Positions 1 through 64,000 of a stretch of DNA of 64,000 nucleotides are shown in pieces (positions within the stretch are counted from its first letter, which is position 1; each line of letters starts with the position of its first letter). Made by a program: the position numbers and the translations under genes. This DNA comes from Deltaproteobacteria bacterium (GTDB lineage Bacteria > Myxococcota_A > UBA9160 > UBA4427): the NCBI GenBank assembly GCA_029261835.1, contig JAJDAO010000031.1:1-64000 (forward strand), in the 5' to 3' direction. The notes beneath the pieces are model-generated. The model was not told the DNA's origin. It saw nothing but the letters and a program-made list of their open reading frames with translations, and ran no database searches.

Positions 1-378
1 GATCGCGAACAAGCGGCCTTCGAGAAGCGCGCCGTCGAAGAGACGGCGCACTTCACCGGCGAAGTCTCTGACCGCGCAGCGCTGATCAAGGCTGTCGACG
101 GGATCGAAGACGCGGAAGTCAGCAAGCGCGTTCACGAGATGTTGAAGGCGGCCGACAGCGCGTGCTCGAATCTCTTCAAGCGCAACGGGTCTTCGAAGGG
201 CGGCCCGACTGAGTCGGGAGGCAGCGCGAACGAAGAGCTTCAGTCCAAGGCCGACGACATCGCCAAGGCCGAAGGCTTCAAGGGCACGGCGGCGGACGCC
301 TACGCGAAGGCGTGCGACGTCCATCCCGAGCTTGCCAAGCGCGCGCTGAACGAAGGTAACAAGACCGCCGCAGCCTGA
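1..378 (+). CDS. C-terminal part of scaffold/prohead protein, truncated at the window start
   Basis: Frame 1 is open from base 1 (DREQAAFEKRAVEETAHFTGEV...) through the listed 139..378 ORF; ends ...ELAKRALNEGNKTAAA directly upstream of capsid genes; resembles the continuation of the ORF running off the right edge. Confidence 0.65.
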   Translation, partial: DREQAAFEKRAVEETAHFTGEVSDRAALIKAVDGIEDAEVSKRVHEMLKAADSACSNLFKRNGSSKGGPTESGGSANEELQSKADDIAKAEGFKGTAADAYAKACDVHPELAKRALNEGNKTAAA

Positions 379-444
379 CGACAAGAGCACGCCGTCACGG
401 CGCAGCAACGAACCCCGAACTGAACTACGACAAGAGGTAAGAAC

Positions 445-816
445 ATGACCACGGAGAGCCTAAGCAGCATCTCCCTGAACCCTGTCGGCACCATCGCCGC
501 AGGTTCTTTCGTCAAGCAGAACGCGACTGGCGTGATCGTCGCGGCCGACCCGAATGACCTCGTCATCGGTGTCGCGCTCACGGCGGCCGTCGCCGCAGAC
601 GCCGCGCTCGCCGTCGCCAAGATGGACGGCGGTCGCGTGCCGATGCTCGCCGGCGCAGCAATCACGCAGGGAGCGGCCGTCACTTCCGACGCGTCGGGTC
701 GAGCCGTGACTGCAACGACCGGAGATTCGATCTTCGGGCATGCGGCGCAGGCTGCCGGTGCGGCGGATGTCTTCGTCGACGTGATCCTTCTCTACTCGGG
801 TCTGCTCCCCGCCTGA
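445..816 (+). CDS. Capsid decoration/stabilisation-like protein (DUF2190-like)
   Basis: Small Ala/Val-rich protein with ITQGAAVTSDASGRAVTA pattern directly upstream of the major capsid gene. Confidence 0.6.
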   Translation: MTTESLSSISLNPVGTIAAGSFVKQNATGVIVAADPNDLVIGVALTAAVAADAALAVAKMDGGRVPMLAGAAITQGAAVTSDASGRAVTATTGDSIFGHAAQAAGAADVFVDVILLYSGLLPA

Positions 817-879
817 CCTGTCAACTCGCCAACGAAAACCGTCTCACTTTCCCGAGACACAAGACCGAAGGGTGCAACG

Positions 880-1881
880 ATGACGACCACGATGCAGAAG
901 TCTGTCGCCACCAGCCCGCAGGCGGGTGACGTCCACGTCAACACGCCGCTTTCCAACTTCGCCACCAAGTTCCTGCAAGATACGGATGCGTTCGTCGCGC
1001 TCCGTGCAATGCCGGGCCTTCCCGTGGCGAAGCAGTCCGACCTCTACTGGGAGTTCAACCCCGACGACTTCCGTCGCGATCAGGCCAAGCGCCGCGCCGA
1101 CGGCACCGAGTCGGCGGGCGCTGACTTCCGCCTGTCAACTTCGCCCTACTTCGCCGATGTCGACGCTCTGCACAAGGACGTGAGCGATCGCCAGCGCGCG
1201 AACCAGGACGAGGGCATCCAGCTCGACCGCACGTCGACCGAGTTCCTGATGCAGCTCATGCTGATTCGTCGCGAGAAGCTCTGGCGCGACGCGTTCTTCG
1301 GTACGGGCCTCTGGGACACAGACGTTGTCGGTACGACCGACTTCGTGAAGTGGGACGCCGCGAGTTCTGATCCGATCCTGAACATCCGCGTCGGTAAGCG
1401 CGTCGTTCAGGGCAAGACTGGCTTCCGGCCGAACAAGCTCGTCATCGGGCGCGCGCCTTACGACGCGATCCTCGACAACGACGCAGTGCTCGACCGCATC
1501 AGCGGCGGAGCCACGACCGCGCTTCCGGCGATGGTCATGCGTCAGCGTCTCGCAGAGCTTCTCGAACTCGACGTGATTCACGTCATGGACGCGATCGAGA
1601 CGACCACTGCGAAGGGCGCCGCGACCGAGGCTCAGGCGTTCATCGGTGGCGACAACGCGCTGCTGTACTACGCGCCGGATGCACTCGCGTTCGGCTCGCC
1701 GACCGCCGGCGCTACGTTCAACTGGACCGGCTTCGTCGGCGCGGATGCCAACGGATCGCGCGTGAAGCGCTTCCGCATGGAAGCTCTCGCAAGCGACCGG
1801 ATCGAAGCCGAGATGGCCTTCGATCACAAGCTCGTCGGCAGCTCCCTCGGGTACTTCTTCAGCGATTGCACTGCTGCCTGA
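880..1881 (+). CDS. Major capsid protein
   Basis: 333 aa; position after scaffold and decoration genes; capsid-like sequence (STEFLMQLMLIRREKLWRDAFF...GRAPYDAILDN). Confidence 0.85.
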   Translation: MTTTMQKSVATSPQAGDVHVNTPLSNFATKFLQDTDAFVALRAMPGLPVAKQSDLYWEFNPDDFRRDQAKRRADGTESAGADFRLSTSPYFADVDALHKDVSDRQRANQDEGIQLDRTSTEFLMQLMLIRREKLWRDAFFGTGLWDTDVVGTTDFVKWDAASSDPILNIRVGKRVVQGKTGFRPNKLVIGRAPYDAILDNDAVLDRISGGATTALPAMVMRQRLAELLELDVIHVMDAIETTTAKGAATEAQAFIGGDNALLYYAPDALAFGSPTAGATFNWTGFVGADANGSRVKRFRMEALASDRIEAEMAFDHKLVGSSLGYFFSDCTAA

Positions 1882-1899
1882 TCGCTGAACTGCGGTAGG

Positions 1900-1935
1900 C
1901 CGCTCCGGGGCCATAGGTGGAAGGCCCCGGAGCGG
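1900..1935 (+). terminator. Strong 13-bp hairpin after the major capsid gene without a proper U tract (attenuator or mRNA 3' stabiliser)
   Basis: CCGCTCCGGGGCC-ATAGGTGGAA-GGCCCCGGAGCGG, perfect inverted repeat followed by TTCAC. Confidence 0.5.
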
Positions 1936-1973
1936 TTCACTCGACGTCCACCACTTCAAAGCGAGCTTCGACG

Positions 1974-2486
1974 ATGGCGACCACTGCCCCCAACTCACGA
2001 GCCGCGCGGCCAACTCGCGCGGCGCGACCAGGTTTTCGAGCAGGGCTGACCTACGTCGTTGTGCGCCCGATCCGAATCTCTGCGCGCGAGACCTTGCAGC
2101 CGGGCCACGTCATCGAGCCGGGCGCGCTCCGCAGGCACCACATGCGCGCGCTCAACCGGCGTCGCCGCATCGGGCCGCAGGGCCATCCCTACACCGAGTA
2201 CATGCTCAGCACATGGGAGAGCCCGGAAGAACGCGACGCGCGCATCGAAGCCGATCGAGTCGCTGCTGAAGAGGCGGCCGAAGAGGCTGCTGAGCGGCGC
2301 GCTGCGGTCGCAGCGAAGATCGAAGAGACGCTCGCCATGCGAGCCGAAGAGCCCGAAGAGCTTCAGGTTCAACTTCTCGCCGAGGCGCTTGGCGTCGACG
2401 TCGAGGAACTCGAGATCCGTCTCGGCGATCGTGAAGACTGGCAAGCGGTCATCGAGAGCATCATCGAAGAGCGCTCGGAAGACTGA
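1974..2486 (+). CDS. Hypothetical head/neck protein, Glu-rich
   Basis: ORF 1917..2486; ATG at 1974 preferred because 1917 lies inside the hairpin; located between capsid and neck genes. Confidence 0.5.
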   Translation: MATTAPNSRAARPTRAARPGFRAGLTYVVVRPIRISARETLQPGHVIEPGALRRHHMRALNRRRRIGPQGHPYTEYMLSTWESPEERDARIEADRVAAEEAAEEAAERRAAVAAKIEETLAMRAEEPEELQVQLLAEALGVDVEELEIRLGDREDWQAVIESIIEERSED

Positions 2487-2489
2487 GTC

Positions 2490-2900
2490 ATGCCGCCAAG
2501 CCGTCAGGTTCGTCTCGTGCTGAAAGGCGGCACAGAGCACGTCGAGCGTCAGATGGTAGCGCTCGCGTTCGAAGTGCATGCGAACCTAGGCGAAGACACG
2601 CCTCGCGACACGAGCTTCGCGCGCTCGAACTGGATCCCTGAGATCGGCAAGTCGTTCGAAGGGCTCGCCGGATCGCGCGCGGCTGCCGAGGCGGGTTCGG
2701 TCGACTCTGGGCCTTCGACGCGCGGGCTTGCGGCGCTGATCTCTGAGTACCGACTGCTTCGCGGGCCGATCTTCCTGACAAATAACGTGACGTACATCGG
2801 CGCTTTGAACGACGGGCATTCGCCGCAGCAGCCGGCCGGATTTGTTCAGCGCGCGATCGCGCGCGGTGTGCGCACGATCGCGTTGCGGAGAATCGCGTAA
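2490..2900 (+). CDS. HK97 gp10-like neck/tail completion protein (putative)
   Basis: 136 aa; position; FLTNNVTYIGALNDGHSPQQPAGFVQRAI typical of gp10-like proteins. Confidence 0.55.
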   Translation: MPPSRQVRLVLKGGTEHVERQMVALAFEVHANLGEDTPRDTSFARSNWIPEIGKSFEGLAGSRAAAEAGSVDSGPSTRGLAALISEYRLLRGPIFLTNNVTYIGALNDGHSPQQPAGFVQRAIARGVRTIALRRIA

Positions 2901-3325
2901 TGACGAGCCTCGTCGTGGCTGCCGCGCGCGAGCTGATCTATCAGCGCTTCGTCGACAGATGGCTCGACCTGACACCCTACGTCTTCAACGGCGAGCCAGA
3001 AAGCGCGCTCGAAAAGGGCGTCGCTTCCTACGCCGTTCTCGGAGTCGAGCACGAGCCGAGGAAACTCGACGGTCAGCAGACCATGGGGCCTGCGGGCTCG
3101 CGCAGGTTCCTGCGCGAAGGCCGAGTGTGGATCAGATTCAGCGTCATAGAGAAGGCCGGCTACGCTGCGCTTGATGCGCTAGCCAAGCCCGCGCAGGATG
3201 TCTTCGAAGCGAGCACGTTCTCGGGCGTTCGCATGTTTGATTCGCACTACCGAGAGATCACTCCCGACGGCAAATGGAAGCGCGGGATCGTCGAAACCGA
3301 GTTCAACTACCAAGAAATCAAGTAA
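2900..3325 (+). CDS. Tail terminator-like protein
   Basis: 141 aa, between gp10-like and major tail genes. Confidence 0.5.
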   Translation: MTSLVVAAARELIYQRFVDRWLDLTPYVFNGEPESALEKGVASYAVLGVEHEPRKLDGQQTMGPAGSRRFLREGRVWIRFSVIEKAGYAALDALAKPAQDVFEASTFSGVRMFDSHYREITPDGKWKRGIVETEFNYQEIK

Positions 3326-3337
3326 GGAGAGCCGCAA

Positions 3338-4954
3338 ATGGGACGCGTGCTGACTAACAACATGGGCCTTGCCCGCGCGCGACAGACGTCGCTCGGCGTG
3401 CTCGGCGGTTCCCCGACCTGGAAGCTCACGGAGCCCAACAGCTTCGGCGAGGCTGGCGCGACGATCGTCAACACTCCGCGCGATCCGATCTCGAAGAATC
3501 GGCAACGCCGGAAGGGAACCACGACCGACCTCGACAGCAGCATTGAGTACGAAGCCGACCTGACGCTCGACGCGATGCTCGACGCCGTTGAAGAGTATCT
3601 CTTCTCTACGGCGGCGAACGGCGACCTGACCTTCAGGGGCGGCGATCCAACCGGGACCGGCTTCACTGTTGCCGCCCTGACCGCCACGCAGGCGTCGCGC
3701 CTTCAGTGGGTCTCCGGCGGCATGGCGTCGCTTCTTTACTCGGCTGGCTACCTGCTCGCCGCAAACAACGGTTTGCACGTCCTGACCGCAGACCCCGTCA
3801 CGACCGACACTGAGCTGGTGGTCTCGGGACTTTCTGCCGAGACCTCGCCGGCGAACGCCGAAGTCTCGGTCGCTGGCATCCGCGCCGAAGCCGGCGACCT
3901 CGCGATGACGATCACGTCGGGAGTCGGCACGATCACGTCGGGAAACAACTCGGCGACGAACAACATCGACTTCACGACGCTCGGGCTGACGCTTGGTCAG
4001 TACATCCACGTCGGCGGCACGACGTCGGCAAACCAGCCGGCGAGCGCTGCGGCAACGCCGACTTACGGCTACGGGCGAGTCATCGCGATCGCGGCCGGAT
4101 CGCTCATGATCGACAAGCTCGAACAGGCGAACGCGATCACGTCGCACCCCGCGCTACTCGCATTCGACGGCACGGATGACAACGCCGCAGGGACGAACGT
4201 ACCGATCGACCTTCTCTTCGGTCGATTCGTGCGGAACGTCTCGGTCGATCACGCCGACTACGCCGAGCTGTACACGCAGTTCGAACTCGAATCTCCGAAC
4301 CTGTTCGAGACCACGCCGCCGACGCCTGTCGCAAGCCCGGACGGCTTCGAGTACATGCTCGACAACATCGCGAACACTCTCGCGCTGAACTTGCCGCTGA
4401 CTGACAAGGCGACCATGTCGCTGAGCTACATCGGGACCGACACCGAGAACCCCGTCGACAACGCGTCGCGCAAGGCGAATGCAACGACTCCGCTCCTGCC
4501 TCTCTTCAACGAGGCGTTCAACACGAGCGCTGACTACGCACGCCTTCGCATCACGGACATCGACGAGGCCGGACTGACGACCGACTTCAAGACGATCTCG
4601 CTCACGATCAACGACAACGCGAGCGCCGAGAAGGTTCAGGGCCAGCTCGGGGCGAAGTTCCTGAATACCGGAAACTTCCTGATCGATCTCGAAACGAACG
4701 TGCTCTTCACGAACCCGCTCATCCCGGCTCGCATCCGAGATAACGTGACCGTGACGATGGACTTCATCTTGGAGAACGGCGACGGCGCGATCGCCTTCGA
4801 CATCCCAAGCGGCACGCTCAGCAGCGGCGGGCGCGAGTACCCCGTGAACGAGTCGGTTCAGGCGTCGCTCACGCTGCAGGCGTTCGAAGACCCGACGCTC
4901 GGAACGTCGCTCGGGGTGAGCTTCTTCCCGATCGTTCCCGCGAGCGCCGCGTAA
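3338..4954 (+). CDS. Major tail (tube) protein
   Basis: 538 aa with tail-tube style sequence, directly upstream of the frameshifting chaperone pair. Confidence 0.7.
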   Translation: MGRVLTNNMGLARARQTSLGVLGGSPTWKLTEPNSFGEAGATIVNTPRDPISKNRQRRKGTTTDLDSSIEYEADLTLDAMLDAVEEYLFSTAANGDLTFRGGDPTGTGFTVAALTATQASRLQWVSGGMASLLYSAGYLLAANNGLHVLTADPVTTDTELVVSGLSAETSPANAEVSVAGIRAEAGDLAMTITSGVGTITSGNNSATNNIDFTTLGLTLGQYIHVGGTTSANQPASAAATPTYGYGRVIAIAAGSLMIDKLEQANAITSHPALLAFDGTDDNAAGTNVPIDLLFGRFVRNVSVDHADYAELYTQFELESPNLFETTPPTPVASPDGFEYMLDNIANTLALNLPLTDKATMSLSYIGTDTENPVDNASRKANATTPLLPLFNEAFNTSADYARLRITDIDEAGLTTDFKTISLTINDNASAEKVQGQLGAKFLNTGNFLIDLETNVLFTNPLIPARIRDNVTVTMDFILENGDGAIAFDIPSGTLSSGGREYPVNESVQASLTLQAFEDPTLGTSLGVSFFPIVPASAA

Positions 4955-4997
4955 TCTAGGGCCAAGCTGGCGCGAACAGAATCAAACTTGGCATAGT

Positions 4998-5033
4998 GAC
5001 GAGCCGTCCGGGGCGAACCTCGGGCGGCTCGTC
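4998..5033 (+). terminator. Hairpin after the major tail gene, weak U tract (attenuator-like)
   Basis: GACGAGCCG...CGGCTCGTC inverted repeat followed by TACTT. Confidence 0.5.
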
Positions 5034-5040
5034 TACTTAC

Positions 5041-5505
5041 ATGGCAAGGGCTTACAAAATGGGATCCTTCAATAAGATCAAGTCGCAAGAAGCGAACTCG
5101 GATGTCGTGCGCGAATACGACATCTACGAACTCGAAGACCCGACGCCGGTTCTTCTCATCCGCTACGCGGGTCGATCGAACAGGGCGCTGACGAAGCGCA
5201 TGCAGCGCAGGAACAGCGCGCGACGCGGCTTGACGATTACGGGCGAGCAGGCCGACGCGATCAACCTGAAGAACGCGATCGAGCTTTACCCCGGACCCGA
5301 GGGCTGCATCGACGGATTCAAGGTCGCGCCGCAGTACGACAACGGCAGCGAGGTTCCGTTCTCCGACTGTCAGAAGTTTCTCGAAGCGATCCCCGACTAC
5401 GCGATGCGCCGCATCATGCTCTTCGCCATGAGCCCCGAGAACTTCGTCGAGCGGCCGGAAGAGATGGTCATCGAAGAAGATCGCGAAGAAGTGGGAAAAG
5501 ACTAA
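5041..5505 (+). CDS. Tail assembly chaperone (gpG-like)
   Basis: Between major tail and tape measure genes; ends in a slippery heptamer; ATG 5041 chosen because 4996 falls in the hairpin. Confidence 0.75.
   Translation: MARAYKMGSFNKIKSQEANSDVVREYDIYELEDPTPVLLIRYAGRSNRALTKRMQRRNSARRGLTITGEQADAINLKNAIELYPGPEGCIDGFKVAPQYDNGSEVPFSDCQKFLEAIPDYAMRRIMLFAMSPENFVERPEEMVIEEDREEVGKD
5493..5499 (+). other. -1 programmed ribosomal frameshift slippery site GGGAAAA
   Basis: Zero-frame GTG GGA AAA GAC TAA contains G-GGA-AAA two codons before the stop; the -1 frame is open to 5936. Confidence 0.8.
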
Positions 5506-5936
5506 GGGCTCGCCTGCTCTGGGAGCTTCGCTACACGCGCGACGGCCATTCGATTCAGTCGGCTCTCGCGAAGGGACGTCAGCTCCCTGACTGGTATCTC
5601 GAAGAGCCCGCTCTCTCCGAAGAAGACCGCCTGTTCTACGAAGAGTTCTGGAAGGCGTCGACTGAGCGCATCGTGACGGGACAGGCCATTGGCCCGATTC
5701 CATACAGTGCGCTTGAAGACAGGGCGCGGAGGTCGCCTATCGGCGGCGACGAAGAGCTTGAAGAACTCTTCTGCGCCGTGCTTGGGAACATGGATCGCGG
5801 ATACCTACAATGGAGCCGCGAGCAGTTCGATCGTAAGGTGCGCATGAACGCCTCGAAGGCCGGTAAGCCGGGGCAGGCTACGCGCACTCCGAAGCGCTCG
5901 TCTTCCATGAAGCCAAGGGGCCGAGGCCCTCGATAG
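5499..5936 (+). CDS. -1 frame extension of tail assembly chaperone (gpT-like), read as fusion 5041..5936
   Basis: Continuous -1 frame from 5499 (RLRARLLWELRYTRDGHSIQSALAKGRQLPDWYLEEPALSEEDRLFYEEFWKAS...) in the frame of track ORF 5673..5936. Confidence 0.75.
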   Translation, partial: RLRARLLWELRYTRDGHSIQSALAKGRQLPDWYLEEPALSEEDRLFYEEFWKASTERIVTGQAIGPIPYSALEDRARRSPIGGDEELEELFCAVLGNMDRGYLQWSREQFDRKVRMNASKAGKPGQATRTPKRSSSMKPRGRGPR

Positions 5937-5945
5937 AGAGCGCGC

Positions 5946-8945
5946 GTGACTGACTTCCGCATCAATGTCGTTGTCGACCCGCGCTCAGCGCAGACCGGCT
6001 TGCGGCAAGTGGAAGGCCAACTCGGAAAGACAGAAGGCGCGGCGAAGCGCGTAGGCGGCGCACTACGCCGCGCCTTCGCTGTTGCCGGCCTTGGCGTCGG
6101 CATCGCATCGGGAATCACGCTGCTCGCAGGCTTCTCTCAGGAGATGTCGACGGTCGGCGCGATCACGCGCTCGACGAACTCCGAGTTTGCTGCGCTCGAA
6201 GCGCAGGCGCAGCAGCTAGGAATCACAACCAGGTTCAGCGCTCTCGAAGCCGCGCAGGGAATGTCGTTCCTCGCGCGCGCCGGCTTCGAGGCGAACGAAG
6301 TTCTCGCAACGATCGATGACACGCTTCGCCTCGCGCAAGCGGGCGCGCTCGGTCTCGGCGAAGCCGCAGACATCGCGTCGAATGTGCTGACGGGTTTCAG
6401 GCTCGGGACAGATCAGGCGGGCCGCGTCGTCGACGTGCTCGCGCTCGCCGCCAACAGCGCGAATACAAACGTAAGCCAGCTCGGTCAGGCGATGAAGTTC
6501 GTCGCTCCCGTGGCGGCCGGACTCGGCGTGTCCCTGGAAGAGTCCGCTGCTGCGGCAGGCGCGCTGTCGAACGCCGGCTTGCAAGCAAGTCTCGCGGGCA
6601 CGGGCCTGCGCCGCGTGCTCTCGGAACTCGAATCGCCGAGCGCGAACACGGTCAACATTCTAACCGACATGGGGCTTACGCAGGACCAAGTCGCTGTCAG
6701 CAGCGTCGGTCTCGCACAAGCGCTGATCAACCTCCGCGACGCTGGCGTCGACACGGGACTCGCGCTCGAACTCTTCGGCGATCGCGGCGGCCCGGCGTTT
6801 GAAGTTCTCAGCACATCGATTCCCGATGTGGTCCGCATGACGCGCGAGCTGCAGAACGCCGACGGCACGGCGCGCAGGATCGCCGACGCCATGGACGACA
6901 ACCTGAACGGCGCGCTTCTCAGCGTGCGCTCGGCGTTCCAAGGCTTCTTCTTGTCGCTCGGTCAGGCTGGCGTGACGGACGACCTCGAAGTCTCGCTGCG
7001 CGCGCTGGCCGGCGGGCTGCGATTCCTCGCCTCGAACGCCGACGTCATCGTGTCTTCGATCAAGGCCGCCGGCGCGAGCTTCCTCGTGCTGCGTGCGAGC
7101 GCGGCGCTGCTCGCAGCCGACACGACCAAGCTCGCCGCGTCTCAGGCTGCTCTGGCGACCTCTGCGGCGGCCGCAAGCGCGTCAGAGGTCACGCTGACGC
7201 TGAGCACCGGCGGACTGATCACGGTCCAAGGCGGGCTCGCTGCGACGACGACAGCCGCATCAGCAGCGGCAGCAGGCATGGTCACGACTCAGGCGGCTCT
7301 CTCGGGCGCCACGCTCGCCACTGCAGGCGCCATGACGACGGGCTCGATCGCGACGAGTGCCTTCGCTGCGGCCTTCACGCGCCTGAAGATCGCCATCTCA
7401 ACGAACCCGCTCGGCTTTGCGGCTGTCGCGATCGGAACCGTCGTCGCCGGAATCGTCGCCCTGATCCCCGAAGCAGAGAGCGCGACCGACAAGATGAAGC
7501 GCTTCAGGGGTTCCGTGATCGACCTCGATCAAGCTGTCAGCGGACTCGAAGGGCTGCGCGCCGATCGCTCGGTTCTTCTCGACATCGGAGCAGATCCGCA
7601 AGACATTCGCGCAAATGCCGAAGCGCAAGTTCAGGCGCTTCAGAACGCGACTTCGAGCATCGTCGCGCAAGCGCGCGACGGCGCCGCTTCGATCGACTTC
7701 TCGGACTTGATCAAGATCGCGCCCGACCTTCCGCAAGAAACGGTCGACACGCTGATCGCTCAGGGCATGAAGGCTCGCGACGAAGCACTTGCCGGACTCG
7801 AAGGCAACGTCGAGCAGGGCTTCTTCGACAGGCTCTTCGGGCTCGACACGGTCGAGATCGAGCAGACCGCAGCGACGGCTGTTCAGGGGAACGTGAACAT
7901 CGCGCAAGCCGTCGGCATCCTGACTGAGCAACTCAAGGCGCAGAAGGCCGCGCTCGACGATCTCGAGTCTCCCGAAGACGTCGACGCGAAGCGCATCGCC
8001 GCACTGACCAAGGTCAGCGCGGCGCTCGACCAGGAAGCGCACTTGCTCGGCCTGACGGAGACTGCTCGGGATCGGGCGAACCGTCAGATCGCCATCGAGA
8101 ACGCACTGCTCGAAGAGGGCGTGAAGCTAGATCCGCAAGAGCGCTTGCTGCTGAAGACGCGCCTTGAAAACCTTCAGGCGCTCGAAGATCAGGCGGCCGT
8201 GACTGCGCAGATCAACGGACCCGCTGAAGACCTTGCGCGCACTCAGGTTGCTCTCGCAGCCGCGTTCGATGCAGGCTCGATCAGCGCGAACCAGTACGCC
8301 GACGCGATGGCGAACGCGCGCGCGAACGCGGGCGCGTTGCAGAACACGTTCTCGGGCGGATTCGAAGCGGGTCTTGCTCAAGTGCGCGCGGGCTTGATGG
8401 ATATCTCCGGGACCGTGTCAGGGAGCGTGGTCAACGCTTTCAACAACGCCGAAAACGCTCTCGTCGACTTCGTGACGACGGGCGAGCTGAGCTTCTCGAA
8501 GTTCGCTGATGGGCTCGTCGCCGATGCGGCTCGGATCCTCGCGCAGCAAGGCATCCTCGCGCTGCTGAACTTGGCAACAGGCGGCGCGGGCGGGCTCGCT
8601 ACGACGGCCCTCGGCGCAGCCGGCGTGAGCGGCTTCGGCGGCGCGAAAGCAGGTGGCGGCGACGTCTCACCGAACAATGCCTTCCTCGTCGGAGAGCAAG
8701 GCCCGGAGCTGTTCACGCCAGAAGACGGCGGCTCGATCACGCCTGCGGGCGAGACCGCCGCCGCGATTCAAGAGGCGTCTGCGCCGAAGGCGCCCGAAGT
8801 GAACGTGAACGTCGAAGCGACTCCGCAGGTCGTCGTCGTCGACAACCCGGATCGGGTTACAGATATGTTCAACTCTGGCAAGCTCGATCAGCCTGTGATC
8901 GAGGTTCTCGGAAGAAATCCTGGGTCGGTCGGGGCTCTTACATGA
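5946..8945 (+). CDS. Tape measure protein
   Basis: 999 aa; TMP-style N terminus; C-terminal FLVGEQGPELFTPEDGGSITP motif; GTG start. Confidence 0.92.
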   Translation: MTDFRINVVVDPRSAQTGLRQVEGQLGKTEGAAKRVGGALRRAFAVAGLGVGIASGITLLAGFSQEMSTVGAITRSTNSEFAALEAQAQQLGITTRFSALEAAQGMSFLARAGFEANEVLATIDDTLRLAQAGALGLGEAADIASNVLTGFRLGTDQAGRVVDVLALAANSANTNVSQLGQAMKFVAPVAAGLGVSLEESAAAAGALSNAGLQASLAGTGLRRVLSELESPSANTVNILTDMGLTQDQVAVSSVGLAQALINLRDAGVDTGLALELFGDRGGPAFEVLSTSIPDVVRMTRELQNADGTARRIADAMDDNLNGALLSVRSAFQGFFLSLGQAGVTDDLEVSLRALAGGLRFLASNADVIVSSIKAAGASFLVLRASAALLAADTTKLAASQAALATSAAAASASEVTLTLSTGGLITVQGGLAATTTAASAAAAGMVTTQAALSGATLATAGAMTTGSIATSAFAAAFTRLKIAISTNPLGFAAVAIGTVVAGIVALIPEAESATDKMKRFRGSVIDLDQAVSGLEGLRADRSVLLDIGADPQDIRANAEAQVQALQNATSSIVAQARDGAASIDFSDLIKIAPDLPQETVDTLIAQGMKARDEALAGLEGNVEQGFFDRLFGLDTVEIEQTAATAVQGNVNIAQAVGILTEQLKAQKAALDDLESPEDVDAKRIAALTKVSAALDQEAHLLGLTETARDRANRQIAIENALLEEGVKLDPQERLLLKTRLENLQALEDQAAVTAQINGPAEDLARTQVALAAAFDAGSISANQYADAMANARANAGALQNTFSGGFEAGLAQVRAGLMDISGTVSGSVVNAFNNAENALVDFVTTGELSFSKFADGLVADAARILAQQGILALLNLATGGAGGLATTALGAAGVSGFGGAKAGGGDVSPNNAFLVGEQGPELFTPEDGGSITPAGETAAAIQEASAPKAPEVNVNVEATPQVVVVDNPDRVTDMFNSGKLDQPVIEVLGRNPGSVGALT

Positions 8946-10486
8946 CGCTTTTTCAAGGCTCAAGCACAGATCACGAAGCGCTCTTGGCTGACCTCGAAGC
9001 GCTCGTTACTGCGAACAGCCTGACGCTCGCCATCAATGCAGCCGGCACGGGCTACGTCGCCGGCGAGCTGATCACTGTCACGGGCGGGACGTTCACGTCT
9101 GCGGCGATCGCTGAGGTCACTACCGTCGGAGGCGGCGGCGAGGTCACTGGCATCCGCGCGCACCACGCAGGCGCGTACAGCGCGAACCCTGCGGCTACGG
9201 GCGCGGCGACGACAGCGTCGGCCTCGGGCACCGGATGCACGCTCGACACGACGCCAGCGGCGACGGGATGGGAGAGGCAGCGATTCTTGCGCAACCTCGG
9301 GCCGACTGTGATCGCGCTCGTCGTCGCCGGAACTGGCTACGCCGACGACGACATCTTGACAGTCGTCGGGGGCACGTTCACCACGGCTGCGACGATCAGG
9401 GTGACAGGCCAGACGGCCGGCGTGATCGATACGATCGCGATCGAAGATGAAGGCGACTACAGCGTGGCTCCGACCGGAACCCTGACGACAACTGGAGGCA
9501 CGGGCTCAGGCGCAACGATCACGGCGACGTTCAACGGAGTGGTGGGGCTGCGTGAACTGATCTTGAAAGGCGTCGGCAGCGGCGCCGAAGAAATCTTCGT
9601 CGGAGCGCGCAGCTACGTCGACGGAGGCGGCGCGCGAAACTGGGAACTGGCGGGATTCACGGGCTACCTTCCAGCCGAGCAGTGGGAGAATCAGACGGGC
9701 ATCAGCCCCGGACGCTACGACGACGATTTTTCCGCGCAGCGCGGCGGCGCGCATATCTTGCTCAGCAATACGACGATGCCATTCTGGCTCTTCGTCACGT
9801 CACGTCGAATCGTTTGCTGGGCCAAGGTCGGATCGACTTACTCGTCGATGCACGTCGGCCTGCTGAACCCGTTTGCGACCGTCGCCGAATACCCTTACCC
9901 GATGTACATCGCGGGCCAGACCAACGACCCGAACTTGATCTTCTCGTCGTCGGGCATCGCAAACAGCAGCATCGCCGATCCGATCACTTCGAACTCTCGC
10001 GGGCCAGGTCTGCTGCGCCTTGCAAGTGGTTCATGGGTTGACGCGCAGAACAGAACGTCGGCATCTTCGAGCGCTGATCTTCATACGCTTGTCGTGTATC
10101 CGACGGGAACGCCAGTCGCGTCGGGCGGCCCGGCTGCTGATCCGATCGCAGCCGACGACAGAGTCGTCGTGTACGGCTCTTTCGGATGGAACAGCGTCAT
10201 CCCTAACACGGGCAACCCTGGATCGCAGTCGCGCCGTTTAGTGCCTACGCCTGACTCCGTGAACGGCGACGTTACCGTTCCGATCCCATGCTCGCTCGCG
10301 CTCACCGATGGGACGCTCGGCGTCGGAATGATGGGCGAGATCGACGGGCTTTTCTGGATCAGCGGCGAGCAGGATTCCGTGATCATCTCCGAAGACACGA
10401 TCACGGTCGGGGCCGACCGATACCTCGTATTCCAGAGCGGCACGCGAACCGAGCTGTTTAGTTTCTGCGCAATGAAGGAAGAGTAA
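8942..10486 (+). CDS. Tail/fibre-associated structural protein with GTGY beta-repeats
   Basis: Two copies of the GTGY..(G/D)(E/D)..TVxGGTFT.AA module; between TMP and distal tail genes. Confidence 0.55.
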   Translation: MTLFQGSSTDHEALLADLEALVTANSLTLAINAAGTGYVAGELITVTGGTFTSAAIAEVTTVGGGGEVTGIRAHHAGAYSANPAATGAATTASASGTGCTLDTTPAATGWERQRFLRNLGPTVIALVVAGTGYADDDILTVVGGTFTTAATIRVTGQTAGVIDTIAIEDEGDYSVAPTGTLTTTGGTGSGATITATFNGVVGLRELILKGVGSGAEEIFVGARSYVDGGGARNWELAGFTGYLPAEQWENQTGISPGRYDDDFSAQRGGAHILLSNTTMPFWLFVTSRRIVCWAKVGSTYSSMHVGLLNPFATVAEYPYPMYIAGQTNDPNLIFSSSGIANSSIADPITSNSRGPGLLRLASGSWVDAQNRTSASSSADLHTLVVYPTGTPVASGGPAADPIAADDRVVVYGSFGWNSVIPNTGNPGSQSRRLVPTPDSVNGDVTVPIPCSLALTDGTLGVGMMGEIDGLFWISGEQDSVIISEDTITVGADRYLVFQSGTRTELFSFCAMKEE

Positions 10487-10489
10487 GCG

Positions 10490-11755
10490 ATGACCGCAAC
10501 GGCATACGCAACTGGCGCTTCGAGCACGATGAGCGATTTTGTAACAGCTCTCTTTTCGTTCGCGACGACAAACGGATGGACGCAGCTCGATCTCGACACG
10601 GCGAACGGCGAAGCGTCGATGCACATCGGAACGACGCTCTTCGCGCAGTTCCGATGGGCGACGTCGAGCCCGACAAGCCTCGCGCTCTATCAGGCGCTCG
10701 GCTTCGGGCACGGGCTGGCAGTCGTTGACAGCGTTGCTGCTGGCGGCACGGGCTACGCGGTCGACGACGTGCTGACGCTGTCGGGCGGATCGCCCACCAC
10801 GGCGGCGACTGTTCGCGTGCTTACTGCGCCGGGAGGCGTTGTGGCAACGGTCGAAGTTCTCTCGGCCGGAATCGACTATGGCTCGACGCCTTCCGATCCC
10901 GTGAGCACGACCGGCGGCGCCGGAACTGGATGCACGCTTAACTGCACATTCAGAGGGACGATCGGTTCGACCCTTCCGGGCGAGTCGTGCGACGACAGCG
11001 GCAGCGGCATCGTGACGGGAACTGACGCGACACTCTCGGATCTCCGAGGCCTCGCCGACATCGGAAGCGGGCCGTACTCAAGTCACCATTTCTTCGCGGG
11101 AACGAACGCAGCCGGCGACCCCTACCTTCACGTCGTGATCGAGTTCTCTTCCGGCGTCGCGCGCCACATGGGCATCGGACACATCGAGAAGATCGGAAAC
11201 TGGAAGGGCGGCGAATACTGCTACGGAAGCTCGAACAGCGGGGCCTCTCTTTCGACTCCGAGCACAAGCCTCTGCATGCTCGACGGGCTCTTCGCGTCGA
11301 CGGGCGGAAACACGGAGCATCGAACCCCGACCATTCGGATGGAAGGCTTCCTCGACCAAGACGCGGCGGGCAAGTGGGGCGCGCTTTGGGTTCAGACGTC
11401 ATCCAGCGGCTTTCTCGACGACTCCGCCGGCAACGATCGTCAGAGAGTTCAGGGAGGATACCGAGCCGGCCCGATTGCAGCCGGGCTCGGATGGAACGCC
11501 TCGAACGTCGGCACGGCCTTTGTGCCGATGTACGACATCGTTTGCATGTACTGGGACAACGTGTCGTCGCCGAACAAGGTTGCCTTCATGGGCGCGCAGC
11601 CTGACGTAAAGGGCGTGAACGTGAAGGCGTTTACATTCGGCGAGGTCGTTACCATCGGCAGCGAAGACTGGATGCTTTTCCCGATGTCGCGCAAGGGCAA
11701 CACTGGCGATTCAAACGACTCGCTGAATGCAGGCGTTGCCTACCTCCGACCCTGA
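10490..11755 (+). CDS. Tail structural protein with GTGY beta-repeat
   Basis: One copy of the same module (GGTGYAVDDVLTLSGGSPTTAATVRV...). Confidence 0.5.
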   Translation: MTATAYATGASSTMSDFVTALFSFATTNGWTQLDLDTANGEASMHIGTTLFAQFRWATSSPTSLALYQALGFGHGLAVVDSVAAGGTGYAVDDVLTLSGGSPTTAATVRVLTAPGGVVATVEVLSAGIDYGSTPSDPVSTTGGAGTGCTLNCTFRGTIGSTLPGESCDDSGSGIVTGTDATLSDLRGLADIGSGPYSSHHFFAGTNAAGDPYLHVVIEFSSGVARHMGIGHIEKIGNWKGGEYCYGSSNSGASLSTPSTSLCMLDGLFASTGGNTEHRTPTIRMEGFLDQDAAGKWGALWVQTSSSGFLDDSAGNDRQRVQGGYRAGPIAAGLGWNASNVGTAFVPMYDIVCMYWDNVSSPNKVAFMGAQPDVKGVNVKAFTFGEVVTIGSEDWMLFPMSRKGNTGDSNDSLNAGVAYLRP

Positions 11756-11761
11756 CCGAGC

Positions 11762-13513
11762 ATGGCTGACTATCCAGGATTTGCGACGAACGCGGTTGCG
11801 CTGACGGACTTCGTAGGCGCGACCGCAGCCAGGTTGAAGCCGACGGGATCGCTGTCGGCTCAGGCGCTAACAGGCATCGGCCAGCCGGTGCCTGAGCTGA
11901 TCACGTCGAGCAACCTTCCTGCGCTCGGCGTGCCTGCAGGCGGTTCGCGGCAAGCGCTCACGCAGTCGAATCAGCCGCGCAACACCTACCCCGGAGACAC
12001 GCGTCAAGGCCTTGGAGCCGGCGACCCGTGGTTCGAGAAGATCATCGTTCTGCCAAAGTCGCTTGAGCTTGGCCTGCTGCTCTCGACGAGGCAGGACGTT
12101 CTCGAGTTTTACAACAGCGACCGCCGCCTAGACCATGAGCTTCAAGCGATCGTGAACAACACCGGCGGAGGCGCGAGCGTCTTATCGCCGCCGGCGCTGC
12201 CCGAGACGATCGGATCGCAGAGCAGCCTGACGCTGACGGTCGAGTCGACAGTCGACGGTCCGTCTTCCGTTGACGGCGACTTCGACTTCAGCTTCGACTT
12301 GCACCTTGTAGAAGTCCCGCTGTCGTTCACGACAATCGTCTTGTGGGCGCTGCGCCCCGAACAGGGATACGACGAGACGCTAGAGTCGCTGACAGACGTC
12401 ATTCCGAAAGTCAGCGGATCCGAACAGCGCGTAGCATTGAGAGATAACCCGCGTCAGTTCTTCGACTTCCTGCATCGGTGGCAGAGCGGCGAAGAGCGCG
12501 GGTTCTACGAAAGCCTTCTGTTCGACGCACAAGAGAGAACCTTCGGTCTTCCGGTCTGGCATGACGAGACGGAAGCGTCGTCGTCGATTGCATCGCTCGA
12601 CACAGTGATCAACGTCGCGTCGACGGACTACGCCGACTTCAGAGTCGGCGGGCTCGCAGTCATCCTCGAAAGCCAAGATGCATTCGACGTGTTGACGATC
12701 GACTCGCTGACCTCGACGACGATCACATTCTCAAGCCCCGTGATCGGAAGCTACGCGCAAGGCGCTTCAGTTCTTCCACTGCGCCAAGTGATCATGCCCG
12801 GCGCGCTGTCTGGATCGAGGTTCCCCGTAAATCTTGCCGACATTCGCATTCGGTTCATGGTGCTAGACAACGACGTCGGATCGCTTGCGAGCAGCGCCGC
12901 TTTCGATTCATTCGACGGCAAGGTTCTGCTGACGGACTTCCTTTCTATCTCGGGCACGAACAGCGAGACGTTCGAGAGAGAGCTAACGCTCATCGACGGA
13001 GCTACAGGCACGGTCCTGCAGCTCTCGGATTGGAGTCGCGGAAAGCACGGAAGGCCGATGGAGCTGTTCACGCGATCACGGCAGAGATCGTGGGAGTTCC
13101 GTCAGCTCTTTCATTTCCTTCACGGGCGACAGGTGTCTTTCTACTTGCCTACTCACGATGACGACCTCGTCCCGGTGCTGCCGCTCACGACCAGTTCGTT
13201 TGTTCTTGAAATCGCGAACATCGGATACACGGATTCGGTTCAGTCGAGGTCGCCTAAGAATCTGATCAGGGTGACTTTCGCGAACGGAGATGCGCAGCTC
13301 GTCAGAACTGTCGTTAGCTCGGCGGTCGTCGACGCTGACCGCGAGACGCTGACTCTCGACGTGGCTTGGCCCTCGACCTACGCGGTTGAAGACGTCTCGC
13401 GCATTGAGTTCATCGAACTCGTTCGTCAAGATTCTGACGTCATTACCATCTCGCACGAGCCGGGCTTTATGTCCAAGCGGTTTGCGACCTCAGTGAAGAG
13501 CCTTATCGCATGA
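11762..13513 (+). CDS. Minor/distal tail protein
   Basis: 583 aa in the tail tip operon, overlaps the next gene ATGA-style. Confidence 0.5.
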   Translation: MADYPGFATNAVALTDFVGATAARLKPTGSLSAQALTGIGQPVPELITSSNLPALGVPAGGSRQALTQSNQPRNTYPGDTRQGLGAGDPWFEKIIVLPKSLELGLLLSTRQDVLEFYNSDRRLDHELQAIVNNTGGGASVLSPPALPETIGSQSSLTLTVESTVDGPSSVDGDFDFSFDLHLVEVPLSFTTIVLWALRPEQGYDETLESLTDVIPKVSGSEQRVALRDNPRQFFDFLHRWQSGEERGFYESLLFDAQERTFGLPVWHDETEASSSIASLDTVINVASTDYADFRVGGLAVILESQDAFDVLTIDSLTSTTITFSSPVIGSYAQGASVLPLRQVIMPGALSGSRFPVNLADIRIRFMVLDNDVGSLASSAAFDSFDGKVLLTDFLSISGTNSETFERELTLIDGATGTVLQLSDWSRGKHGRPMELFTRSRQRSWEFRQLFHFLHGRQVSFYLPTHDDDLVPVLPLTTSSFVLEIANIGYTDSVQSRSPKNLIRVTFANGDAQLVRTVVSSAVVDADRETLTLDVAWPSTYAVEDVSRIEFIELVRQDSDVITISHEPGFMSKRFATSVKSLIA

Positions 13514-14343
13514 CTTTTGTTTCATTCGAAGGAAGCTCTGAGTCCGGTCGGCCGATCGAGGTCTATAAGTTCTCGATCGCTGGTACAGAGTACCGATACA
13601 CGTCGTCTTCGGTGGCAGTGACCGTTGACTCTCAGGTCTATGAGCCTCTCGCGATGAAGCGGAATCAGATGCTTCAGAGCAGCGACAGGCGAAGCGGTAC
13701 GGTCGACATACAGGTTCCCGGCGGGAACGAGTTCGCACGCCTCTTCATCTCGGTCGTCCCGGCCAAGCAAGTCGTCATGACGGTCCGCAGGTTCCATCCT
13801 GACGACCTTCCGAACCCCGAAGTCGTCGGTCTTTTCTCGGGCAAGGTCAAGCTGGTGAAGTTCTCTGCGAACGGGATGCTTGCGACGATCAGCGCGCGAC
13901 CAGACATCGCAGCGGCGGCGCGCGAGTGGCCGTTCTACAAGCACACTGGCGGATGCAATAACGACCTGTACGACCACGAGTGTCAGGTCAGCGAGACAGA
14001 TCCGGCGTTTCGCGCGTTCGACTTCACGGTCACGGCTGTCTCTGCCGACGGTCGCGACATAACTGTTCCGGGGCTCGCGTCCGGGTACGCGTCCGAGTGG
14101 TTTACCGGCGGCTTCGTCGAACTTGTCACGCCGAACGACCTGCGCCTTGTGCTCTCTCAGGCGGGCGACGTGCTTACGATGCTGCTTCCATTCGGCGAGT
14201 CGATCGTCGGCCGCAAGGTCAACGTCTTCGCTGGATGCGCGCACGACGTGACCGACTGCTCAGTGAAGTTCTTGAACTACGCCAACTATGGCGGAGACCC
14301 ATACGGCCCGAAACTGAATCCGTTCCTGACTGGCATTACATAA
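13510..14343 (+). CDS. Phage BR0599/DUF2163-like tail protein (baseplate hub-like)
   Basis: CAHDVTDCSVKFLNYANYGGDPYGPKLNPF C-terminal signature. Confidence 0.75.
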   Translation: MTFVSFEGSSESGRPIEVYKFSIAGTEYRYTSSSVAVTVDSQVYEPLAMKRNQMLQSSDRRSGTVDIQVPGGNEFARLFISVVPAKQVVMTVRRFHPDDLPNPEVVGLFSGKVKLVKFSANGMLATISARPDIAAAAREWPFYKHTGGCNNDLYDHECQVSETDPAFRAFDFTVTAVSADGRDITVPGLASGYASEWFTGGFVELVTPNDLRLVLSQAGDVLTMLLPFGESIVGRKVNVFAGCAHDVTDCSVKFLNYANYGGDPYGPKLNPFLTGIT

Positions 14344-17231
14344 TGGCTATCTGGGCATTCGCATACCTGATCGGATCGCTTCTTCTGCAGGCTGCTGTCA
14401 CTCCGAAGTCGGCCGTAGAAAGCGCTAAGCCAGCCGGCGACGGAGACTTCGATTTTCCCACGATCGAAGAAGGCCGCGAGTGGGCGCATCTCTGGGGCAC
14501 TGTGCTCGTCGGCGGTCCCGCCCTTCTGTGGTGGGGCGATCGAAAAGAGAAGGCGATCAAGCAAGATTCGGGCGGACTGTTTTCGAGCAGCAGCACGACG
14601 ACAGGCTTCAAGTATTTCATCGGCATGCAGTTTGGTTTTTGCAGAGGCGGAGACTACCCCGTCGACGAGATGCGCCGCGTCTTCATCGACGACAAGGTCG
14701 TCTATGATGGCGGCGGAGACGACCCCGTCGTCACGAACGGAGACACGTTCACGATCGACAAGCCGGGCCTCTTCGGCGGCGACAAAGTCGGCGGAGCTGG
14801 TGGCGTAAAGCTAACGATGGAGTTCTTCGACGGGCGCCGGACTCAGGCGCCATCGACTTACCTCGCGCCGTTCCAAACCGAGGCCGGGCAACAGATCACC
14901 TACACGTCGCGATGCTTCATTGCGAACGCGGAAAAGCGCGGCTACGTCGGCAACTCCCCGAATATCGCGGCATGGAAAGTCGAACTTCGCAGGACTCCTA
15001 ACCCGCTTTCGATTTCATCGGCCGTGGTGAACACGCTCGACGCAAACCCGATGAACGTCATCTATGAAGTCTTGACTAGCAAGGACTTCCCGCTGCGTCG
15101 CCCGGTCTCCGAAATCGACATCGCGAATCTAAAGGCCGTCGGAGAGACCTTGCTCACGGAGGGTAATGGGTTTTCGATGATCGTCGACCGCAAGGAAACT
15201 GCGGATGACATGATCACTCGCATTCAAGACCAGGTCGACGGCGTTCTTTACCGAGACGCGATTGACGGCGTCTACCGCTTCCAGCTCGCGCGCGCCGACT
15301 ATGACCTGATGACAGTGCCCGAGATCAACGACGACAACATGGTGGAGCTTGTCGAGTTCGGGCGCTCGACATTGGAAGAGACGTCGAACGACGTGCGCGT
15401 CGGATTCATTGACAGGGATGACGAATACAAGAACACGTTCACGCCGTCTGCGATCGACCCTGCAAACATTCGGCGTCGCGCCGGCGAGCGGTCGGCGATT
15501 GCGCCGAAAATGCCGGGCGTCAAAGACAAGGGCCTTGCCGCCAAGATTGCTTGGCGCAAGCTGCGCGCTCTTTCGGTTCCTCTGGCTAGCGGGTCGGTAC
15601 TCGTCGACCGCAGCTTCTATGCGACGAATCCGGGAGACGTGCTCGCCTTCACGAACGCGCGTCTAGGGATCACTCGACTTCCGATAAGAATCACGCGCAT
15701 CGATCTCGGCGACTTGGTCAGCGGTACGATCCGACTCGACTTCATGCAGGACGTGTTCTACAGCGCCGAGGCATCCGGCAGCGGCGCTCAGATCTCGCTC
15801 TGGGATCCGCCTGTTGATGTGCTTGTCGGCTTCCCTGTTGCGCAGCAAGTCGCCTTCGAGGCGCCGCGCGCCCTTCTCGCGCTTGATCCGGCGACGCCGG
15901 ATCCCCACGTCGCAAAGATCTGCGCCGCAGCACGCGACGTGGGAGCGGAGTCGTTCGTCAAGATCTTCGCGCGCACGAATCCGTCGACGGCTTCCTTCTC
16001 GGGCACTCCTGTTGAGATCGGCGAAGTGCTTGGCTTCGCCCTAATCGGGCAGCTCGTTGCAGCGCTGCCAGCAGGCTCCGCCTATCCGATCAACTCGCTA
16101 GGCGTTGTCGCAACGCCTAGCGAGGAAGAAGACATCTTAGAAGCCTTCCCTGCAGCCGTAGGCGAGGCCGAGGCCGGCCAGGGCCTCTCGACGCTGCTGC
16201 TGATCGACGACGAGTTCATGCTCGTGAGCGGCTCCGTTACAGCGCCCTCTGACATCAGCATTGACGGAGTGTGGCGAGGCGCGCTCGATTCAGTGCAAGC
16301 CGACCACTTGCTCGGAGCGAACGTGTTTGCGCTCTTCGTCGGGATGAACATTAGCAGCAGCTCTCTCGCGAGCGGCGACCACGTTGAGATCCGCCTGACG
16401 CCGAACTCGCAGCTCACTGAACTCGATCCTCTCGATGCCGGTGTGACAGCGATCGTTCTTCAGATGAGCGATCGCGCGAAGCGACCTTACGCGCCAAGCG
16501 AGCTTTCTCTGAACGGCGCGCGCTTCGGCAGCACGGTAGCGCTCGAAGGCGGCGGCGGCGCCGGCGAGGCCGAGGGAATCGACGTTTCTTTCTTGCGGCG
16601 CGACTTCAGGTCTCCCGATGAAGTCGCGCAGCTCGGCGCAGATGCAGGGACGCTGTTCGCGGACTTCCCGGCTGCGAACAACACGACGCACGAGGTCGAG
16701 CTGATCAACGACCCCGACGGCTCGCCGGCGAGCCTGATGACTGTCGACTTCGGATCGCTGATCACGAACGCGATCACGGCGCTCTCAATCCTGAAGGCGA
16801 CTGACGGCGCCTTGCCGACACGCATGGAAGTTCGCATTCGTGCCGTGCATGATTTCGAATCACTCGCCGGGCTCGAGTCTCGCGTCGACCTTGCATGGCC
16901 CTTCGACGTGACAAGCGGCCTGACAGGTCAGTTTGAGTTCGGCGCCCTCGATAACGGCGACATCTCCGCGCTCTACACTGCCACCGACGCCGGATCGCAT
17001 GCGTTCACGCTGTCGACGGCGTTCTCTGTCGGCGACGTCGAGTTCAGGCTCAACGCAGGGTCGTGGACGACGCTCATCGCTGCCGGTGGCACTTCCGGCA
17101 GCGTCGCTGGCGTGGTCGCGACCGATACGATCGAGATCAGGCACTTGAGCACAGACTCGGCAACTGAGAAACTGCTCAGCATGAACGCTCCCGCTTCTGC
17201 GCAAGACGGCTTCGCCGTCGTATTCACATGA
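14343..17231 (+). CDS. Tail tip / host-specificity (gpJ-like) protein
   Basis: In-frame ATG at 14343 follows the BR0599-like stop; large tail tip protein with central-tip-like sequence; the track start 13980 is an upstream over-extension. Confidence 0.75.
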   Translation: MAIWAFAYLIGSLLLQAAVTPKSAVESAKPAGDGDFDFPTIEEGREWAHLWGTVLVGGPALLWWGDRKEKAIKQDSGGLFSSSSTTTGFKYFIGMQFGFCRGGDYPVDEMRRVFIDDKVVYDGGGDDPVVTNGDTFTIDKPGLFGGDKVGGAGGVKLTMEFFDGRRTQAPSTYLAPFQTEAGQQITYTSRCFIANAEKRGYVGNSPNIAAWKVELRRTPNPLSISSAVVNTLDANPMNVIYEVLTSKDFPLRRPVSEIDIANLKAVGETLLTEGNGFSMIVDRKETADDMITRIQDQVDGVLYRDAIDGVYRFQLARADYDLMTVPEINDDNMVELVEFGRSTLEETSNDVRVGFIDRDDEYKNTFTPSAIDPANIRRRAGERSAIAPKMPGVKDKGLAAKIAWRKLRALSVPLASGSVLVDRSFYATNPGDVLAFTNARLGITRLPIRITRIDLGDLVSGTIRLDFMQDVFYSAEASGSGAQISLWDPPVDVLVGFPVAQQVAFEAPRALLALDPATPDPHVAKICAAARDVGAESFVKIFARTNPSTASFSGTPVEIGEVLGFALIGQLVAALPAGSAYPINSLGVVATPSEEEDILEAFPAAVGEAEAGQGLSTLLLIDDEFMLVSGSVTAPSDISIDGVWRGALDSVQADHLLGANVFALFVGMNISSSSLASGDHVEIRLTPNSQLTELDPLDAGVTAIVLQMSDRAKRPYAPSELSLNGARFGSTVALEGGGGAGEAEGIDVSFLRRDFRSPDEVAQLGADAGTLFADFPAANNTTHEVELINDPDGSPASLMTVDFGSLITNAITALSILKATDGALPTRMEVRIRAVHDFESLAGLESRVDLAWPFDVTSGLTGQFEFGALDNGDISALYTATDAGSHAFTLSTAFSVGDVEFRLNAGSWTTLIAAGGTSGSVAGVVATDTIEIRHLSTDSATEKLLSMNAPASAQDGFAVVFT

Positions 17232-17584
17232 GCCAAGGCCAAGACGGCGAGGGCGTGACTGTGCTTCCATCGTGGCTCGTGAAGTCGATTGTCGGAACGG
17301 TCATCGTTGCGGTTCTCGGCGCGAGCGGATGGCTTGTCGAGCGCTTGATGGACAGCGTCGACGAGCTTACTCGCGGAGTTTCAACGCTGAACACGTCGGT
17401 CAACGTGCTGACCGAGAAGCACGGCAGCATCGCCGACGCAGCGAAGAGCCGCTCGGACGGCGTCGACAACAGGTTCAGCGGCCTAGAGTCGCGCATTGAT
17501 GCGAACGACTCGCTTCTAAGGTCTCTCGAAAACCGCGTCACGGTCAATGAGACCGTCTTGAAGGAAGAGCGGGAGCGCAGATAG
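17228..17584 (+). CDS. Small membrane protein with one TM segment and coiled coil (holin-like candidate)
   Basis: IVGTVIVAVLGASGWLVERL TM segment then heptad-rich tail; immediately after tail tip gene. Confidence 0.5.
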   Translation: MSQGQDGEGVTVLPSWLVKSIVGTVIVAVLGASGWLVERLMDSVDELTRGVSTLNTSVNVLTEKHGSIADAAKSRSDGVDNRFSGLESRIDANDSLLRSLENRVTVNETVLKEERERR

Positions 17585-17629
17585 TTTTTTTTGGTGTCCG
17601 AGAGATGGGGAAAAGTGCTCTTTACCAGC

Positions 17630-17932
17630 ATGCGGCAAGTGATTCTCGTGCTGGTATCGTTCGCGCTTCTCGGAGGCGCGATTATTTACGCCTCGGCTGT
17701 CGCGAGCAGCACGCATGCGTCGTCGGCGACGCTCGCGGCAGATCTCATGCAGATGGTCATGGAAGACGAAGCTATGCGCGAACCTGATTACAGCACCACG
17801 TTTGTTCACGATGGCGATACGCATGTCGTCGCGACGTATTGCAACGACGCGCTAAAGCCAGCCGAGACCGAGTGCGCGCGCTGGCATCTCTCGCGCGTAG
17901 AGGCACTGAAAGACGCGCTCGCTGAGGGATGA
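17630..17932 (+). CDS. Secreted/membrane-anchored hypothetical protein
   Basis: Internal ATG 17630 gives signal-anchor MRQVILVLVSFALLGGAIIYASA. Confidence 0.45.
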   Translation: MRQVILVLVSFALLGGAIIYASAVASSTHASSATLAADLMQMVMEDEAMREPDYSTTFVHDGDTHVVATYCNDALKPAETECARWHLSRVEALKDALAEG

Positions 17933-18345
17933 ACGGATTCCTTTCGCGACTCGTCGTCACCGAGACGGATAATCCGCGCGAGTGGGAACTTGTCGAGCCG
18001 CTCGCCTACTCTTCCGACTCGCTTGGCGAACTTGAAGTTCACGTCGGGTTTGTAACGGACTTCGCTTCCATCCCGCAGCCGATGTGGTGGCTGATCGCGC
18101 CATCGGGCCGGCACACGCGCGCGGCAGTGCTTCATGATTGGCTGTATGCACATCGGCCGATCGTTACGCGCCGGCGGGCGGGCGGGACATCGCGTGTCAC
18201 TCGCTCGGAGTCTGACCGCGAGTTTCATCGGGCGATGTACGCGACCGGAGTCCCGCGCTGGCGCTGCCTCGTCATGCACGTCGCAGTGCGGCTGGCGGGC
18301 TGGCTTGTGTGGCGTCGGAGGTCTATCAAGCGAATAGAAACTTGA
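17929..18345 (+). CDS. DUF1353 family phage protein
   Basis: GFVTDFASIPQPMWWLIAP...AAVLHDWLY...FHRAM signature. Confidence 0.8.
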   Translation: MNGFLSRLVVTETDNPREWELVEPLAYSSDSLGELEVHVGFVTDFASIPQPMWWLIAPSGRHTRAAVLHDWLYAHRPIVTRRRAGGTSRVTRSESDREFHRAMYATGVPRWRCLVMHVAVRLAGWLVWRRRSIKRIET

Positions 18346-18385
18346 TACTCGCCTCGGCGACTTTCGTTCGATACGATTCGCCGCC

Positions 18386-18739
18386 GTGAAGAAGACCATC
18401 AAACTGAAGCTCTCAGCAGGTGAGAAACTCCTGCTCGACCGTCGCCGCCGAGGCGAGACTCAGCGCGACGCGGCTGAGGCCTACGCCGTCACGCTCTACC
18501 AGTTTCGGCGCTGGGAGCTTGGCGAGGGAGAGGGCGTCCCGGATGTCTCTCTCGGCGATCTTGAACCGCACGAAATCTGCTTCATCTATCGCCAGCGCGA
18601 CGGCATGTCGCTCGAAGACCTCGGCGCGATGATCAACCGCACTCCGTGTTGGATCTCGCAGATCGAGAAGGGCGACCAGCCTGTCGACGTTGTCGAGCAC
18701 TACTGGCGCACGCGCAGGCGCAAGAAGATCTTCGCCTAG
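18386..18739 (+). CDS. HTH (XRE-like) DNA-binding protein
   Basis: LSAGEKLLLDRRRRGETQRDAAEAYAVTLYQFRRWELG and MSLEDLGAMINRTPCWISQIEKG HTH-like segments. Confidence 0.65.
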   Translation: MKKTIKLKLSAGEKLLLDRRRRGETQRDAAEAYAVTLYQFRRWELGEGEGVPDVSLGDLEPHEICFIYRQRDGMSLEDLGAMINRTPCWISQIEKGDQPVDVVEHYWRTRRRKKIFA

Positions 18740-18768
18740 ACCGCAGCGCCGGCGTCGGCTAGCCTTGC

Positions 18769-18793
18769 CTCTCGGACATTTTCAAACCGAGAG
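18769..18793 (+). promoter_or_regulatory. RBS-sequestering hairpin upstream of 18801 gene
   Basis: CTCTCGG-ACATTTTCAAA-CCGAGAG; the 3' arm overlaps the GAGAGA Shine-Dalgarno just upstream of ATG 18801. Confidence 0.5.
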
Positions 18794-18800
18794 AGATTCA

Positions 18801-19154
18801 ATGGCAAAGCAAAACCTATCGCTCGGCGGACTGCGCACCATCGACGGCGGCCTCGTGAACGCGGCCATCAACGACAAGGTTCGCGCCGCTGTAGCAGACT
18901 GCAAAGACCGTCCCGGCGAAGCGAAGCCGCGTAAAGTCGTCCTGACTCTCGAGATTTGCCCCGTCGCTGATCAGCGCGGCAAGTTCGACAGGCTCTCGAC
19001 GGCCTGCGTCGTCAGCTCGAAGTTCCCCGACATGCGCTCGATCGATTACGACATGCGCGTAACTGCAGAGGGCGACGCAGAGTTCGAAGAGCTTTCGCCT
19101 GAAGACGCCGGGCAAGGCTCGCTCCCGCTGCCCCACGACAAAGGAAAGGCATGA
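18801..19154 (+). CDS. Hypothetical protein
   Basis: ATG 18801 in frame with track ORF 18690..19154; SD upstream. Confidence 0.55.
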   Translation: MAKQNLSLGGLRTIDGGLVNAAINDKVRAAVADCKDRPGEAKPRKVVLTLEICPVADQRGKFDRLSTACVVSSKFPDMRSIDYDMRVTAEGDAEFEELSPEDAGQGSLPLPHDKGKA

Positions 19155-20029
19155 ACATGAACGAAGACGGAATCGAAGGCGCCTTGCGCCACGTCACGGA
19201 ACTCGCTCAAAGCGCGCACGAGCCGAGCGTGACCGTTTGCCCGCAGCTCGAACGCGTGTTCGTTGCGCATAACGGCGAGATGACGTCGCACGAGATCGCG
19301 CCACCGAGGAAGCTCATCGAGCTTCACGGGTTGCGCGACATCATCGCGATCGCTGTTCAGCACAAAGGTAGTTCGCCGGAGGTCTACCACGAAGGAGTCG
19401 ACGACCACTTCGCGCCTGAGTCCGGCGCCGTTTTTGATGGTGGCGCAGTGCGCGTGATCATGAACAGCGAAACGCGCCTCGACCGAGCGAAGATGCAGCT
19501 CCGCCCGAGCCAACTGTTCATGCGCGTTCTGCACATGCACTACAGCCCGAAGACCATGAATGTCGACGAGGCGGTTCGATTGCTGCGCTTCGAGCTTCCT
19601 GTCGCCGGCGTTGACGCGCTCGCGACCTCGCTGCGCAAGATCACGTTCAAGACGACGGCCGAGGTCGAGCAGGGCGCATCGCACGGCTCTTCGACATTCG
19701 GCGAGCGCCTTGAGCGTCTGGTATCGAACGCTGCCGAGGTTCCCGAGTCGATGGAGATCAGCATCCCGGTCTACGCGAACGATCACGAGATCCGCGAACT
19801 CTCGACGGTCAAGCTGAAGCTAGGCGTCTTCCTCGACATGGAGCGCAAGGGCATTCAGATCATGCCGCTTGCCGACGAGATCGACCTCGCGAACGCTGAA
19901 GTTCAAGCTCGGATCGGAGAACACCTTGTCTCCGAGATCGTCAAGTCTGGCGCAGCGGATTCGGTCTCTGTGTTCCATGGCAGCCCGTCGGGTGCTAACT
20001 TCATGAACCCCGACGCGAGGCTTCGCTGA
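19151..20029 (+). CDS. DUF2303-like phage protein (tentative)
   Basis: 292 aa; overall layout of DUF2303 proteins; couples to the upstream gene. Confidence 0.45.
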   Translation: MNMNEDGIEGALRHVTELAQSAHEPSVTVCPQLERVFVAHNGEMTSHEIAPPRKLIELHGLRDIIAIAVQHKGSSPEVYHEGVDDHFAPESGAVFDGGAVRVIMNSETRLDRAKMQLRPSQLFMRVLHMHYSPKTMNVDEAVRLLRFELPVAGVDALATSLRKITFKTTAEVEQGASHGSSTFGERLERLVSNAAEVPESMEISIPVYANDHEIRELSTVKLKLGVFLDMERKGIQIMPLADEIDLANAEVQARIGEHLVSEIVKSGAADSVSVFHGSPSGANFMNPDARLR

Positions 20030-20067
20030 GCGCCGGATCTCCTGTACCGCCAGACAGCACCGCCACC

Positions 20068-20103
20068 GACGAGCCGCGCAGCGATGCGCGGCTCGTCTTT
20101 TTT
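20068..20103 (+). terminator. Rho-independent terminator
   Basis: GACGAGCCGCGCA-GCGA-TGCGCGGCTCGTC-TTTTTT. Confidence 0.9.
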
Positions 20104-20109
20104 GACTGC

Positions 20110-20658
20110 ATGCCGAAGACCTGTAAGCTCATCGACATGGAACGATCGACTCAGACTTTCTTCGTGCTCTCGACGGTTCGCTCGCGCTCGGCGTGGGTTT
20201 CGAACTTCCTGACGACGCCGACAACGTGGTGCGGTCACGACTGCCTCGCGGAGACCGGCGGATCGTTTCGGCCGCCCGAGGCCTTCTTCCATGCTGGTGC
20301 TGTTGGAAGCGATGTCACGGCCTACGCGGAGCAGCTCGAAGCCAAGCATCCACGAGCCAGGTTCGCCGCTCTCGTTCGAGAGCCCGCTTCGATCGCCCGC
20401 TCGCTGACGCTACTCGGACTTTCCATCGACGAAGAGCGCGTCGCCGAGCAGCACGCCAAGATTCTCCGCTTCGCTGATGACCGGGATTGCCCGGTCTTTC
20501 GCTTCGAAGACACGACGTTCGAGAGCATGCAGCGCCTTTGGTGGCATTGCGTGCCCGGCATGCCGCTCTCAGAGGCGCGCTTGCGCCTGCTGATCGACTT
20601 CAACGTTCAAGCCGATGCATCGGCCTACGCAGGGCGCGTGCGGATGCGCGACGTCTGA
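20110..20658 (+). CDS. Sulfotransferase-like protein
   Basis: FFVLSTVRSRSAWVSNFLT resembles the PAPS-binding loop; AALVREPASIARSL resembles the 3'-phosphate motif; start could be 20137. Confidence 0.55.
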   Translation: MPKTCKLIDMERSTQTFFVLSTVRSRSAWVSNFLTTPTTWCGHDCLAETGGSFRPPEAFFHAGAVGSDVTAYAEQLEAKHPRARFAALVREPASIARSLTLLGLSIDEERVAEQHAKILRFADDRDCPVFRFEDTTFESMQRLWWHCVPGMPLSEARLRLLIDFNVQADASAYAGRVRMRDV

Positions 20659-21065
20659 TGGCTGCCCAAGACAGACGGCTTCCGGCCGCTCGCCTGAGAG
20701 CCGACCTGTCGTCCTGTGACGCGGCTCCCGGCTTCATGGCGTTCTGCTCCCTCGTGAACTCCAGGATCGCCGCAGGCGACAGCCTGAGCGCCTACCGCAT
20801 GCTCTGCTCGATCGGAGCCGAGCCCGGCGTCGCTCACGCCATCCTCGAAGGATGGCCGACGAGGTCGAGTCGGCGCCTCGGCCCGGACGTGATCCGGCGC
20901 TGCGATCCGCTGCTCGGCTCGATCACGCTTGTTCAGGAAGCGGCGCTGCTCCTGTCGCACCACGCTCCGAGGTTCAGGCAGCAAGACTGGCCTGCGTCGA
21001 TCGCTGTCGCGACACGGGCCGCCGCAGGCGAAGAGGGCAAGATCCCGAAGAGATCGTCGAAGTAG
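20658..21065 (+). CDS. Hypothetical protein
   Basis: ATG 20658 overlaps the upstream TGA; in frame with track ORF 20487..21065. Confidence 0.5.
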   Translation: MAAQDRRLPAARLRADLSSCDAAPGFMAFCSLVNSRIAAGDSLSAYRMLCSIGAEPGVAHAILEGWPTRSSRRLGPDVIRRCDPLLGSITLVQEAALLLSHHAPRFRQQDWPASIAVATRAAAGEEGKIPKRSSK

Positions 21066-21068
21066 CTG

Positions 21069-21145
21069 GAAAAAAATCAAAGTCTGCTCATGTTGGCTTG
21101 CCGAGCTTCCGAAGAGGTAGTTACCTCAGAACGGAGAACCAAGCC
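21069..21145 (+). repeat. Start-associated leader element, copy 1
   Basis: CTCATGT-N15-CCGAAGAGG-TAGTTACCTC-AGAACGGAGA upstream of ATG 21146. Confidence 0.75.
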
Positions 21146-21340
21146 ATGAACGACACGATCACAAGCTACGCACTCGACGCAAGCCAGCTCCCCGGCGCGA
21201 TCGACTCACTCGGGACGATCTTCGGCGTTGCCGCCGTTTCGCTCTTCCTCGTCGGAGACTTGATCTTCAACGGCGGTCAGCTCACGGCCGGTCCGCTGCT
21301 TCGCCTTTCGAGAAGCATCAAGGCGAGGGCGGCGCGATGA
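21146..21340 (+). CDS. Small membrane protein
   Basis: MNDTITSYALD...FGVAAVSLFLVGDLIFNGG; SD in the leader element. Confidence 0.6.
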   Translation: MNDTITSYALDASQLPGAIDSLGTIFGVAAVSLFLVGDLIFNGGQLTAGPLLRLSRSIKARAAR

Positions 21341-21594
21341 CTATCTATTCAAGATTCGGATGCGAGATCGAGATCGTCCGAACTGCGTGCATTGCCGATG
21401 TCCGACATCTCGACGGCCGGGCGCCAGACACGTTCGACAGGGAGTCAGTTTCGCGAGGCGCATACGTCGTTGCCAAGCGCGTCGAAGATGACGAAGAGTC
21501 CCTGCAGAACATTTGCTATCTCAGGGCCGACGACGGCATGCGCGAGATCGCCGATGCGATCGAGATCGCTGACGGCAAGGCGGCGCAGTCATGA
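21337..21594 (+). CDS. Hypothetical protein
   Basis: 85 aa, overlaps both neighbours as in a phage operon. Confidence 0.45.
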   Translation: MTIYSRFGCEIEIVRTACIADVRHLDGRAPDTFDRESVSRGAYVVAKRVEDDEESLQNICYLRADDGMREIADAIEIADGKAAQS

Positions 21595-22505
21595 TGCGCG
21601 CCGTCGATCTCTTCGCAGGCGCCGGCGGCTTCACGAGCGGCGCGAAGGCCGCAGGCATCGACGTGGTCTTCGCCGCGAACCATTGGATGGACGCGGTCGA
21701 AGCACACGAGCGCGCGCACCCCGACGTCGAGCACGACTGCCAAGACCTGCGGCAGTTCGACTGGTCGACCTTGCCAGACTTCGAAGTGCTGCTCGCGTCG
21801 CCTGAATGCAAGGGCCACACAAAAGCGAAGGGTAAGGAGCGCAAGCACCACGACGCGAGCCGTGCGACATCGTGGGCAGTGATCGACTGCGCCGAGACGT
21901 GCCGGCCGCCGCTCGTCGTCGTCGAGAACGTGCCCGAGTTCCTCGACTGGGAACTCTTCCCGAGCTGGGCCGACGCGATGCGCCGGCTTGGCTACACGCT
22001 GTCGCCGCACATCTTCGACAGCGCCGATGTCGGAGTTCCTCAGAACCGCGTGCGCATGTTCCTGATCGGATCACTCGACGGCGAAGTCGAGATCGAGGCG
22101 CCGCACGTCGAGCACGTCAGCGTGCGCAGCGTGCTCGACCTCGACAACGTCGGCGGGCCTGTCTACACCGAACGTCGGGCCGCGAACACGATCAGCCGTC
22201 ACGAAGCCGGCAGGCGCAATGTGGGCGACATCTTCCTCGCGCCCTTCTACGGAGCGGGCTCGGGCAAGACCGGCCGCAGCATCGACCGTCCATGCGGGAC
22301 GCTCACGACGAAGGCGCGATGGTCGCTCCATAACGGCGATTCGATGCGAATGCTGACGACCGAAGAGACGCTCGCGATCGGCGGATTCCCGGCGAGCTAC
22401 CTCGACGGCCTAGATAACTGGACGAAGGCGAACACGATGATCGGAAACGCCGTGACTCCCGCCATGGGCGAACACGTCTGTTCGAATCTTCCTGAAGTTA
22501 GGTAG
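21591..22505 (+). CDS. DNA (cytosine-5) methyltransferase
   Basis: VDLFAGAGGF (I), SPECKGHT (IV, P-x-C), VVENVPEF (VI), VGVPQNRVRMFLIG (VIII), MIGNAVTPAMGEHV (X). Confidence 0.9.
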   Translation: MMRAVDLFAGAGGFTSGAKAAGIDVVFAANHWMDAVEAHERAHPDVEHDCQDLRQFDWSTLPDFEVLLASPECKGHTKAKGKERKHHDASRATSWAVIDCAETCRPPLVVVENVPEFLDWELFPSWADAMRRLGYTLSPHIFDSADVGVPQNRVRMFLIGSLDGEVEIEAPHVEHVSVRSVLDLDNVGGPVYTERRAANTISRHEAGRRNVGDIFLAPFYGAGSGKTGRSIDRPCGTLTTKARWSLHNGDSMRMLTTEETLAIGGFPASYLDGLDNWTKANTMIGNAVTPAMGEHVCSNLPEVR

Positions 22506-22579
22506 GCCCAAACGTCGAGCAAGGGGACACATAAGAAGCAAGGCCAGCAGCCCGAAGCCTCTCTCCCAAGGAAAGAACG

Positions 22580-22789
22580 ATGAGCACTGAAAAGAATCAC
22601 GACCTATCGCCCGCAGAAGAGCGCGCGATCAATGACCTGCGTACTGCGACACGAAAGGTCTACGCGGCGTTCAGCCGCAACGATCTGCATCTCAGCGCTG
22701 AAGAGCTTCTTCGGAAAGTGAACGAGACGACAGCCATGTTCGACCTTCTCGCCGGCACGTCGCATAAGCCGCTCTCGGAGAACTTCTGA
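22580..22789 (+). CDS. Hypothetical small protein
   Basis: 69 aa with SD GGAAAG upstream. Confidence 0.5.
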   Translation: MSTEKNHDLSPAEERAINDLRTATRKVYAAFSRNDLHLSAEELLRKVNETTAMFDLLAGTSHKPLSENF

Positions 22790-22790
22790 C

Positions 22791-23693
22791 ATGCCACGCA
22801 TTTGCTACGTCGGAAAGAGCTTCCGCCCCGACTCTCTGAGGATCATCGAACAGGCGAACGTGATTGTCGATGAATATGACGCGCAAGGGTTCACGCTCAC
22901 GCTTCGCCAGCTCTACTATCAGTTCGTCTCGCGCGACCTGATCCCCAACACGCAGCGCAGCTACAAGCGACTCGGAAGCATCATCTCCGACGCGCGGCTC
23001 GCCGGAATGATCGACTGGGAGCAGATCACAGACAGAACGCGTAACGTTCAGGCTCAGTCGCACTGGGACGACCCGTCGAGCATCATCGCAAGCGCGGCGC
23101 GCAGCTACGGCATCGACCTTTGGCAGAGCCAAGATCGGCGCGTCGAAGTCTGGATCGAAAAGGATGCGCTCGCCGGCGTGATCGAAAACGTCTGCGCGGA
23201 GTGGGACGTCTCCTACCTGTCTTGTCGCGGCTACGTTTCGCAGTCCGAAATGTGGGTAGGCGCGCAGCGTTTCAAGGTCTACGACGACGCCGGTCAGCGG
23301 CCCGTCGTGATCCACCTTGGCGACCACGATCCGAGCGGGATCGACATGACGCGCGACATCCAAGACCGGCTGCGCATGCTCAGCGGAACCGACGTCGAAG
23401 TGCGTCGCATCGCGCTGAGCCGCGCGCAAGTCGATCAGTATGGATGCCCTCCGAACCCTGCGAAGCTGACCGACTCGCGCGCCGGAGACTACGTCGAAGA
23501 GCACGGCTTCAGCTCTTGGGAGCTTGACGCGCTCAGCCCACCGACCCTCGTCGAGCTGATCGACACCGAGATCGATTCGATCGTCGATCACGGGCTGTTC
23601 GAAGAGATTCGAACTCAGCAAGAATCCGAGCGTGAAACGCTGAAGGCGATCTCGGATCAATATGAGCGCGTCGTCGAAAACCTCGAGTCTTGA
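22791..23693 (+). CDS. Toprim-domain protein resembling TopoVI-A/Spo11 catalytic region
   Basis: VWIEKDAL...VVIHLGDHDPSGIDMT (E...DxDPSG Toprim-like); N-terminal winged-helix-like RQLYYQFVSRDL. Confidence 0.6.
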   Translation: MPRICYVGKSFRPDSLRIIEQANVIVDEYDAQGFTLTLRQLYYQFVSRDLIPNTQRSYKRLGSIISDARLAGMIDWEQITDRTRNVQAQSHWDDPSSIIASAARSYGIDLWQSQDRRVEVWIEKDALAGVIENVCAEWDVSYLSCRGYVSQSEMWVGAQRFKVYDDAGQRPVVIHLGDHDPSGIDMTRDIQDRLRMLSGTDVEVRRIALSRAQVDQYGCPPNPAKLTDSRAGDYVEEHGFSSWELDALSPPTLVELIDTEIDSIVDHGLFEEIRTQQESERETLKAISDQYERVVENLES

Positions 23694-23715
23694 GACTTTT
23701 TATTTCTCCGTGAAA

Positions 23716-23785
23716 TCGGCAGGCCGGCTCAAGTCCAACGGGCCGGTCTGCCGAAGAGGCTGGTAACCCAACGGAGAATAGAACC
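23716..23785 (+). repeat. Start-associated leader element, copy 2
   Basis: GGCAGGCCGG/CCGGTCTGCC stem around CTCAAGTCC, then CCGAAGAGGCTGGTAACCCAACGGAGA and ATG 23786. Confidence 0.85.
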
Positions 23786-24088
23786 ATGAAGACGAAGCCG
23801 AACACGATCAGCGAACGCGACTACAAATGGAAGATAGAGCCAAGCGCTCAGTGGACGATCTTCTCGCCGGAAGGCGATCGCATCGGCCAGATCGATGCAG
23901 TTTATGAGCAGAGCTATGTCTCCGGCTCGTCGCGCAGCACGACTTACAAGATTGATTCCTACGAGGTCTCTGTTCGCGGCTTCGACGGTGACGCGATTTT
24001 CGCCGTCGTCGAGCACGGAGACAGCGCGCGCAAGGCATTGGCTGCCGCGAAGAGATTTGCGCGCGACCTTCACGGTCGCGACCAATGA
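23786..24088 (+). CDS. Hypothetical protein
   Basis: 100 aa preceded by leader element. Confidence 0.6.
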   Translation: MKTKPNTISERDYKWKIEPSAQWTIFSPEGDRIGQIDAVYEQSYVSGSSRSTTYKIDSYEVSVRGFDGDAIFAVVEHGDSARKALAAAKRFARDLHGRDQ

Positions 24089-24996
24089 ATATCAAAGCGG
24101 TTGACCTCTTCGCCGGAGCAGGCGGCTTCACCGAAGGCGCGCAGCGCGCGGGCGTCGACGTGATCTTCGCTGCGAATCACTGGCCCGTGTCAGTGGATGC
24201 GCACGAAGCGAACCATCCCGGCGTCGAGCATGAATGCCAGGACTTGCGTCAGTTCGACTTCGAGTCACTGCCCGACTTCGACATGCTTCTCGCGTCGCCG
24301 GCGTGTCAGGGACACAGTACGGCCGGCCAGGGCAGCGACAGCGCGAGGGCCGCGAAGAAGCACGAGGCCGACCGCAACACGGCGCTTGCCGTGATCGAGT
24401 GCGCAGACAAGAAGCGCCCCGAGACAATCCTCGTCGAGAACGTCCCGCGCTTCGCCAAGTGGGAGCTGTTCGACTGGTGGTGCGACGGACTGCGCGTGCT
24501 TGGCTACCACGTCACGAGCACGCTTGTCGATGCCGCTGACCTCGGCGTTCCGCAGAACCGCAAGCGCATCGTCGTAGCGGCGTCGCTGAAGGCGCCGGTC
24601 GAGTTCGAGGCGCCGAAGAGCGAGCGCAAGCCATTCTCTTCGGTGCTGCTCGACATTGACGAAGGATGGACGTCGATCAAAGCCAAGAGCGCGAACATCC
24701 GCAAGCGCATCGACACGGGCCGCGAGAAGCACGGCGATCGCTTCCTGACTCAGTATGTGACGAAGCATCCGGGGCGCAGTCTCGATCGCCCGATCGGAAC
24801 GATCACGACTGCGCCGTCTCACTGGCATCTCGTCGACGGCCAGCAGATGCGCTCGATCACGACGGCCGAGCTGCTCGCTGCGCAGGACTTCCGACCCGAC
24901 TACATCATTCCCGACAACGTCGCCCTTGCGACGCGCCTGATCGGAAACGCGATCCCTCCGGCGCTCGCTAAGTGGGCCATCGAACAGGCTGCCTGA
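24085..24996 (+). CDS. DNA (cytosine-5) methyltransferase, paralog of 21591..22505
   Basis: VDLFAGAGGF, SPACQGHS, LVENVPRF, LGVPQNRKRIVV, LIGNAIPPALAKW motifs. Confidence 0.9.
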   Translation: MNIKAVDLFAGAGGFTEGAQRAGVDVIFAANHWPVSVDAHEANHPGVEHECQDLRQFDFESLPDFDMLLASPACQGHSTAGQGSDSARAAKKHEADRNTALAVIECADKKRPETILVENVPRFAKWELFDWWCDGLRVLGYHVTSTLVDAADLGVPQNRKRIVVAASLKAPVEFEAPKSERKPFSSVLLDIDEGWTSIKAKSANIRKRIDTGREKHGDRFLTQYVTKHPGRSLDRPIGTITTAPSHWHLVDGQQMRSITTAELLAAQDFRPDYIIPDNVALATRLIGNAIPPALAKWAIEQAA

Positions 24997-25070
24997 TTTT
25001 TTTCAAAGTCGCCTCATGTCGCGGGCTCAGGCTTCCGAAGAGGTATGTAACCCCGAACGGAGACTGAACC
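24997..25070 (+). repeat. Start-associated leader element, copy 3
   Basis: CTCATGT-N15-CCGAAGAGGTATGTAACCCCGAACGGAGA upstream of ATG 25071. Confidence 0.8.
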
Positions 25071-25568
25071 ATGAACGACCGCACCAAGACCGCCGCCCAA
25101 GCCATCCGCGCCGCGCTGAAGAGCGAGCTTTCCGCAAACTCGAAGAAGGTCAGCGTTCGCATCGATCGCTACTCGATGGGAAGCGCAATCCATGTCGAGA
25201 TCAAAGATGCGAGCATGAAGTTCGCCGAGGTTCATGCGATTGCCTCTGCGTACGAAGAGGTCCGTCGCTGCGAGATCAGCGGCGACATCCTGAGCGGCGG
25301 CAACATGTACGTTTCTGTCGGCTGGAGCCATGGCGCACGCGGCGAGAGGGCGGCGCGTCACGTCGACGCCGTAAAGGAAGCGATGCAGGGAGCCGGCGCG
25401 CACGGCGGCTTCTACGACGTCAGTAGCGCGCGCGGCGTATCGGTCGTGACCGACGGCGTCGGCGGCTTCCAGCTCTTCAAGGGCGGCGCCGCCGGCATGC
25501 ATGTGAACACGGCCGAGACGGCCGCCGCGATCGTTGCCGACTACGTCGACGAACTCGCCGCAGCTTGA
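25071..25568 (+). CDS. Hypothetical protein
   Basis: 165 aa preceded by leader element. Confidence 0.6.
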   Translation: MNDRTKTAAQAIRAALKSELSANSKKVSVRIDRYSMGSAIHVEIKDASMKFAEVHAIASAYEEVRRCEISGDILSGGNMYVSVGWSHGARGERAARHVDAVKEAMQGAGAHGGFYDVSSARGVSVVTDGVGGFQLFKGGAAGMHVNTAETAAAIVADYVDELAAA

Positions 25569-25639
25569 ACGCCAGCGCGCGACCGCCGAGCCTCGCAAGA
25601 GTGCTCGGCGGTCGCGCAGCCATAGAGAGACGGCATACA

Positions 25640-25852
25640 ATGATCGCGCAACCCTACACAGAGCCAAAGACGCCAGTCGACGAAGCCTTCGAGGCCGCCC
25701 GCAACGGAAGCGCGGCATCGATGATCGAGTGGCGTGAGCACTTCATCCGCGAAGCGCGCGACAGAGGCCTTTCGAAAGAAACGCGAGCGTTTGCCGCGAC
25801 CTTTGTGCGCAACCTGACTCCGTGGGGCAGGACTCGCGGGTTCTGGCGCTGA
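25640..25852 (+). CDS. Hypothetical protein
   Basis: Internal ATG 25640 of track ORF 25565..25852. Confidence 0.4.
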   Translation: MIAQPYTEPKTPVDEAFEAARNGSAASMIEWREHFIREARDRGLSKETRAFAATFVRNLTPWGRTRGFWR

Positions 25853-25864
25853 AAGGCTTTTCGC

Positions 25865-25896
25865 TTGGATTTTATTCGCGATCGCCGTTAGCATCT
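25865..25896 (+). promoter_or_regulatory. Putative sigma70-type promoter
   Basis: TTGGAT-N18-TAGCAT with ATTTTATTCG spacer motif. Confidence 0.45.
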
Positions 25897-25924
25897 TCCG
25901 TCCCAACCCAACGGAGATGAACAC

Positions 25925-26176
25925 ATGGCGGAAGCCACGAAGACCGGCGGCAAGCCGGCAGAAGGAGAGGCCAAGGGCGGCAAGCCTGCGGCCAGCAAGC
26001 CACGCAAGGAAAATCGACCCGCGCACGTCATCGTCGCCGAGAAGATCAGCAGCATGGGCCTCGACGCGCTCGACGGCCTCGCCGCTGAGCTGGTGAAGAA
26101 CTCGCCGCGCGGCGCGAAGTTCCTGCATGACTCGATCGCGGAGGCTGCGCAGGCCGCCGAGCGACCGAGCGCCTGA
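25925..26176 (+). CDS. Lys/Ala-rich small protein
   Basis: SD AACGGAGA then ATG; basic low-complexity N terminus. Confidence 0.55.
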   Translation: MAEATKTGGKPAEGEAKGGKPAASKPRKENRPAHVIVAEKISSMGLDALDGLAAELVKNSPRGAKFLHDSIAEAAQAAERPSA

Positions 26177-26180
26177 CGGC

Positions 26181-26453
26181 ATGGGCATTCTCGACAGCGG
26201 CGTGACCGTGGGCTTGCTGGCTTGCGTGATCGTCGCTGTCGTTTTCTGCCTAGCGCGCTGGCTCGGGTGCCTGAAGGGCCGCCATCGCTGGCGATCGTTT
26301 GCGCAAGAGCATGGCGCCGACATCCCGGAGCGGTTCATTCCAGAGGAAGACTCGGACGACCTGCGGCGCGAAGAGCTTCTTCGCGAGTACACGCGCCTTC
26401 GCTGCCGGCGCTGCCGCGCCACCATGGACTACGATCAGGAGAGAGCAAGGTGA
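26181..26453 (+). CDS. Small membrane protein with CxxC pair
   Basis: ATG 26181; TM VGLLACVIVAVVFCLARWL then LRCRRCRA. Confidence 0.5.
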   Translation: MGILDSGVTVGLLACVIVAVVFCLARWLGCLKGRHRWRSFAQEHGADIPERFIPEEDSDDLRREELLREYTRLRCRRCRATMDYDQERAR

Positions 26454-26602
26454 GCAACTTCCACAAGCGCGAGGTTCTTCGCGAACTCGTGAGCGCCCTC
26501 CGTGATTACGAACGCGATACCGGCGAAAAGGTGACGTCGGTCAAGGCCGAGCGCGTAAGCGACGGCGCGCAGTGGTCGATCAAGATTGAAATCGAAACCT
26601 GA
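26450..26602 (+). CDS. Hypothetical small protein
   Basis: GTG 26450 overlapping the upstream stop; SD GGAGAG. Confidence 0.45.
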   Translation: MSNFHKREVLRELVSALRDYERDTGEKVTSVKAERVSDGAQWSIKIEIET

Positions 26603-26659
26603 AGCTAGGCGACATGCCGCGCACGCGGCGGCGCCTGCAGCCCCCAGAGAGATAACGTC

Positions 26660-27106
26660 ATGAAGATTCACATCGCAGCGCTTCTCATCCCTCTCGCCCT
26701 GCTCGTCGGCTGCGTCGGCTGCTCGGGCAGCACGGCGCGCGACGAAGTGCTTGCGCCTGTCGTCATGGACGCGGCACAAGACGTCTTCGACCTCGCCTAT
26801 GTCGGCGTCGAAGGCTGGGATCACGAGCCCGGATCGGGCGGCGCGACAGAGGCCTACAACCGAATCGAGACCTTTCGCGCAAAACTCGAGACTCGCACCT
26901 ACACTGAAGCTGAGATGGCGGCGGACGCCGGCTACCTTCGCGAGTGGGCGCGTCGCGGCGTCGAGGTGCGCATCGCTGCCGGCGAGATAGGCCCCGGCGT
27001 CGCGAAGTCACTGAACGAACGAACAGACCGGCTTTACGATGCGCTGCTCGTGTTGGTCGGCGCGCAGCCGGTCCCCTTGAAGGAGATCCAAAACGATGAA
27101 GACTGA
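26660..27106 (+). CDS. Putative lipoprotein
   Basis: MKIHIAALLIPLALLVGC signal peptide plus lipobox LLVGC. Confidence 0.65.
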   Translation: MKIHIAALLIPLALLVGCVGCSGSTARDEVLAPVVMDAAQDVFDLAYVGVEGWDHEPGSGGATEAYNRIETFRAKLETRTYTEAEMAADAGYLREWARRGVEVRIAAGEIGPGVAKSLNERTDRLYDALLVLVGAQPVPLKEIQNDED

Positions 27107-27473
27107 GTTCCTGAACCTGCTCGCGCGAACTGTCTCGGAGATCGGTGCGCAGGCTGACGTCGAGAAGCTCGAAGGCGTCGCGGCCTACGCGGCCGAGCGC
27201 GCAGCGCACCTTGCGACCATCGTACACGAGCCAGGTTTCGAAGACGCCGTCGACGCGGAGCGCGATGCAGTCGCCCTGAAGGCGGCGCAGGCGATCACCG
27301 AAGCCGCCGACGGCGCAGACGCAGCGATCCGCGCGCGGATCGTCGGGCTCGTTCATGGCGCCCTGTCGCTCGGCGCGCGCGCGCTGGTGCTCGGTCTGCC
27401 GGCCGGCGCTGACAGCTCCGACGCCGATGGCAGCGCCGGCGACAACGACGGAGGCCAAACGAAGGGCGGGTAA
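27096..27473 (+). CDS. Hypothetical protein
   Basis: 125 aa overlapping the upstream gene, Ala-rich. Confidence 0.5.
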   Translation: MKTEFLNLLARTVSEIGAQADVEKLEGVAAYAAERAAHLATIVHEPGFEDAVDAERDAVALKAAQAITEAADGADAAIRARIVGLVHGALSLGARALVLGLPAGADSSDADGSAGDNDGGQTKGG

Positions 27474-27530
27474 TCGTCCGGTGAGGAACGTCGCGCTCGA
27501 CCGGGAGAGACGGCGCGACGTGATCAAACT

Positions 27531-27569
27531 GCCGACTCCGAGGGCATCGCCTTCGGAGTCGGCTTTTTT
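27531..27569 (+). terminator. Rho-independent terminator
   Basis: GCCGACTCCGA-AGGGCATCGCCT-TCGGAGTCGGC-TTTTTT. Confidence 0.92.
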
Positions 27570-27572
27570 GGG

Positions 27573-27601
27573 TTTGCATTTATTCGAGACCGAGATACTG
27601 T
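27573..27601 (+). promoter_or_regulatory. Putative sigma70-type promoter
   Basis: TTTGCA-N17-TACTGT with CATTTATTCG motif. Confidence 0.5.
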
Positions 27602-27607
27602 TCGTTC

Positions 27608-27778
27608 GTTCGCGGCGAGCGTCCGCTCGCTGCCTTGAGACTCCCCGTCTACCGCGTGTCCCCGCGAATCGGCGCTTTCGGGGCTCGTCGCGAACACTTC
27701 AAACGCATGCGCCCTCGCGGGAGGGCGGAGAGCTTCAAGGGTCAGCGCGTCGCCTTCGGGCGGCGCGCTGTTTTCGTT
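27608..27778 (+). ncRNA. Candidate phage small RNA (promoter-to-terminator unit without a convincing ORF)
   Basis: Bounded by putative promoter 27573-27601 and terminator 27743-27778; internal GC hairpins (CCCCG...CGGGG; CGCCCTC...GAGGGCG). Confidence 0.4.
27743..27778 (+). terminator. Rho-independent terminator with UUCG tetraloop
   Basis: CAGCGCGTCGCC-TTCG-GGCGGCGCGCTG-TTTTCGTT. Confidence 0.85.
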
Positions 27779-27785
27779 TGAATGG

Positions 27786-27814
27786 TTTCATTTTGTTCGC
27801 GCCTCGATTACGAT
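27786..27814 (+). promoter_or_regulatory. Putative sigma70-type promoter
   Basis: TTTCAT-N17-TACGAT with GTTCG spacer motif; upstream of recombination operon. Confidence 0.5.
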
Positions 27815-27850
27815 GCTCGGTCCAATCTGGCAATCAGGAGATGCGAGAAA

Positions 27851-28297
27851 ATGACCGACACGATTCAAGCAGAAGATGCGGCGCTAACGCTCGTCGACAT
27901 CGCGAGGCTTTACACCGAGGCTGACCGCAGGAGGAAGCTCGCCGCGAAAGACATGGAAGACCTCGAAGTCGCAGCGATCGCGCTGACGAACTTCGACAAA
28001 GGCGAAGGCTCGGCGACCTACGCTGAGGAAACGGATCACGGCCGCTGCAAGGTCGTGTTGAACCAGCGCGTCAATACGTCTGTCGATATGGACGAGTGGG
28101 GCAACGTGAAGAAGGGCATCGGAGGCGCCCTCGCGCGCAAGCTCATGAAGCCGAAGTACAGCCTTGTTCTAGCAGAGATGCGCCTGCTCGAAGAGCAAGA
28201 TCCCGCGACCTACGCGAAGGTCGCGAAGTGCATCTCGCGAAAGCCCGGTAAGGTTTCGTTCGAGGTCAAGGAACTCGTGATTCGGGGCGACGACTGA
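27851..28297 (+). CDS. Hypothetical protein in recombination operon
   Basis: ATG 27851; directly upstream of the Sak4-like ATPase. Confidence 0.6.
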   Translation: MTDTIQAEDAALTLVDIARLYTEADRRRKLAAKDMEDLEVAAIALTNFDKGEGSATYAEETDHGRCKVVLNQRVNTSVDMDEWGNVKKGIGGALARKLMKPKYSLVLAEMRLLEEQDPATYAKVAKCISRKPGKVSFEVKELVIRGDD

Positions 28298-29112
28298 TGG
28301 CTATCAACCTCGCTTCGCACACGAAGACAGGCGTTCGCATCAAGCCGCCGAAGGTCGCGCTCATGGGCGTGGGCGGCATCGGAAAGACGACGTTCGCGGC
28401 CGGCGCGACGAAGCCTTACTTCCTGTTCACGGAAGAGGGTCAGGGCAAGCTCGATCTGCCGCGCCTTGAGCTGCGCGAAGACGATCCGGTTATCCGAACG
28501 TGGGATGAAATCATGGGCGCCGTCGGCGCGCTCTATGAGCAGGAGCACGAACACAAGACGCTTGTGATCGACACGCTCGACGGACTCGAGCCGCTGCTCT
28601 GGGCAAAGGTCTGCGAGGATCACAACGCGTCATCGATCGAAGATGTCATGGGCGGATATGGGAAAGGCTACGTCGTCGCAGCGGATTACGGTCGCCGTCT
28701 GCTTCAGGGCCTTGACGCACTCCGCAACGACCGAAAGATGGCGATCGTTCTTCTCGCGCACATCGAGCGCAAGCGGTTCGAGCCGCCGGACTCGCCGGCC
28801 TATGATCGCTACAAGCTGCGTCTTCAGAACCGCTTCGCAGACCTTGTGCAAGAGTGGGTTGACGTTCTGATGTTCGCGAACTGGAAGGTCCACGTCGTCA
28901 CGGAGACAGACAAGCGAACCAAGTCAGAGCGCAAGCGCGGCGCCGGATCTGGAGAACGCGTCATGTACACCGAAGAGCGTCCGGCGCACTGGGGAAAGAA
29001 CCGTTACGGCCTTCCGTTCGAAATGCCTCTTAGCTGGGCGGCGTTCGCGGGCGCGATGGCCGCTTCAATCAACCCGCAGGCGACGCAGTCGTCTGCATCG
29101 ACACAGGAGTAA
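28297..29112 (+). CDS. AAA/RecA-like ATPase, Sak4-like ssDNA annealing/recombination protein
   Basis: Walker A GVGGIGKTT; TLVIDTLDGLEPLLW Walker B region; paired with DUF669-like gene. Confidence 0.75.
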   Translation: MAINLASHTKTGVRIKPPKVALMGVGGIGKTTFAAGATKPYFLFTEEGQGKLDLPRLELREDDPVIRTWDEIMGAVGALYEQEHEHKTLVIDTLDGLEPLLWAKVCEDHNASSIEDVMGGYGKGYVVAADYGRRLLQGLDALRNDRKMAIVLLAHIERKRFEPPDSPAYDRYKLRLQNRFADLVQEWVDVLMFANWKVHVVTETDKRTKSERKRGAGSGERVMYTEERPAHWGKNRYGLPFEMPLSWAAFAGAMAASINPQATQSSASTQE

Positions 29113-29118
29113 GGAAAC

Positions 29119-29667
29119 ATGGCGAAGCTGAACAAGCCCTTCAACTCGGGAGATGTCGAGCCGAACAAAGCGTTCGAACTCATCCCGAACGGCTGGTACG
29201 CGATGCTGATCAGCGAGAGCGAGATCAAGCCCGTGAACGACAAGCCGCAGTGCTGGTACGTCAAGCTCCGGCACGAAGTCGCCGAGGGCTACCATCCCGA
29301 ACACGCGAACCGAGTGGTCTTCAGCAATCTGAACCTTGGCAACGACAACCCCGACGCCGTTCAGATTGCAGAGCGCGACTTCTCTGCGATCTGCCGCGCG
29401 GTCGGCAAGCCGATCGTCGAAGACACCGACGAGGTTCACGGCATTCTGATGTCGGTCAAGATCGGAACCAAGGCCGCGCGCGCTGGCTACGACGCACAGA
29501 ACGTCGTGAAGGGCTACGCGCCGCTCTCCGAACACTTCAAGCCGACAACGGCCCCCGTCGCTGCAACTGCAGCCGACAAGCCGGCCGCAGCGCCAGCGAG
29601 CGGCGCTGCGGGAGAGCCGGCGCCGTGGGAAAGAGGCGACAAGCCCTCGACTCCGACCGGCGGCTGA
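29119..29667 (+). CDS. DUF669-like (SSB-like) protein
   Basis: GWYAMLISESEIKPVNDKPQCWYVKLRHEV...NRVVFSNLNLGNDN pattern; adjacent to Sak4-like ATPase. Confidence 0.75.
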   Translation: MAKLNKPFNSGDVEPNKAFELIPNGWYAMLISESEIKPVNDKPQCWYVKLRHEVAEGYHPEHANRVVFSNLNLGNDNPDAVQIAERDFSAICRAVGKPIVEDTDEVHGILMSVKIGTKAARAGYDAQNVVKGYAPLSEHFKPTTAPVAATAADKPAAAPASGAAGEPAPWERGDKPSTPTGG

Positions 29668-29714
29668 TCGCGCAACCGGGGCGCTCGGGCTCCCGATGCC
29701 GCTACGGCATTGAA

Positions 29715-29750
29715 GATCGATGCGCACGTCTCCCTGCGTGCGCATCGATC
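29715..29750. repeat. Perfect 14-bp inverted repeat in intergenic region
   Basis: GATCGATGCGCACG-TCTCCCTG-CGTGCGCATCGATC; no U tract follows; a second small hairpin ATGCCG-CTA-CGGCAT lies just upstream. Confidence 0.85.
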
Positions 29751-29788
29751 GCCGGGCAACTCACGCACTCGAAGCCAGGTCCGAACGC

Positions 29789-30742
29789 ATGGTCAAGATC
29801 CCTGAGCGCAAGCTGTCGACGTCAGACGCGCTTCATCAGCACTACGAAGAGAGCGGCTCCGACTGGCGCCGCGATCATCTCGGCGCCTCGTTGATCGGGC
29901 GTGAATGCACGCGCCAGCTCTGGTACGGGTTCCGATGGTCTGCCGCTCCGAAGTTCCCCGGACGCGTGCTCAGGCTGTTCGAGCGCGGTCAACGCGAAGA
30001 AGAGTGGCTCGCGCGCGACCTGCGTGCGATCGGCGTCGATCTCAGGACAACGCAGGAAGACAGCGAGGATCAGATTCGCGTTCTGCTTTTCCCGCACTTC
30101 GGCGGATCGTGCGACGGCGTCGGACTCGGATTTCTCGAAGCTCCGAAGACGTGGCATGTCTGGGAGTGCAAGACGTCGAACGCAAAGCAGTTCGCGATCC
30201 TGAAGAAGCAGGGCGTCGAGAAGGCGAAGCCTGAGCACTACGCGCAGATGCAGCTCTACATGCACGGCCTGAAGCTAAAGCGCGCGTTCTACCAGTGCGT
30301 TTGCAAAGACAACGACGAGATCCATCAAGAGCGCATTCACTACGACCGTGCGTTCGCCGAGTCGCTCATCGCCAAGGCCGATCACGTCGTCTTCGCAAGC
30401 GAGCCGCTCTCGAAGATCTCAGAAAACCCGACGTTCTATAAGTGCAAGTGGTGCGACTTCGCGGGCATCTGCCAGTATCGCGAGGTCGAGTCGCTCGAAC
30501 GCAACTGCCGAACATGCGCGAGCGTCACTTGCATGAAGGACGGGACTTGGCGATGCGATCATTTCCAAAAGACGCTGACGCCTCAAGAGCAGCGCGATGG
30601 ATGCGGCCAGCATCTTTTCATCCCTAAGATGCTCCCGTGGGAGCCTCGAGATTTCGACGAGATCGCTCGCGCAATGACCTACATCGATGAGCAGGGCGCG
30701 CGCGTCATCGACCAGGGCGGCGAGCTGACGGTTCGTCCCTGA
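29789..30742 (+). CDS. PD-(D/E)XK nuclease, Cas4/RecB-like
   Basis: GGSCDGVG...WECKTSN core; C-terminal CKWCDFAGICQY and CRTCASVTC cysteines; ATG 29789. Confidence 0.75.
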   Translation: MVKIPERKLSTSDALHQHYEESGSDWRRDHLGASLIGRECTRQLWYGFRWSAAPKFPGRVLRLFERGQREEEWLARDLRAIGVDLRTTQEDSEDQIRVLLFPHFGGSCDGVGLGFLEAPKTWHVWECKTSNAKQFAILKKQGVEKAKPEHYAQMQLYMHGLKLKRAFYQCVCKDNDEIHQERIHYDRAFAESLIAKADHVVFASEPLSKISENPTFYKCKWCDFAGICQYREVESLERNCRTCASVTCMKDGTWRCDHFQKTLTPQEQRDGCGQHLFIPKMLPWEPRDFDEIARAMTYIDEQGARVIDQGGELTVRP

Positions 30743-32403
30743 TGTCCGTTCTCGTTCCGCGCGACTATCAAGAGGCGTGCATCGCTGCGCATTACAGCTA
30801 CTTCGATCACGCCACTGGGAACCCGTTGTTCGTGGTGCCTACGGGCGGCGGCAAGTCGCTGATCATCGCTGAGTTCATCAAGCGCACGCTGTCGCGATGG
30901 AAGCACACTCGAATCCTCGTGCTGACGCACGTCAAAGAGCTGATCGAGCAGAACCACGATGAGCTGCTTTCGCAGTGGGGCGGCACGTTCTGCCCGGTCG
31001 GTATCTATTCGGCCGGCGCAGGGCGGCGCGACGTCCATGATCAGATCATCTTCGCGGGCATTCAGTCGATCTGGGACAAGGCCGAACTGCTCGGTCACTT
31101 CGATCTTGTGCTCATCGACGAAGCACACTTGGTTCCGAAGAAAGGCCAAGGCCGATACCTGAGCTACCTCGAAGATCTTCGAGCAATCAATCCGCGAGCG
31201 CGTGTGTGCGGCTACACGGCGACGCACTATCGCTTGGATGGCGGCTACCTTCACTCCGGCGAAGGCCGCATGTTCACCGAAGTCGCCTACGACGTTCCTG
31301 TCGAGCTGCTGATCGAGCAGGGGTATCTAGCGCCGCTCGTTGCGAAGAGGCCCGAGCATGTCATCAACACTGAAGGCCTCGGCATGTCGGCCGGCGACTT
31401 CAAGAGCGGCGAGCTTGAAGCCGCTGCCATGGCTGGCGAGTGCGTCGAGCTTGCCGTCGCCGAGACCGTTCAAATCGCGCGCGCAGAGAATAGAAAATCA
31501 CTGCTCTTCTTCGCGTCAGGCATCAGCCACGCCGAGAAGATTATCGACGAGCTTGCAAGCCATGATGTCGAAGCGCTCGGGGTGTTCGGTGGAACCCCGA
31601 AGGAATCTCGGGCCGACACTGTCTCGCGATTCAAAAACGGAGAACTCGAAGCGCTCGTGAATGTTGGCGTTCTAACGACGGGATTCAACGCGCCTCGATG
31701 CGACTTGATGGCAGTCATGCGCGCGACGCATTCGGCTTCGCTTTATGTTCAGATCATGGGACGCGGGATGCGCATCTTCCCCGGCAAGAAAGACTGTCTC
31801 GTTCTCGACTACGGGCTGAACGTCGAGCGCCACGGGCCGATCAATCGCGTGAAGCCGACGAAGCCAGGTTCTGGAAACGGAAAAAGCGAAACCCCCGTGA
31901 AAGAGTGCCCGGAGTGTCACGCGTATTCGATGCTCGCGGTAGGCGCCTGCTCGCACTGCGGATACGCATGGCCCGAAAGAAAGGCCGGCGTTAGCCATGA
32001 GAACGAAGCGAGCTTCGCCTCGCCGATCGACATGCAGCCCGAGAGACCGAACATCAAAAGGGTGACCGACATGTTCTTTCGGCGGCACACGAAGCCGGGC
32101 TCCCCCGACTCGATGCGCGTCGACTACGTTCTCGGCGTCACAGTCGTCAGCGAGTGGGTTTGCATCGAACACAAGGGATATGCGCAGCATCGCGCGGCGG
32201 AGTGGTGGCTGCGGTTTGCCAAACCCCCGTTCCCTTCGAGCGTCGATCAGGCGATCGAGCGATCCGACGAGATCAGAAGACCTGTCGCGATCTCGGTCAA
32301 GTTCGACCGGAAGTTCAATCGCCCCGGAGCCGCATACTTCACCGAAGACGACCTTCCTAGCGCGATGCCGGCAGACGAGGCCGTCGAAGACATACCGTTC
32401 TAG
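30742..32403 (+). CDS. SF2 DEAD/DEAH-box helicase
   Basis: VVPTGGGKS (I), LVLIDEAH (II), GYTATH (III), QIMGRGMR (VI). Confidence 0.9.
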   Translation: MSVLVPRDYQEACIAAHYSYFDHATGNPLFVVPTGGGKSLIIAEFIKRTLSRWKHTRILVLTHVKELIEQNHDELLSQWGGTFCPVGIYSAGAGRRDVHDQIIFAGIQSIWDKAELLGHFDLVLIDEAHLVPKKGQGRYLSYLEDLRAINPRARVCGYTATHYRLDGGYLHSGEGRMFTEVAYDVPVELLIEQGYLAPLVAKRPEHVINTEGLGMSAGDFKSGELEAAAMAGECVELAVAETVQIARAENRKSLLFFASGISHAEKIIDELASHDVEALGVFGGTPKESRADTVSRFKNGELEALVNVGVLTTGFNAPRCDLMAVMRATHSASLYVQIMGRGMRIFPGKKDCLVLDYGLNVERHGPINRVKPTKPGSGNGKSETPVKECPECHAYSMLAVGACSHCGYAWPERKAGVSHENEASFASPIDMQPERPNIKRVTDMFFRRHTKPGSPDSMRVDYVLGVTVVSEWVCIEHKGYAQHRAAEWWLRFAKPPFPSSVDQAIERSDEIRRPVAISVKFDRKFNRPGAAYFTEDDLPSAMPADEAVEDIPF

Positions 32404-32431
32404 ATGACCGGGCGTTCCGGTATTTGCCGAC

Positions 32432-32460
32432 TTTGCATTTGTGCGAATCGGAGTTAGGGT
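32432..32460 (+). promoter_or_regulatory. Putative sigma70-type promoter
   Basis: TTTGCA-N17-TAGGGT. Confidence 0.45.
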
Positions 32461-32554
32461 GCTTCTGCGACCGATCAGGAAAGGCCGGCCGCTTTCAGGT
32501 CGCGGGCTTTTGAAGAGCGCGCGACGTTCCTCTCTAGGAGAACGAACCTTGAAG

Positions 32555-33067
32555 ATGTTCAGCACCTTCCTCGCTGCGATGCTGCTCGCGGCCTCTCTCT
32601 TCGGCGGCATGGTCAACGCTACGCCGGTTGCAGGAGAACTCTCGTCGCCTGCAGCGTTCGCGTTCGACAACGAAGACGACTGGGGCCTTCCCGCTCTGAC
32701 CGCCGTCGACATCGTCACCGGACTCGAAACGCGCGTGTTCGAAAGCGGGCTTGTGCTCACGCTCGATCAGGACTTGTGGAGCGATCTTGAGCGTCGCGCT
32801 TCGCCCGCATTCGCCGCAGCGCTTGACGGCAGCGGCGGTACTGGCGACGAGTCGATCACTCTCGAATGGTGGTCTGGAAACATCAAGATCACGCTTCGCT
32901 TGACTCCGAAGGGAAGCGAGAAGCCGGGCGAGTTCGCTAAGCGGCTAGGCGACACGCTCGACACACTGCAGAAGTTCTTGCCCGACACCGGGCCGCCTAG
33001 CGGCGGCGGGCAAGGCAGCGGAGGCGGCGGCAGCGGCGGCGGCGCTGCCGGCAGCCTCGGCGGCTGA
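32555..33067 (+). CDS. Secreted protein with Gly/Ser-rich tail
   Basis: Signal peptide MFSTFLAAMLLAASLFGGMVNA at ATG 32555 with SD TAGGAGA. Confidence 0.6.
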   Translation: MFSTFLAAMLLAASLFGGMVNATPVAGELSSPAAFAFDNEDDWGLPALTAVDIVTGLETRVFESGLVLTLDQDLWSDLERRASPAFAAALDGSGGTGDESITLEWWSGNIKITLRLTPKGSEKPGEFAKRLGDTLDTLQKFLPDTGPPSGGGQGSGGGGSGGGAAGSLGG

Positions 33068-33090
33068 ACCGGAACAACAGCATCACCCTC

Positions 33091-33130
33091 GCGGCGGCTC
33101 GGCACTGAAGCCGGGCCGCCGCTTTTCTTT
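33091..33130 (+). terminator. Rho-independent terminator
   Basis: GCGGCGGCTCGGC...GCCGGGCCGCCGC followed by TTTTCTTT. Confidence 0.8.
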
Positions 33131-33144
33131 GGAGCGCGAGCACG

Positions 33145-33345
33145 ATGACCGATGAAGAGATGACGCAAGATGTGCGCGCGGCGCGAACCGCGATCGCGAA
33201 CATTCTTCAAGACAAAACACGCAGCAACCGTCAGGTTGTTTCCGACCTGTCGATGCTGAAGTCCGAGATCGACACTGCGATCCTCGCGGTTGTCATCGGT
33301 GGCATTGACGGCGCCGACTCTTCCCGAAAGGAGCGATCGCCTTGA
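33145..33345 (+). CDS. Hypothetical small protein
   Basis: 66 aa, overlaps the next gene. Confidence 0.45.
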   Translation: MTDEEMTQDVRAARTAIANILQDKTRSNRQVVSDLSMLKSEIDTAILAVVIGGIDGADSSRKERSP

Positions 33346-33650
33346 CCTCTTTGAAAGGCCTGCTCGAACCGTCGCCGTCTGGCGCACGTCTCACGAAGCC
33401 TCAAGCCGGCATGATCTGCGCCGTCGTCGCCGAGGCGCTGCGCACGAGATCCACGGAGTCGCCAGACGTGCGCGACCTCGCTCAGCGCGTGATCATGGAG
33501 GCTGTCGCCGCATGGCCCACTGATCGGAGCTGCGTGACGTGCGGCTTCGAAAGCGAAGGCCACCACTGCGAGAGATGGGACAAGTCCGTTCCTGACCACA
33601 TCGTCGACGTGGGCTGCGACGAGTGGGAAGAGCACGGAGTTCCGTTTTGA
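33342..33650 (+). CDS. Hypothetical protein with CxxC
   Basis: 102 aa; RSCVTCGFESEGHHCERWD. Confidence 0.5.
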   Translation: MTSLKGLLEPSPSGARLTKPQAGMICAVVAEALRTRSTESPDVRDLAQRVIMEAVAAWPTDRSCVTCGFESEGHHCERWDKSVPDHIVDVGCDEWEEHGVPF

Positions 33651-33856
33651 ACGCCAGCGCCACGATCAAGGAAGCGCTTCTGCCGGCATGCCGCCCGTCG
33701 CTCTCTGGAAAGATGATCTCTTTCAACGATGCGAGCGGGAGGCGTGTCGCGTTCTGGGGAGACGGTACAGGGCGCTGGCTTCGCTATCCGAGTTTTGATG
33801 AAGTAAGCGGCCCTGACTCCCGGATCCTTCAGCGGCTCGCATTCGCTGAAGACTGA
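33647..33856 (+). CDS. Hypothetical small protein
   Basis: TTG 33647 overlapping the upstream TGA with SD GGAG; in frame with track ORF 33623..33856. Confidence 0.35.
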   Translation: MNASATIKEALLPACRPSLSGKMISFNDASGRRVAFWGDGTGRWLRYPSFDEVSGPDSRILQRLAFAED

Positions 33857-33859
33857 CCA

Positions 33860-34099
33860 ATGACAGACGACATGATCGCGCGACCTCCGCACTACAACGC
33901 GACTTCGATCGAGCCGATCTCCGTGATTCAAGATTGGTCGCTGAACTTCTGCCTTGGAAACGTCGTGAAGTACATCGCTCGCGCGCCACACAAGGGCAGC
34001 GAACTTCAAGACCTTCGTAAAGCCGCGCAGTACCTACAGTTTGAAATCGAACAGGCGGAGCGACGCGAGCCGAGCCAGGTTCAGGAAGGCTTCGGTTGA
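33860..34099 (+). CDS. DUF3310 family protein
   Basis: ARPPHYNATSIEPISVIQDW...LGNVVKYIARAPHKG signature. Confidence 0.85.
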   Translation: MTDDMIARPPHYNATSIEPISVIQDWSLNFCLGNVVKYIARAPHKGSELQDLRKAAQYLQFEIEQAERREPSQVQEGFG

Positions 34100-34234
34100 A
34101 ATACGAAACGCGCATGAAGCTCGCGCGGTTCTTCAGGCTTTGCGCGATCGCTTCGGCTGCTTGGCTTTCGTGGGAGCTGGCGCACTACATCTAGTGCCCG
34201 GTCGAGCAGCGCGGCGGATTCGTCAATAATGCAA

Positions 34235-34272
34235 CTTGGCATTTGCTCGAAGCGCGCGCGCGCCGTTAGTAT
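34235..34272 (+). promoter_or_regulatory. Degenerate promoter-like element with (GC)6 spacer expansion
   Basis: TTGGCATTTGCTCGAA-GCGCGCGCGCGC-CGTTAGTAT; 25-nt spacing between hexamers. Confidence 0.25.
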
Positions 34273-34280
34273 CCGCTGCC

Positions 34281-36923
34281 ATGGGAGCCCGTCACTTACA
34301 GCTCGCGCTTTCATACGCCGAGCTTGGATGGCAGGTCTTCCCGGTCCACTCGGTCGACGCGGACGGCAAGTGCTCATGCCATGACCCCGGCGGTCCAAAC
34401 TGCTCGCCGGGCAAGCATCCGCGCACGCGTCACGGACTGAAAGACGCAACCGATCTCGAAGAGACTGTCGTCGAGTGGTGGTCGCGATGGCCTGACGCGA
34501 ACATCGGCATCGCGACGGGAGAGGCGTCGGGCCTTTGGGTTCTCGACGTCGACATTCGTTTCGATCGATCGACCGGCGAGATCAAGACCGACGGCGAGGC
34601 GTCACTCGCAAAACTCGAGGCCGACAACGAAGCTCTTCCGAGCACGATGACGGCCAAGACCGGCGGCGGCGGTCGGCACATCTATTTCGCGTGGGACTCC
34701 GACGTTCCTGTCGGATGCCCCGGCGGCATGCCGAAGGGAATCGACATCAAGGGCGAGGGCGGCTACGTCTTGGCCCCGCCGTCGCTACATGCCTCTGGCA
34801 TCCGCTACGCGTGGCTCTCCGACCCCGAGACCTCTCCGCTCGCGCCGGCGCCGCCGTGGCTCGTCAGGCGCGTCCTGAGCGGCCCTGAGCGCGGCCACGG
34901 CTCTCCGCCGGCCGGAGACAGCCGCGACCCGCCGCAGGCCGGCACGCCGGCGCCCTGCGGCCCTCTGGCAGCCGTCGACGGCGTCGACGAAGAGATGCTT
35001 CAGGCCTTGGCGACGATCCCGCCGAACGTCGGGTACGAAGATTGGCTCGCCGTGGCGATGGGCCTTCACGAAGAGACCGGCGGAAGCGAAGCCGGATTCG
35101 GCGTCTTCCTCTCGTGGTCGGCGCGAGCCGAGGGCTTGCTGACGCCGAGCGGGAAGCCAGCCTTCGCCGGCGAAGGCGGGTGTCGCGCCAAGTGGAACAG
35201 CTTCTCGACATCCATCGGGAAGAACTCGCGCGGCCGGCGGACGGTCTTCGACATCGCGATCCGGCGCTTCGGCTTCAGGCCTCTGAAGCTGCCCGAGCAA
35301 CAGAACGACGCTTCGCCGGCGCAAGCGATGCCGGCACTCTCGCTGAAGCCAGAGTGGATTTGGGATCGACACGCAGCGCCAGAGTTCCCGATCGATGAAG
35401 CCTTCCCGCCCGCGCTGACATGGCTTCGCGAGTTCCTGAAGAAGCTCGCGTGGACCTATCAAGTCCCGGTCGACCTTCCGGTTCTACTCGCGGCCCCGAT
35501 CGCAATGTCGGCGCTCGCCGGCAAACTCGAAGTGAAGGTTCCCGGCGAGCGCTGGAAAGAGCCGGCCGTACTCTGGACGATCTGCGCGATGACATCGGGC
35601 TCGGGCAAATCTCCCGTTCACAGAGATCTGATTCGGCCTGTGCGCGAATGGGAAAAGGCGCTCGACAACAGCTCCGCCGAAGCCGAGCACGCAACGCGAC
35701 TGATGCTCGCCGAGTCCGACATCAAGCGCGCGCTGCGCGAAGTAGAGAAGACCGCCAAGGGTCTGAACGAAGAGTCGAAGAAGCGCGCGGCTGACGAGCT
35801 GCTCGAAGCGAACAAGAAGCTCGCTTTCGCGAAGGCCTCGGTCGTCACGAGCGACGCGATTATCGCATCGGAGGCAACCTCCGAGCGACTCGTCGAACTG
35901 CTTCAGCGCAGCCAAGGTCGCGTGCTCGTCTCGGACTCGGAGGGCGACACGTTTGATGTCGCGATGGGGCGCTACAGCAGCGGCGCCCCGAACCTCGGCC
36001 CATGGCTAAAGGGGTACGACGGAGATCAGATCAAGCAAGAGCGCATCGGTGGCGACCGCGTTGTTCACAGGCCGCTGATCAACGTCGGCGTTGCGACGCA
36101 GCCAGAGGCTCTGCAGTTTCTTTCGGACAAGGTCGCGCAGGGCCGAGGCTTTGTAGCCAGGTTCGCGGCCGCCATCGTGTCGCCGTCCGTAGGGCGCCGG
36201 TTCATGCCGGGCCGCGACATGGAAGACGCTGAGTTCTCGCAGTGGGAGCGACGCATTACCGAACTGCTCAACGTGAAGCGCATCGAAGAGCCCGACGAGA
36301 TCACGCTCAGTGAAGAGGCGCGGCGTGAGTTCGCGGAGTGGGGGCAAGACCTATTCAGCGAGATGGACAAGATCGAGATCGACGAGGGCGAAGATCCGCG
36401 CGATGCATGGCATCGCAAATACCCCGGCAAGGTGCTGCGCATCGCGCTTCTTCTTCACGGCATCCAGGAAGACGGCCTGCGCCGAGCCGTCATCGACCTT
36501 CACACGATGCGCGCTGCGATTGCATGGGGTCAGTACCTCGCAGGGCATAACAAGTCGATCTCTGCGACACTGCGAGACGACCCCGAGCTTCGCATCGCCG
36601 AGCGCGCGCTCGAATGGCTCGATCGAAAAGGCTACAGCGGAAAGACGTTCACGCGCCGCGACCTTCAGCGCGGCCTGCAGGGCGGACGCTCTTCAGTGAA
36701 GACCGTCCACGATCTCGCCGGGCCTCTCGCCGTACTCGTCGAAACGAACTGGATAACCGGCATCGGAAAGCCTGTCGCCGCAAGCGGGCCGAGGCCGCAG
36801 ACATGGAAGACCTACCAAGTGAACGCCTCGCTCTCTGAGACGCTCGACGAGCACAGGGCCGCGCCGGCGAACCCGTCACGCGAGAAGCTAAAGGCCGAAG
36901 ACGGCCGCCCGAAGCGATGGTAG
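34281..36923 (+). CDS. Bifunctional primase-polymerase with DUF3987-type helicase domain
   Basis: N-term LALSYAELGWQVFPVHSVD...GLWVLDVD; C-term PVDLPVLLAAPIAMSALAGK...TSGSGKSPVHRDLI; ATG 34281. Confidence 0.85.
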   Translation: MGARHLQLALSYAELGWQVFPVHSVDADGKCSCHDPGGPNCSPGKHPRTRHGLKDATDLEETVVEWWSRWPDANIGIATGEASGLWVLDVDIRFDRSTGEIKTDGEASLAKLEADNEALPSTMTAKTGGGGRHIYFAWDSDVPVGCPGGMPKGIDIKGEGGYVLAPPSLHASGIRYAWLSDPETSPLAPAPPWLVRRVLSGPERGHGSPPAGDSRDPPQAGTPAPCGPLAAVDGVDEEMLQALATIPPNVGYEDWLAVAMGLHEETGGSEAGFGVFLSWSARAEGLLTPSGKPAFAGEGGCRAKWNSFSTSIGKNSRGRRTVFDIAIRRFGFRPLKLPEQQNDASPAQAMPALSLKPEWIWDRHAAPEFPIDEAFPPALTWLREFLKKLAWTYQVPVDLPVLLAAPIAMSALAGKLEVKVPGERWKEPAVLWTICAMTSGSGKSPVHRDLIRPVREWEKALDNSSAEAEHATRLMLAESDIKRALREVEKTAKGLNEESKKRAADELLEANKKLAFAKASVVTSDAIIASEATSERLVELLQRSQGRVLVSDSEGDTFDVAMGRYSSGAPNLGPWLKGYDGDQIKQERIGGDRVVHRPLINVGVATQPEALQFLSDKVAQGRGFVARFAAAIVSPSVGRRFMPGRDMEDAEFSQWERRITELLNVKRIEEPDEITLSEEARREFAEWGQDLFSEMDKIEIDEGEDPRDAWHRKYPGKVLRIALLLHGIQEDGLRRAVIDLHTMRAAIAWGQYLAGHNKSISATLRDDPELRIAERALEWLDRKGYSGKTFTRRDLQRGLQGGRSSVKTVHDLAGPLAVLVETNWITGIGKPVAASGPRPQTWKTYQVNASLSETLDEHRAAPANPSREKLKAEDGRPKRW

Positions 36924-36997
36924 CGCAGCGATTTGCACGTTCTGCCGAACGGGTGTTTACTAGTGAACTTGCATTTTGTTCGCTAGGGGCGCTCGCT

Positions 36998-37165
36998 ATG
37001 ATCGAATCCTTTCTTTTTCAGTCGCAGGAGCACGTCGAGATCTGGTGCAAGCTGACCATCTTCTCGCTTCTGCTTGTCGCAGCGTTCCTGATGATCTCGG
37101 GGCGCCTGTTCGACTTCGTCGACAAGGTTGACGGGACGTCGGCGCGAGAGGATCGCAGGCCGTGA
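36998..37165 (+). CDS. Small membrane protein
   Basis: Internal ATG 36998; TM LTIFSLLLVAAFLMISG. Confidence 0.4.
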   Translation: MIESFLFQSQEHVEIWCKLTIFSLLLVAAFLMISGRLFDFVDKVDGTSAREDRRP

Positions 37166-37443
37166 GCGATCAAGGCCATATGTTCGAGCATGGCTCGGCG
37201 CGAGAAGTCTCACGCAAAATCGAGCGACCGGCAATGGATGTCGTCGAGTCAGGCTTGACCGCGCTCGAAGCCAAGATGCCAAACCGAAAGACGCGCGTCA
37301 GGGTCGACGCGTTTCTTGTTCTCAAGGGCGGGCGGGCTTGGCCGATTCCGAGCGACGCAAAGATCAGGCTTGAGATCGTCGAGCGCGTTGTCGAGTTCGA
37401 CAGCGATCGCAAGCCGATCAGCGGCGGATCGCATGCCGACTAA
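37162..37443 (+). CDS. Hypothetical protein
   Basis: 93 aa, overlaps neighbours. Confidence 0.5.
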   Translation: MSDQGHMFEHGSAREVSRKIERPAMDVVESGLTALEAKMPNRKTRVRVDAFLVLKGGRAWPIPSDAKIRLEIVERVVEFDSDRKPISGGSHAD

Positions 37444-37777
37444 TCGACCGCGACGGCAGTGCGCAAAATGCCCGTGGAAGGTTGCGGCAGATCCACATGA
37501 CATTCCCGGAGGATACAGCGAAGAGAAGCACGCGAATCTGTCAGGAACCATCTCAGCAGGATTCGACGTTTTGAAAATGTTCGAGCCACTGCGCATCATG
37601 GCCTGCCACGAGACGCCGACGACGCACGAGCTGCCTTGCGTCGGATGGATCGCACATCAAGCCGGCGAAGGGAACAACGTTCGCTTGCGCATGGCGATCG
37701 CGCAGGGCTCGGTCGACGCAAACGTCGAGACCGTCGGCGATCAGCATTCGAGTTTCGAAGACACTCTCCCGCGATAG
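37433..37777 (+). CDS. DUF6283-like Cys-containing protein
   Basis: RRQCAKCPWKVAADPHDIPGGYSEEKHANL signature; ATG 37433. Confidence 0.6.
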   Translation: MPTNRPRRQCAKCPWKVAADPHDIPGGYSEEKHANLSGTISAGFDVLKMFEPLRIMACHETPTTHELPCVGWIAHQAGEGNNVRLRMAIAQGSVDANVETVGDQHSSFEDTLPR

Positions 37778-37786
37778 GGCTAGCTA

Positions 37787-38281
37787 ATGGGCTGGGCGAA
37801 CTGCGGCTACAACCGCGAGCACGGCGTTTGGATGGGCTACGCGCACGACGGAATCTGCATGGAACCAGGTTGCGACGAGATCATAGATCACGGCGTCAGC
37901 TACGCATGCGGCGGCATGCACGAAGGCGGCGAGCTTGGATGCGGTCGCTACTTCTGCGGTTCGCATCTCAGCTCGGCGTCGCATCCCGTCGACGAGACGG
38001 CCTTTATTTTGCGCGAGCCAGGGTCGCCGGCGATCGCGACCGATGTCGACACGTTCATCCTGACTCAGCTTTGCCGGATCTGCAGAGCTGCCATCGAAGC
38101 CGCGCTTCAGTGCGAAGTGCTGTCGCCGGCCGGATTCCTAGAAGCCGCCGCGACGCTGCGCAAGGCGACCGGATCATGGCCCGACGTGCTGATCATCGGT
38201 AGCGACGAGCTTCAGCCGTTCGCCGACCGACTCATGATGCTTCACTCGATTGCACGTTCTCAGCCAGGGTTTTCGCCATGA
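37787..38281 (+). CDS. Cys-rich hypothetical protein
   Basis: Multiple Cys/His pairs (CMEPGCDE, CGGMHEGGELGCGRYFCGSH). Confidence 0.55.
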   Translation: MGWANCGYNREHGVWMGYAHDGICMEPGCDEIIDHGVSYACGGMHEGGELGCGRYFCGSHLSSASHPVDETAFILREPGSPAIATDVDTFILTQLCRICRAAIEAALQCEVLSPAGFLEAAATLRKATGSWPDVLIIGSDELQPFADRLMMLHSIARSQPGFSP

Positions 38282-38493
38282 CGGACGCGGCATTTGCCCC
38301 GGAGTTCTTTCGCTACGGCGTCTTCAGCCCCGAAGGACTTCTCTGCTCGGAGATCTCGGAGAGCGAGGCGCATGCATGGTGGTCGGCGTCGAGCATCTCG
38401 CGAATCAGCGCGAACAATCTGCGCTCTCGCGGCTACACGCTGCATCGCGCAGTCTGCCGGTTCGACGGCGCTCCCGTGAAAGGAAACGCCTAG
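38278..38493 (+). CDS. Hypothetical small protein
   Basis: 71 aa, 4-nt overlap with upstream gene. Confidence 0.45.
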   Translation: MTDAAFAPEFFRYGVFSPEGLLCSEISESEAHAWWSASSISRISANNLRSRGYTLHRAVCRFDGAPVKGNA

Positions 38494-38531
38494 TCCGCTG
38501 TTGCCTTGCGCGTCGGCGCTTCGCGTACATT

Positions 38532-38579
38532 GTAGGTCGCGTCTTGCGCAAGGCGCGCAAGACCTCGCTTAGCACCTAC
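38532..38579 (+). promoter_or_regulatory. Structured 5' leader of the 618-aa ORF
   Basis: Nested inverted repeats GTAGGT/ACCTAC enclosing GTCTTGCGC/GCGCAAGAC. Confidence 0.55.
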
Positions 38580-38593
38580 GCGGAGATGCACCT

Positions 38594-40450
38594 ATGGGCC
38601 GGCCCGTTCCATCGCTCACGCTCGAAAAACTCGAGAAAGAGTTCCGTCTCGAAGAAGACGGCAAGTATCCGATTCATGTCGACGGCGACCTCGTCGGCTG
38701 GGCCTACCGATTCGGCCGAGAGTACGGCATCGAGTACGGCGACCTAGCTCTCGCCGCTCAGGAAGGCGTCGACCTGTCACGCGACCTCGACATCGGGCCT
38801 GCGCTCGTTACGGTTCATTCGCACGACGGCAGTCAGGTTCTCGACGTCTTCGAGACGGAGTCGAAGCCGGTTCCATTTTGCACGCGTCTGCCGTTCTTCC
38901 TTCCGGGCGACGCGCCGTTCAGGGTCGACAAGCGCGACGTCGCCTATCGCGACTTCCTGATCGGCGGCGGGCCGACGCTCGACGAAGTGCCCGTCGGCGA
39001 CCTCGATCGCTTCTATCGCTGGGGTCCGAGCCCCGACCCCGAAGACACTGACGCGACCGGCAGCGGTCGCGTGCATGCACATCGCAGCCCGGTCGAGATG
39101 TCGATCCTCGTTCGCGACATCGTGCTTGGTGAGCAGCCGACGCACGAACAAGCGGCCGACCTCGATCGATGGATCGTCGAGCAATGCGCGCGCGGCTACT
39201 GGGCTACGCTCTGGATGAAGCCGCGCACGCTCGAAGACAAGCCGACCTATACGGGCGCCGACGTCGTCAGGATCGACGAGTTCGAGGTCTACGACGCACA
39301 CGCCATGCGCGACTACATTGTGCCCGGCGATGACTTCGAAGGGCCGCCCGGACTCGTTCTCGGCAACGGATACCGCGTCATGCTCGGAGGCTTCTGGGCG
39401 GGATTCGGTCGGCGCCTTCCCGAAGGCGTCGACTGGGATGGTTCCGGCCTCGCCGCCGGCAGCTCGCTGCATATGACCGTCGACTCGCTCGTCTTCGGCG
39501 CCGTGTTCTTCCGCAGCCAGGTTGCGGCCGAAGGCGCGCTGTCGCACTTCCAAGCTGCAAGCTCGTTCTTGTGGGCCGGCGAGAAGTGGCCGAGTCGCGG
39601 GCACGGCTGGCAGCTCGACTGCGGAGCGAAGCTCGCTCCGGTGCTCCGCTACCAGAAGCCGCACGTCACGCACTCGGTCATCCGTTCAATCGAAAAGTCG
39701 CTCAACGTGCTTGCTGCTCAGAACAAGGGCGGCATGCCTGCGCCCGACAACGGCCAGACGATCGAGGGCGGGCACCTGACCTACGACGAGGTCAAGGTCG
39801 CGTTCGAAGATGTGATTCGCGCCGTGCATCCCGAGTGGAGTGACAAGCAGGTTCACGACGCCATCGTTCTCGGCGCGGAAAGCGACGCAGCTTTCTACGT
39901 CGGGATCCTGATCACGGGCCTCGACCATCTCCTGTCGCTTTGGGATGCCTACGGAGTTTGGCAGAAGCACCCCGACGGAGCACCAGCCGGAGCCGACATG
40001 CGACGCCTCGCGATGGAACAGCACAAGTACGCGACGAACTTCCTCGTCAACATCTGCGCCAAGCCGAAGCTCGATGTTCATCAAGGAATCACTGCCGGCA
40101 AGCGCGTTCCGTCGGGCGGAATCTGGAGCGACGCCGGTACGGCGTTCGGCCTTGGCGAAGGCGGCGACGACGGGAACACGATCAAGGGCACGAACATTCG
40201 CTTTGTCGTCGGCGCGCTCGCGCTCTCGGCCACGCGTCACGGAATGCCCGAGATTCTCGAGATTGGCCGCACGACGCTCGGCATCTGCAATCAGGCGAAG
40301 TGGTGGAACGGGAAAGACAAGACCGCCGCGATGCTCGAATGCCTGTGGCCTGTCGCCGCGCACTACGGATGGAACGGCACCTTCAACGTGAAGTCGCCAT
40401 CGATCGTCGATCAAGGCAAGGCCGCTTCGACTGAGGTCGCGATCGTCTGA
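38594..40450 (+). CDS. 618-aa protein of unknown function
   Basis: Long ORF bounded by a structured leader and a terminator; no family recognised by eye. Confidence 0.85.
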   Translation: MGRPVPSLTLEKLEKEFRLEEDGKYPIHVDGDLVGWAYRFGREYGIEYGDLALAAQEGVDLSRDLDIGPALVTVHSHDGSQVLDVFETESKPVPFCTRLPFFLPGDAPFRVDKRDVAYRDFLIGGGPTLDEVPVGDLDRFYRWGPSPDPEDTDATGSGRVHAHRSPVEMSILVRDIVLGEQPTHEQAADLDRWIVEQCARGYWATLWMKPRTLEDKPTYTGADVVRIDEFEVYDAHAMRDYIVPGDDFEGPPGLVLGNGYRVMLGGFWAGFGRRLPEGVDWDGSGLAAGSSLHMTVDSLVFGAVFFRSQVAAEGALSHFQAASSFLWAGEKWPSRGHGWQLDCGAKLAPVLRYQKPHVTHSVIRSIEKSLNVLAAQNKGGMPAPDNGQTIEGGHLTYDEVKVAFEDVIRAVHPEWSDKQVHDAIVLGAESDAAFYVGILITGLDHLLSLWDAYGVWQKHPDGAPAGADMRRLAMEQHKYATNFLVNICAKPKLDVHQGITAGKRVPSGGIWSDAGTAFGLGEGGDDGNTIKGTNIRFVVGALALSATRHGMPEILEIGRTTLGICNQAKWWNGKDKTAAMLECLWPVAAHYGWNGTFNVKSPSIVDQGKAASTEVAIV

Positions 40451-40502
40451 TCCGTGCTAGGCTCTGGGCGCTGGCATGGGTTGAGAGTCCCGAAAAGTAA
40501 CT

Positions 40503-40543
40503 GACGCCTGTCTCGTCGAGCAGCCGAGGCAGGCGTCTTTCAT
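40503..40543. terminator. Terminator between convergent genes
   Basis: GACGCCTGTCTCG-TCGAGCAGC-CGAGGCAGGCGTC then TTTCATTT. Confidence 0.8.
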
Positions 40544-40827
40544 TTGCGCTTGATCATGCCCGCGCGAACCATTTCATTGTGACGCTGCTCCGCGCGCGCA
40601 TGCGTCCTGTCGACGCGCATTCCGCGATCCCACCACTGATGATCGCACGGGTAGCAGCGCGCCGCGAGCCGCACGATGCCGCCGGGGTTGCTGCGCTTCG
40701 ACTTGATGCGCGCATCGTGGTAGGTGTTGAACGTCCCGCACTTCGGGCACTTCGCAGAGATCATCGAGGCGACGCGCGCGAACGGCGTCGCACTTGAGCC
40801 CGATGCGGTCGGCTGGCCTGACGTCAT
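40540..40827 (-). CDS. Zinc-ribbon protein
   Basis: CPKCGTFNTYHDAR...CYPCDHQWW. Confidence 0.6.
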   Translation of the reverse strand: MTSGQPTASGSSATPFARVASMISAKCPKCGTFNTYHDARIKSKRSNPGGIVRLAARCYPCDHQWWDRGMRVDRTHARAEQRHNEMVRAGMIKRK

Positions 40828-41066
40828 CGTGCGCCCGCTTTCGCTGCGCGCTGAATGAGAACGAGTCCGGCGGCGATGTCTTCGAGCGTCGGGCCTGTCG
40901 GCGAACGCTTCATGTGGTCGGCGAGGCAGCTCGCGGCTTCGAGTTCTTCAGGGCTCCAATCGAAAGCGGCGGAGGCCTCTTCGAGCGCGCCGAGCGCAAC
41001 GGACATCAGCGCGACAGCGCGTGCCGTTACGACATCAGCGCAAGGTTCTGGTCTAGGTACAGGCAT
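40824..41066 (-). CDS. Hypothetical small protein
   Basis: Minus-strand ATG 41066 gives 80 aa, 4-nt overlap with the downstream minus gene. Confidence 0.5.
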   Translation of the reverse strand: MPVPRPEPCADVVTARAVALMSVALGALEEASAAFDWSPEELEAASCLADHMKRSPTGPTLEDIAAGLVLIQRAAKAGAR

Positions 41067-41232
41067 GCACGCTCTCCGAGTAGGAAGTGGAAGGGCCGAG
41101 ACGCGCATTACCCCCGACTCGCATGATCGGCCGTCGCCTAACGAGCCAGGACCGTCCCGCGCTATCACTCGGGCAAGAGATGCGCAGGGAGACACCGGCG
41201 CACTTCACGGCCCTTCCGACGAGAAGCCTACC

Positions 41233-41260
41233 TTGCGCATTTTCGTTTGTCGAATAATAT
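41233..41260 (+). promoter_or_regulatory. Near-consensus sigma70-type promoter heading the small-gene array
   Basis: TTGCGC-N16-TAATAT. Confidence 0.6.
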
Positions 41261-41334
41261 CAAACCTCGCTCATGTCGCTGCGGCCATCCGCCGAAGATA
41301 GCTGCTCAAGCGGACCTCTCCCGGAAAACATCCA
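41261..41334 (+). repeat. Start-associated leader element, copy 4 (divergent 3' half)
   Basis: CTCATGT-N15-CCGAAGATAG, followed by non-canonical sequence to ATG 41335. Confidence 0.5.
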
Positions 41335-41652
41335 ATGAAGACCGTCACACGCAAGATCGGAAGCAACCGAGGCCGGCCGCGCCTCTGGCTCGAAGGCAAG
41401 CTGCTGAGCGACGCAGGGTTCAAGCCCGGCGATCGCTACGACAGGACTTTCGGTTCAGGGCTGACCATACTTCTTCAGAAGCGCTCAGATGGCGCCTACA
41501 CGGTGAGCGGGAAAGGCGAGAAGCCGATCATCGACATCGCCGGCGCCGATCTGATCAGGGCCTTTAGCAAGCTCGGCGTCATGCCGAAGTCTGTCAGCGT
41601 CAAGGCTCTTGAACGAGGCTCAGGCATCGTCTGCGACGCGATCTTCGAATAG
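41335..41652 (+). CDS. Hypothetical protein
   Basis: 105 aa, first gene of array. Confidence 0.55.
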   Translation: MKTVTRKIGSNRGRPRLWLEGKLLSDAGFKPGDRYDRTFGSGLTILLQKRSDGAYTVSGKGEKPIIDIAGADLIRAFSKLGVMPKSVSVKALERGSGIVCDAIFE

Positions 41653-41721
41653 AATGAAACTCATCTCATGTTACTGGGCGCCTCTTCCGAATAGGTAGGT
41701 AACCCCGACAAGGAACACGAG
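41653..41721 (+). repeat. Start-associated leader element, copy 5
   Basis: CTCATGT-N15-CCGAATAGGTAGGTAACCCCGACAAGGAA upstream of ATG 41722. Confidence 0.7.
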
Positions 41722-41904
41722 ATGAACAGCCCGCGCATCGACAGCAACCTGACCTTCTTCCCTCACCACATCGCCGAAGCCAAGGCCGCAGCGCTTCAGG
41801 AGAGCGACCCCGAATGGAGCTACTTCGCACTTCCCTGCATCGTCGGCCCTTACTCGATCATCTTGGCGATCGACGAAGAGGGCGCTCTGCTCGGGAACTT
41901 CTAG
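41722..41904 (+). CDS. Hypothetical small protein
   Basis: 60 aa preceded by leader element. Confidence 0.5.
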   Translation: MNSPRIDSNLTFFPHHIAEAKAAALQESDPEWSYFALPCIVGPYSIILAIDEEGALLGNF

Positions 41905-41909
41905 ACGAG

Positions 41910-42401
41910 ATGCCAAGCATGAAAACACGCAAGCACTACGGCAGCGCGCGACGTCGCGGGCTGCTTCGACAAGGCCTGTTGCACAGGACAAGGCAGGCCG
42001 CATCCGAGAGGCTTATGAGCACACGCGAACAACAGGGCGCGCTCGCGCGCCAATGGATCGAAAGCAGGATCTCGCCGCACATCTCGATCGAGAAGTTCAA
42101 GCACTACACGCCGCATGAGATCAAGCAAGTCTCGCTCGGGCAGCTCAAGACGTCGATCGAGTGGTACGCAGCGCGGTTCAGCAACGGCAGCGCGTGCGTC
42201 TACACGAGCGCGTCTGGCAATGGCGCGCAGATCGTCTCCGAGACGACTCAGCTCGAATGGCATCGAAGCCTCGATCAGCTTGTCGCGACGATCGCTCTTG
42301 ACATCGCGAACACGTTCGCTGAGCGCGACGAGGAAAAGGCGATCGAGTCGAGGCGCAAGGCAGACGCGCTGCTCGTGTTCACGAAACAGGAGACGGCATG
42401 A
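41910..42401 (+). CDS. Hypothetical protein
   Basis: ATG 41910, possible alternative ATG 42015; in frame with track ORF 41814..42401. Confidence 0.5.
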   Translation: MPSMKTRKHYGSARRRGLLRQGLLHRTRQAASERLMSTREQQGALARQWIESRISPHISIEKFKHYTPHEIKQVSLGQLKTSIEWYAARFSNGSACVYTSASGNGAQIVSETTQLEWHRSLDQLVATIALDIANTFAERDEEKAIESRRKADALLVFTKQETA

Positions 42402-42766
42402 TCACCAAAGGCAAGCTCGCGAGCGAAGGCATCCGAGACATCTGCGCGAAGCTGTCTGCTCTTTCAGACACGACGCGCATGCGGATCATCGAGGCCTTGG
42501 TCAACGACACCGATGACGTCGGAGTCTGCGTCGGGGGGCTCGTCGAAGCACTCGGCATTGACCAGCCGAAGATCAGTCATCATCTTGCTGCGCTGCGCTC
42601 TGCCGGTCTCGTCACGAGCGAGCGCTGCGGCCGGCACATCTTCTATCGGCCAGCGTGGCAGTATTCATCGGGCGGGCACTTCCTCGCAGGCCAGCGGCCA
42701 GGGCGCGCGGCCTTCAAGATGGACGGCCTGTCGATCGTCTTAGACTTCGACGAGGCCGTGCGCTGA
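42398..42766 (+). CDS. ArsR-family winged-helix regulator
   Basis: LSALSDTTRMRIIEALV...GLVEALGIDQPKISHHLAALRSAGLVTSERCGRHIFYRP. Confidence 0.88.
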   Translation: MITKGKLASEGIRDICAKLSALSDTTRMRIIEALVNDTDDVGVCVGGLVEALGIDQPKISHHLAALRSAGLVTSERCGRHIFYRPAWQYSSGGHFLAGQRPGRAAFKMDGLSIVLDFDEAVR

Positions 42767-42926
42767 ATCTCGAGTTTCGTCTCAAGTGCCGACTGCGCAG
42801 CAAGCTATCGGCCGCGCAGTCGGCGTCATCGATCTATCCCCGCGCCGGGAAAGACCGTCTCCCGCGAGCGACAAGCTCGAAGGCGATCGGGCATCCTCGG
42901 CCAGCCATCGAAGAAAGTCAAACCGC

Positions 42927-43364
42927 ATGAGCGATCTTGGAAAAGGAACGTCTCGACGTCGCGATGAGTTCATCGAAGCGGTTCGAGGCGTCTGCAGATC
43001 TCACGGCGTTTCGCTTTCCCATGAAGACGGTCACGGCCTGTTTGTCGTCACGGACTGGAACCGATCGGACGACGAGTGGATGGCAGACGCCGTCGACAAA
43101 ATCGAAACGAGCGACGCGATGATATCTAAGGCGTCAGGCTGCAGCCTTCCGGTCGACTACTCGTGCAAGGTCGTCAAGAGGCGCTGCAAGGGCTCGACCG
43201 CATGGAACCCGACAGGCGAGTCGTGGACGTGGAAGGTCTCGACGACGTGCGGAACGGTTGCGTTCGGGCCTCGCCTTAGCTGGCCCGACAAGTCGGAGAA
43301 AGACCTGCGCATTTTTCTTGATGCGCTCGGGTTCACGGATCAGAAAATCGAGGTCGTTGAATGA
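42927..43364 (+). CDS. Hypothetical protein
   Basis: ATG 42927 in frame with track ORF 42786..43364. Confidence 0.5.
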   Translation: MSDLGKGTSRRRDEFIEAVRGVCRSHGVSLSHEDGHGLFVVTDWNRSDDEWMADAVDKIETSDAMISKASGCSLPVDYSCKVVKRRCKGSTAWNPTGESWTWKVSTTCGTVAFGPRLSWPDKSEKDLRIFLDALGFTDQKIEVVE

Positions 43365-43888
43365 GCAAGCGATACGGAAGAAACCAAAAGCGACGCGCGC
43401 GAGAGCGTATTCAAAGCCTTGAATCTCAGTGCTCTTCGCTGCGCCTATCTGCCGAAGCGCTACGCAGCAAAGAGAGCAAGTCGGCGAGGCTGATGCAGTT
43501 CGTGAGCGCGCGACTCAGGGAGGTCGGAGCGGACATGTCGCCCATGGAAGAAGCGCGATCGATCGAGCTGCGCCTTCCTGAAGACGCAAGGGAGTTCCGG
43601 CTTCCCGTTCATGGCCCCGCGCTGTCTATTCACGAGGCTGGCGCGCTGGCCGCTCTCGATTCGATCGCAGAGTCAGTGGCGATGCGTGTCATCGAAGCCG
43701 GCATCGAGAGGTCGGCGGGCGATCTTCGCGGAGAGGTTCATGCCTACGCGACATTCGGAAGCAGCCGAAGGGCCGTGTACACGATGAGCGATCAGGCTTT
43801 CTTTGAGGCTTCCTACAGCGGGCGCATTCACGAAGAGATCGCGCGCAGGCTGAATGAAGAGCTTCACCGCATACCTCCGTTCAGGTAA
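43361..43888 (+). CDS. Hypothetical coiled-coil protein
   Basis: 175 aa with 4-nt overlap. Confidence 0.5.
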   Translation: MSKRYGRNQKRRARERIQSLESQCSSLRLSAEALRSKESKSARLMQFVSARLREVGADMSPMEEARSIELRLPEDAREFRLPVHGPALSIHEAGALAALDSIAESVAMRVIEAGIERSAGDLRGEVHAYATFGSSRRAVYTMSDQAFFEASYSGRIHEEIARRLNEELHRIPPFR

Positions 43889-43894
43889 TCCGAA

Positions 43895-43957
43895 ACCAGG
43901 TTCAAGTCGCCCTGCTTGTCTGCCGAAGAGGATGGCATCCCAAACGGAGACAGCTCG
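43895..43957 (+). repeat. Start-associated leader element, copy 6
   Basis: TTCAAGT-N15-CCGAAGAGGATGGCATCCCAAACGGAGA upstream of ATG 43958; small hairpin GGAT-GGC-ATCC. Confidence 0.8.
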
Positions 43958-44239
43958 ATGATCAACGACTACGGAATCGAAACCGACGCGATCGCAGTCC
44001 GCGACGTGATCGCCTTCAAGCTCGACGTCGAGCACTACGCCGAGATCATCGAGGTACGTCGATCGCGCCTCGGCGGGCGCGAGTTCGTCGTCAGGATGCG
44101 CGAGGAAGATGGCGAGGCGCAGCTCGAAGCGGGCGACGAGCATGCAGTCTGGGAGCGCGACGCGTTCGATCACTTGCCATCCAAGCGCGGAGTCTCTGAG
44201 ATTTCTTCGAAGTCGGCTCATGTTGAGCGGTTCGCTTGA
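43958..44239 (+). CDS. Hypothetical protein (C terminus reads into the next leader element)
   Basis: ATG 43958 with SD CGGAGA in the leader. Confidence 0.5.
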   Translation: MINDYGIETDAIAVRDVIAFKLDVEHYAEIIEVRRSRLGGREFVVRMREEDGEAQLEAGDEHAVWERDAFDHLPSKRGVSEISSKSAHVERFA

Positions 44240-44274
44240 CGAAGAGGTAGGTACCTCGCAACGGAGACTCAGCA
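44201..44274 (+). repeat. Start-associated leader element, copy 7
   Basis: CTCATGT-N15-ACGAAGAGGTAGGTACCTCGCAACGGAGA upstream of ATG 44275. Confidence 0.8.
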
Positions 44275-44505
44275 ATGAGCAACGAAGCCAAAGCAAACGA
44301 AGCGCCCGCGCCCGACCAAAGCATCGACGCAGAGCTTCTGCGCGACTTGGTCGCCGAACTTTCTGACGCCGCGAAGCGCCGGATCGTGAAGAAGTACAAG
44401 AAGCGCGTCGACGGCATGCGCAACAGCCAGACGCCAGGGCATGCGTTCTGGTTTCCCGAGCACTCCGCCGCATTGCAGCGCGTGAAGAGCGTCATCGGCG
44501 TTTGA
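44275..44505 (+). CDS. Hypothetical small protein
   Basis: 76 aa preceded by leader element. Confidence 0.55.
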   Translation: MSNEAKANEAPAPDQSIDAELLRDLVAELSDAAKRRIVKKYKKRVDGMRNSQTPGHAFWFPEHSAALQRVKSVIGV

Positions 44506-44581
44506 GAAAAAAGGCAGCCGGCGCTCAAGTCAAAGGGCGCCGGCTGCCGAAGAGGCTGGTAACCCAACGGAGACTCTGACG
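44503..44581 (+). repeat. Start-associated leader element, copy 8 (best stem)
   Basis: Perfect 12-bp stem GGCAGCCGGCGC/GCGCCGGCTGCC around TCAAGTC, CCGAAGAGGCTGGTAACCCAACGGAGA, ATG 44582. Confidence 0.9.
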
Positions 44582-44920
44582 ATGACCACCAAGATCAAGT
44601 TCGCTCGCGCCCTCGGGCGCTGCCGCGCTTGCAAGGCCGGCGTCTCTGCCCCTGTGATCAAGGTCATGACCGAGCGCGGAGAGCATCGCCCCGGCGTGCC
44701 GATCATCAAGACCGAGTTCGTTTGGGCGACCCGTCGCGCCGCGCGCCCCGTGCGCTTCAGCTCCGCGAGTGTTGAATGCGCGTGCGGCGCGGCAGTGAGC
44801 GTGTCCGTCGTCAAAGGCCGCGTGAACGCTGACGCCGCTTGCAACGCGAAGTGCGAGGCCTCGACCGGCCCGACCTGCGAGTGCGCCTGCGGCGGCGAGA
44901 ACCACGGCTCTGCGCACTGA
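44582..44920 (+). CDS. Cys-rich (zinc-binding-like) protein
   Basis: RCRACKAG...CACGAAV...CECACGGENHG. Confidence 0.6.
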   Translation: MTTKIKFARALGRCRACKAGVSAPVIKVMTERGEHRPGVPIIKTEFVWATRRAARPVRFSSASVECACGAAVSVSVVKGRVNADAACNAKCEASTGPTCECACGGENHGSAH

Positions 44921-45019
44921 GAAAAGATCGCCTGCAGGTATCAAGTCGCAGGCTCGACTTCGACGAAGAGGCTGCTACCGGCAGCAAGCCGCAGCCGGGC
45001 AAAACGAAAGGGAAGCGCC
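44918..45019 (+). repeat. Start-associated leader element, copy 9 (divergent)
   Basis: GCCTGC/GCAGGC around TATCAAGTC; ACGAAGAGG then GCTGCTACCGGCAGC hairpin. Confidence 0.65.
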
Positions 45020-45340
45020 ATGAAGAACGACCACGATCAGCACGCCGGCGAGCATTGCGACTTCGAGCCTACGACTGGCGTTTGCGAGGTCTGCGGAGTT
45101 TCGAACGACATCTGCGAAGAGTGCGACGGCGTCGGCTATCACCGCGACGACTGCGCGCACGCCGACAGCGGAGATGCTCTCTTCGACGCGATTCAGGCGC
45201 CGCTCGCCGAGGCCTTCCGGTTGCTGCGCGGGCTCGACGAGGAACTCTGCGAGGCCTCGGCTCGCCTTGCCGAACTGAAGCCGGGCGACCTCGCTCGCGT
45301 GCGCAAGATCGTCGACACCCTGAAGCAGATTCGGATCTGA
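45020..45340 (+). CDS. Cys-rich (zinc-finger-like) protein
   Basis: CDFEPTTGVCEVCGVSNDICEECDG. Confidence 0.55.
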   Translation: MKNDHDQHAGEHCDFEPTTGVCEVCGVSNDICEECDGVGYHRDDCAHADSGDALFDAIQAPLAEAFRLLRGLDEELCEASARLAELKPGDLARVRKIVDTLKQIRI

Positions 45341-45416
45341 GAAAAATCTCGAGATCAGCTCAGGTTGCGAGCGCCGGCTTCCGAAGAGGTATGTACCTCG
45401 CGACGGAGATCGCACG
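45338..45416 (+). repeat. Start-associated leader element, copy 10
   Basis: CTCAGGT-N15-CCGAAGAGGTATGTACCTCGCGACGGAGA, ATG 45417. Confidence 0.8.
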
Positions 45417-45707
45417 ATGAGCTACACAAAGAAAAGCCCGGCCCGATTCGCCTGCTCGACCTGCGGCATCGCTCATGACGGCATGCGCGACGCCGTCGAA
45501 TGCTGCCCCGAGATTCTTCTCAGCAAGCAGGTCGTCGCGTTTCTTCCGAGCCGCCCCGAGATCGGTTCGGTCGTCTGGTCTGCCTTCGTTGCCTTCGAGA
45601 CCGGCGACGTCGAGCGCAGGTTCAACTACTGGCATCGCCGCGCGCTGCGCGCCCTCGCGCGCGGCATGAGCGAGGCTGAGCACAACCCCGCTTGCTACGG
45701 CGTCTGA
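45417..45707 (+). CDS. Cys-containing hypothetical protein
   Basis: ARFACSTCGIAHDGMRDAVECC. Confidence 0.55.
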   Translation: MSYTKKSPARFACSTCGIAHDGMRDAVECCPEILLSKQVVAFLPSRPEIGSVVWSAFVAFETGDVERRFNYWHRRALRALARGMSEAEHNPACYGV

Positions 45708-45784
45708 GAAAAAGCCAGCGCGCCTCTCAAGTCCATGGGGCGCGCTGGCCGAAGAGATTGTTACCCACGAACGGAGACAACGCC
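45705..45784 (+). repeat. Start-associated leader element, copy 11
   Basis: 11-bp stem GCCAGCGCGCC/GGCGCGCTGGC around CTCAAGTCC; CCGAAGAGATTGTTACCCACGAACGGAGA; ATG 45785. Confidence 0.88.
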
Positions 45785-46018
45785 ATGAAGGCCCCGAGCA
45801 ACAGACCGACCGAGAGAGTCAGCATCGCCGGCTACCTCGCCGACCTTCTTCATCAAGGCCCGGTCAACGGACAAGAGCACTACGTCGTGTCGCGAGCGAA
45901 CGGCATGTTTCAGATCTGGACCGACGACCCGCCCGGCGCTTCCGACGGATACCCGCGCTGCGTGGTTCAGTCCGAAGACCTGAACAAGCTGCGCGCGTGG
46001 TGGAAGGCCAACGCCTGA
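45785..46018 (+). CDS. Hypothetical small protein
   Basis: ATG 45785 after leader element, in frame with track ORF 45692..46018. Confidence 0.55.
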   Translation: MKAPSNRPTERVSIAGYLADLLHQGPVNGQEHYVVSRANGMFQIWTDDPPGASDGYPRCVVQSEDLNKLRAWWKANA

Positions 46019-46096
46019 GAGAAAAAACCTTCGGGCGGACTCACGTCGAGCCGCCCGAAGGTCGAAGAGGTTGTTACCCCCAAGCGAGCGACAGCC
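46016..46096 (+). repeat. Start-associated leader element, copy 12
   Basis: 12-bp stem ACCTTCGGGCGG/CCGCCCGAAGGT around CTCACGTC; CGAAGAGGTTGTTACCCC; ATG 46097. Confidence 0.85.
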
Positions 46097-46372
46097 ATGA
46101 CCAACGAAGCGAAGATCATCTCGACTACGACCGACAGCGGCACGACCTGCGTCGCCGCGACCTGCGGCAAGAAGGAAGCCTTCCTGACCTTCAACGCCAA
46201 GCGCGGCGATGTCTCCGTGCTCTGCATCAACGCCGCGCATAGGGCCTACCGCGCGAGCCTTGGCCGCGTCTTCCGCAACGTCGACGAGGCCCTCGCGGCC
46301 TACAAGTCCGAGACCATGCGTACAATGATCCGCGCCGGATACGCTGAAGCCTGCGCAGTTTTGATGGGCTGA
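46097..46372 (+). CDS. Hypothetical small protein
   Basis: 91 aa after leader element. Confidence 0.55.
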   Translation: MTNEAKIISTTTDSGTTCVAATCGKKEAFLTFNAKRGDVSVLCINAAHRAYRASLGRVFRNVDEALAAYKSETMRTMIRAGYAEACAVLMG

Positions 46373-46395
46373 GCTAGCGATCGAAGAATCCCTGC

Positions 46396-46423
46396 TTTCG
46401 AAAAGTTCGAGACGTGATAGTCT
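46396..46423 (+). promoter_or_regulatory. Putative promoter
   Basis: TTTCGA-N16-TAGTCT with GTTCG spacer motif. Confidence 0.4.
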
Positions 46424-46448
46424 TTCCGGGATTGGAGCGGGAAGGCAT

Positions 46449-46661
46449 ATGGCGAAGATCGAATCGAAACGCGTGGTCAAGGGAACCGACGTCGCCGGAT
46501 GGGTTGCGATGTGCCTATGCCTAGAAAGCATCCGTTTCGCCGTCACGCCTAAAGAAGACGGCGAGTTCGAGTTCACCGCGAGCTGCGGGCCTGCGACGCT
46601 GCGGCGCATGGTCGCCGAGTTCGTGACTGCGCGAGAGGAAGGCGAAGACTATGGCGGGTGA
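46449..46661 (+). CDS. Hypothetical small protein
   Basis: 70 aa with SD GGGAAGG upstream. Confidence 0.5.
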   Translation: MAKIESKRVVKGTDVAGWVAMCLCLESIRFAVTPKEDGEFEFTASCGPATLRRMVAEFVTAREEGEDYGG

Positions 46662-47136
46662 CGAAAAATCAGGCGAGTACAAAGAGCGCGCGCTCATAGC
46701 GATAAAATCCTATTTCGACTGCGCCTTTGAATGCGACCGAGAGGAAGTCTTGCTCGCTCTCGCGAGGGATGACCTCGCGGTAACTGAAGAGCTGCTCATC
46801 ATGGCCGACGCGAACGCGAAGGCTCGCGCACGCAGTTCGTTCTCGATGTTCTTCGCCGGCCCTGTCGGCATCGACGCCTTGGCCGACGACGTGCGGCCTT
46901 CGAGTCGCGCCGCGTGGAGTGCCGCATGGAATGAAGCGTGGAAGATCGAGGGTGCTCCACTGCGCAGTGCGCTTTACAGCGCGCGCCTCGACTTCATGAA
47001 AGACGTTCTCGGCTGGCGCTGCCGGCGCATTCAATGCGTTGATGTCGGCGAACCCAAGCCGGACGCGACCGCTTGCAAGGCGTGCGGAAAGTCGGCGCCG
47101 CTCGTCGATGGCGAATGCCCTGACTGCCGACACTGA
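46651..47136 (+). CDS. Hypothetical protein with C-terminal zinc ribbon
   Basis: CKACGKSAPLVDGECPDCRH. Confidence 0.55.
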   Translation: MAGDEKSGEYKERALIAIKSYFDCAFECDREEVLLALARDDLAVTEELLIMADANAKARARSSFSMFFAGPVGIDALADDVRPSSRAAWSAAWNEAWKIEGAPLRSALYSARLDFMKDVLGWRCRRIQCVDVGEPKPDATACKACGKSAPLVDGECPDCRH

Positions 47137-47153
47137 GCAACGGGAGAGCAGAG

Positions 47154-47549
47154 ATGCCTGACCGAGTGGAAGACGCGAAGCTCGATGAGCTGCTCAAGCT
47201 AGAGCGCGGCGTCGGCCCGTCGGTCTATTTCGGCGTCGAGTACCAGCGCCGACACGAGCTGCGGCAAGAGCTTGCCGGCGCGCTCGCGGCAGAGGTCTTC
47301 GCGCTGCGCGCCGAGGTCGCGAAGATGCGCTGCCTGCGGACGCCTGAAGAGATTGAATCCGATGAAGAGCCGGCGCTCTGGTACGAACTTCCTGTGCGCG
47401 AGGCGCCAACGCTTTGCACGCTAGCCGAGCTGCGCGAAGATCACGGAATCGAAAACGGCTTCGCTTGGTTTCAAAGCGTCTTCGCGTGGCTTCCGATCCC
47501 GAACCCGACGACAGATGTACTCATTCAGGGAGAGAACGACAATGACTGA
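47154..47549 (+). CDS. Hypothetical protein
   Basis: 131 aa with SD GGGAGAG upstream. Confidence 0.5.
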   Translation: MPDRVEDAKLDELLKLERGVGPSVYFGVEYQRRHELRQELAGALAAEVFALRAEVAKMRCLRTPEEIESDEEPALWYELPVREAPTLCTLAELREDHGIENGFAWFQSVFAWLPIPNPTTDVLIQGENDND

Positions 47550-48156
47550 CGAAGCACAGAGCCAGGTTGCGCGCACGATCGCGCTGCGCGGCGGACCGCT
47601 CGACCGCAGTTCCTACGAAGTGGTCAGCGGGTTCGACCCGCCGAACATGATCATCGTTCACGATCCCGAAGACTCTTCGTCCGTGCTCTGCTACCGAGTC
47701 GACGCCGAGGGTAGCGCAGCGTGGTTCGTGAGCAAGGCGCCGGCGCCTATGGCGCCGGCAAAACTCGAGACCGGCTTCCCGGTCGAGCTTGCCGACGGAT
47801 GGACCTACGAACCGCTTTGGTGGAAGCCGGCCGGCAAGCCGAAGGTCTACCACTGGTGCATCCGCGCGCCGAACGTGTCTGCGCGCGAGGCGCCCGGCGC
47901 CGTGCTCTACATGTCAGAGCTTGAGCATGCGACCGAGGCTGCCCGCGACACCGAGGCGCGCAACACGCTTGCGGCTTGCGGGCACGACCCGAGCTGCGTC
48001 GGTCCGGTTCGCCCGACGTGCGAAGGCTGCGATCAAGAGATCGACCCTGACACATGTTGGTGCGGCATCGCGAAGACAGGCCACTCTCGCGAAGAGCACT
48101 ACTTCACTCCCATGGGTTGCGACTGCGGCCGCAAGCGCGTGGTGAGTCATGCCTGA
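47542..48156 (+). CDS. Hypothetical protein with C-terminal Cys cluster
   Basis: ATG 47542; CEGCDQEIDPDTCWCG. Confidence 0.55.
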   Translation: MTDEAQSQVARTIALRGGPLDRSSYEVVSGFDPPNMIIVHDPEDSSSVLCYRVDAEGSAAWFVSKAPAPMAPAKLETGFPVELADGWTYEPLWWKPAGKPKVYHWCIRAPNVSAREAPGAVLYMSELEHATEAARDTEARNTLAACGHDPSCVGPVRPTCEGCDQEIDPDTCWCGIAKTGHSREEHYFTPMGCDCGRKRVVSHA

Positions 48157-48460
48157 CAAGGTCGCTGACCAGCACTTCGAAGGAGAGGCGCCGCGCCTCG
48201 TGTTCTTCTGCCCCGGCTGCGAGTGCGCGCACTGGGTTCGCGTCGAAGGCAGCATCCCGCCTGTGTGGCTATGGAACGAAGATCGCGAGTTCCCCACGTT
48301 CTCGCCCTCCGTGAAGACGTGGTGGCCGACTCCCGAGGGCATGCACGTTTGCCATTCGTATGTTCAGGGCGGGCGCATGCGCTTCCTCGGAGATTGCACA
48401 CACAAACTCAAGGGGCAGACTGTCGAGATTCCAGAATGGGAAAAGGCCTATGAACTCTAA
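48149..48460 (+). CDS. DUF6527-like protein
   Basis: LVFFCPGCECAHWVRV...FPTFSPSV...CHSYVQGGRMRFLGDCTHKLKGQTVEIPEW. Confidence 0.7.
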   Translation: MPDKVADQHFEGEAPRLVFFCPGCECAHWVRVEGSIPPVWLWNEDREFPTFSPSVKTWWPTPEGMHVCHSYVQGGRMRFLGDCTHKLKGQTVEIPEWEKAYEL

Positions 48461-48692
48461 GCCGATGACGACCACGGTCGTTGCACAGTGGCGCGGTCGC
48501 ACGGGCCGCGTCGTCGCCAAGCTCGAACGCGTGTCGATGGTCGACGCGTCGTTGCGCTTGCGCATGTACACGTCCGACGGCAAGCGCGAGCGCTTCACCG
48601 ATGTCGAGATGTCGAACGACGAGGCGTGCGCTTGGGCCGAGTCGCACCTTACGGCGCCGTCGCTCTTGAACGCGCGCATCGAGAGGCCATGA
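48450..48692 (+). CDS. Hypothetical small protein
   Basis: ATG 48450 overlapping upstream gene. Confidence 0.45.
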   Translation: MNSKPMTTTVVAQWRGRTGRVVAKLERVSMVDASLRLRMYTSDGKRERFTDVEMSNDEACAWAESHLTAPSLLNARIERP

Positions 48693-48865
48693 GCCCCGTC
48701 TGCGTCTGCCGATGGCCGCGCGTGAAGCTCAGCGAGCACGGCGTCGAGTTCTGCGAGAAGTGCCTGTGCTCATGGCTTCCGAGCCATGGATCGCGGCAGC
48801 CGAAGAGCGTCGCGCCGGCGACGAGGCCGGGGCCTATCCCGACGCGACAGCAGCGAAGAAAATAA
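48689..48865 (+). CDS. Cys-rich small protein
   Basis: CVCRWPRVKLSEHGVEFCEKCLCSW; 4-nt overlap. Confidence 0.5.
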   Translation: MSPVCVCRWPRVKLSEHGVEFCEKCLCSWLPSHGSRQPKSVAPATRPGPIPTRQQRRK

Positions 48866-48931
48866 AGCCAGGTCTCAAGTGCGGCGGCTCGCCTTCCGAA
48901 GAAGGTATTACCCCCGAACGGAGACTGACCG
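48866..48931 (+). repeat. Start-associated leader element, copy 13
   Basis: CTCAAGT-N15-CCGAAGAAGGTATTACCCCCGAACGGAGA, ATG 48932. Confidence 0.78.
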
Positions 48932-49204
48932 ATGACCACAACGATTCGCATGAACATGGGCGCCACGAAGAAGGCGATCACGGCCTACGCGCAAGATTGG
49001 TCGCGCGAGGCTCGCGAATACGGCAGCGGCCGCGCCGCGACTGCCTACATCAACGTTTCGGTCACGCTGCATCGGAACCCCGGAGTCTCGCCGCAAGAGC
49101 GCGCCGACGTGCGCTCTGAGCTTGCCGCGATCCTGAAGGGCCTCGACCGCCACGGTCGCCGCGACGCGCGCCGGCAGGCGCGGTTCCTCGCCGAGCAACG
49201 CTGA
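48932..49204 (+). CDS. Hypothetical small protein
   Basis: 90 aa after leader element. Confidence 0.55.
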   Translation: MTTTIRMNMGATKKAITAYAQDWSREAREYGSGRAATAYINVSVTLHRNPGVSPQERADVRSELAAILKGLDRHGRRDARRQARFLAEQR

Positions 49205-49238
49205 ACGAAAAGAGCCGCACGCGAGATGCGTGCGGCTC
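49204..49238 (-). terminator. Minus-strand intrinsic terminator for the tRNA/minus block
   Basis: GAGCCGCACGC-ATCTC-GCGTGCGGCTC then TTTTCGTT on the minus strand. Confidence 0.75.
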
Positions 49239-49345
49239 AGTGCCGGAGTGCTCGTGTAAGGCGCGATAGCGCCGCCCGATGTCTAAGCGTGTTCGGGCCG
49301 ACACGACGAGGGGAGCCCGGCGCTCCCAGTTCGAAAACTCGAGAT

Positions 49346-49543
49346 TCAGACGGCTCTGCAGAAGAACGGAACGTGCTTCATGACCTCGCGCCGCACGTCG
49401 TCGGCAAAGACGAAGGCGCTCTCGCCGAGCGTGAAGAATGGCGTCGGCCACGACGCGCCTGCGTCGTACATCTCCTGAACGGTCTCGCGCGGCGACTTCA
49501 TCCGGCGCCAGTCGCAGACCGGACACGGCGTCGTGTCGATCAT
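49346..49543 (-). CDS. Small CxxC protein
   Basis: MIDTTPCPVCDWRRMKSPRETVQEMYDAG; ATG 49543. Confidence 0.45.
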   Translation of the reverse strand: MIDTTPCPVCDWRRMKSPRETVQEMYDAGASWPTPFFTLGESAFVFADDVRREVMKHVPFFCRAV

Positions 49544-49563
49544 GGCGCGACCTCGCGTGAGAG

Positions 49564-49667
49564 TGGCAGGCCCGGAAGGCATCGAACCTCCGTCCATGCG
49601 CAGCGTCGGCGGAGCTAGCTTCCGTCGCTGTTAGCTGCGTCGCTCTACCGTGCTGAGCTACGGGCCT
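49564..49667 (-). tRNA. Non-canonical tRNA-like gene; anticodon not assignable; about 27 nt surplus in anticodon region
   Basis: AGGCCCG...CGGGCCT 7-bp acceptor, T8A9, D-arm GCTC/GAGC, T-arm GGAGG-TTCGATG-CCTTC, G73 and encoded CCA. Confidence 0.6.
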
Positions 49668-49690
49668 ACAGACGCTCCGATTTGAAGAGA

Positions 49691-49779
49691 AGGCGCCGCG
49701 ACGGGAATCGAACCCGTAACAGTAGGCCCGGCCGCTGCAGACGACCGAGGCCCTTGTTCTACCGTTGAACTACACGGCG
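49691..49779 (-). tRNA. Non-canonical tRNA-like gene; anticodon not assignable; extended anticodon arm, CCA not encoded
   Basis: CGCCGTG/CGCGGCG acceptor, TA, D-arm GTTC/GAAC, T-arm ACGGG-TTCGATT-CCCGT; about 15 nt surplus in 26-48 region. Confidence 0.6.
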
Positions 49780-49902
49780 CCGACCGGGGAGACAGCGAGC
49801 CTTCCCTGACAAGGAAGGTCGCGCCGCTACTCCTGCGTTCGGGCTGTCAACCCTGATGAACGCATCGCCCGAGTTATGAGCCAGGGCAACCGGGAGGAAA
49901 GA

Positions 49903-50259
49903 TTACTGCATGTCGGCGCACTGGCAACAGGCGACTTTGATTTCTTCCTGCGGAACAATCTTGCAGTGCGGCTGCGGCCTCTCCCAGCTCTGAAGGCATG
50001 TGTTCAGCGTGCGAGGATCGCGCGAGTCGTGGATGACCTTCACGCAGAACGCGACGCGCGCTCTGCCGACGTGGTCGATGAAAGCCAGGTTCACGTTGTC
50101 GGGCGAGTGAACGAAGCACACCGTTGCCGCGCAGGGCTGCATCTCGTCGAGCATGACCGGCCGCTGCTCGAAGTCTTCATGAACCTTGTACTTCGAGCGG
50201 TCGTTCACGTTCGGGATCGCGTAGTAGAGTGCCTTCGCGCCGATCGTCGGGGCCGTCAT
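49903..50259 (-). CDS. Hypothetical protein, paralog of 50256..50582
   Basis: MTAPTIGAKALYYAIPNVNDRSKYKVHEDF...; shared ALYY N-terminal pattern. Confidence 0.6.
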   Translation of the reverse strand: MTAPTIGAKALYYAIPNVNDRSKYKVHEDFEQRPVMLDEMQPCAATVCFVHSPDNVNLAFIDHVGRARVAFCVKVIHDSRDPRTLNTCLQSWERPQPHCKIVPQEEIKVACCQCADMQ

Positions 50260-50582
50260 GACTGAACCTGCGCGCCGACGAAGTGGGGCGGCACGAGCAC
50301 GCAGAAAGGCGTCTCGCGGCGCTCGACGGACGTGCGGTCAGAGGCCTTGACGTAGGCCGGCAGAATGAAGACGCCGGATCGACCGTGGCTGCCGCCGAAG
50401 TGATCGAAGACGACGAGGTTCACAAGGTGCTCGGCGCGAACATGCGTCACGAGCGCTGCGAAGGCGAGATCGGGGTCGCCGGGCGTGAACTGCTCGCGCT
50501 GAAGGCCGAAGTCCGCAGAGCTTCGCAGCTCGTGCCTTGATGGGTAGTAGAGCGCGCGTGCTGCGAGTGCGGGCTTGATCAT
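50256..50582 (-). CDS. Hypothetical protein, paralog of 49903..50259
   Basis: MIKPALAARALYYPSRHELRSSADFGLQREQF...; 4-nt overlap. Confidence 0.6.
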   Translation of the reverse strand: MIKPALAARALYYPSRHELRSSADFGLQREQFTPGDPDLAFAALVTHVRAEHLVNLVVFDHFGGSHGRSGVFILPAYVKASDRTSVERRETPFCVLVPPHFVGAQVQS

Positions 50583-50686
50583 GTGTCGTCGCTCCCGTAG
50601 GGCTCGCGACGCAGTAGGGCGCCTCTGAGCCGGTCTGTCGATGGTCGATCGATAGACTATCCCGCGCCGGCGCGCGGCGCGGGCTT

Positions 50687-50703
50687 TGTCGGAACGTCGG
50701 AAC
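50687..50703 (+). repeat. Arm 1 of 17-bp inverted repeat built of tandem octamer GTCGGAAC
   Basis: TGTCGGAACGTCGGAAC. Confidence 0.9.
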
Positions 50704-50864
50704 AAGGGTATCCCCGCGCATGTAACAGTGCGCCAATATGGCAGCAGCCTAGTCGATGCCGTAGATAGCCGTAGAGTGCTGATATCTACATACTACCTAA
50801 AAAAAACCTAACATAGTCTCAAAAGGCTAATTGCGCGTGGTGTAGAATCTGAAGGGATACAGTC

Positions 50865-50881
50865 GTTCCGACGTTCCGACA
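50865..50881 (-). repeat. Arm 2 of 17-bp inverted repeat
   Basis: GTTCCGACGTTCCGACA, exact reverse complement of 50687..50703. Confidence 0.9.
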
Positions 50882-50901
50882 CATTGAGCCGGGCAACACA
50901 T

Positions 50902-51396
50902 ATGCAAGAGTTTCGATTCTTCGTTTCGGGCGTTCCTGAGCCCGAGAAGCGCGCTCGCGTCATTCGACGCGGTCGGCCGATGCGCGATCGCAGTGGCGAC
51001 CCGTGGAAGACAACGATCCGACGCGCGGCGCTCGACGCGCTCGGGCTCGACTTCGCGCCGCGCGCCCCGCTCTTCCCGCTGCCGGCTCCGATCACGCTCG
51101 GCGTGCTCGTCTACCTACCTCGACCCGCGTCGCACTTCAGGACCGGACGCAACGCGCACTTGCTGAAGAACAGCGCGCCCACGTTCCCGACGCCAAAGCC
51201 TGACCTCGACAACGTGGTCAAGGCCTTGAAAGACGCGCTAGGGAGCTTCGACGGTCTCCCGCCGATCCTCTGGACGGACGACGCGCAGGTCATCGGCTAC
51301 GACCCGCCGGCCTACAAGCTCTACGCAGAACCAGGACAGCCGACTGGAATCCTCGTGCTCGCTCGTGTAATGAAGACCGCGCCCGCTCCGTGGTAG
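50902..51396 (+). CDS. RusA-family Holliday junction resolvase
   Basis: PTPKPDLDNVVKALKDALGS...ILWTDDAQV. Confidence 0.88.
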   Translation: MQEFRFFVSGVPEPEKRARVIRRGRPMRDRSGDPWKTTIRRAALDALGLDFAPRAPLFPLPAPITLGVLVYLPRPASHFRTGRNAHLLKNSAPTFPTPKPDLDNVVKALKDALGSFDGLPPILWTDDAQVIGYDPPAYKLYAEPGQPTGILVLARVMKTAPAPW

Positions 51397-51446
51397 GGTC
51401 GAGCGCGAAGCCGGGAAGCTCCCGGCCCAAAAAAGACGAGCGAACT

Positions 51447-51878
51447 ATGGGCGAACACTACTCGCACCACAAGCCGACGAAGGCGTCGCGGACGAACGTG
51501 CGCAAGATGTGCGAAGCCGGCATCCCGCAAGAAGCGATCGCGACGGTCATGGACTGCGACCCGAAGACGTTGCGCAAGCACTATCGCGACGAACTCGACA
51601 CGGCGAAGACGAAGAAGATCGCGGGAGTCGCTGGCAACCTGATTCGCAAGGCGATGGGCAACGGGCCTCAAGCAACGCTCGCCGCGATCTTCTACCTGAA
51701 GTGTCAGGGCGGCTGGATCGACAAGCAGCACATCGAGCACGGCGGAAGCGTTCGCCTTGCGCCGGCGAATCTCGAGTCTCTCGACAGCGCGCAGCTTCGC
51801 GCGCTCGCGGGCATGGCAGACGCGCTCTTGCCGCCGGCTGCGGCTCCACGCTTCGGCGAGATCGCCGCGAGCAACTAA
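51447..51878 (+). CDS. Terminase small subunit
   Basis: HTH-like N terminus (CEAGIPQEAIATVMDCDPKTLRKHY) directly upstream of terminase large subunit. Confidence 0.75.
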   Translation: MGEHYSHHKPTKASRTNVRKMCEAGIPQEAIATVMDCDPKTLRKHYRDELDTAKTKKIAGVAGNLIRKAMGNGPQATLAAIFYLKCQGGWIDKQHIEHGGSVRLAPANLESLDSAQLRALAGMADALLPPAAAPRFGEIAASN

Positions 51879-51879
51879 C

Positions 51880-53364
51880 GTGCTCGACTTGCGCGCCGAG
51901 CTAGCGCGAGATCCGGCCGGCGTTGCGCTTGCAGCACGCGGCGCACTCGCTCAGCGAAGCCTGCTCGACTTCATCCGTCTGATGTGGCCGGTCATCGAGC
52001 CAGGTCGACGCTTCGTCGAGGGCTGGGCAGTGGAAGCGATCTGCGAGCATCTCGAAGCGGTCACGCGCGGAGAGATCAAGAAGCTGCTGATCAACGTCCC
52101 GCCCGGCTGCATGAAGTCGCTGACGACGAATGTCTTCTGGCCGGCTTGGGAATGGGGGCCGCGCAATCGCCCGAACCTTCGCTACATCTCAAGCGCTTAC
52201 GCGGAGTCGCTGAGCGTTCGCGACAACCGCCGCTGTCGGCAGCTCATCGAGTCAGATGTCTATCAGCACTTGTGGGGCGAGCGATTCGCGTTCGCTGCTG
52301 ATCAAAACGCGAAGCTCAAGATCGAGAACACGAAGCGCGGCTTCAGGATTGCAACGTCGGTCGGCGGAGTGTCGACGGGCGAACGCGGCGACCGCCTGAT
52401 CGTCGATGACCCGCACAACGTCTCGCAGGCTGACAGCGAGGCGATTCGAGAGAGCGCGCTGCAGTGGTTCACGGAGGTCTTGTCCACGCGCACCAATGAC
52501 GACGACTCCGCGTTCGTCGTGATCATGCAGCGCGTTCACGAGCGCGACGTCTCGGGCCTGATCCTCTCGAAAGAACTCGGCTACGAACACCTGATGCTGC
52601 CGATGGAGTTCGAGCAGTCTCGCAAGTGCTCGACGTCGATCGGATTTTCGGACCCTCGAACGAAAGAGGGCGAGCTGCTCTGGCCCGAGCGCTTCTCGCG
52701 CAAGCATCTTGAAGAACATTTGAAGCCGAACCTTCGGGCATGGGGCGGCACTTACGCCGAGGCGGGTCAGCTCCGCCAGCATCCAGTTCCGCGCGGCGGC
52801 GGCATGTTCAAGCGCGATGATTTCGAAATGGTCGACGCGCCACCGAAGGGCGGGCGTCGCGTGCGCGGATGGGACTTCGCGGCGAGCAAAGATCGCGGCG
52901 CCTACACGGCCGGCGTGAAGATGTCGACCGACGGCCGGGGAAACTACTGCATCGAAGACGTGGTTCGAGATCAGCTAAGCCCCGGCGGTGTCGAGGCGTT
53001 GTTCAAGAGCGTTGCCGAGCAGGACGGCAAGACCGTTCCCGTCGACATCCCGCAAGACCCCGGTCAGGCTGGCAAGTTCCAACGCCAGCACTTCACCGGC
53101 CTTCTCGCCGGTTTCGTGGTTCATAGCTCACCGGAGACAGGATCGAAGGAAGACCGAGCGCGCCCGCTTGCGGCGCAGGCGGAGGCTGGAAACCTCTCTC
53201 TCGTTCGCGCACCCTGGAACGACGCCTTCATCAGCGAGGCGATGCTCTTCCCGAACGGTCAGTACAAAGATCAGATCGATGCCGCTTCCCGCGCCTTCTC
53301 TCGACTCGCAACGCCGGCGCGCAGCACAATCAAGGCGGGTGAATCTATGAGGGTCTACGATTGA
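51880..53364 (+). CDS. Terminase large subunit
   Basis: KKLLINVPPGCMKSLTT Walker A, RLIVDDPHN Walker B, RGWDFAASKDRGAYTAG nuclease; GTG 51880. Confidence 0.92.
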   Translation: MLDLRAELARDPAGVALAARGALAQRSLLDFIRLMWPVIEPGRRFVEGWAVEAICEHLEAVTRGEIKKLLINVPPGCMKSLTTNVFWPAWEWGPRNRPNLRYISSAYAESLSVRDNRRCRQLIESDVYQHLWGERFAFAADQNAKLKIENTKRGFRIATSVGGVSTGERGDRLIVDDPHNVSQADSEAIRESALQWFTEVLSTRTNDDDSAFVVIMQRVHERDVSGLILSKELGYEHLMLPMEFEQSRKCSTSIGFSDPRTKEGELLWPERFSRKHLEEHLKPNLRAWGGTYAEAGQLRQHPVPRGGGMFKRDDFEMVDAPPKGGRRVRGWDFAASKDRGAYTAGVKMSTDGRGNYCIEDVVRDQLSPGGVEALFKSVAEQDGKTVPVDIPQDPGQAGKFQRQHFTGLLAGFVVHSSPETGSKEDRARPLAAQAEAGNLSLVRAPWNDAFISEAMLFPNGQYKDQIDAASRAFSRLATPARSTIKAGESMRVYD

Positions 53365-54878
53365 GCATGTTCAAGCGCGGCGGCTTCATCGATAACGTCT
53401 TTCAGTCGATTCGAACGTCTGGCGGTTCGAACAGGAAGACCGCCGGCACCGGCGGAACGAACGTCTACGGCGGGTACGTCGAGCAGCGCGAGAAGTCACC
53501 GGCTCTGCAAGGCCGCGCACGCTACAAGACCTTCAGCGAGATGATCGTCAACACGACGATCCTCGGCGCCGGCGTTCGCCTGCTGTTGAACCTGATCTCG
53601 AAACCGGCGTGGAAGTTTGAGCCCGCGACGGGCGATGACATCGACCTCGAAGAAGCGGACCGACTCGCGCATGAAGTCGAGCGCATCCTGACGGAAGAGA
53701 TGGCGACGCCTTGGCCTCGCATTGTTCGCCGGCTCGGCATGTTCAAGATGCACGGCTTCTCGATTCACGAGTGGACCGCGCGTCGTCGCGATGACGGTAC
53801 GCTCGGCTTCGTCGACATCGAGGTTCGGCCGCAGATCACAATCGAGCGCTGGGATCTCGACGAAGTGGGGACCGTGTTCGGCGTCATGCAGCGCGACCCG
53901 CAGACGCAGCGCGAGAACTACCTACCGCGAAGCCGTCTTGTGTACTTGGTCGACGACGCGATCAACGACAGTCCCGAAGGCCTTGGCCTGCTTCGCCACG
54001 CCGTCGAGGCCGTGCGCAGGCTTGAGCGCTTCGAGCAGCTCGAAGGCTACGCGTTCGAGTCTGACTTGCGCGGCGTGCCTATCGCACGCGCTCCGTTGCA
54101 AGAGCTTCGAGACCAGGTCGAAGCCGGGACGATGAAAAAGGAAGACGCCGACAAGCACATCGAGGGACTCGACAACTTCCTGAAGAAGCACATTTTGAAC
54201 CCGGCTCGCGGTTTGATGCTCGAATCGCAGACCTACGAAAAGGCTGACGAGACGAAGCAGGCGAGCGCGGCGCGCAAGTTCGACATCGAGCTACTGACCG
54301 GCGGGTCGACGTCGCAGGACGCAGTGAACAGAACGATCGAGCGCATCAACCGCGAGGTTGCGCGAGTGCTTGGCGTCGAAGGCATCTTGCTCGGCGAAGG
54401 CGGCACTGGATCGCTGGCGCTGTCGCGCAGCAAGGCCGAGACGCTCGCCGAGATCGTTGACTCTGCGCTCAACGACATCTGCGCTGCAGTGCGACGCGAC
54501 GTGGTGCGCCCGCTTTTCGTGATCAACGGATGGGACGAGAAGCTGATACCTACGGTCAAGACCGAAGCGCTTCAGCATCGCACGCTCGAAGAGATCACGA
54601 CAGCCCTTCGCGACCTTGCCGCAAGCCCGCTCGACCCCGCAGACGAAGCCTTCGGCGAGATTCTTGACCTCGCCGGCCTGACGCGCATTTCGGTCGAAGA
54701 CATCGAAGCGCGAGAAGTGAAGCGCGTCAAAGAGGAAGAGCGCATGCTCGCGGCGCAGCAAGCTGCAGCAGCGGCCGTGGCATCGCAGAGCGAAGCAGAA
54801 CCTAACGCCAAGCCCGACGCAGGTAAGTCGAGCGAGGAAAATCCCGAAGTCGAAACCCCGGAGGGTGACGAGACATGA
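53361..54878 (+). CDS. Portal protein
   Basis: 505 aa after terminase; RLVYLVDDAINDSPEGLGLLRHAVE...; DUF935/portal-like. Confidence 0.85.
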   Translation: MSMFKRGGFIDNVFQSIRTSGGSNRKTAGTGGTNVYGGYVEQREKSPALQGRARYKTFSEMIVNTTILGAGVRLLLNLISKPAWKFEPATGDDIDLEEADRLAHEVERILTEEMATPWPRIVRRLGMFKMHGFSIHEWTARRRDDGTLGFVDIEVRPQITIERWDLDEVGTVFGVMQRDPQTQRENYLPRSRLVYLVDDAINDSPEGLGLLRHAVEAVRRLERFEQLEGYAFESDLRGVPIARAPLQELRDQVEAGTMKKEDADKHIEGLDNFLKKHILNPARGLMLESQTYEKADETKQASAARKFDIELLTGGSTSQDAVNRTIERINREVARVLGVEGILLGEGGTGSLALSRSKAETLAEIVDSALNDICAAVRRDVVRPLFVINGWDEKLIPTVKTEALQHRTLEEITTALRDLAASPLDPADEAFGEILDLAGLTRISVEDIEAREVKRVKEEERMLAAQQAAAAAVASQSEAEPNAKPDAGKSSEENPEVETPEGDET

Positions 54879-55216
54879 CCAAGTGTCTGATGTGTGGGCG
54901 ATCGCCTGAAGGCGAAGCGTCTCAGCAGAAGGAGTACCGCATCCTGACGTGTCGCCGTTGCGCGAACGTCGAGGCGGGCAAGATCACGCGCAGCGACGAC
55001 GAGACTTCAGGGCGAGGCGGCAAGCGCCCGGCCAAGCCGAGCAAGTCGTACATGGACAGCCGCAACGGCGGAAAGCTCGTGCCTGACGACGCGGTTACCC
55101 CGGTCGAAGAAGGCGCGGAAGCCTTCGAGAAGTTCAAGGCGCTTCGCACGCGCACGCTCAAGGCGAAGGGTCGTCCGGGCAACGTCGCAGCATCCACCGA
55201 AGGGAGCGCCGAGTAA
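54875..55216 (+). CDS. Small zinc-binding-like protein
   Basis: CLMCGRSPEG...CRRC. Confidence 0.55.
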   Translation: MTKCLMCGRSPEGEASQQKEYRILTCRRCANVEAGKITRSDDETSGRGGKRPAKPSKSYMDSRNGGKLVPDDAVTPVEEGAEAFEKFKALRTRTLKAKGRPGNVAASTEGSAE

Positions 55217-55641
55217 TGACGACAAGCGTTGCAACGAACACTGCCATCGCAATGGTCGATGCCGCAGCCGACCTCGCTGACGTCGGATCGACCGATGCGA
55301 ACGGCGCGATGGTCTTCTACAGCGGCACGCCGCCTGCGGATGCGCAGACGGCTCTGTCTGGAAACACCGTGCTCGGTACGATCGAGTTCGCAAACCCGGC
55401 CTATGGGGCCGGCGCCGATGCTGCGCCCGGCGGCATCGCGACGCTTCTCAGCGTTCCGATCATTGACGTCGACGGAATCGACGCCACGGCGACGAACACG
55501 TTCGCCCGCTCGTTCGATCGCGATAACAATGTGATCGCGCAGTTCATCGAAGGCACTGACTACACGACCAACGCCGCAGCGTTCGTCACAGGCGCAGAGC
55601 TTGAGCTGACGACGCACTCGCTGACGCAGCCGGAGACGTAG
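55216..55641 (+). CDS. Hypothetical structural-module protein
   Basis: 141 aa, 1-nt overlap with upstream gene. Confidence 0.5.
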   Translation: MTTSVATNTAIAMVDAAADLADVGSTDANGAMVFYSGTPPADAQTALSGNTVLGTIEFANPAYGAGADAAPGGIATLLSVPIIDVDGIDATATNTFARSFDRDNNVIAQFIEGTDYTTNAAAFVTGAELELTTHSLTQPET

Positions 55642-55643
55642 GC

Positions 55644-56960
55644 ATGTCTCGAGTTTTGATCACGGTTCTCGCGCTCTGCGCCTCTGTCTCTGCGCAAAGC
55701 GTCTTGCTCATCTCCGCTGACGACATGGGAATCGAGCGCATGTCGCTCTACGGATTGAGCGCCTCGAACGCCAACACGCCGAACCTCGACGAGCTTGCTC
55801 GGCGCGGAACCGTGATCGAAACTGCGTGGTCTGCGCCTGTGTGTTCCCCGACGCGCGCGATGCTGCTGACCGGCGACTATCCGTTTCACAACGGCGTCGG
55901 GACGATCTTCAGCGCAGAGCCAGGACCGGACTTCATCAAGGGCGCTGAAGTCTTCATCCCTGAAGCCGTTCCGTCGGCCGACGCGGCCCTCTTCGGCAAG
56001 TGGCATCTGAACGACAACGATCCGGCGCTCTACAATCGGCCGATCGATCAAGGCTTCGACATTTGGCAGGGAACGCCGACAGGGTTCCCGACGATCACGG
56101 AGCCGGGAGACCAGAACTACTCGCAGTACATCGAGGCGCTCGCGGTTGCCGGCATGCCGCCTGTCGCGCCTGTCGTCAGCGGATATGCGACGACGCGCAC
56201 GACCGATCAGGCGATCCAGTGGATCGACGCACGCGACGGGCCGTGGTTCATGGCGGTCATGTACAACGCGCCGCACGCGCCCTACCACAAGCCGCCGCAA
56301 GGGCTGCACACGCTACAGCTCGGCGCGGGAGACCCGAACGACGACGCGCCGCTTCACCATCGAGCGATGGTCGAGGCGATGGATACAGAGATCGGGCGAC
56401 TGCTCGAATCGATCGACCTGTCAACGACGCTCGTCATCTTCATCGGCGACAACGGAACGCAAGAGGCGGCCTATGATGGCCCGGCGCAAGTGGGGCACCA
56501 GAAAGGCACACTGTTCGAGGCCGGTATTCGCGTTCCGATGATCGTCGCGGGCGCAGGCGTTAGACGCGGCCGCATCATGGGCGGGTTCGTGTCTGCAGTG
56601 GACGTCTTCCCGACTGTGATCGAAGCATTCGGCGAGACGCCGCCGACCTCCGACGGCATCAGCATTCTGACGCAGCTTCGCTGCGGCCGGCCTTCGCCGA
56701 GGCTTGAGCTTTTCTCTGAGCAGTTCCGCCCGAACAGCGGTCAGGTCTTCTTCGCTGAAGAGGCCGCTAGAATCGGAGACTTCAAGCTCGTGCGAAGGAA
56801 CGTCCACTTCTCGAACCCCGAGCTGATCGGCTCGAAGTTCTTCAACCTGAAGGCAGACCCGAACGAGGAAGTCGACCTTCTTCTAGGTGTTCTCACGCCG
56901 CGCGAGGCGGCTGCGCTCGGCGCCCTGGAAGAGATGCTCGACGGACTCGGCAAGACGTAA
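55644..56960 (+). CDS. Type I (formylglycine) sulfatase with N-terminal signal peptide
   Basis: SADDMG metal site, APVCSPTRAMLLTG FGly signature, GKWHL, FIGDNGTQ, HQKGTLFEAGIRVP; signal peptide MSRVLITVLALCASVSA. Confidence 0.9.
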   Translation: MSRVLITVLALCASVSAQSVLLISADDMGIERMSLYGLSASNANTPNLDELARRGTVIETAWSAPVCSPTRAMLLTGDYPFHNGVGTIFSAEPGPDFIKGAEVFIPEAVPSADAALFGKWHLNDNDPALYNRPIDQGFDIWQGTPTGFPTITEPGDQNYSQYIEALAVAGMPPVAPVVSGYATTRTTDQAIQWIDARDGPWFMAVMYNAPHAPYHKPPQGLHTLQLGAGDPNDDAPLHHRAMVEAMDTEIGRLLESIDLSTTLVIFIGDNGTQEAAYDGPAQVGHQKGTLFEAGIRVPMIVAGAGVRRGRIMGGFVSAVDVFPTVIEAFGETPPTSDGISILTQLRCGRPSPRLELFSEQFRPNSGQVFFAEEAARIGDFKLVRRNVHFSNPELIGSKFFNLKADPNEEVDLLLGVLTPREAAALGALEEMLDGLGKT

Positions 56961-56969
56961 GGGTTACGC

Positions 56970-59609
56970 GTGGCGCTACCGTTTGAAGCTCGCGTCGTAA
57001 GCGGCACGACGCCGACTTCGACAGGAACGAAAGACTTCACGGCGTCGGGCATTACATCAGTGCCGGTCGGCGCGATTGTGATTGCCACGCGCAACACGGC
57101 CGCCGACTCGATCGAGGGCGCCGTCGCGCTCTCGTGGGGCGTGACAGACGGCACCGATGAGTATTGCGGCACCTACTCGATCGAAGACGGCGCGTCGACG
57201 ACGAACGCAAAGAAAGCCGGATCAGACGATCGCGTCGTCTGGGTTCTGAATGCGACGACCGGCGCCGACTTGATCGTCGGCGCGTTCGACTCGTTCATCA
57301 GCGGCGGCATTAGGATCAACTTCACGTCGGTCGTCGGCACGGCGAGAACGATCGGCGTGATCCTGTTCTTTGGCGACGACTGCGACTGCAAGGCGTTCAC
57401 GGTTGCGCCGATGGTCTCAGGCGATACGACCACCGTGACGACGGGTTTCGAAACAGGCTTCGTGCTCGCTAACGCCGTGCCCGATCTCGCCGAGTCACTG
57501 AACGCAGACATGGTCTTTCAGCCATCGATCGCGATCGAGGGCACTGGGAAACAGGTCGTTCAAGTCGGCTTCGCTGAAGACGGCGTAGGTTCTGCGGACT
57601 CGAACGCGACGCACTACTCAGGGATCCTGGGATCAGGCGCCGACTTTGGCGTGTCTCCGATTGGCGCAGGACACGTCGTCTCGATCGATCAATGGAACGC
57701 GACGACCCTGCGGTTCGCTTCTGACGGCGGCGGGATCATTACGCCAACGCCTAGACTCATCGGCCTCGCCGTGCGTCCGTCGACGGCGCAGGTTCAGCTC
57801 GACATCGAAGAGCTGACGCCGACGAGCAACGGCGACGAGGTCTTCACGACAGGGTTCCGCACAGGATTCGCCTACGCCGTTTCGAGCCGGAACACAACCG
57901 GCGACACGACTGAAACGGCAATGATGGTCGGCGTCGGCGGTTCGGATGTTGCCAACCTTGAGCATGTCGCCATGGGCGCGAACGCTCGCGCCGGCGTGAC
58001 GACAACCGAGACCGACTCGGTCTTCGACGAAGCGTTGATTCACACGACGACCGCGAACGGCGCGAACGACCTGATCATCGCCGCGCCAGACGCTCGCGAT
58101 GCGACGACGGTCGACCTCGCTTTCAGCAAGACAGTCGCGACAGCCCGCGTGTATTCGGTCCTGTGGGTTGAAGAGCTTCCGTTCTCTGTCAGCGCGCCGG
58201 CTGCTCTGCCCGCACTCGAATCAGCGGGCACGGTAACGCAGAGATTCAAGGCGAATGCAGCGTCGAGCTTGCCGGCGCTGACGTCGGGCGGCGATGTCGT
58301 CGAGCGGTTCAAGGTGTCGGCGCCGACGACGCTTCCCGCGCTGACATCTGCGGGTGAAGTGACGGTTACGCAGCAAGGCTCAGAGGTCGACGCGCCCGCA
58401 GTCTTGCCCGCGCTCACGTCTGCCGGCGCTGTCGTTCAGAGATTCAAGGCGAGCACTCCCGCCGTTCTTCCGGCTCTGAGTTCGGACGGGAGTGTCGCGC
58501 AACGCTTCAAGGCCACTGCGCCGGCGACTCTGCCGTCACTGTCATCCGCCGGCGCAGTGGTCGAGCGCTTCAAGGTCGATGCTCCGGCGACGCTGCCTGC
58601 GCTAACCAGCTCCGGGAGCGCGATCGCGCGCACGGCTGTCGACAGCGCCGCCATGCTGCCCGCTCTCGAGTCTTCGGGCGCTGTCGCGCAGCGCTTCAAA
58701 GTCAGCGCGTCAGCAGCGCTCCCTGCGCTCATGGCGTCGGGTTCAGTGCAAGCCAGGTTCGCGGTCGAAGCGCCTGCAGTGCTGCCTGCGCTGACGTCGA
58801 GCGGAGCTGTCGCGCAGCGCTTCAGGGCTGCCGTTGCTGCGACGCTCCCCGCGCTCGATTCAGCAGGCGCAGTGTCCGAGCGATTCAAGGTCGACGCGCC
58901 GGCGACGCTTCCTGCGCTCACGAGCGCGGGCTCGGTCTCATCGACTGAGCTGACGACGGTCGACGCGCCTGCAGTGCTTCCGGCGCTGGCTTCTGCGGGC
59001 AGTGTCGCGCAGAGGTTCAAGGCCAGCGCGCCGGCGACCCTGCCGTCGCTTCAATCCGCCGGCGACGTCACGCAGAGGTTCAAGGCGTCGAGCGACGCAA
59101 CGTTGCCGGCGCTGACGTCGAGCGGCACAGTCGCGCAGCGCTCGGCCGTAGACGCAGCCGCGATGCTCCCGTCGCTCACGTCTTCAGGCTCCGTGGTCGA
59201 GCGCTTCAAGGTCAGCGCCCCGGCCGCTCTTCCGGCGCTGACAAGCGCCGGCGAAGTGGCGCTGAAGATCGACGTCAACGCGCTCGCAACCTTGCCAGCC
59301 CTGATCGCTAGCGGAGCTGTCATCCAGCGGTTCAAGGTTGCGGCGCCAGCAGCGCTGCCAGCCATGACGTCGACCGGATCCGTGAGCGTAGACTCAGGCT
59401 TGGTCACAACGATCGAAGAGTGCGTCACACTGCAAGGCGGGCGACTTCTCGTCGCAAACATGGTCGCAGGCCGACTTACGAAAGCAAATCTTGCCGGCGG
59501 GCGAGACGCAGTCGCGAACCTCGAAGGCGGGTCAGCTATGGTGGCAGCGCTGAGCGGCGGGCGCGATCTCGTCGCAGTTCTTCAGGGAAGCCGGAGCCCG
59601 TGCGACTGA
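56970..59609 (+). CDS. Large repeat-containing fibre-like protein
   Basis: 879 aa; 19 LPALTSxG repeats; duplicated N-terminal domain; C-terminal GGRxxVAxL repeats. Confidence 0.75.
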   Translation: MALPFEARVVSGTTPTSTGTKDFTASGITSVPVGAIVIATRNTAADSIEGAVALSWGVTDGTDEYCGTYSIEDGASTTNAKKAGSDDRVVWVLNATTGADLIVGAFDSFISGGIRINFTSVVGTARTIGVILFFGDDCDCKAFTVAPMVSGDTTTVTTGFETGFVLANAVPDLAESLNADMVFQPSIAIEGTGKQVVQVGFAEDGVGSADSNATHYSGILGSGADFGVSPIGAGHVVSIDQWNATTLRFASDGGGIITPTPRLIGLAVRPSTAQVQLDIEELTPTSNGDEVFTTGFRTGFAYAVSSRNTTGDTTETAMMVGVGGSDVANLEHVAMGANARAGVTTTETDSVFDEALIHTTTANGANDLIIAAPDARDATTVDLAFSKTVATARVYSVLWVEELPFSVSAPAALPALESAGTVTQRFKANAASSLPALTSGGDVVERFKVSAPTTLPALTSAGEVTVTQQGSEVDAPAVLPALTSAGAVVQRFKASTPAVLPALSSDGSVAQRFKATAPATLPSLSSAGAVVERFKVDAPATLPALTSSGSAIARTAVDSAAMLPALESSGAVAQRFKVSASAALPALMASGSVQARFAVEAPAVLPALTSSGAVAQRFRAAVAATLPALDSAGAVSERFKVDAPATLPALTSAGSVSSTELTTVDAPAVLPALASAGSVAQRFKASAPATLPSLQSAGDVTQRFKASSDATLPALTSSGTVAQRSAVDAAAMLPSLTSSGSVVERFKVSAPAALPALTSAGEVALKIDVNALATLPALIASGAVIQRFKVAAPAALPAMTSTGSVSVDSGLVTTIEECVTLQGGRLLVANMVAGRLTKANLAGGRDAVANLEGGSAMVAALSGGRDLVAVLQGSRSPCD
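58189..59390 (+). repeat. 19 in-frame repeats of about 63-66 bp (xAPAxLPALTSxGxVxQRFKxS)
   Basis: Counted 19 LPAL/LPSL/LPAM units in the translation. Confidence 0.9.
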
Positions 59610-60019
59610 TGGCAAAGATCGGACAAGACTACACCTTCTACGCAGGCAACAGACTGCAGCTCCATATCCCCGTTGTCGACGAAGACGCTTCGGGATCGCC
59701 GGCGCTCAGCAACCTCGACACCGAGTTTTCTTCGGTCAAGTGGGCACTGTCTCGCTTCGACGCCGAAGGCAACGTGAGCACGACTCCCGTGATCGAGAAG
59801 AAGAGCAATGTCGCGCAGGCCGAGACCGGCGGCAACGAGATCGACTTCAGCAACGATGTAGGAACGAACGACGCAGCCGACGTGCAACTGATCACCGGCG
59901 ACACCGATGCGCTGTCAGGCGACTTCTATCACGAACTTGAAGGCTTCGACTCGGGCGGCCAGTCGATCGTTCTCGCTACAGGGACACTGACCATTCTCCG
60001 CAACGTGGTGAACACCTGA
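59609..60019 (+). CDS. Hypothetical structural protein
   Basis: ATG 59609; MAKIGQDYTFYAGNRLQLHIPVVDEDASG. Confidence 0.55.
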   Translation: MAKIGQDYTFYAGNRLQLHIPVVDEDASGSPALSNLDTEFSSVKWALSRFDAEGNVSTTPVIEKKSNVAQAETGGNEIDFSNDVGTNDAADVQLITGDTDALSGDFYHELEGFDSGGQSIVLATGTLTILRNVVNT

Positions 60020-60525
60020 TGCCGACAGCCATCGCAGTAGGGACGAACAGCTACGCGACCATCATTGAAGCGAACACCTTCCTCGATGACCTGATCTATT
60101 CGGGGAGCTGGGAGTTCCTCGGCGACGACACGAAGACGCGAGCGCTGATCACGGCGTTCACGGACCTGGATCAGCTCGGCCTTGTCGATTCGGCGGGTGT
60201 TGCGATCGTGATCGCCTCGGCGCCGGAAGACATCAAGCGCGCGCAGTCCGAGCTGGCCTTCATTTACACCGAAGATCCCGACGCAGCGGAAGGCGTGACT
60301 TCGGGCTCGACAAATCTGCGCAGGGTCAAGGCCGACACTGTCGAAGTCGAGTTCTTCATCGGGAAGGACGGAACCAGGTTCCCGATTCGCGTCATGCGAA
60401 CAATCTCAAACTATCTGCCCGGCGCGTCTGGTGGTAGTGTTCTGGGATCGCTGGCGACTGGGTCATGCGATGCGTCGAGCTTCGACTCGGCGGACAGGCA
60501 TGGCTTGACCGAGGGCTACGCATGA
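60019..60525 (+). CDS. Head-tail connector/DnaT-like protein
   Basis: SYATIIEANTFLDD...DIKRAQSELAFIY...FFIGKDGTRFPIRVMRTISNYL pattern. Confidence 0.6.
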   Translation: MPTAIAVGTNSYATIIEANTFLDDLIYSGSWEFLGDDTKTRALITAFTDLDQLGLVDSAGVAIVIASAPEDIKRAQSELAFIYTEDPDAAEGVTSGSTNLRRVKADTVEVEFFIGKDGTRFPIRVMRTISNYLPGASGGSVLGSLATGSCDASSFDSADRHGLTEGYA

Positions 60526-60899
60526 CGGGAAGACACCGAGAGCCGGCGCGTAGGCGCGACAGCGCGCGCAGAGTTCGCGACAGCGCTAACAGGCCAAGGC
60601 GCTTGAAGCGATCGGGCACCATGGGAGCCAGGGCCGCTGCGGAGGGACTGAAGATCGCGTCGCTCGGAGCCATCTCGGCTGCCAGGGATCTCGGCCGCTC
60701 GCTTGAAGACTGCAAGGCCAGGTTCGACAACTCGCCGACGTATGGCAGAAAGATCAGCATCGACATCGACATCAGCGGGCGACCTGTCGTGAAGGACGTT
60801 GACCGCGAGGTCCGCTCTGGATGCTCGCCTGTGATCACTCCGCTTGAATCCGCAAATGCGGTCGTGCGAAAGATGCTGCGCGACCTTGCGCGCCGCTGA
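60522..60899 (+). CDS. Hypothetical basic protein
   Basis: ATG 60522 with 4-nt overlap. Confidence 0.45.
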   Translation: MTGRHREPARRRDSARRVRDSANRPRRLKRSGTMGARAAAEGLKIASLGAISAARDLGRSLEDCKARFDNSPTYGRKISIDIDISGRPVVKDVDREVRSGCSPVITPLESANAVVRKMLRDLARR

Positions 60900-60911
60900 A
60901 AGGAAGACCAC

Positions 60912-61295
60912 ATGCCCAAGCTCTTCGGAATCGACATCGCCAAGATTGCGAACGACGCGGTCGCTAGCGCCGGTGGCGTACTCGACGCGAAGCTCTTGAT
61001 CGTGACTCCGGGCACGCGCACGGCGGGCGCGCTGACCGCTGGAAAGGAAGAGAAAGCGCGGCCGATCTCGTGCAAGGGATTCGTCGGCAGCTACCGCGAG
61101 TCGCAAATCGACGGAGAGCGCATTCAGCAGGGCGACCGTCGCATCGTGTTGATGGGGCAGTCGATCTCGAACGGCAAGGTCGCTCCGAAGCCTAACGATC
61201 AGATCATCATCGAGAACCAGACGTTCACGATCGTAGGCGACGGCGTGGCGCGCGATCCGGCGGCAGCTACCTACGTCTGCCAGTGCCGCGCGTGA
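60912..61295 (+). CDS. Head closure/neck-like protein
   Basis: 127 aa; ends IIENQTFTIVGDGVARDPAAATYVCQCRA. Confidence 0.5.
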   Translation: MPKLFGIDIAKIANDAVASAGGVLDAKLLIVTPGTRTAGALTAGKEEKARPISCKGFVGSYRESQIDGERIQQGDRRIVLMGQSISNGKVAPKPNDQIIIENQTFTIVGDGVARDPAAATYVCQCRA

Positions 61296-61311
61296 AACTC
61301 GAGATTCGCAG

Positions 61312-62298
61312 ATGACGCGCATCGAGAAGATCGACGGATCCGCAGAGCGCATGGCGCTCGCGATCGCCAAGGCGAATCGAGACTTGCGCGCGGCCTTCAT
61401 GTCGGCGGTCTCGTTCATCCGAGACTCGCGCACGATCGATCAGATCGAGCGCCTGCTGATCGACGGAAGGTTCGAGCAGGCGCTCGCCGAGGCGACGGCT
61501 GCGTTCACGGCATTCGCAGACAGCTACGTCGGCGTGATTGTGGTCAACGGAGCGGCCGAGGCCGCGATCGCTTCGCAAGCCCTTCCGGTCTTCGTCGCCT
61601 TCGATCAGACGAACGTGCGCGCCGTGAAGATGATCACGGAGAACCGGCTGCGGTTGATCCGCGAGTTCACGGCAGCGCAGCGCAGCGCGACGCGCGCAGC
61701 GCTGATCGACGGCATAGAGCGAGGGATCAACCCGAGGCAGATGGCGCGCGCGTTCCGCGATTCGATCGGGCTGACCGCGCATCAGGAGCGGGCCGTTCAG
61801 AACTTCCGGCGCCTGCTCATCGAGGGCGATCGAGCGGCGCTTTCGCGGAAGCTCCGGGATCGCCGCTTCGATCCTTCGATCCGCAGGATGCTCGACGGCG
61901 GCAGCGGTCTCTCTTCGGCGCAGATCGAACGCATGGTAGGGCGCTACCGCGAGCGCTCGCTCGCTCACCGAGCGACGACGATCGCGCGCACCGAAGGCCT
62001 GCGTTCAACGCATCAGGGATCAGAGCTACTCTTCGAGCAGCTCGTCGACGAGGGCCGCGTTCAAGCCGATGAGGTCGAAGGCACCTGGGATGACGCGGGC
62101 GATGATCGAGTCCGGGACTTTGAGAGCGGCGCGCAGACGTCGCACAAGAGCATGAACGGCCAGACTCGCCCGATCGGCGTCCCGTTCACCAGCGGAGCCG
62201 GAAGCTCGCTGATGTACCCCGGAGACCCTAACGGGCCGGCGTTCGACACGATCTCGTGCCGATGCCTCGTCTTGCGGCGCTTCAAGCTCCCGAGCTAG
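61312..62298 (+). CDS. Mu F-like minor head protein
   Basis: RATTIARTEGLRSTHQG...WDDAGDDRVRD...GPAFDTISCRCLVLRR. Confidence 0.85.
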   Translation: MTRIEKIDGSAERMALAIAKANRDLRAAFMSAVSFIRDSRTIDQIERLLIDGRFEQALAEATAAFTAFADSYVGVIVVNGAAEAAIASQALPVFVAFDQTNVRAVKMITENRLRLIREFTAAQRSATRAALIDGIERGINPRQMARAFRDSIGLTAHQERAVQNFRRLLIEGDRAALSRKLRDRRFDPSIRRMLDGGSGLSSAQIERMVGRYRERSLAHRATTIARTEGLRSTHQGSELLFEQLVDEGRVQADEVEGTWDDAGDDRVRDFESGAQTSHKSMNGQTRPIGVPFTSGAGSSLMYPGDPNGPAFDTISCRCLVLRRFKLPS

Positions 62299-62359
62299 GC
62301 CGAGCGACCTCGAATAACTCGCAGGACTACGCTTGAAGCCGCGTTCTGGGGATTCGAGA

Positions 62360-62791
62360 ATGCCGGCCATGGGAAAAAGCGAGCTTCTTCACGACTGCGG
62401 CAAGATCACCAAGATCAGCGACGAGCTAGGTCTCGTCTTTGGATGGCTCATGATCTCGAAGATCCGCAAGTCGATCGGCACTCCGTTCGAAGACTACTTC
62501 GACTCGCAGGGCGATCATCTCGAAGAAGATGCGATGGTCGAGGCCGCGACCGACTTCATGATCAGCAGCCGCACGACAAAGGCGATGCACACGGGCGACC
62601 CGAAGGGTACCGCCGTCTTCGCCTTTCCGATGACCGAAGAGATCGCCAAGGCGTTCGGCATCGAATCGAACACAAGCGGCATTCTCTTCGGCGCAAAGCC
62701 CGACGCCGATTCGCTGGCGAAGTTCAAGTCGGGTGAATACACAGGGTTCAGCATCGGCGGCCACTACGTCGACCGCCAACCGGAGAGCTGA
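62360..62791 (+). CDS. XkdF-like putative prohead protease domain protein
   Basis: KITKISDELGLVFGWLMISKI...FSIGGHYVDR. Confidence 0.7.
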   Translation: MPAMGKSELLHDCGKITKISDELGLVFGWLMISKIRKSIGTPFEDYFDSQGDHLEEDAMVEAATDFMISSRTTKAMHTGDPKGTAVFAFPMTEEIAKAFGIESNTSGILFGAKPDADSLAKFKSGEYTGFSIGGHYVDRQPES

Positions 62792-62795
62792 TCGG

Positions 62796-64000
62796 ATGAC
62801 CAAGCGCTACCGAGTGAAGAAGTTCGTCGTCTCAGAAGGCAGCTTCGTTGACCGACCCGCGCAGGGCGGCGCGAAGGTCGTCTTCATGAAGCGCGCCGGC
62901 GATGTCGACGTCGACCTGTCTTCGCTCTTCAAGATGCGCGACGGCGAGCCTTTCGATTCGTTCGTCAAGCGGTTTTCAGGCAGCGACGAGGCGCGCGAGG
63001 CGTTCCCCGATGCGACGCAGAGAATCACGGCGGCGGCCCTGGCCTTTGACGAGCAAGCCTTCGGCAAGTCGTATGTCGAGGCCGTTCCCGTCATGACAGA
63101 CGCCGTCGACGGGCACTCGCACTTGCTCTGGATCGGCCGCGACCGAGGCGGCACGACGAGCTACGGAACCGCGCCCGAGGAAGAGCACAGTCACGACCAT
63201 CCGTGGTCGATCATGCAAGACGGCGAGGTCGTGATCGGCGAAAACGACGGGCACAGTCACACAGTCAACGCCGGATCGCTCCAAGCAGCGATGCGCGAGC
63301 TGATCATGGAAGTGAGCGAGGCTCCGACCGTCATCGCTGACATCGTTCTGTCTTCGGCCTCTGAGGCCGTGATCATCGACGTTTCGAAGATGACCGCCGA
63401 TGAAGTGATCGAGAAGGTCGTCAGCGGCGAGATCGCCATGCGGACGGGGGCCGGCGAAGTGATCGGCAAGTCGTCGATGACCGACGGCGCCTTCGCCATC
63501 CGAAACGAACACGACCTGACGACGGCGATCGCTGTCGCAGGAGACATCCCGCAAGCCGACGTCGTGCGCCACATCATCAAGCGTGCGCGGGTTCTCGGCT
63601 TGGAAGGCGAGCCGAAGCTCGCCGAGTTCATCAAGAGCAACGCCCGACCCGCAGGCGATCCAACACCGGAGGCAGGACAGATGACCGAAAAGTCCAAGGG
63701 CGCCGGCGAGACCGTCGCCAAGGCAGACCACGAAAAGGTCGTAGCCGAGCGAGATCTCGCGAAGCGCGAAGCGACGCTGACCGACAGTCAGCGTGCGCAC
63801 TACAACGACATCGAAGGCGACGCCGCGACGGCGTTCCTCGCGAAGTCGTCCGAAGAGCGCGACGCAGAGCTGAACGAGATCACGAAGGGCGACCCCGTCG
63901 TCTACACGTCAGACGACGGTACCGAGTTCCGCAAGTCCGACGACGCGCGCATGGTCAAGATGGCGAAGGAGCGCGACGCCGACCGCAAGGAACTGCGTCT
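62796..64000 (+). CDS. Prohead/scaffold-type protein, truncated at window end; not in the ORF track
   Basis: ATG 62796 opens a frame to base 64000 (MTKRYRVKKFVVSEGSFVDRPAQGGAKVVFMKRAG...); His-rich centre; charged coiled-coil-like end. Confidence 0.75.
   Translation, partial: MTKRYRVKKFVVSEGSFVDRPAQGGAKVVFMKRAGDVDVDLSSLFKMRDGEPFDSFVKRFSGSDEAREAFPDATQRITAAALAFDEQAFGKSYVEAVPVMTDAVDGHSHLLWIGRDRGGTTSYGTAPEEEHSHDHPWSIMQDGEVVIGENDGHSHTVNAGSLQAAMRELIMEVSEAPTVIADIVLSSASEAVIIDVSKMTADEVIEKVVSGEIAMRTGAGEVIGKSSMTDGAFAIRNEHDLTTAIAVAGDIPQADVVRHIIKRARVLGLEGEPKLAEFIKSNARPAGDPTPEAGQMTEKSKGAGETVAKADHEKVVAERDLAKREATLTDSQRAHYNDIEGDAATAFLAKSSEERDAELNEITKGDPVVYTSDDGTEFRKSDDARMVKMAKERDADRKELR

Follow-up and report, generated by a model that had tools for sequence, protein, structure and literature searches.

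A sulfatase gene paired with a fibre-like gene in the portal-to-adaptor slot of a siphovirus genome

What is a sulfatase gene doing among the structural genes of a tailed phage, and does it belong there? The question is raised by a stretch of DNA (the window, meaning the whole stretch that was analysed, 64,000 of the 64,045 bases of its contig) in which a sequence-only reading had placed a complete type I sulfatase at 55644-56960, within a phage structural module, and had proposed a virion-associated or secreted enzyme. The observation is confirmed by our analysis, and the interpretation is partly supported.

The phage genome and its sulfatase

Bases 1-34 of the contig equal bases 64011-64044 and are found nowhere else on it, and an open reading frame that leaves the right end resumes at the left end in the same frame. 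The contig is a closed, circularly permuted siphovirus genome of ~64,010 bp and, as it closes on itself, a chimera is very unlikely. Its annotated parts hold no bacterial genes and the contig carries no integrase; judged from its genes, the phage is a virulent-type siphovirus. Terminase, portal, major capsid protein (MCP), tape measure, lambda-type tail proteins, helicase and primase are annotated, together with a Sak4-like annealing protein, a Cas4-like exonuclease and two DNA methyltransferases. A tRNA-Pro (cgg) lies at 49692-49779 (-), shortly before the packaging genes and on the strand opposite to the annotated phage genes, and two further phage proteins (window 38594-40450, 618 aa; 19151-20029, 292 aa) are without a Pfam or PHROG match. 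Binning placed the phage together with a metagenome-assembled genome (MAG) rich in sulfatases, and this genome may not be that of its host; among 60 related bacterial genomes the same phage was not found, and one gave a weak portal match.

The genes on which the argument turns are the following, all on the + strand:

880..1881, +, major head protein (phrog_1005, 9.5e-74)
51868..53364, +, terminase large subunit, TerL (phrog_38, 6.4e-79)
53361..54878, +, Mu-type portal protein, left border of the cassette (PF06074, 5.1e-19; phrog_113, 1.3e-39)
54875..55216, +, ORF113, small CxxC-containing ORF of 113 aa (ORF call; no Pfam or PHROG family match)
55216..55641, +, small virion structural protein of 141 aa (phrog_3758, E 1.2e-16)
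55644..56960, +, type I (S1) sulfatase of 438 aa (PF00884, E 1.1e-38; FGly motif C67-SPTR)
56970..59609, +, 879-aa fibre-like protein (repN domain HMM, AF2 model, repeat period)
59609..60019, +, ORF136, Ig-like beta-sandwich, final gene of the cassette, immediately upstream of Ad1 (homologues likewise placed in many relatives)
60019..60525, +, head-tail adaptor Ad1, right border of the cassette (phrog_477, 1.8e-13)
61312..62298, +, head morphogenesis protein (phrog_3517, 4.7e-81)

The identification of the sulfatase stands. In a Pfam profile search, a check that the sequence-only reading had named, PF00884 (Sulfatase) covers residues 19-330 (profile positions 2-300 of 301) with 133.7 bits against a curated cut-off of 25 bits, and every catalytic residue of the S1 active site is present (D26, D27, C67-S-P-T-R71, K119, H121, H211, D269-N270 and K287). 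Alignments show these residues to be common to 11 cellular and 16 viral relatives; D26, D27, K119, H121, H211, D269 and K287 are invariant in alignment A1 and N270 is nearly so. The fold family, FGly motif, metal ligands, GKWH, DNG, catalytic Lys/His and signal peptide are as in cellular S1 sulfatases, from which the window protein differs in being phage-encoded, in lying in a structural-gene cassette, in sharing no more than 37-43% identity with cellular relatives and in forming a lone deep branch. Among solved structures, phmmer matched a GALNS-type enzyme (7stt, 2.9e-27) and an S1_16 kappa-carrageenan sulfatase (9fo1, 3.7e-27) as its nearest S1 relatives. By family, motifs and complete catalytic set, the protein is predicted to hydrolyse sulfate esters.

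In S1 sulfatases, the formation of formylglycine from the active-site cysteine (here C67) needs a formylglycine-generating enzyme (FGE). C67-S-P-T-R71 conforms to the C/S-x-P/A-x-R pattern for this conversion. The phage contig carries no FGE-type (PF03781) gene; the co-binned genome, which may not be that of the host, has six FGE-type loci (seven PF03781 matches, two of them from one gene). A signal peptide, named by the sequence-only reading as well, is predicted at residues 1-17 and reads as Sec-type (MSRVLITVLALCASVSA followed by QS, with cleavage between VSA and Q); this and all other signal-peptide calls below were made with a simple heuristic of our own. The sulfatase region occupies residues 19-412, and there is no additional virion-anchoring domain.

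The cassette and its fibre-like gene

The start codon of the sulfatase lies 2 bases past the stop of the upstream gene and the next gene begins 9 bases downstream, so that the sulfatase is packed into the structural operon. The sequence-only reading was right to place it amid the structural module, and its flanks can now be corrected. Instead of portal/terminase and head-closure genes, the borders are the portal and the head-tail adaptor Ad1, and the sulfatase is one part of a 5.1-kb insert between them that comprises ORF113, the phrog_3758 protein, the sulfatase, the 879-aa repeat protein and ORF136; the TerS gene also lies upstream, along with TerL and the portal.

The relatives allow this insert to be set in context. 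The portal is 40-46% identical to those of the Roseobacter phages RDJL1, RDJL2 and RDJL6, Ruegeria phage Tedan, Erythrobacter phages R6L and ZS04, Pseudomonas phage KPP23, Shewanella phage S0112 and the Rhizobium RHph phages. Xiamenvirus RDJL1/2/6, Tedan, R6L/ZS04, KPP23 and S0112 have genomes of 62-65 kb, similar in size to that of the window phage, and share with it, besides the portal, in most cases TerL, Hc1, head morphogenesis protein and MCP (28-54% identity) in a similar gene order. By tblastn against RDJL1/KPP23-type phages, portal (40-46%) and MCP (28-53%) were recovered in the same order, and the head morphogenesis protein (37-46%) in 6/7 of the related phages compared. These phages differ in that Ad1 directly follows the portal, as in annotated relatives at large, and in having neither the sulfatase nor the 879-aa protein; in the Rhizobium phages only a 70-aa 'head fiber' ORF lies between portal and Ad1. 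One of the latter, RHph_TM3_3_9 (L019/L210), has a gene for an SGNH hydrolase, another esterase-type enzyme, elsewhere in its head module, between the head morphogenesis and protease genes.

Among 80 IMG/VR relatives, chosen by portal alone, portal and Ad1 are adjacent in 28 and separated by an insert in 30, and 22 are not judgeable. Most inserts (25/30) measure 1.5-6.9 kb, and they encode large fibre- or lectin-type proteins (Laminin_G_3, gp80 fibre, YadA head). Homologues of the phrog_3758 protein stand directly behind the portal in several relatives (L130-L133, L146, L148, L151, L154, L170, L195 and L196). The slot, variable across a large siphophage family, appears to be a site at which adhesion and glycan-modifying genes are swapped. 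In one related IMG/VR phage it holds a sulfotransferase (PF13469, E 9.7e-17; L183:6206-7006), so that the slot is associated with sulfate transfer in this phage and with sulfate removal in other relatives. A sulfatase is present in 1/80 of the portal relatives, and across relatives the slot shows no significant enrichment for signal peptides (8/161 vs 20/567, p 0.48); both results count against the explanation that we prefer below.

ORF136 was modelled by AF2 as an Ig-like sandwich (pLDDT 87). Foldseek matched it to a connector chain of phage Bas63 (9mt4_G, TMq 0.56) and to chains of the T5 tail tip (7qg9) and the DT57C baseplate (8hqz; TMq about 0.5), and to many antibody-fold domains too; these matches are suggestive, no more, of a place at the neck or connector. 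A candidate assignment to BppU_N was dropped (E 0.05 in a single member).

The 879-aa protein, described by the sequence-only reading as a repeat-rich, fibre-like neighbour, does adjoin the sulfatase. It consists of a tandem beta domain, repN (about residues 1-400), a 21-residue repeat of nearly constant spacing (LPALTSAGSVxQRFKVxAPAx, about 413-790) and a short C-terminal GGR repeat (LxGGRxxVA). The AF2 model of repN is all-beta, of moderate confidence (pLDDT 76), and structure searches with it gave weak matches only, which counts against our preferred explanation; the fibre role of the protein is a putative one. A repN protein is encoded directly downstream of a sulfatase in at least five other viral contigs (L170, L115, L123, L124 and L125), of which L124 and L125 were found by a repN HMM built without them. 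L115 is a contractile-tailed phage (myovirus) with baseplate and tail-fibre genes, and hence the pair crosses phage types. repN is absent from the 376 other genomes of the phylum, its sole occurrence among the 377 being this phage contig, and no relatives of it were found in cultured phages. As the pair recurs and repN is confined to phages, the linkage is hard to explain by chance.

The closest parallel in gene order is L170 (IMGVR_UViG_3300030397_000415), an independent viral contig selected by its portal rather than by its sulfatase, in which portal, phrog_3758 homologue, sulfatase (HMM E 1e-74), an 826-aa repN protein, an ORF136 homologue and Ad1 follow one another. Its FGly motif is degenerate (CANTR), which counts against our preferred explanation. 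Export signals vary among the paired sulfatases: a signal peptide is called in the window protein and L115 and a lipobox-type signal in L170 and L125; no signal peptide is called in L123 or L124, although the N-terminus of L123 is hydrophobic, and this too counts against our preferred explanation. Taken by gene content, the unit looks like the sulfatase and the fibre-like gene together rather than the sulfatase alone. What is new here is that a sulfatase gene and a fibre-like gene recur as a pair in a slot of variable content; glycan-active enzymes that phages encode in association with adhesion genes are a kind already known.

Ancestry and other viral sulfatases

In phylogenies the window sulfatase forms a long lone branch, with Planctomycetota-type secreted sulfatases as its nearest neighbours (36-43% identity). 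An origin from the co-binned bacterium was ruled out, since the sulfatases of the MAG itself branch elsewhere. The GC content and codon use of the gene equal those of the other phage genes, which argues for an old resident and not a recent passenger. The viral sulfatases may have had one origin or several: topology tests gave a p-AU of 0.07 for the window protein and L170 as one clade, and the grouping of window protein and L115 was not rejected (0.46).

A second clade of viral sulfatases comprises L117-L122, L126 and L127 plus L128/L129 (SH-aLRT 98-100). Their active sites are intact apart from that of the shortened L126. On contigs that include terminase and portal genes the sulfatase gene lies close to them, the portal being phrog_156 in L117 and L127. 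No signal peptide was found in the second-clade sulfatases examined. This lineage could be virion-borne, and on these sequence features its members would be better candidates for a virion enzyme than the window protein.

Cultured phages offered no convincing counterpart. The 17 INPHARED matches are weak (<=36% identity); the full-length match L020 (MT835490.1, 'Bacteriophage sp.') proved to be bacterial DNA, with transporters, FtsX and a radical-SAM/SPASM gene; among the remaining matches, some records are plainly bacterial contigs to judge by their names. The L020 record calls for caution when 'phage' sulfatases are counted. Phrase searches of the literature, in which few subscription papers were covered, returned nothing on a phage or viral sulfatase, in agreement with the sequence-only reading, which knew of no characterised example in a phage structural module. 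The word itself has been applied to soxB in a virome (PMC7940616), and, according to PMC10132071, a gene of T4 bears the annotation iduronate sulfatase.

A possible role at the host surface

The explanation we prefer, at close to even confidence, is that of an exported enzyme that would desulfate a host-surface glycan held by the fibre and so act in receptor destruction or in the clearing of sulfated slime. The sulfatase would be produced along with the structural genes, C67 would be converted to formylglycine by the FGE of the host, and the Sec signal peptide would direct the enzyme into the periplasm or onto the cell surface. At that site, and in the surrounding medium once the cell has lysed, it would remove sulfate esters from host-surface or EPS glycan; as the paired fibre would grip that same glycan, desulfation would free progeny from debris and capsule and prevent re-adsorption. 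Desulfation of capsule, EPS or another glycan is plausible. In favour of this explanation stand the complete catalytic set, the signal peptides and lipobox signals, the FGE-type loci of the co-binned genome, the gene order shared with L170, the recurrent repN partner and its restriction to phages, the fibre- or lectin-type occupants of the slot in relatives, the fold of ORF136, the phage-like codon use and the precedent in T5 described next. A bolder proposal, which we make tentatively, is that the pair is a new module that moves between phages: a fibre holding sulfated glycan together with a desulfating enzyme that is exported, acquired by unrelated phages as a receptor-destroying system.

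The proposed role may be likened to that of a receptor-destroying enzyme and to the arrangement in T5, where llp, the gene of an exported receptor-blocking protein, lies beside oad, the gene of the receptor-binding protein (PMC9586334, PMC4728585). Here a phage protein with a predicted export signal is encoded beside a putative receptor-binding gene, and the proposed goal, as in T5, is to avoid re-adsorption. Llp, however, is a small lipoprotein and obstructs a receptor that is itself a protein, whereas the window protein is an enzyme with a proposed glycan target, and no Pfam or PHROG match pointed to Llp/Cor homology. Phage tailspike depolymerases and esterases that act on capsule or EPS are likewise carbohydrate-active enzymes linked to adhesion genes, but they are spike domains without a signal peptide, whereas the window protein is a separate, predicted-exported enzyme of different chemistry.

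Alternatively, the enzyme might be carried in or on the particle, for example on a neck fibre formed by the 879-aa protein, and strip sulfate from capsule or EPS at entry. The position of the gene between portal and adaptor, the adjoining fibre partner and the resemblance of ORF136 to phage connector Ig domains speak for this, as does the clade of L117-L122 and L127, encoded near terminase/portal genes without a signal peptide, as expected for cytoplasmic assembly. Siphovirus virions do assemble in the cytoplasm, and the Sec signal peptide of the window protein therefore makes its incorporation less likely; it also has no extra virion-anchoring domain, and the sulfatases of L170 and L125 look like lipoproteins. 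We thus regard a virion enzyme as unlikely but worth keeping in view. Of the two options left by the sequence-only reading, 'secreted' fits better, two relatives being of lipoprotein type, and 'virion-associated' does not hold up well.

Somewhat less likely still is an auxiliary metabolic gene that helps the infected host to scavenge more sulfated polysaccharide or sulfate and has no part in adsorption. Precedents exist in sulfatases counted among the auxiliary genes of potential prophage regions in fish-gut metagenomes (PMC11077953) and in FGE genes of Pseudoalteromonas phages (PMC10232697). The co-binned genome is also sulfatase-rich (37 PF00884 matches, that of the window included), which may be read either way, as a host already rich in such enzymes would gain little from one more. 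Against this role, the gene sits within the structural module, away from metabolic genes, and in six viral contigs a sulfatase gene is linked to one of fibre type.

The substrate could also be another ester, since FGly-dependent phosphonate and phosphodiester hydrolases have the same fold and motif as S1 sulfatases. Matches in that direction are weak (PehA, NCBIfam 7e-19 and far below its 900-bit cut-off; the phosphonate monoester hydrolase structures 2w8s/2vqr; a Pfam phosphodiesterase family at 5e-6), and among solved structures the best relatives are sulfatases that act on polysaccharides and glycosaminoglycans; we hold a phosphodiester or phosphonate substrate to be improbable. An assembly chimera, a concern of the sequence-only reading, or a decaying passenger gene might be suspected from a co-binned MAG with many sulfatases, and is refuted for practical purposes by the closed circle, the same gene order in L170, the intact active site, the phage-like codon use and a long lone branch unallied to the MAG's own sulfatases.

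Aquatic environments abound in sulfated polysaccharides, as do the surfaces of many microbes that live in them, and it is chiefly by sulfatases that these glycans are opened. If phages have exported sulfatases paired with fibres, they would take a direct part in the remodelling of sulfated glycans, and sulfation may serve as a receptor feature. The module, if our explanation is true, would be a bacteriophage counterpart of viral receptor-destroying enzymes, and the sulfotransferase in the slot of one relative raises the prospect of a contest in both directions over the sulfation state of the host coat. The recurrence of the pair in partly unrelated uncultured viruses suggests that some viruses alter the sulfated sugar coats of the cells they infect.
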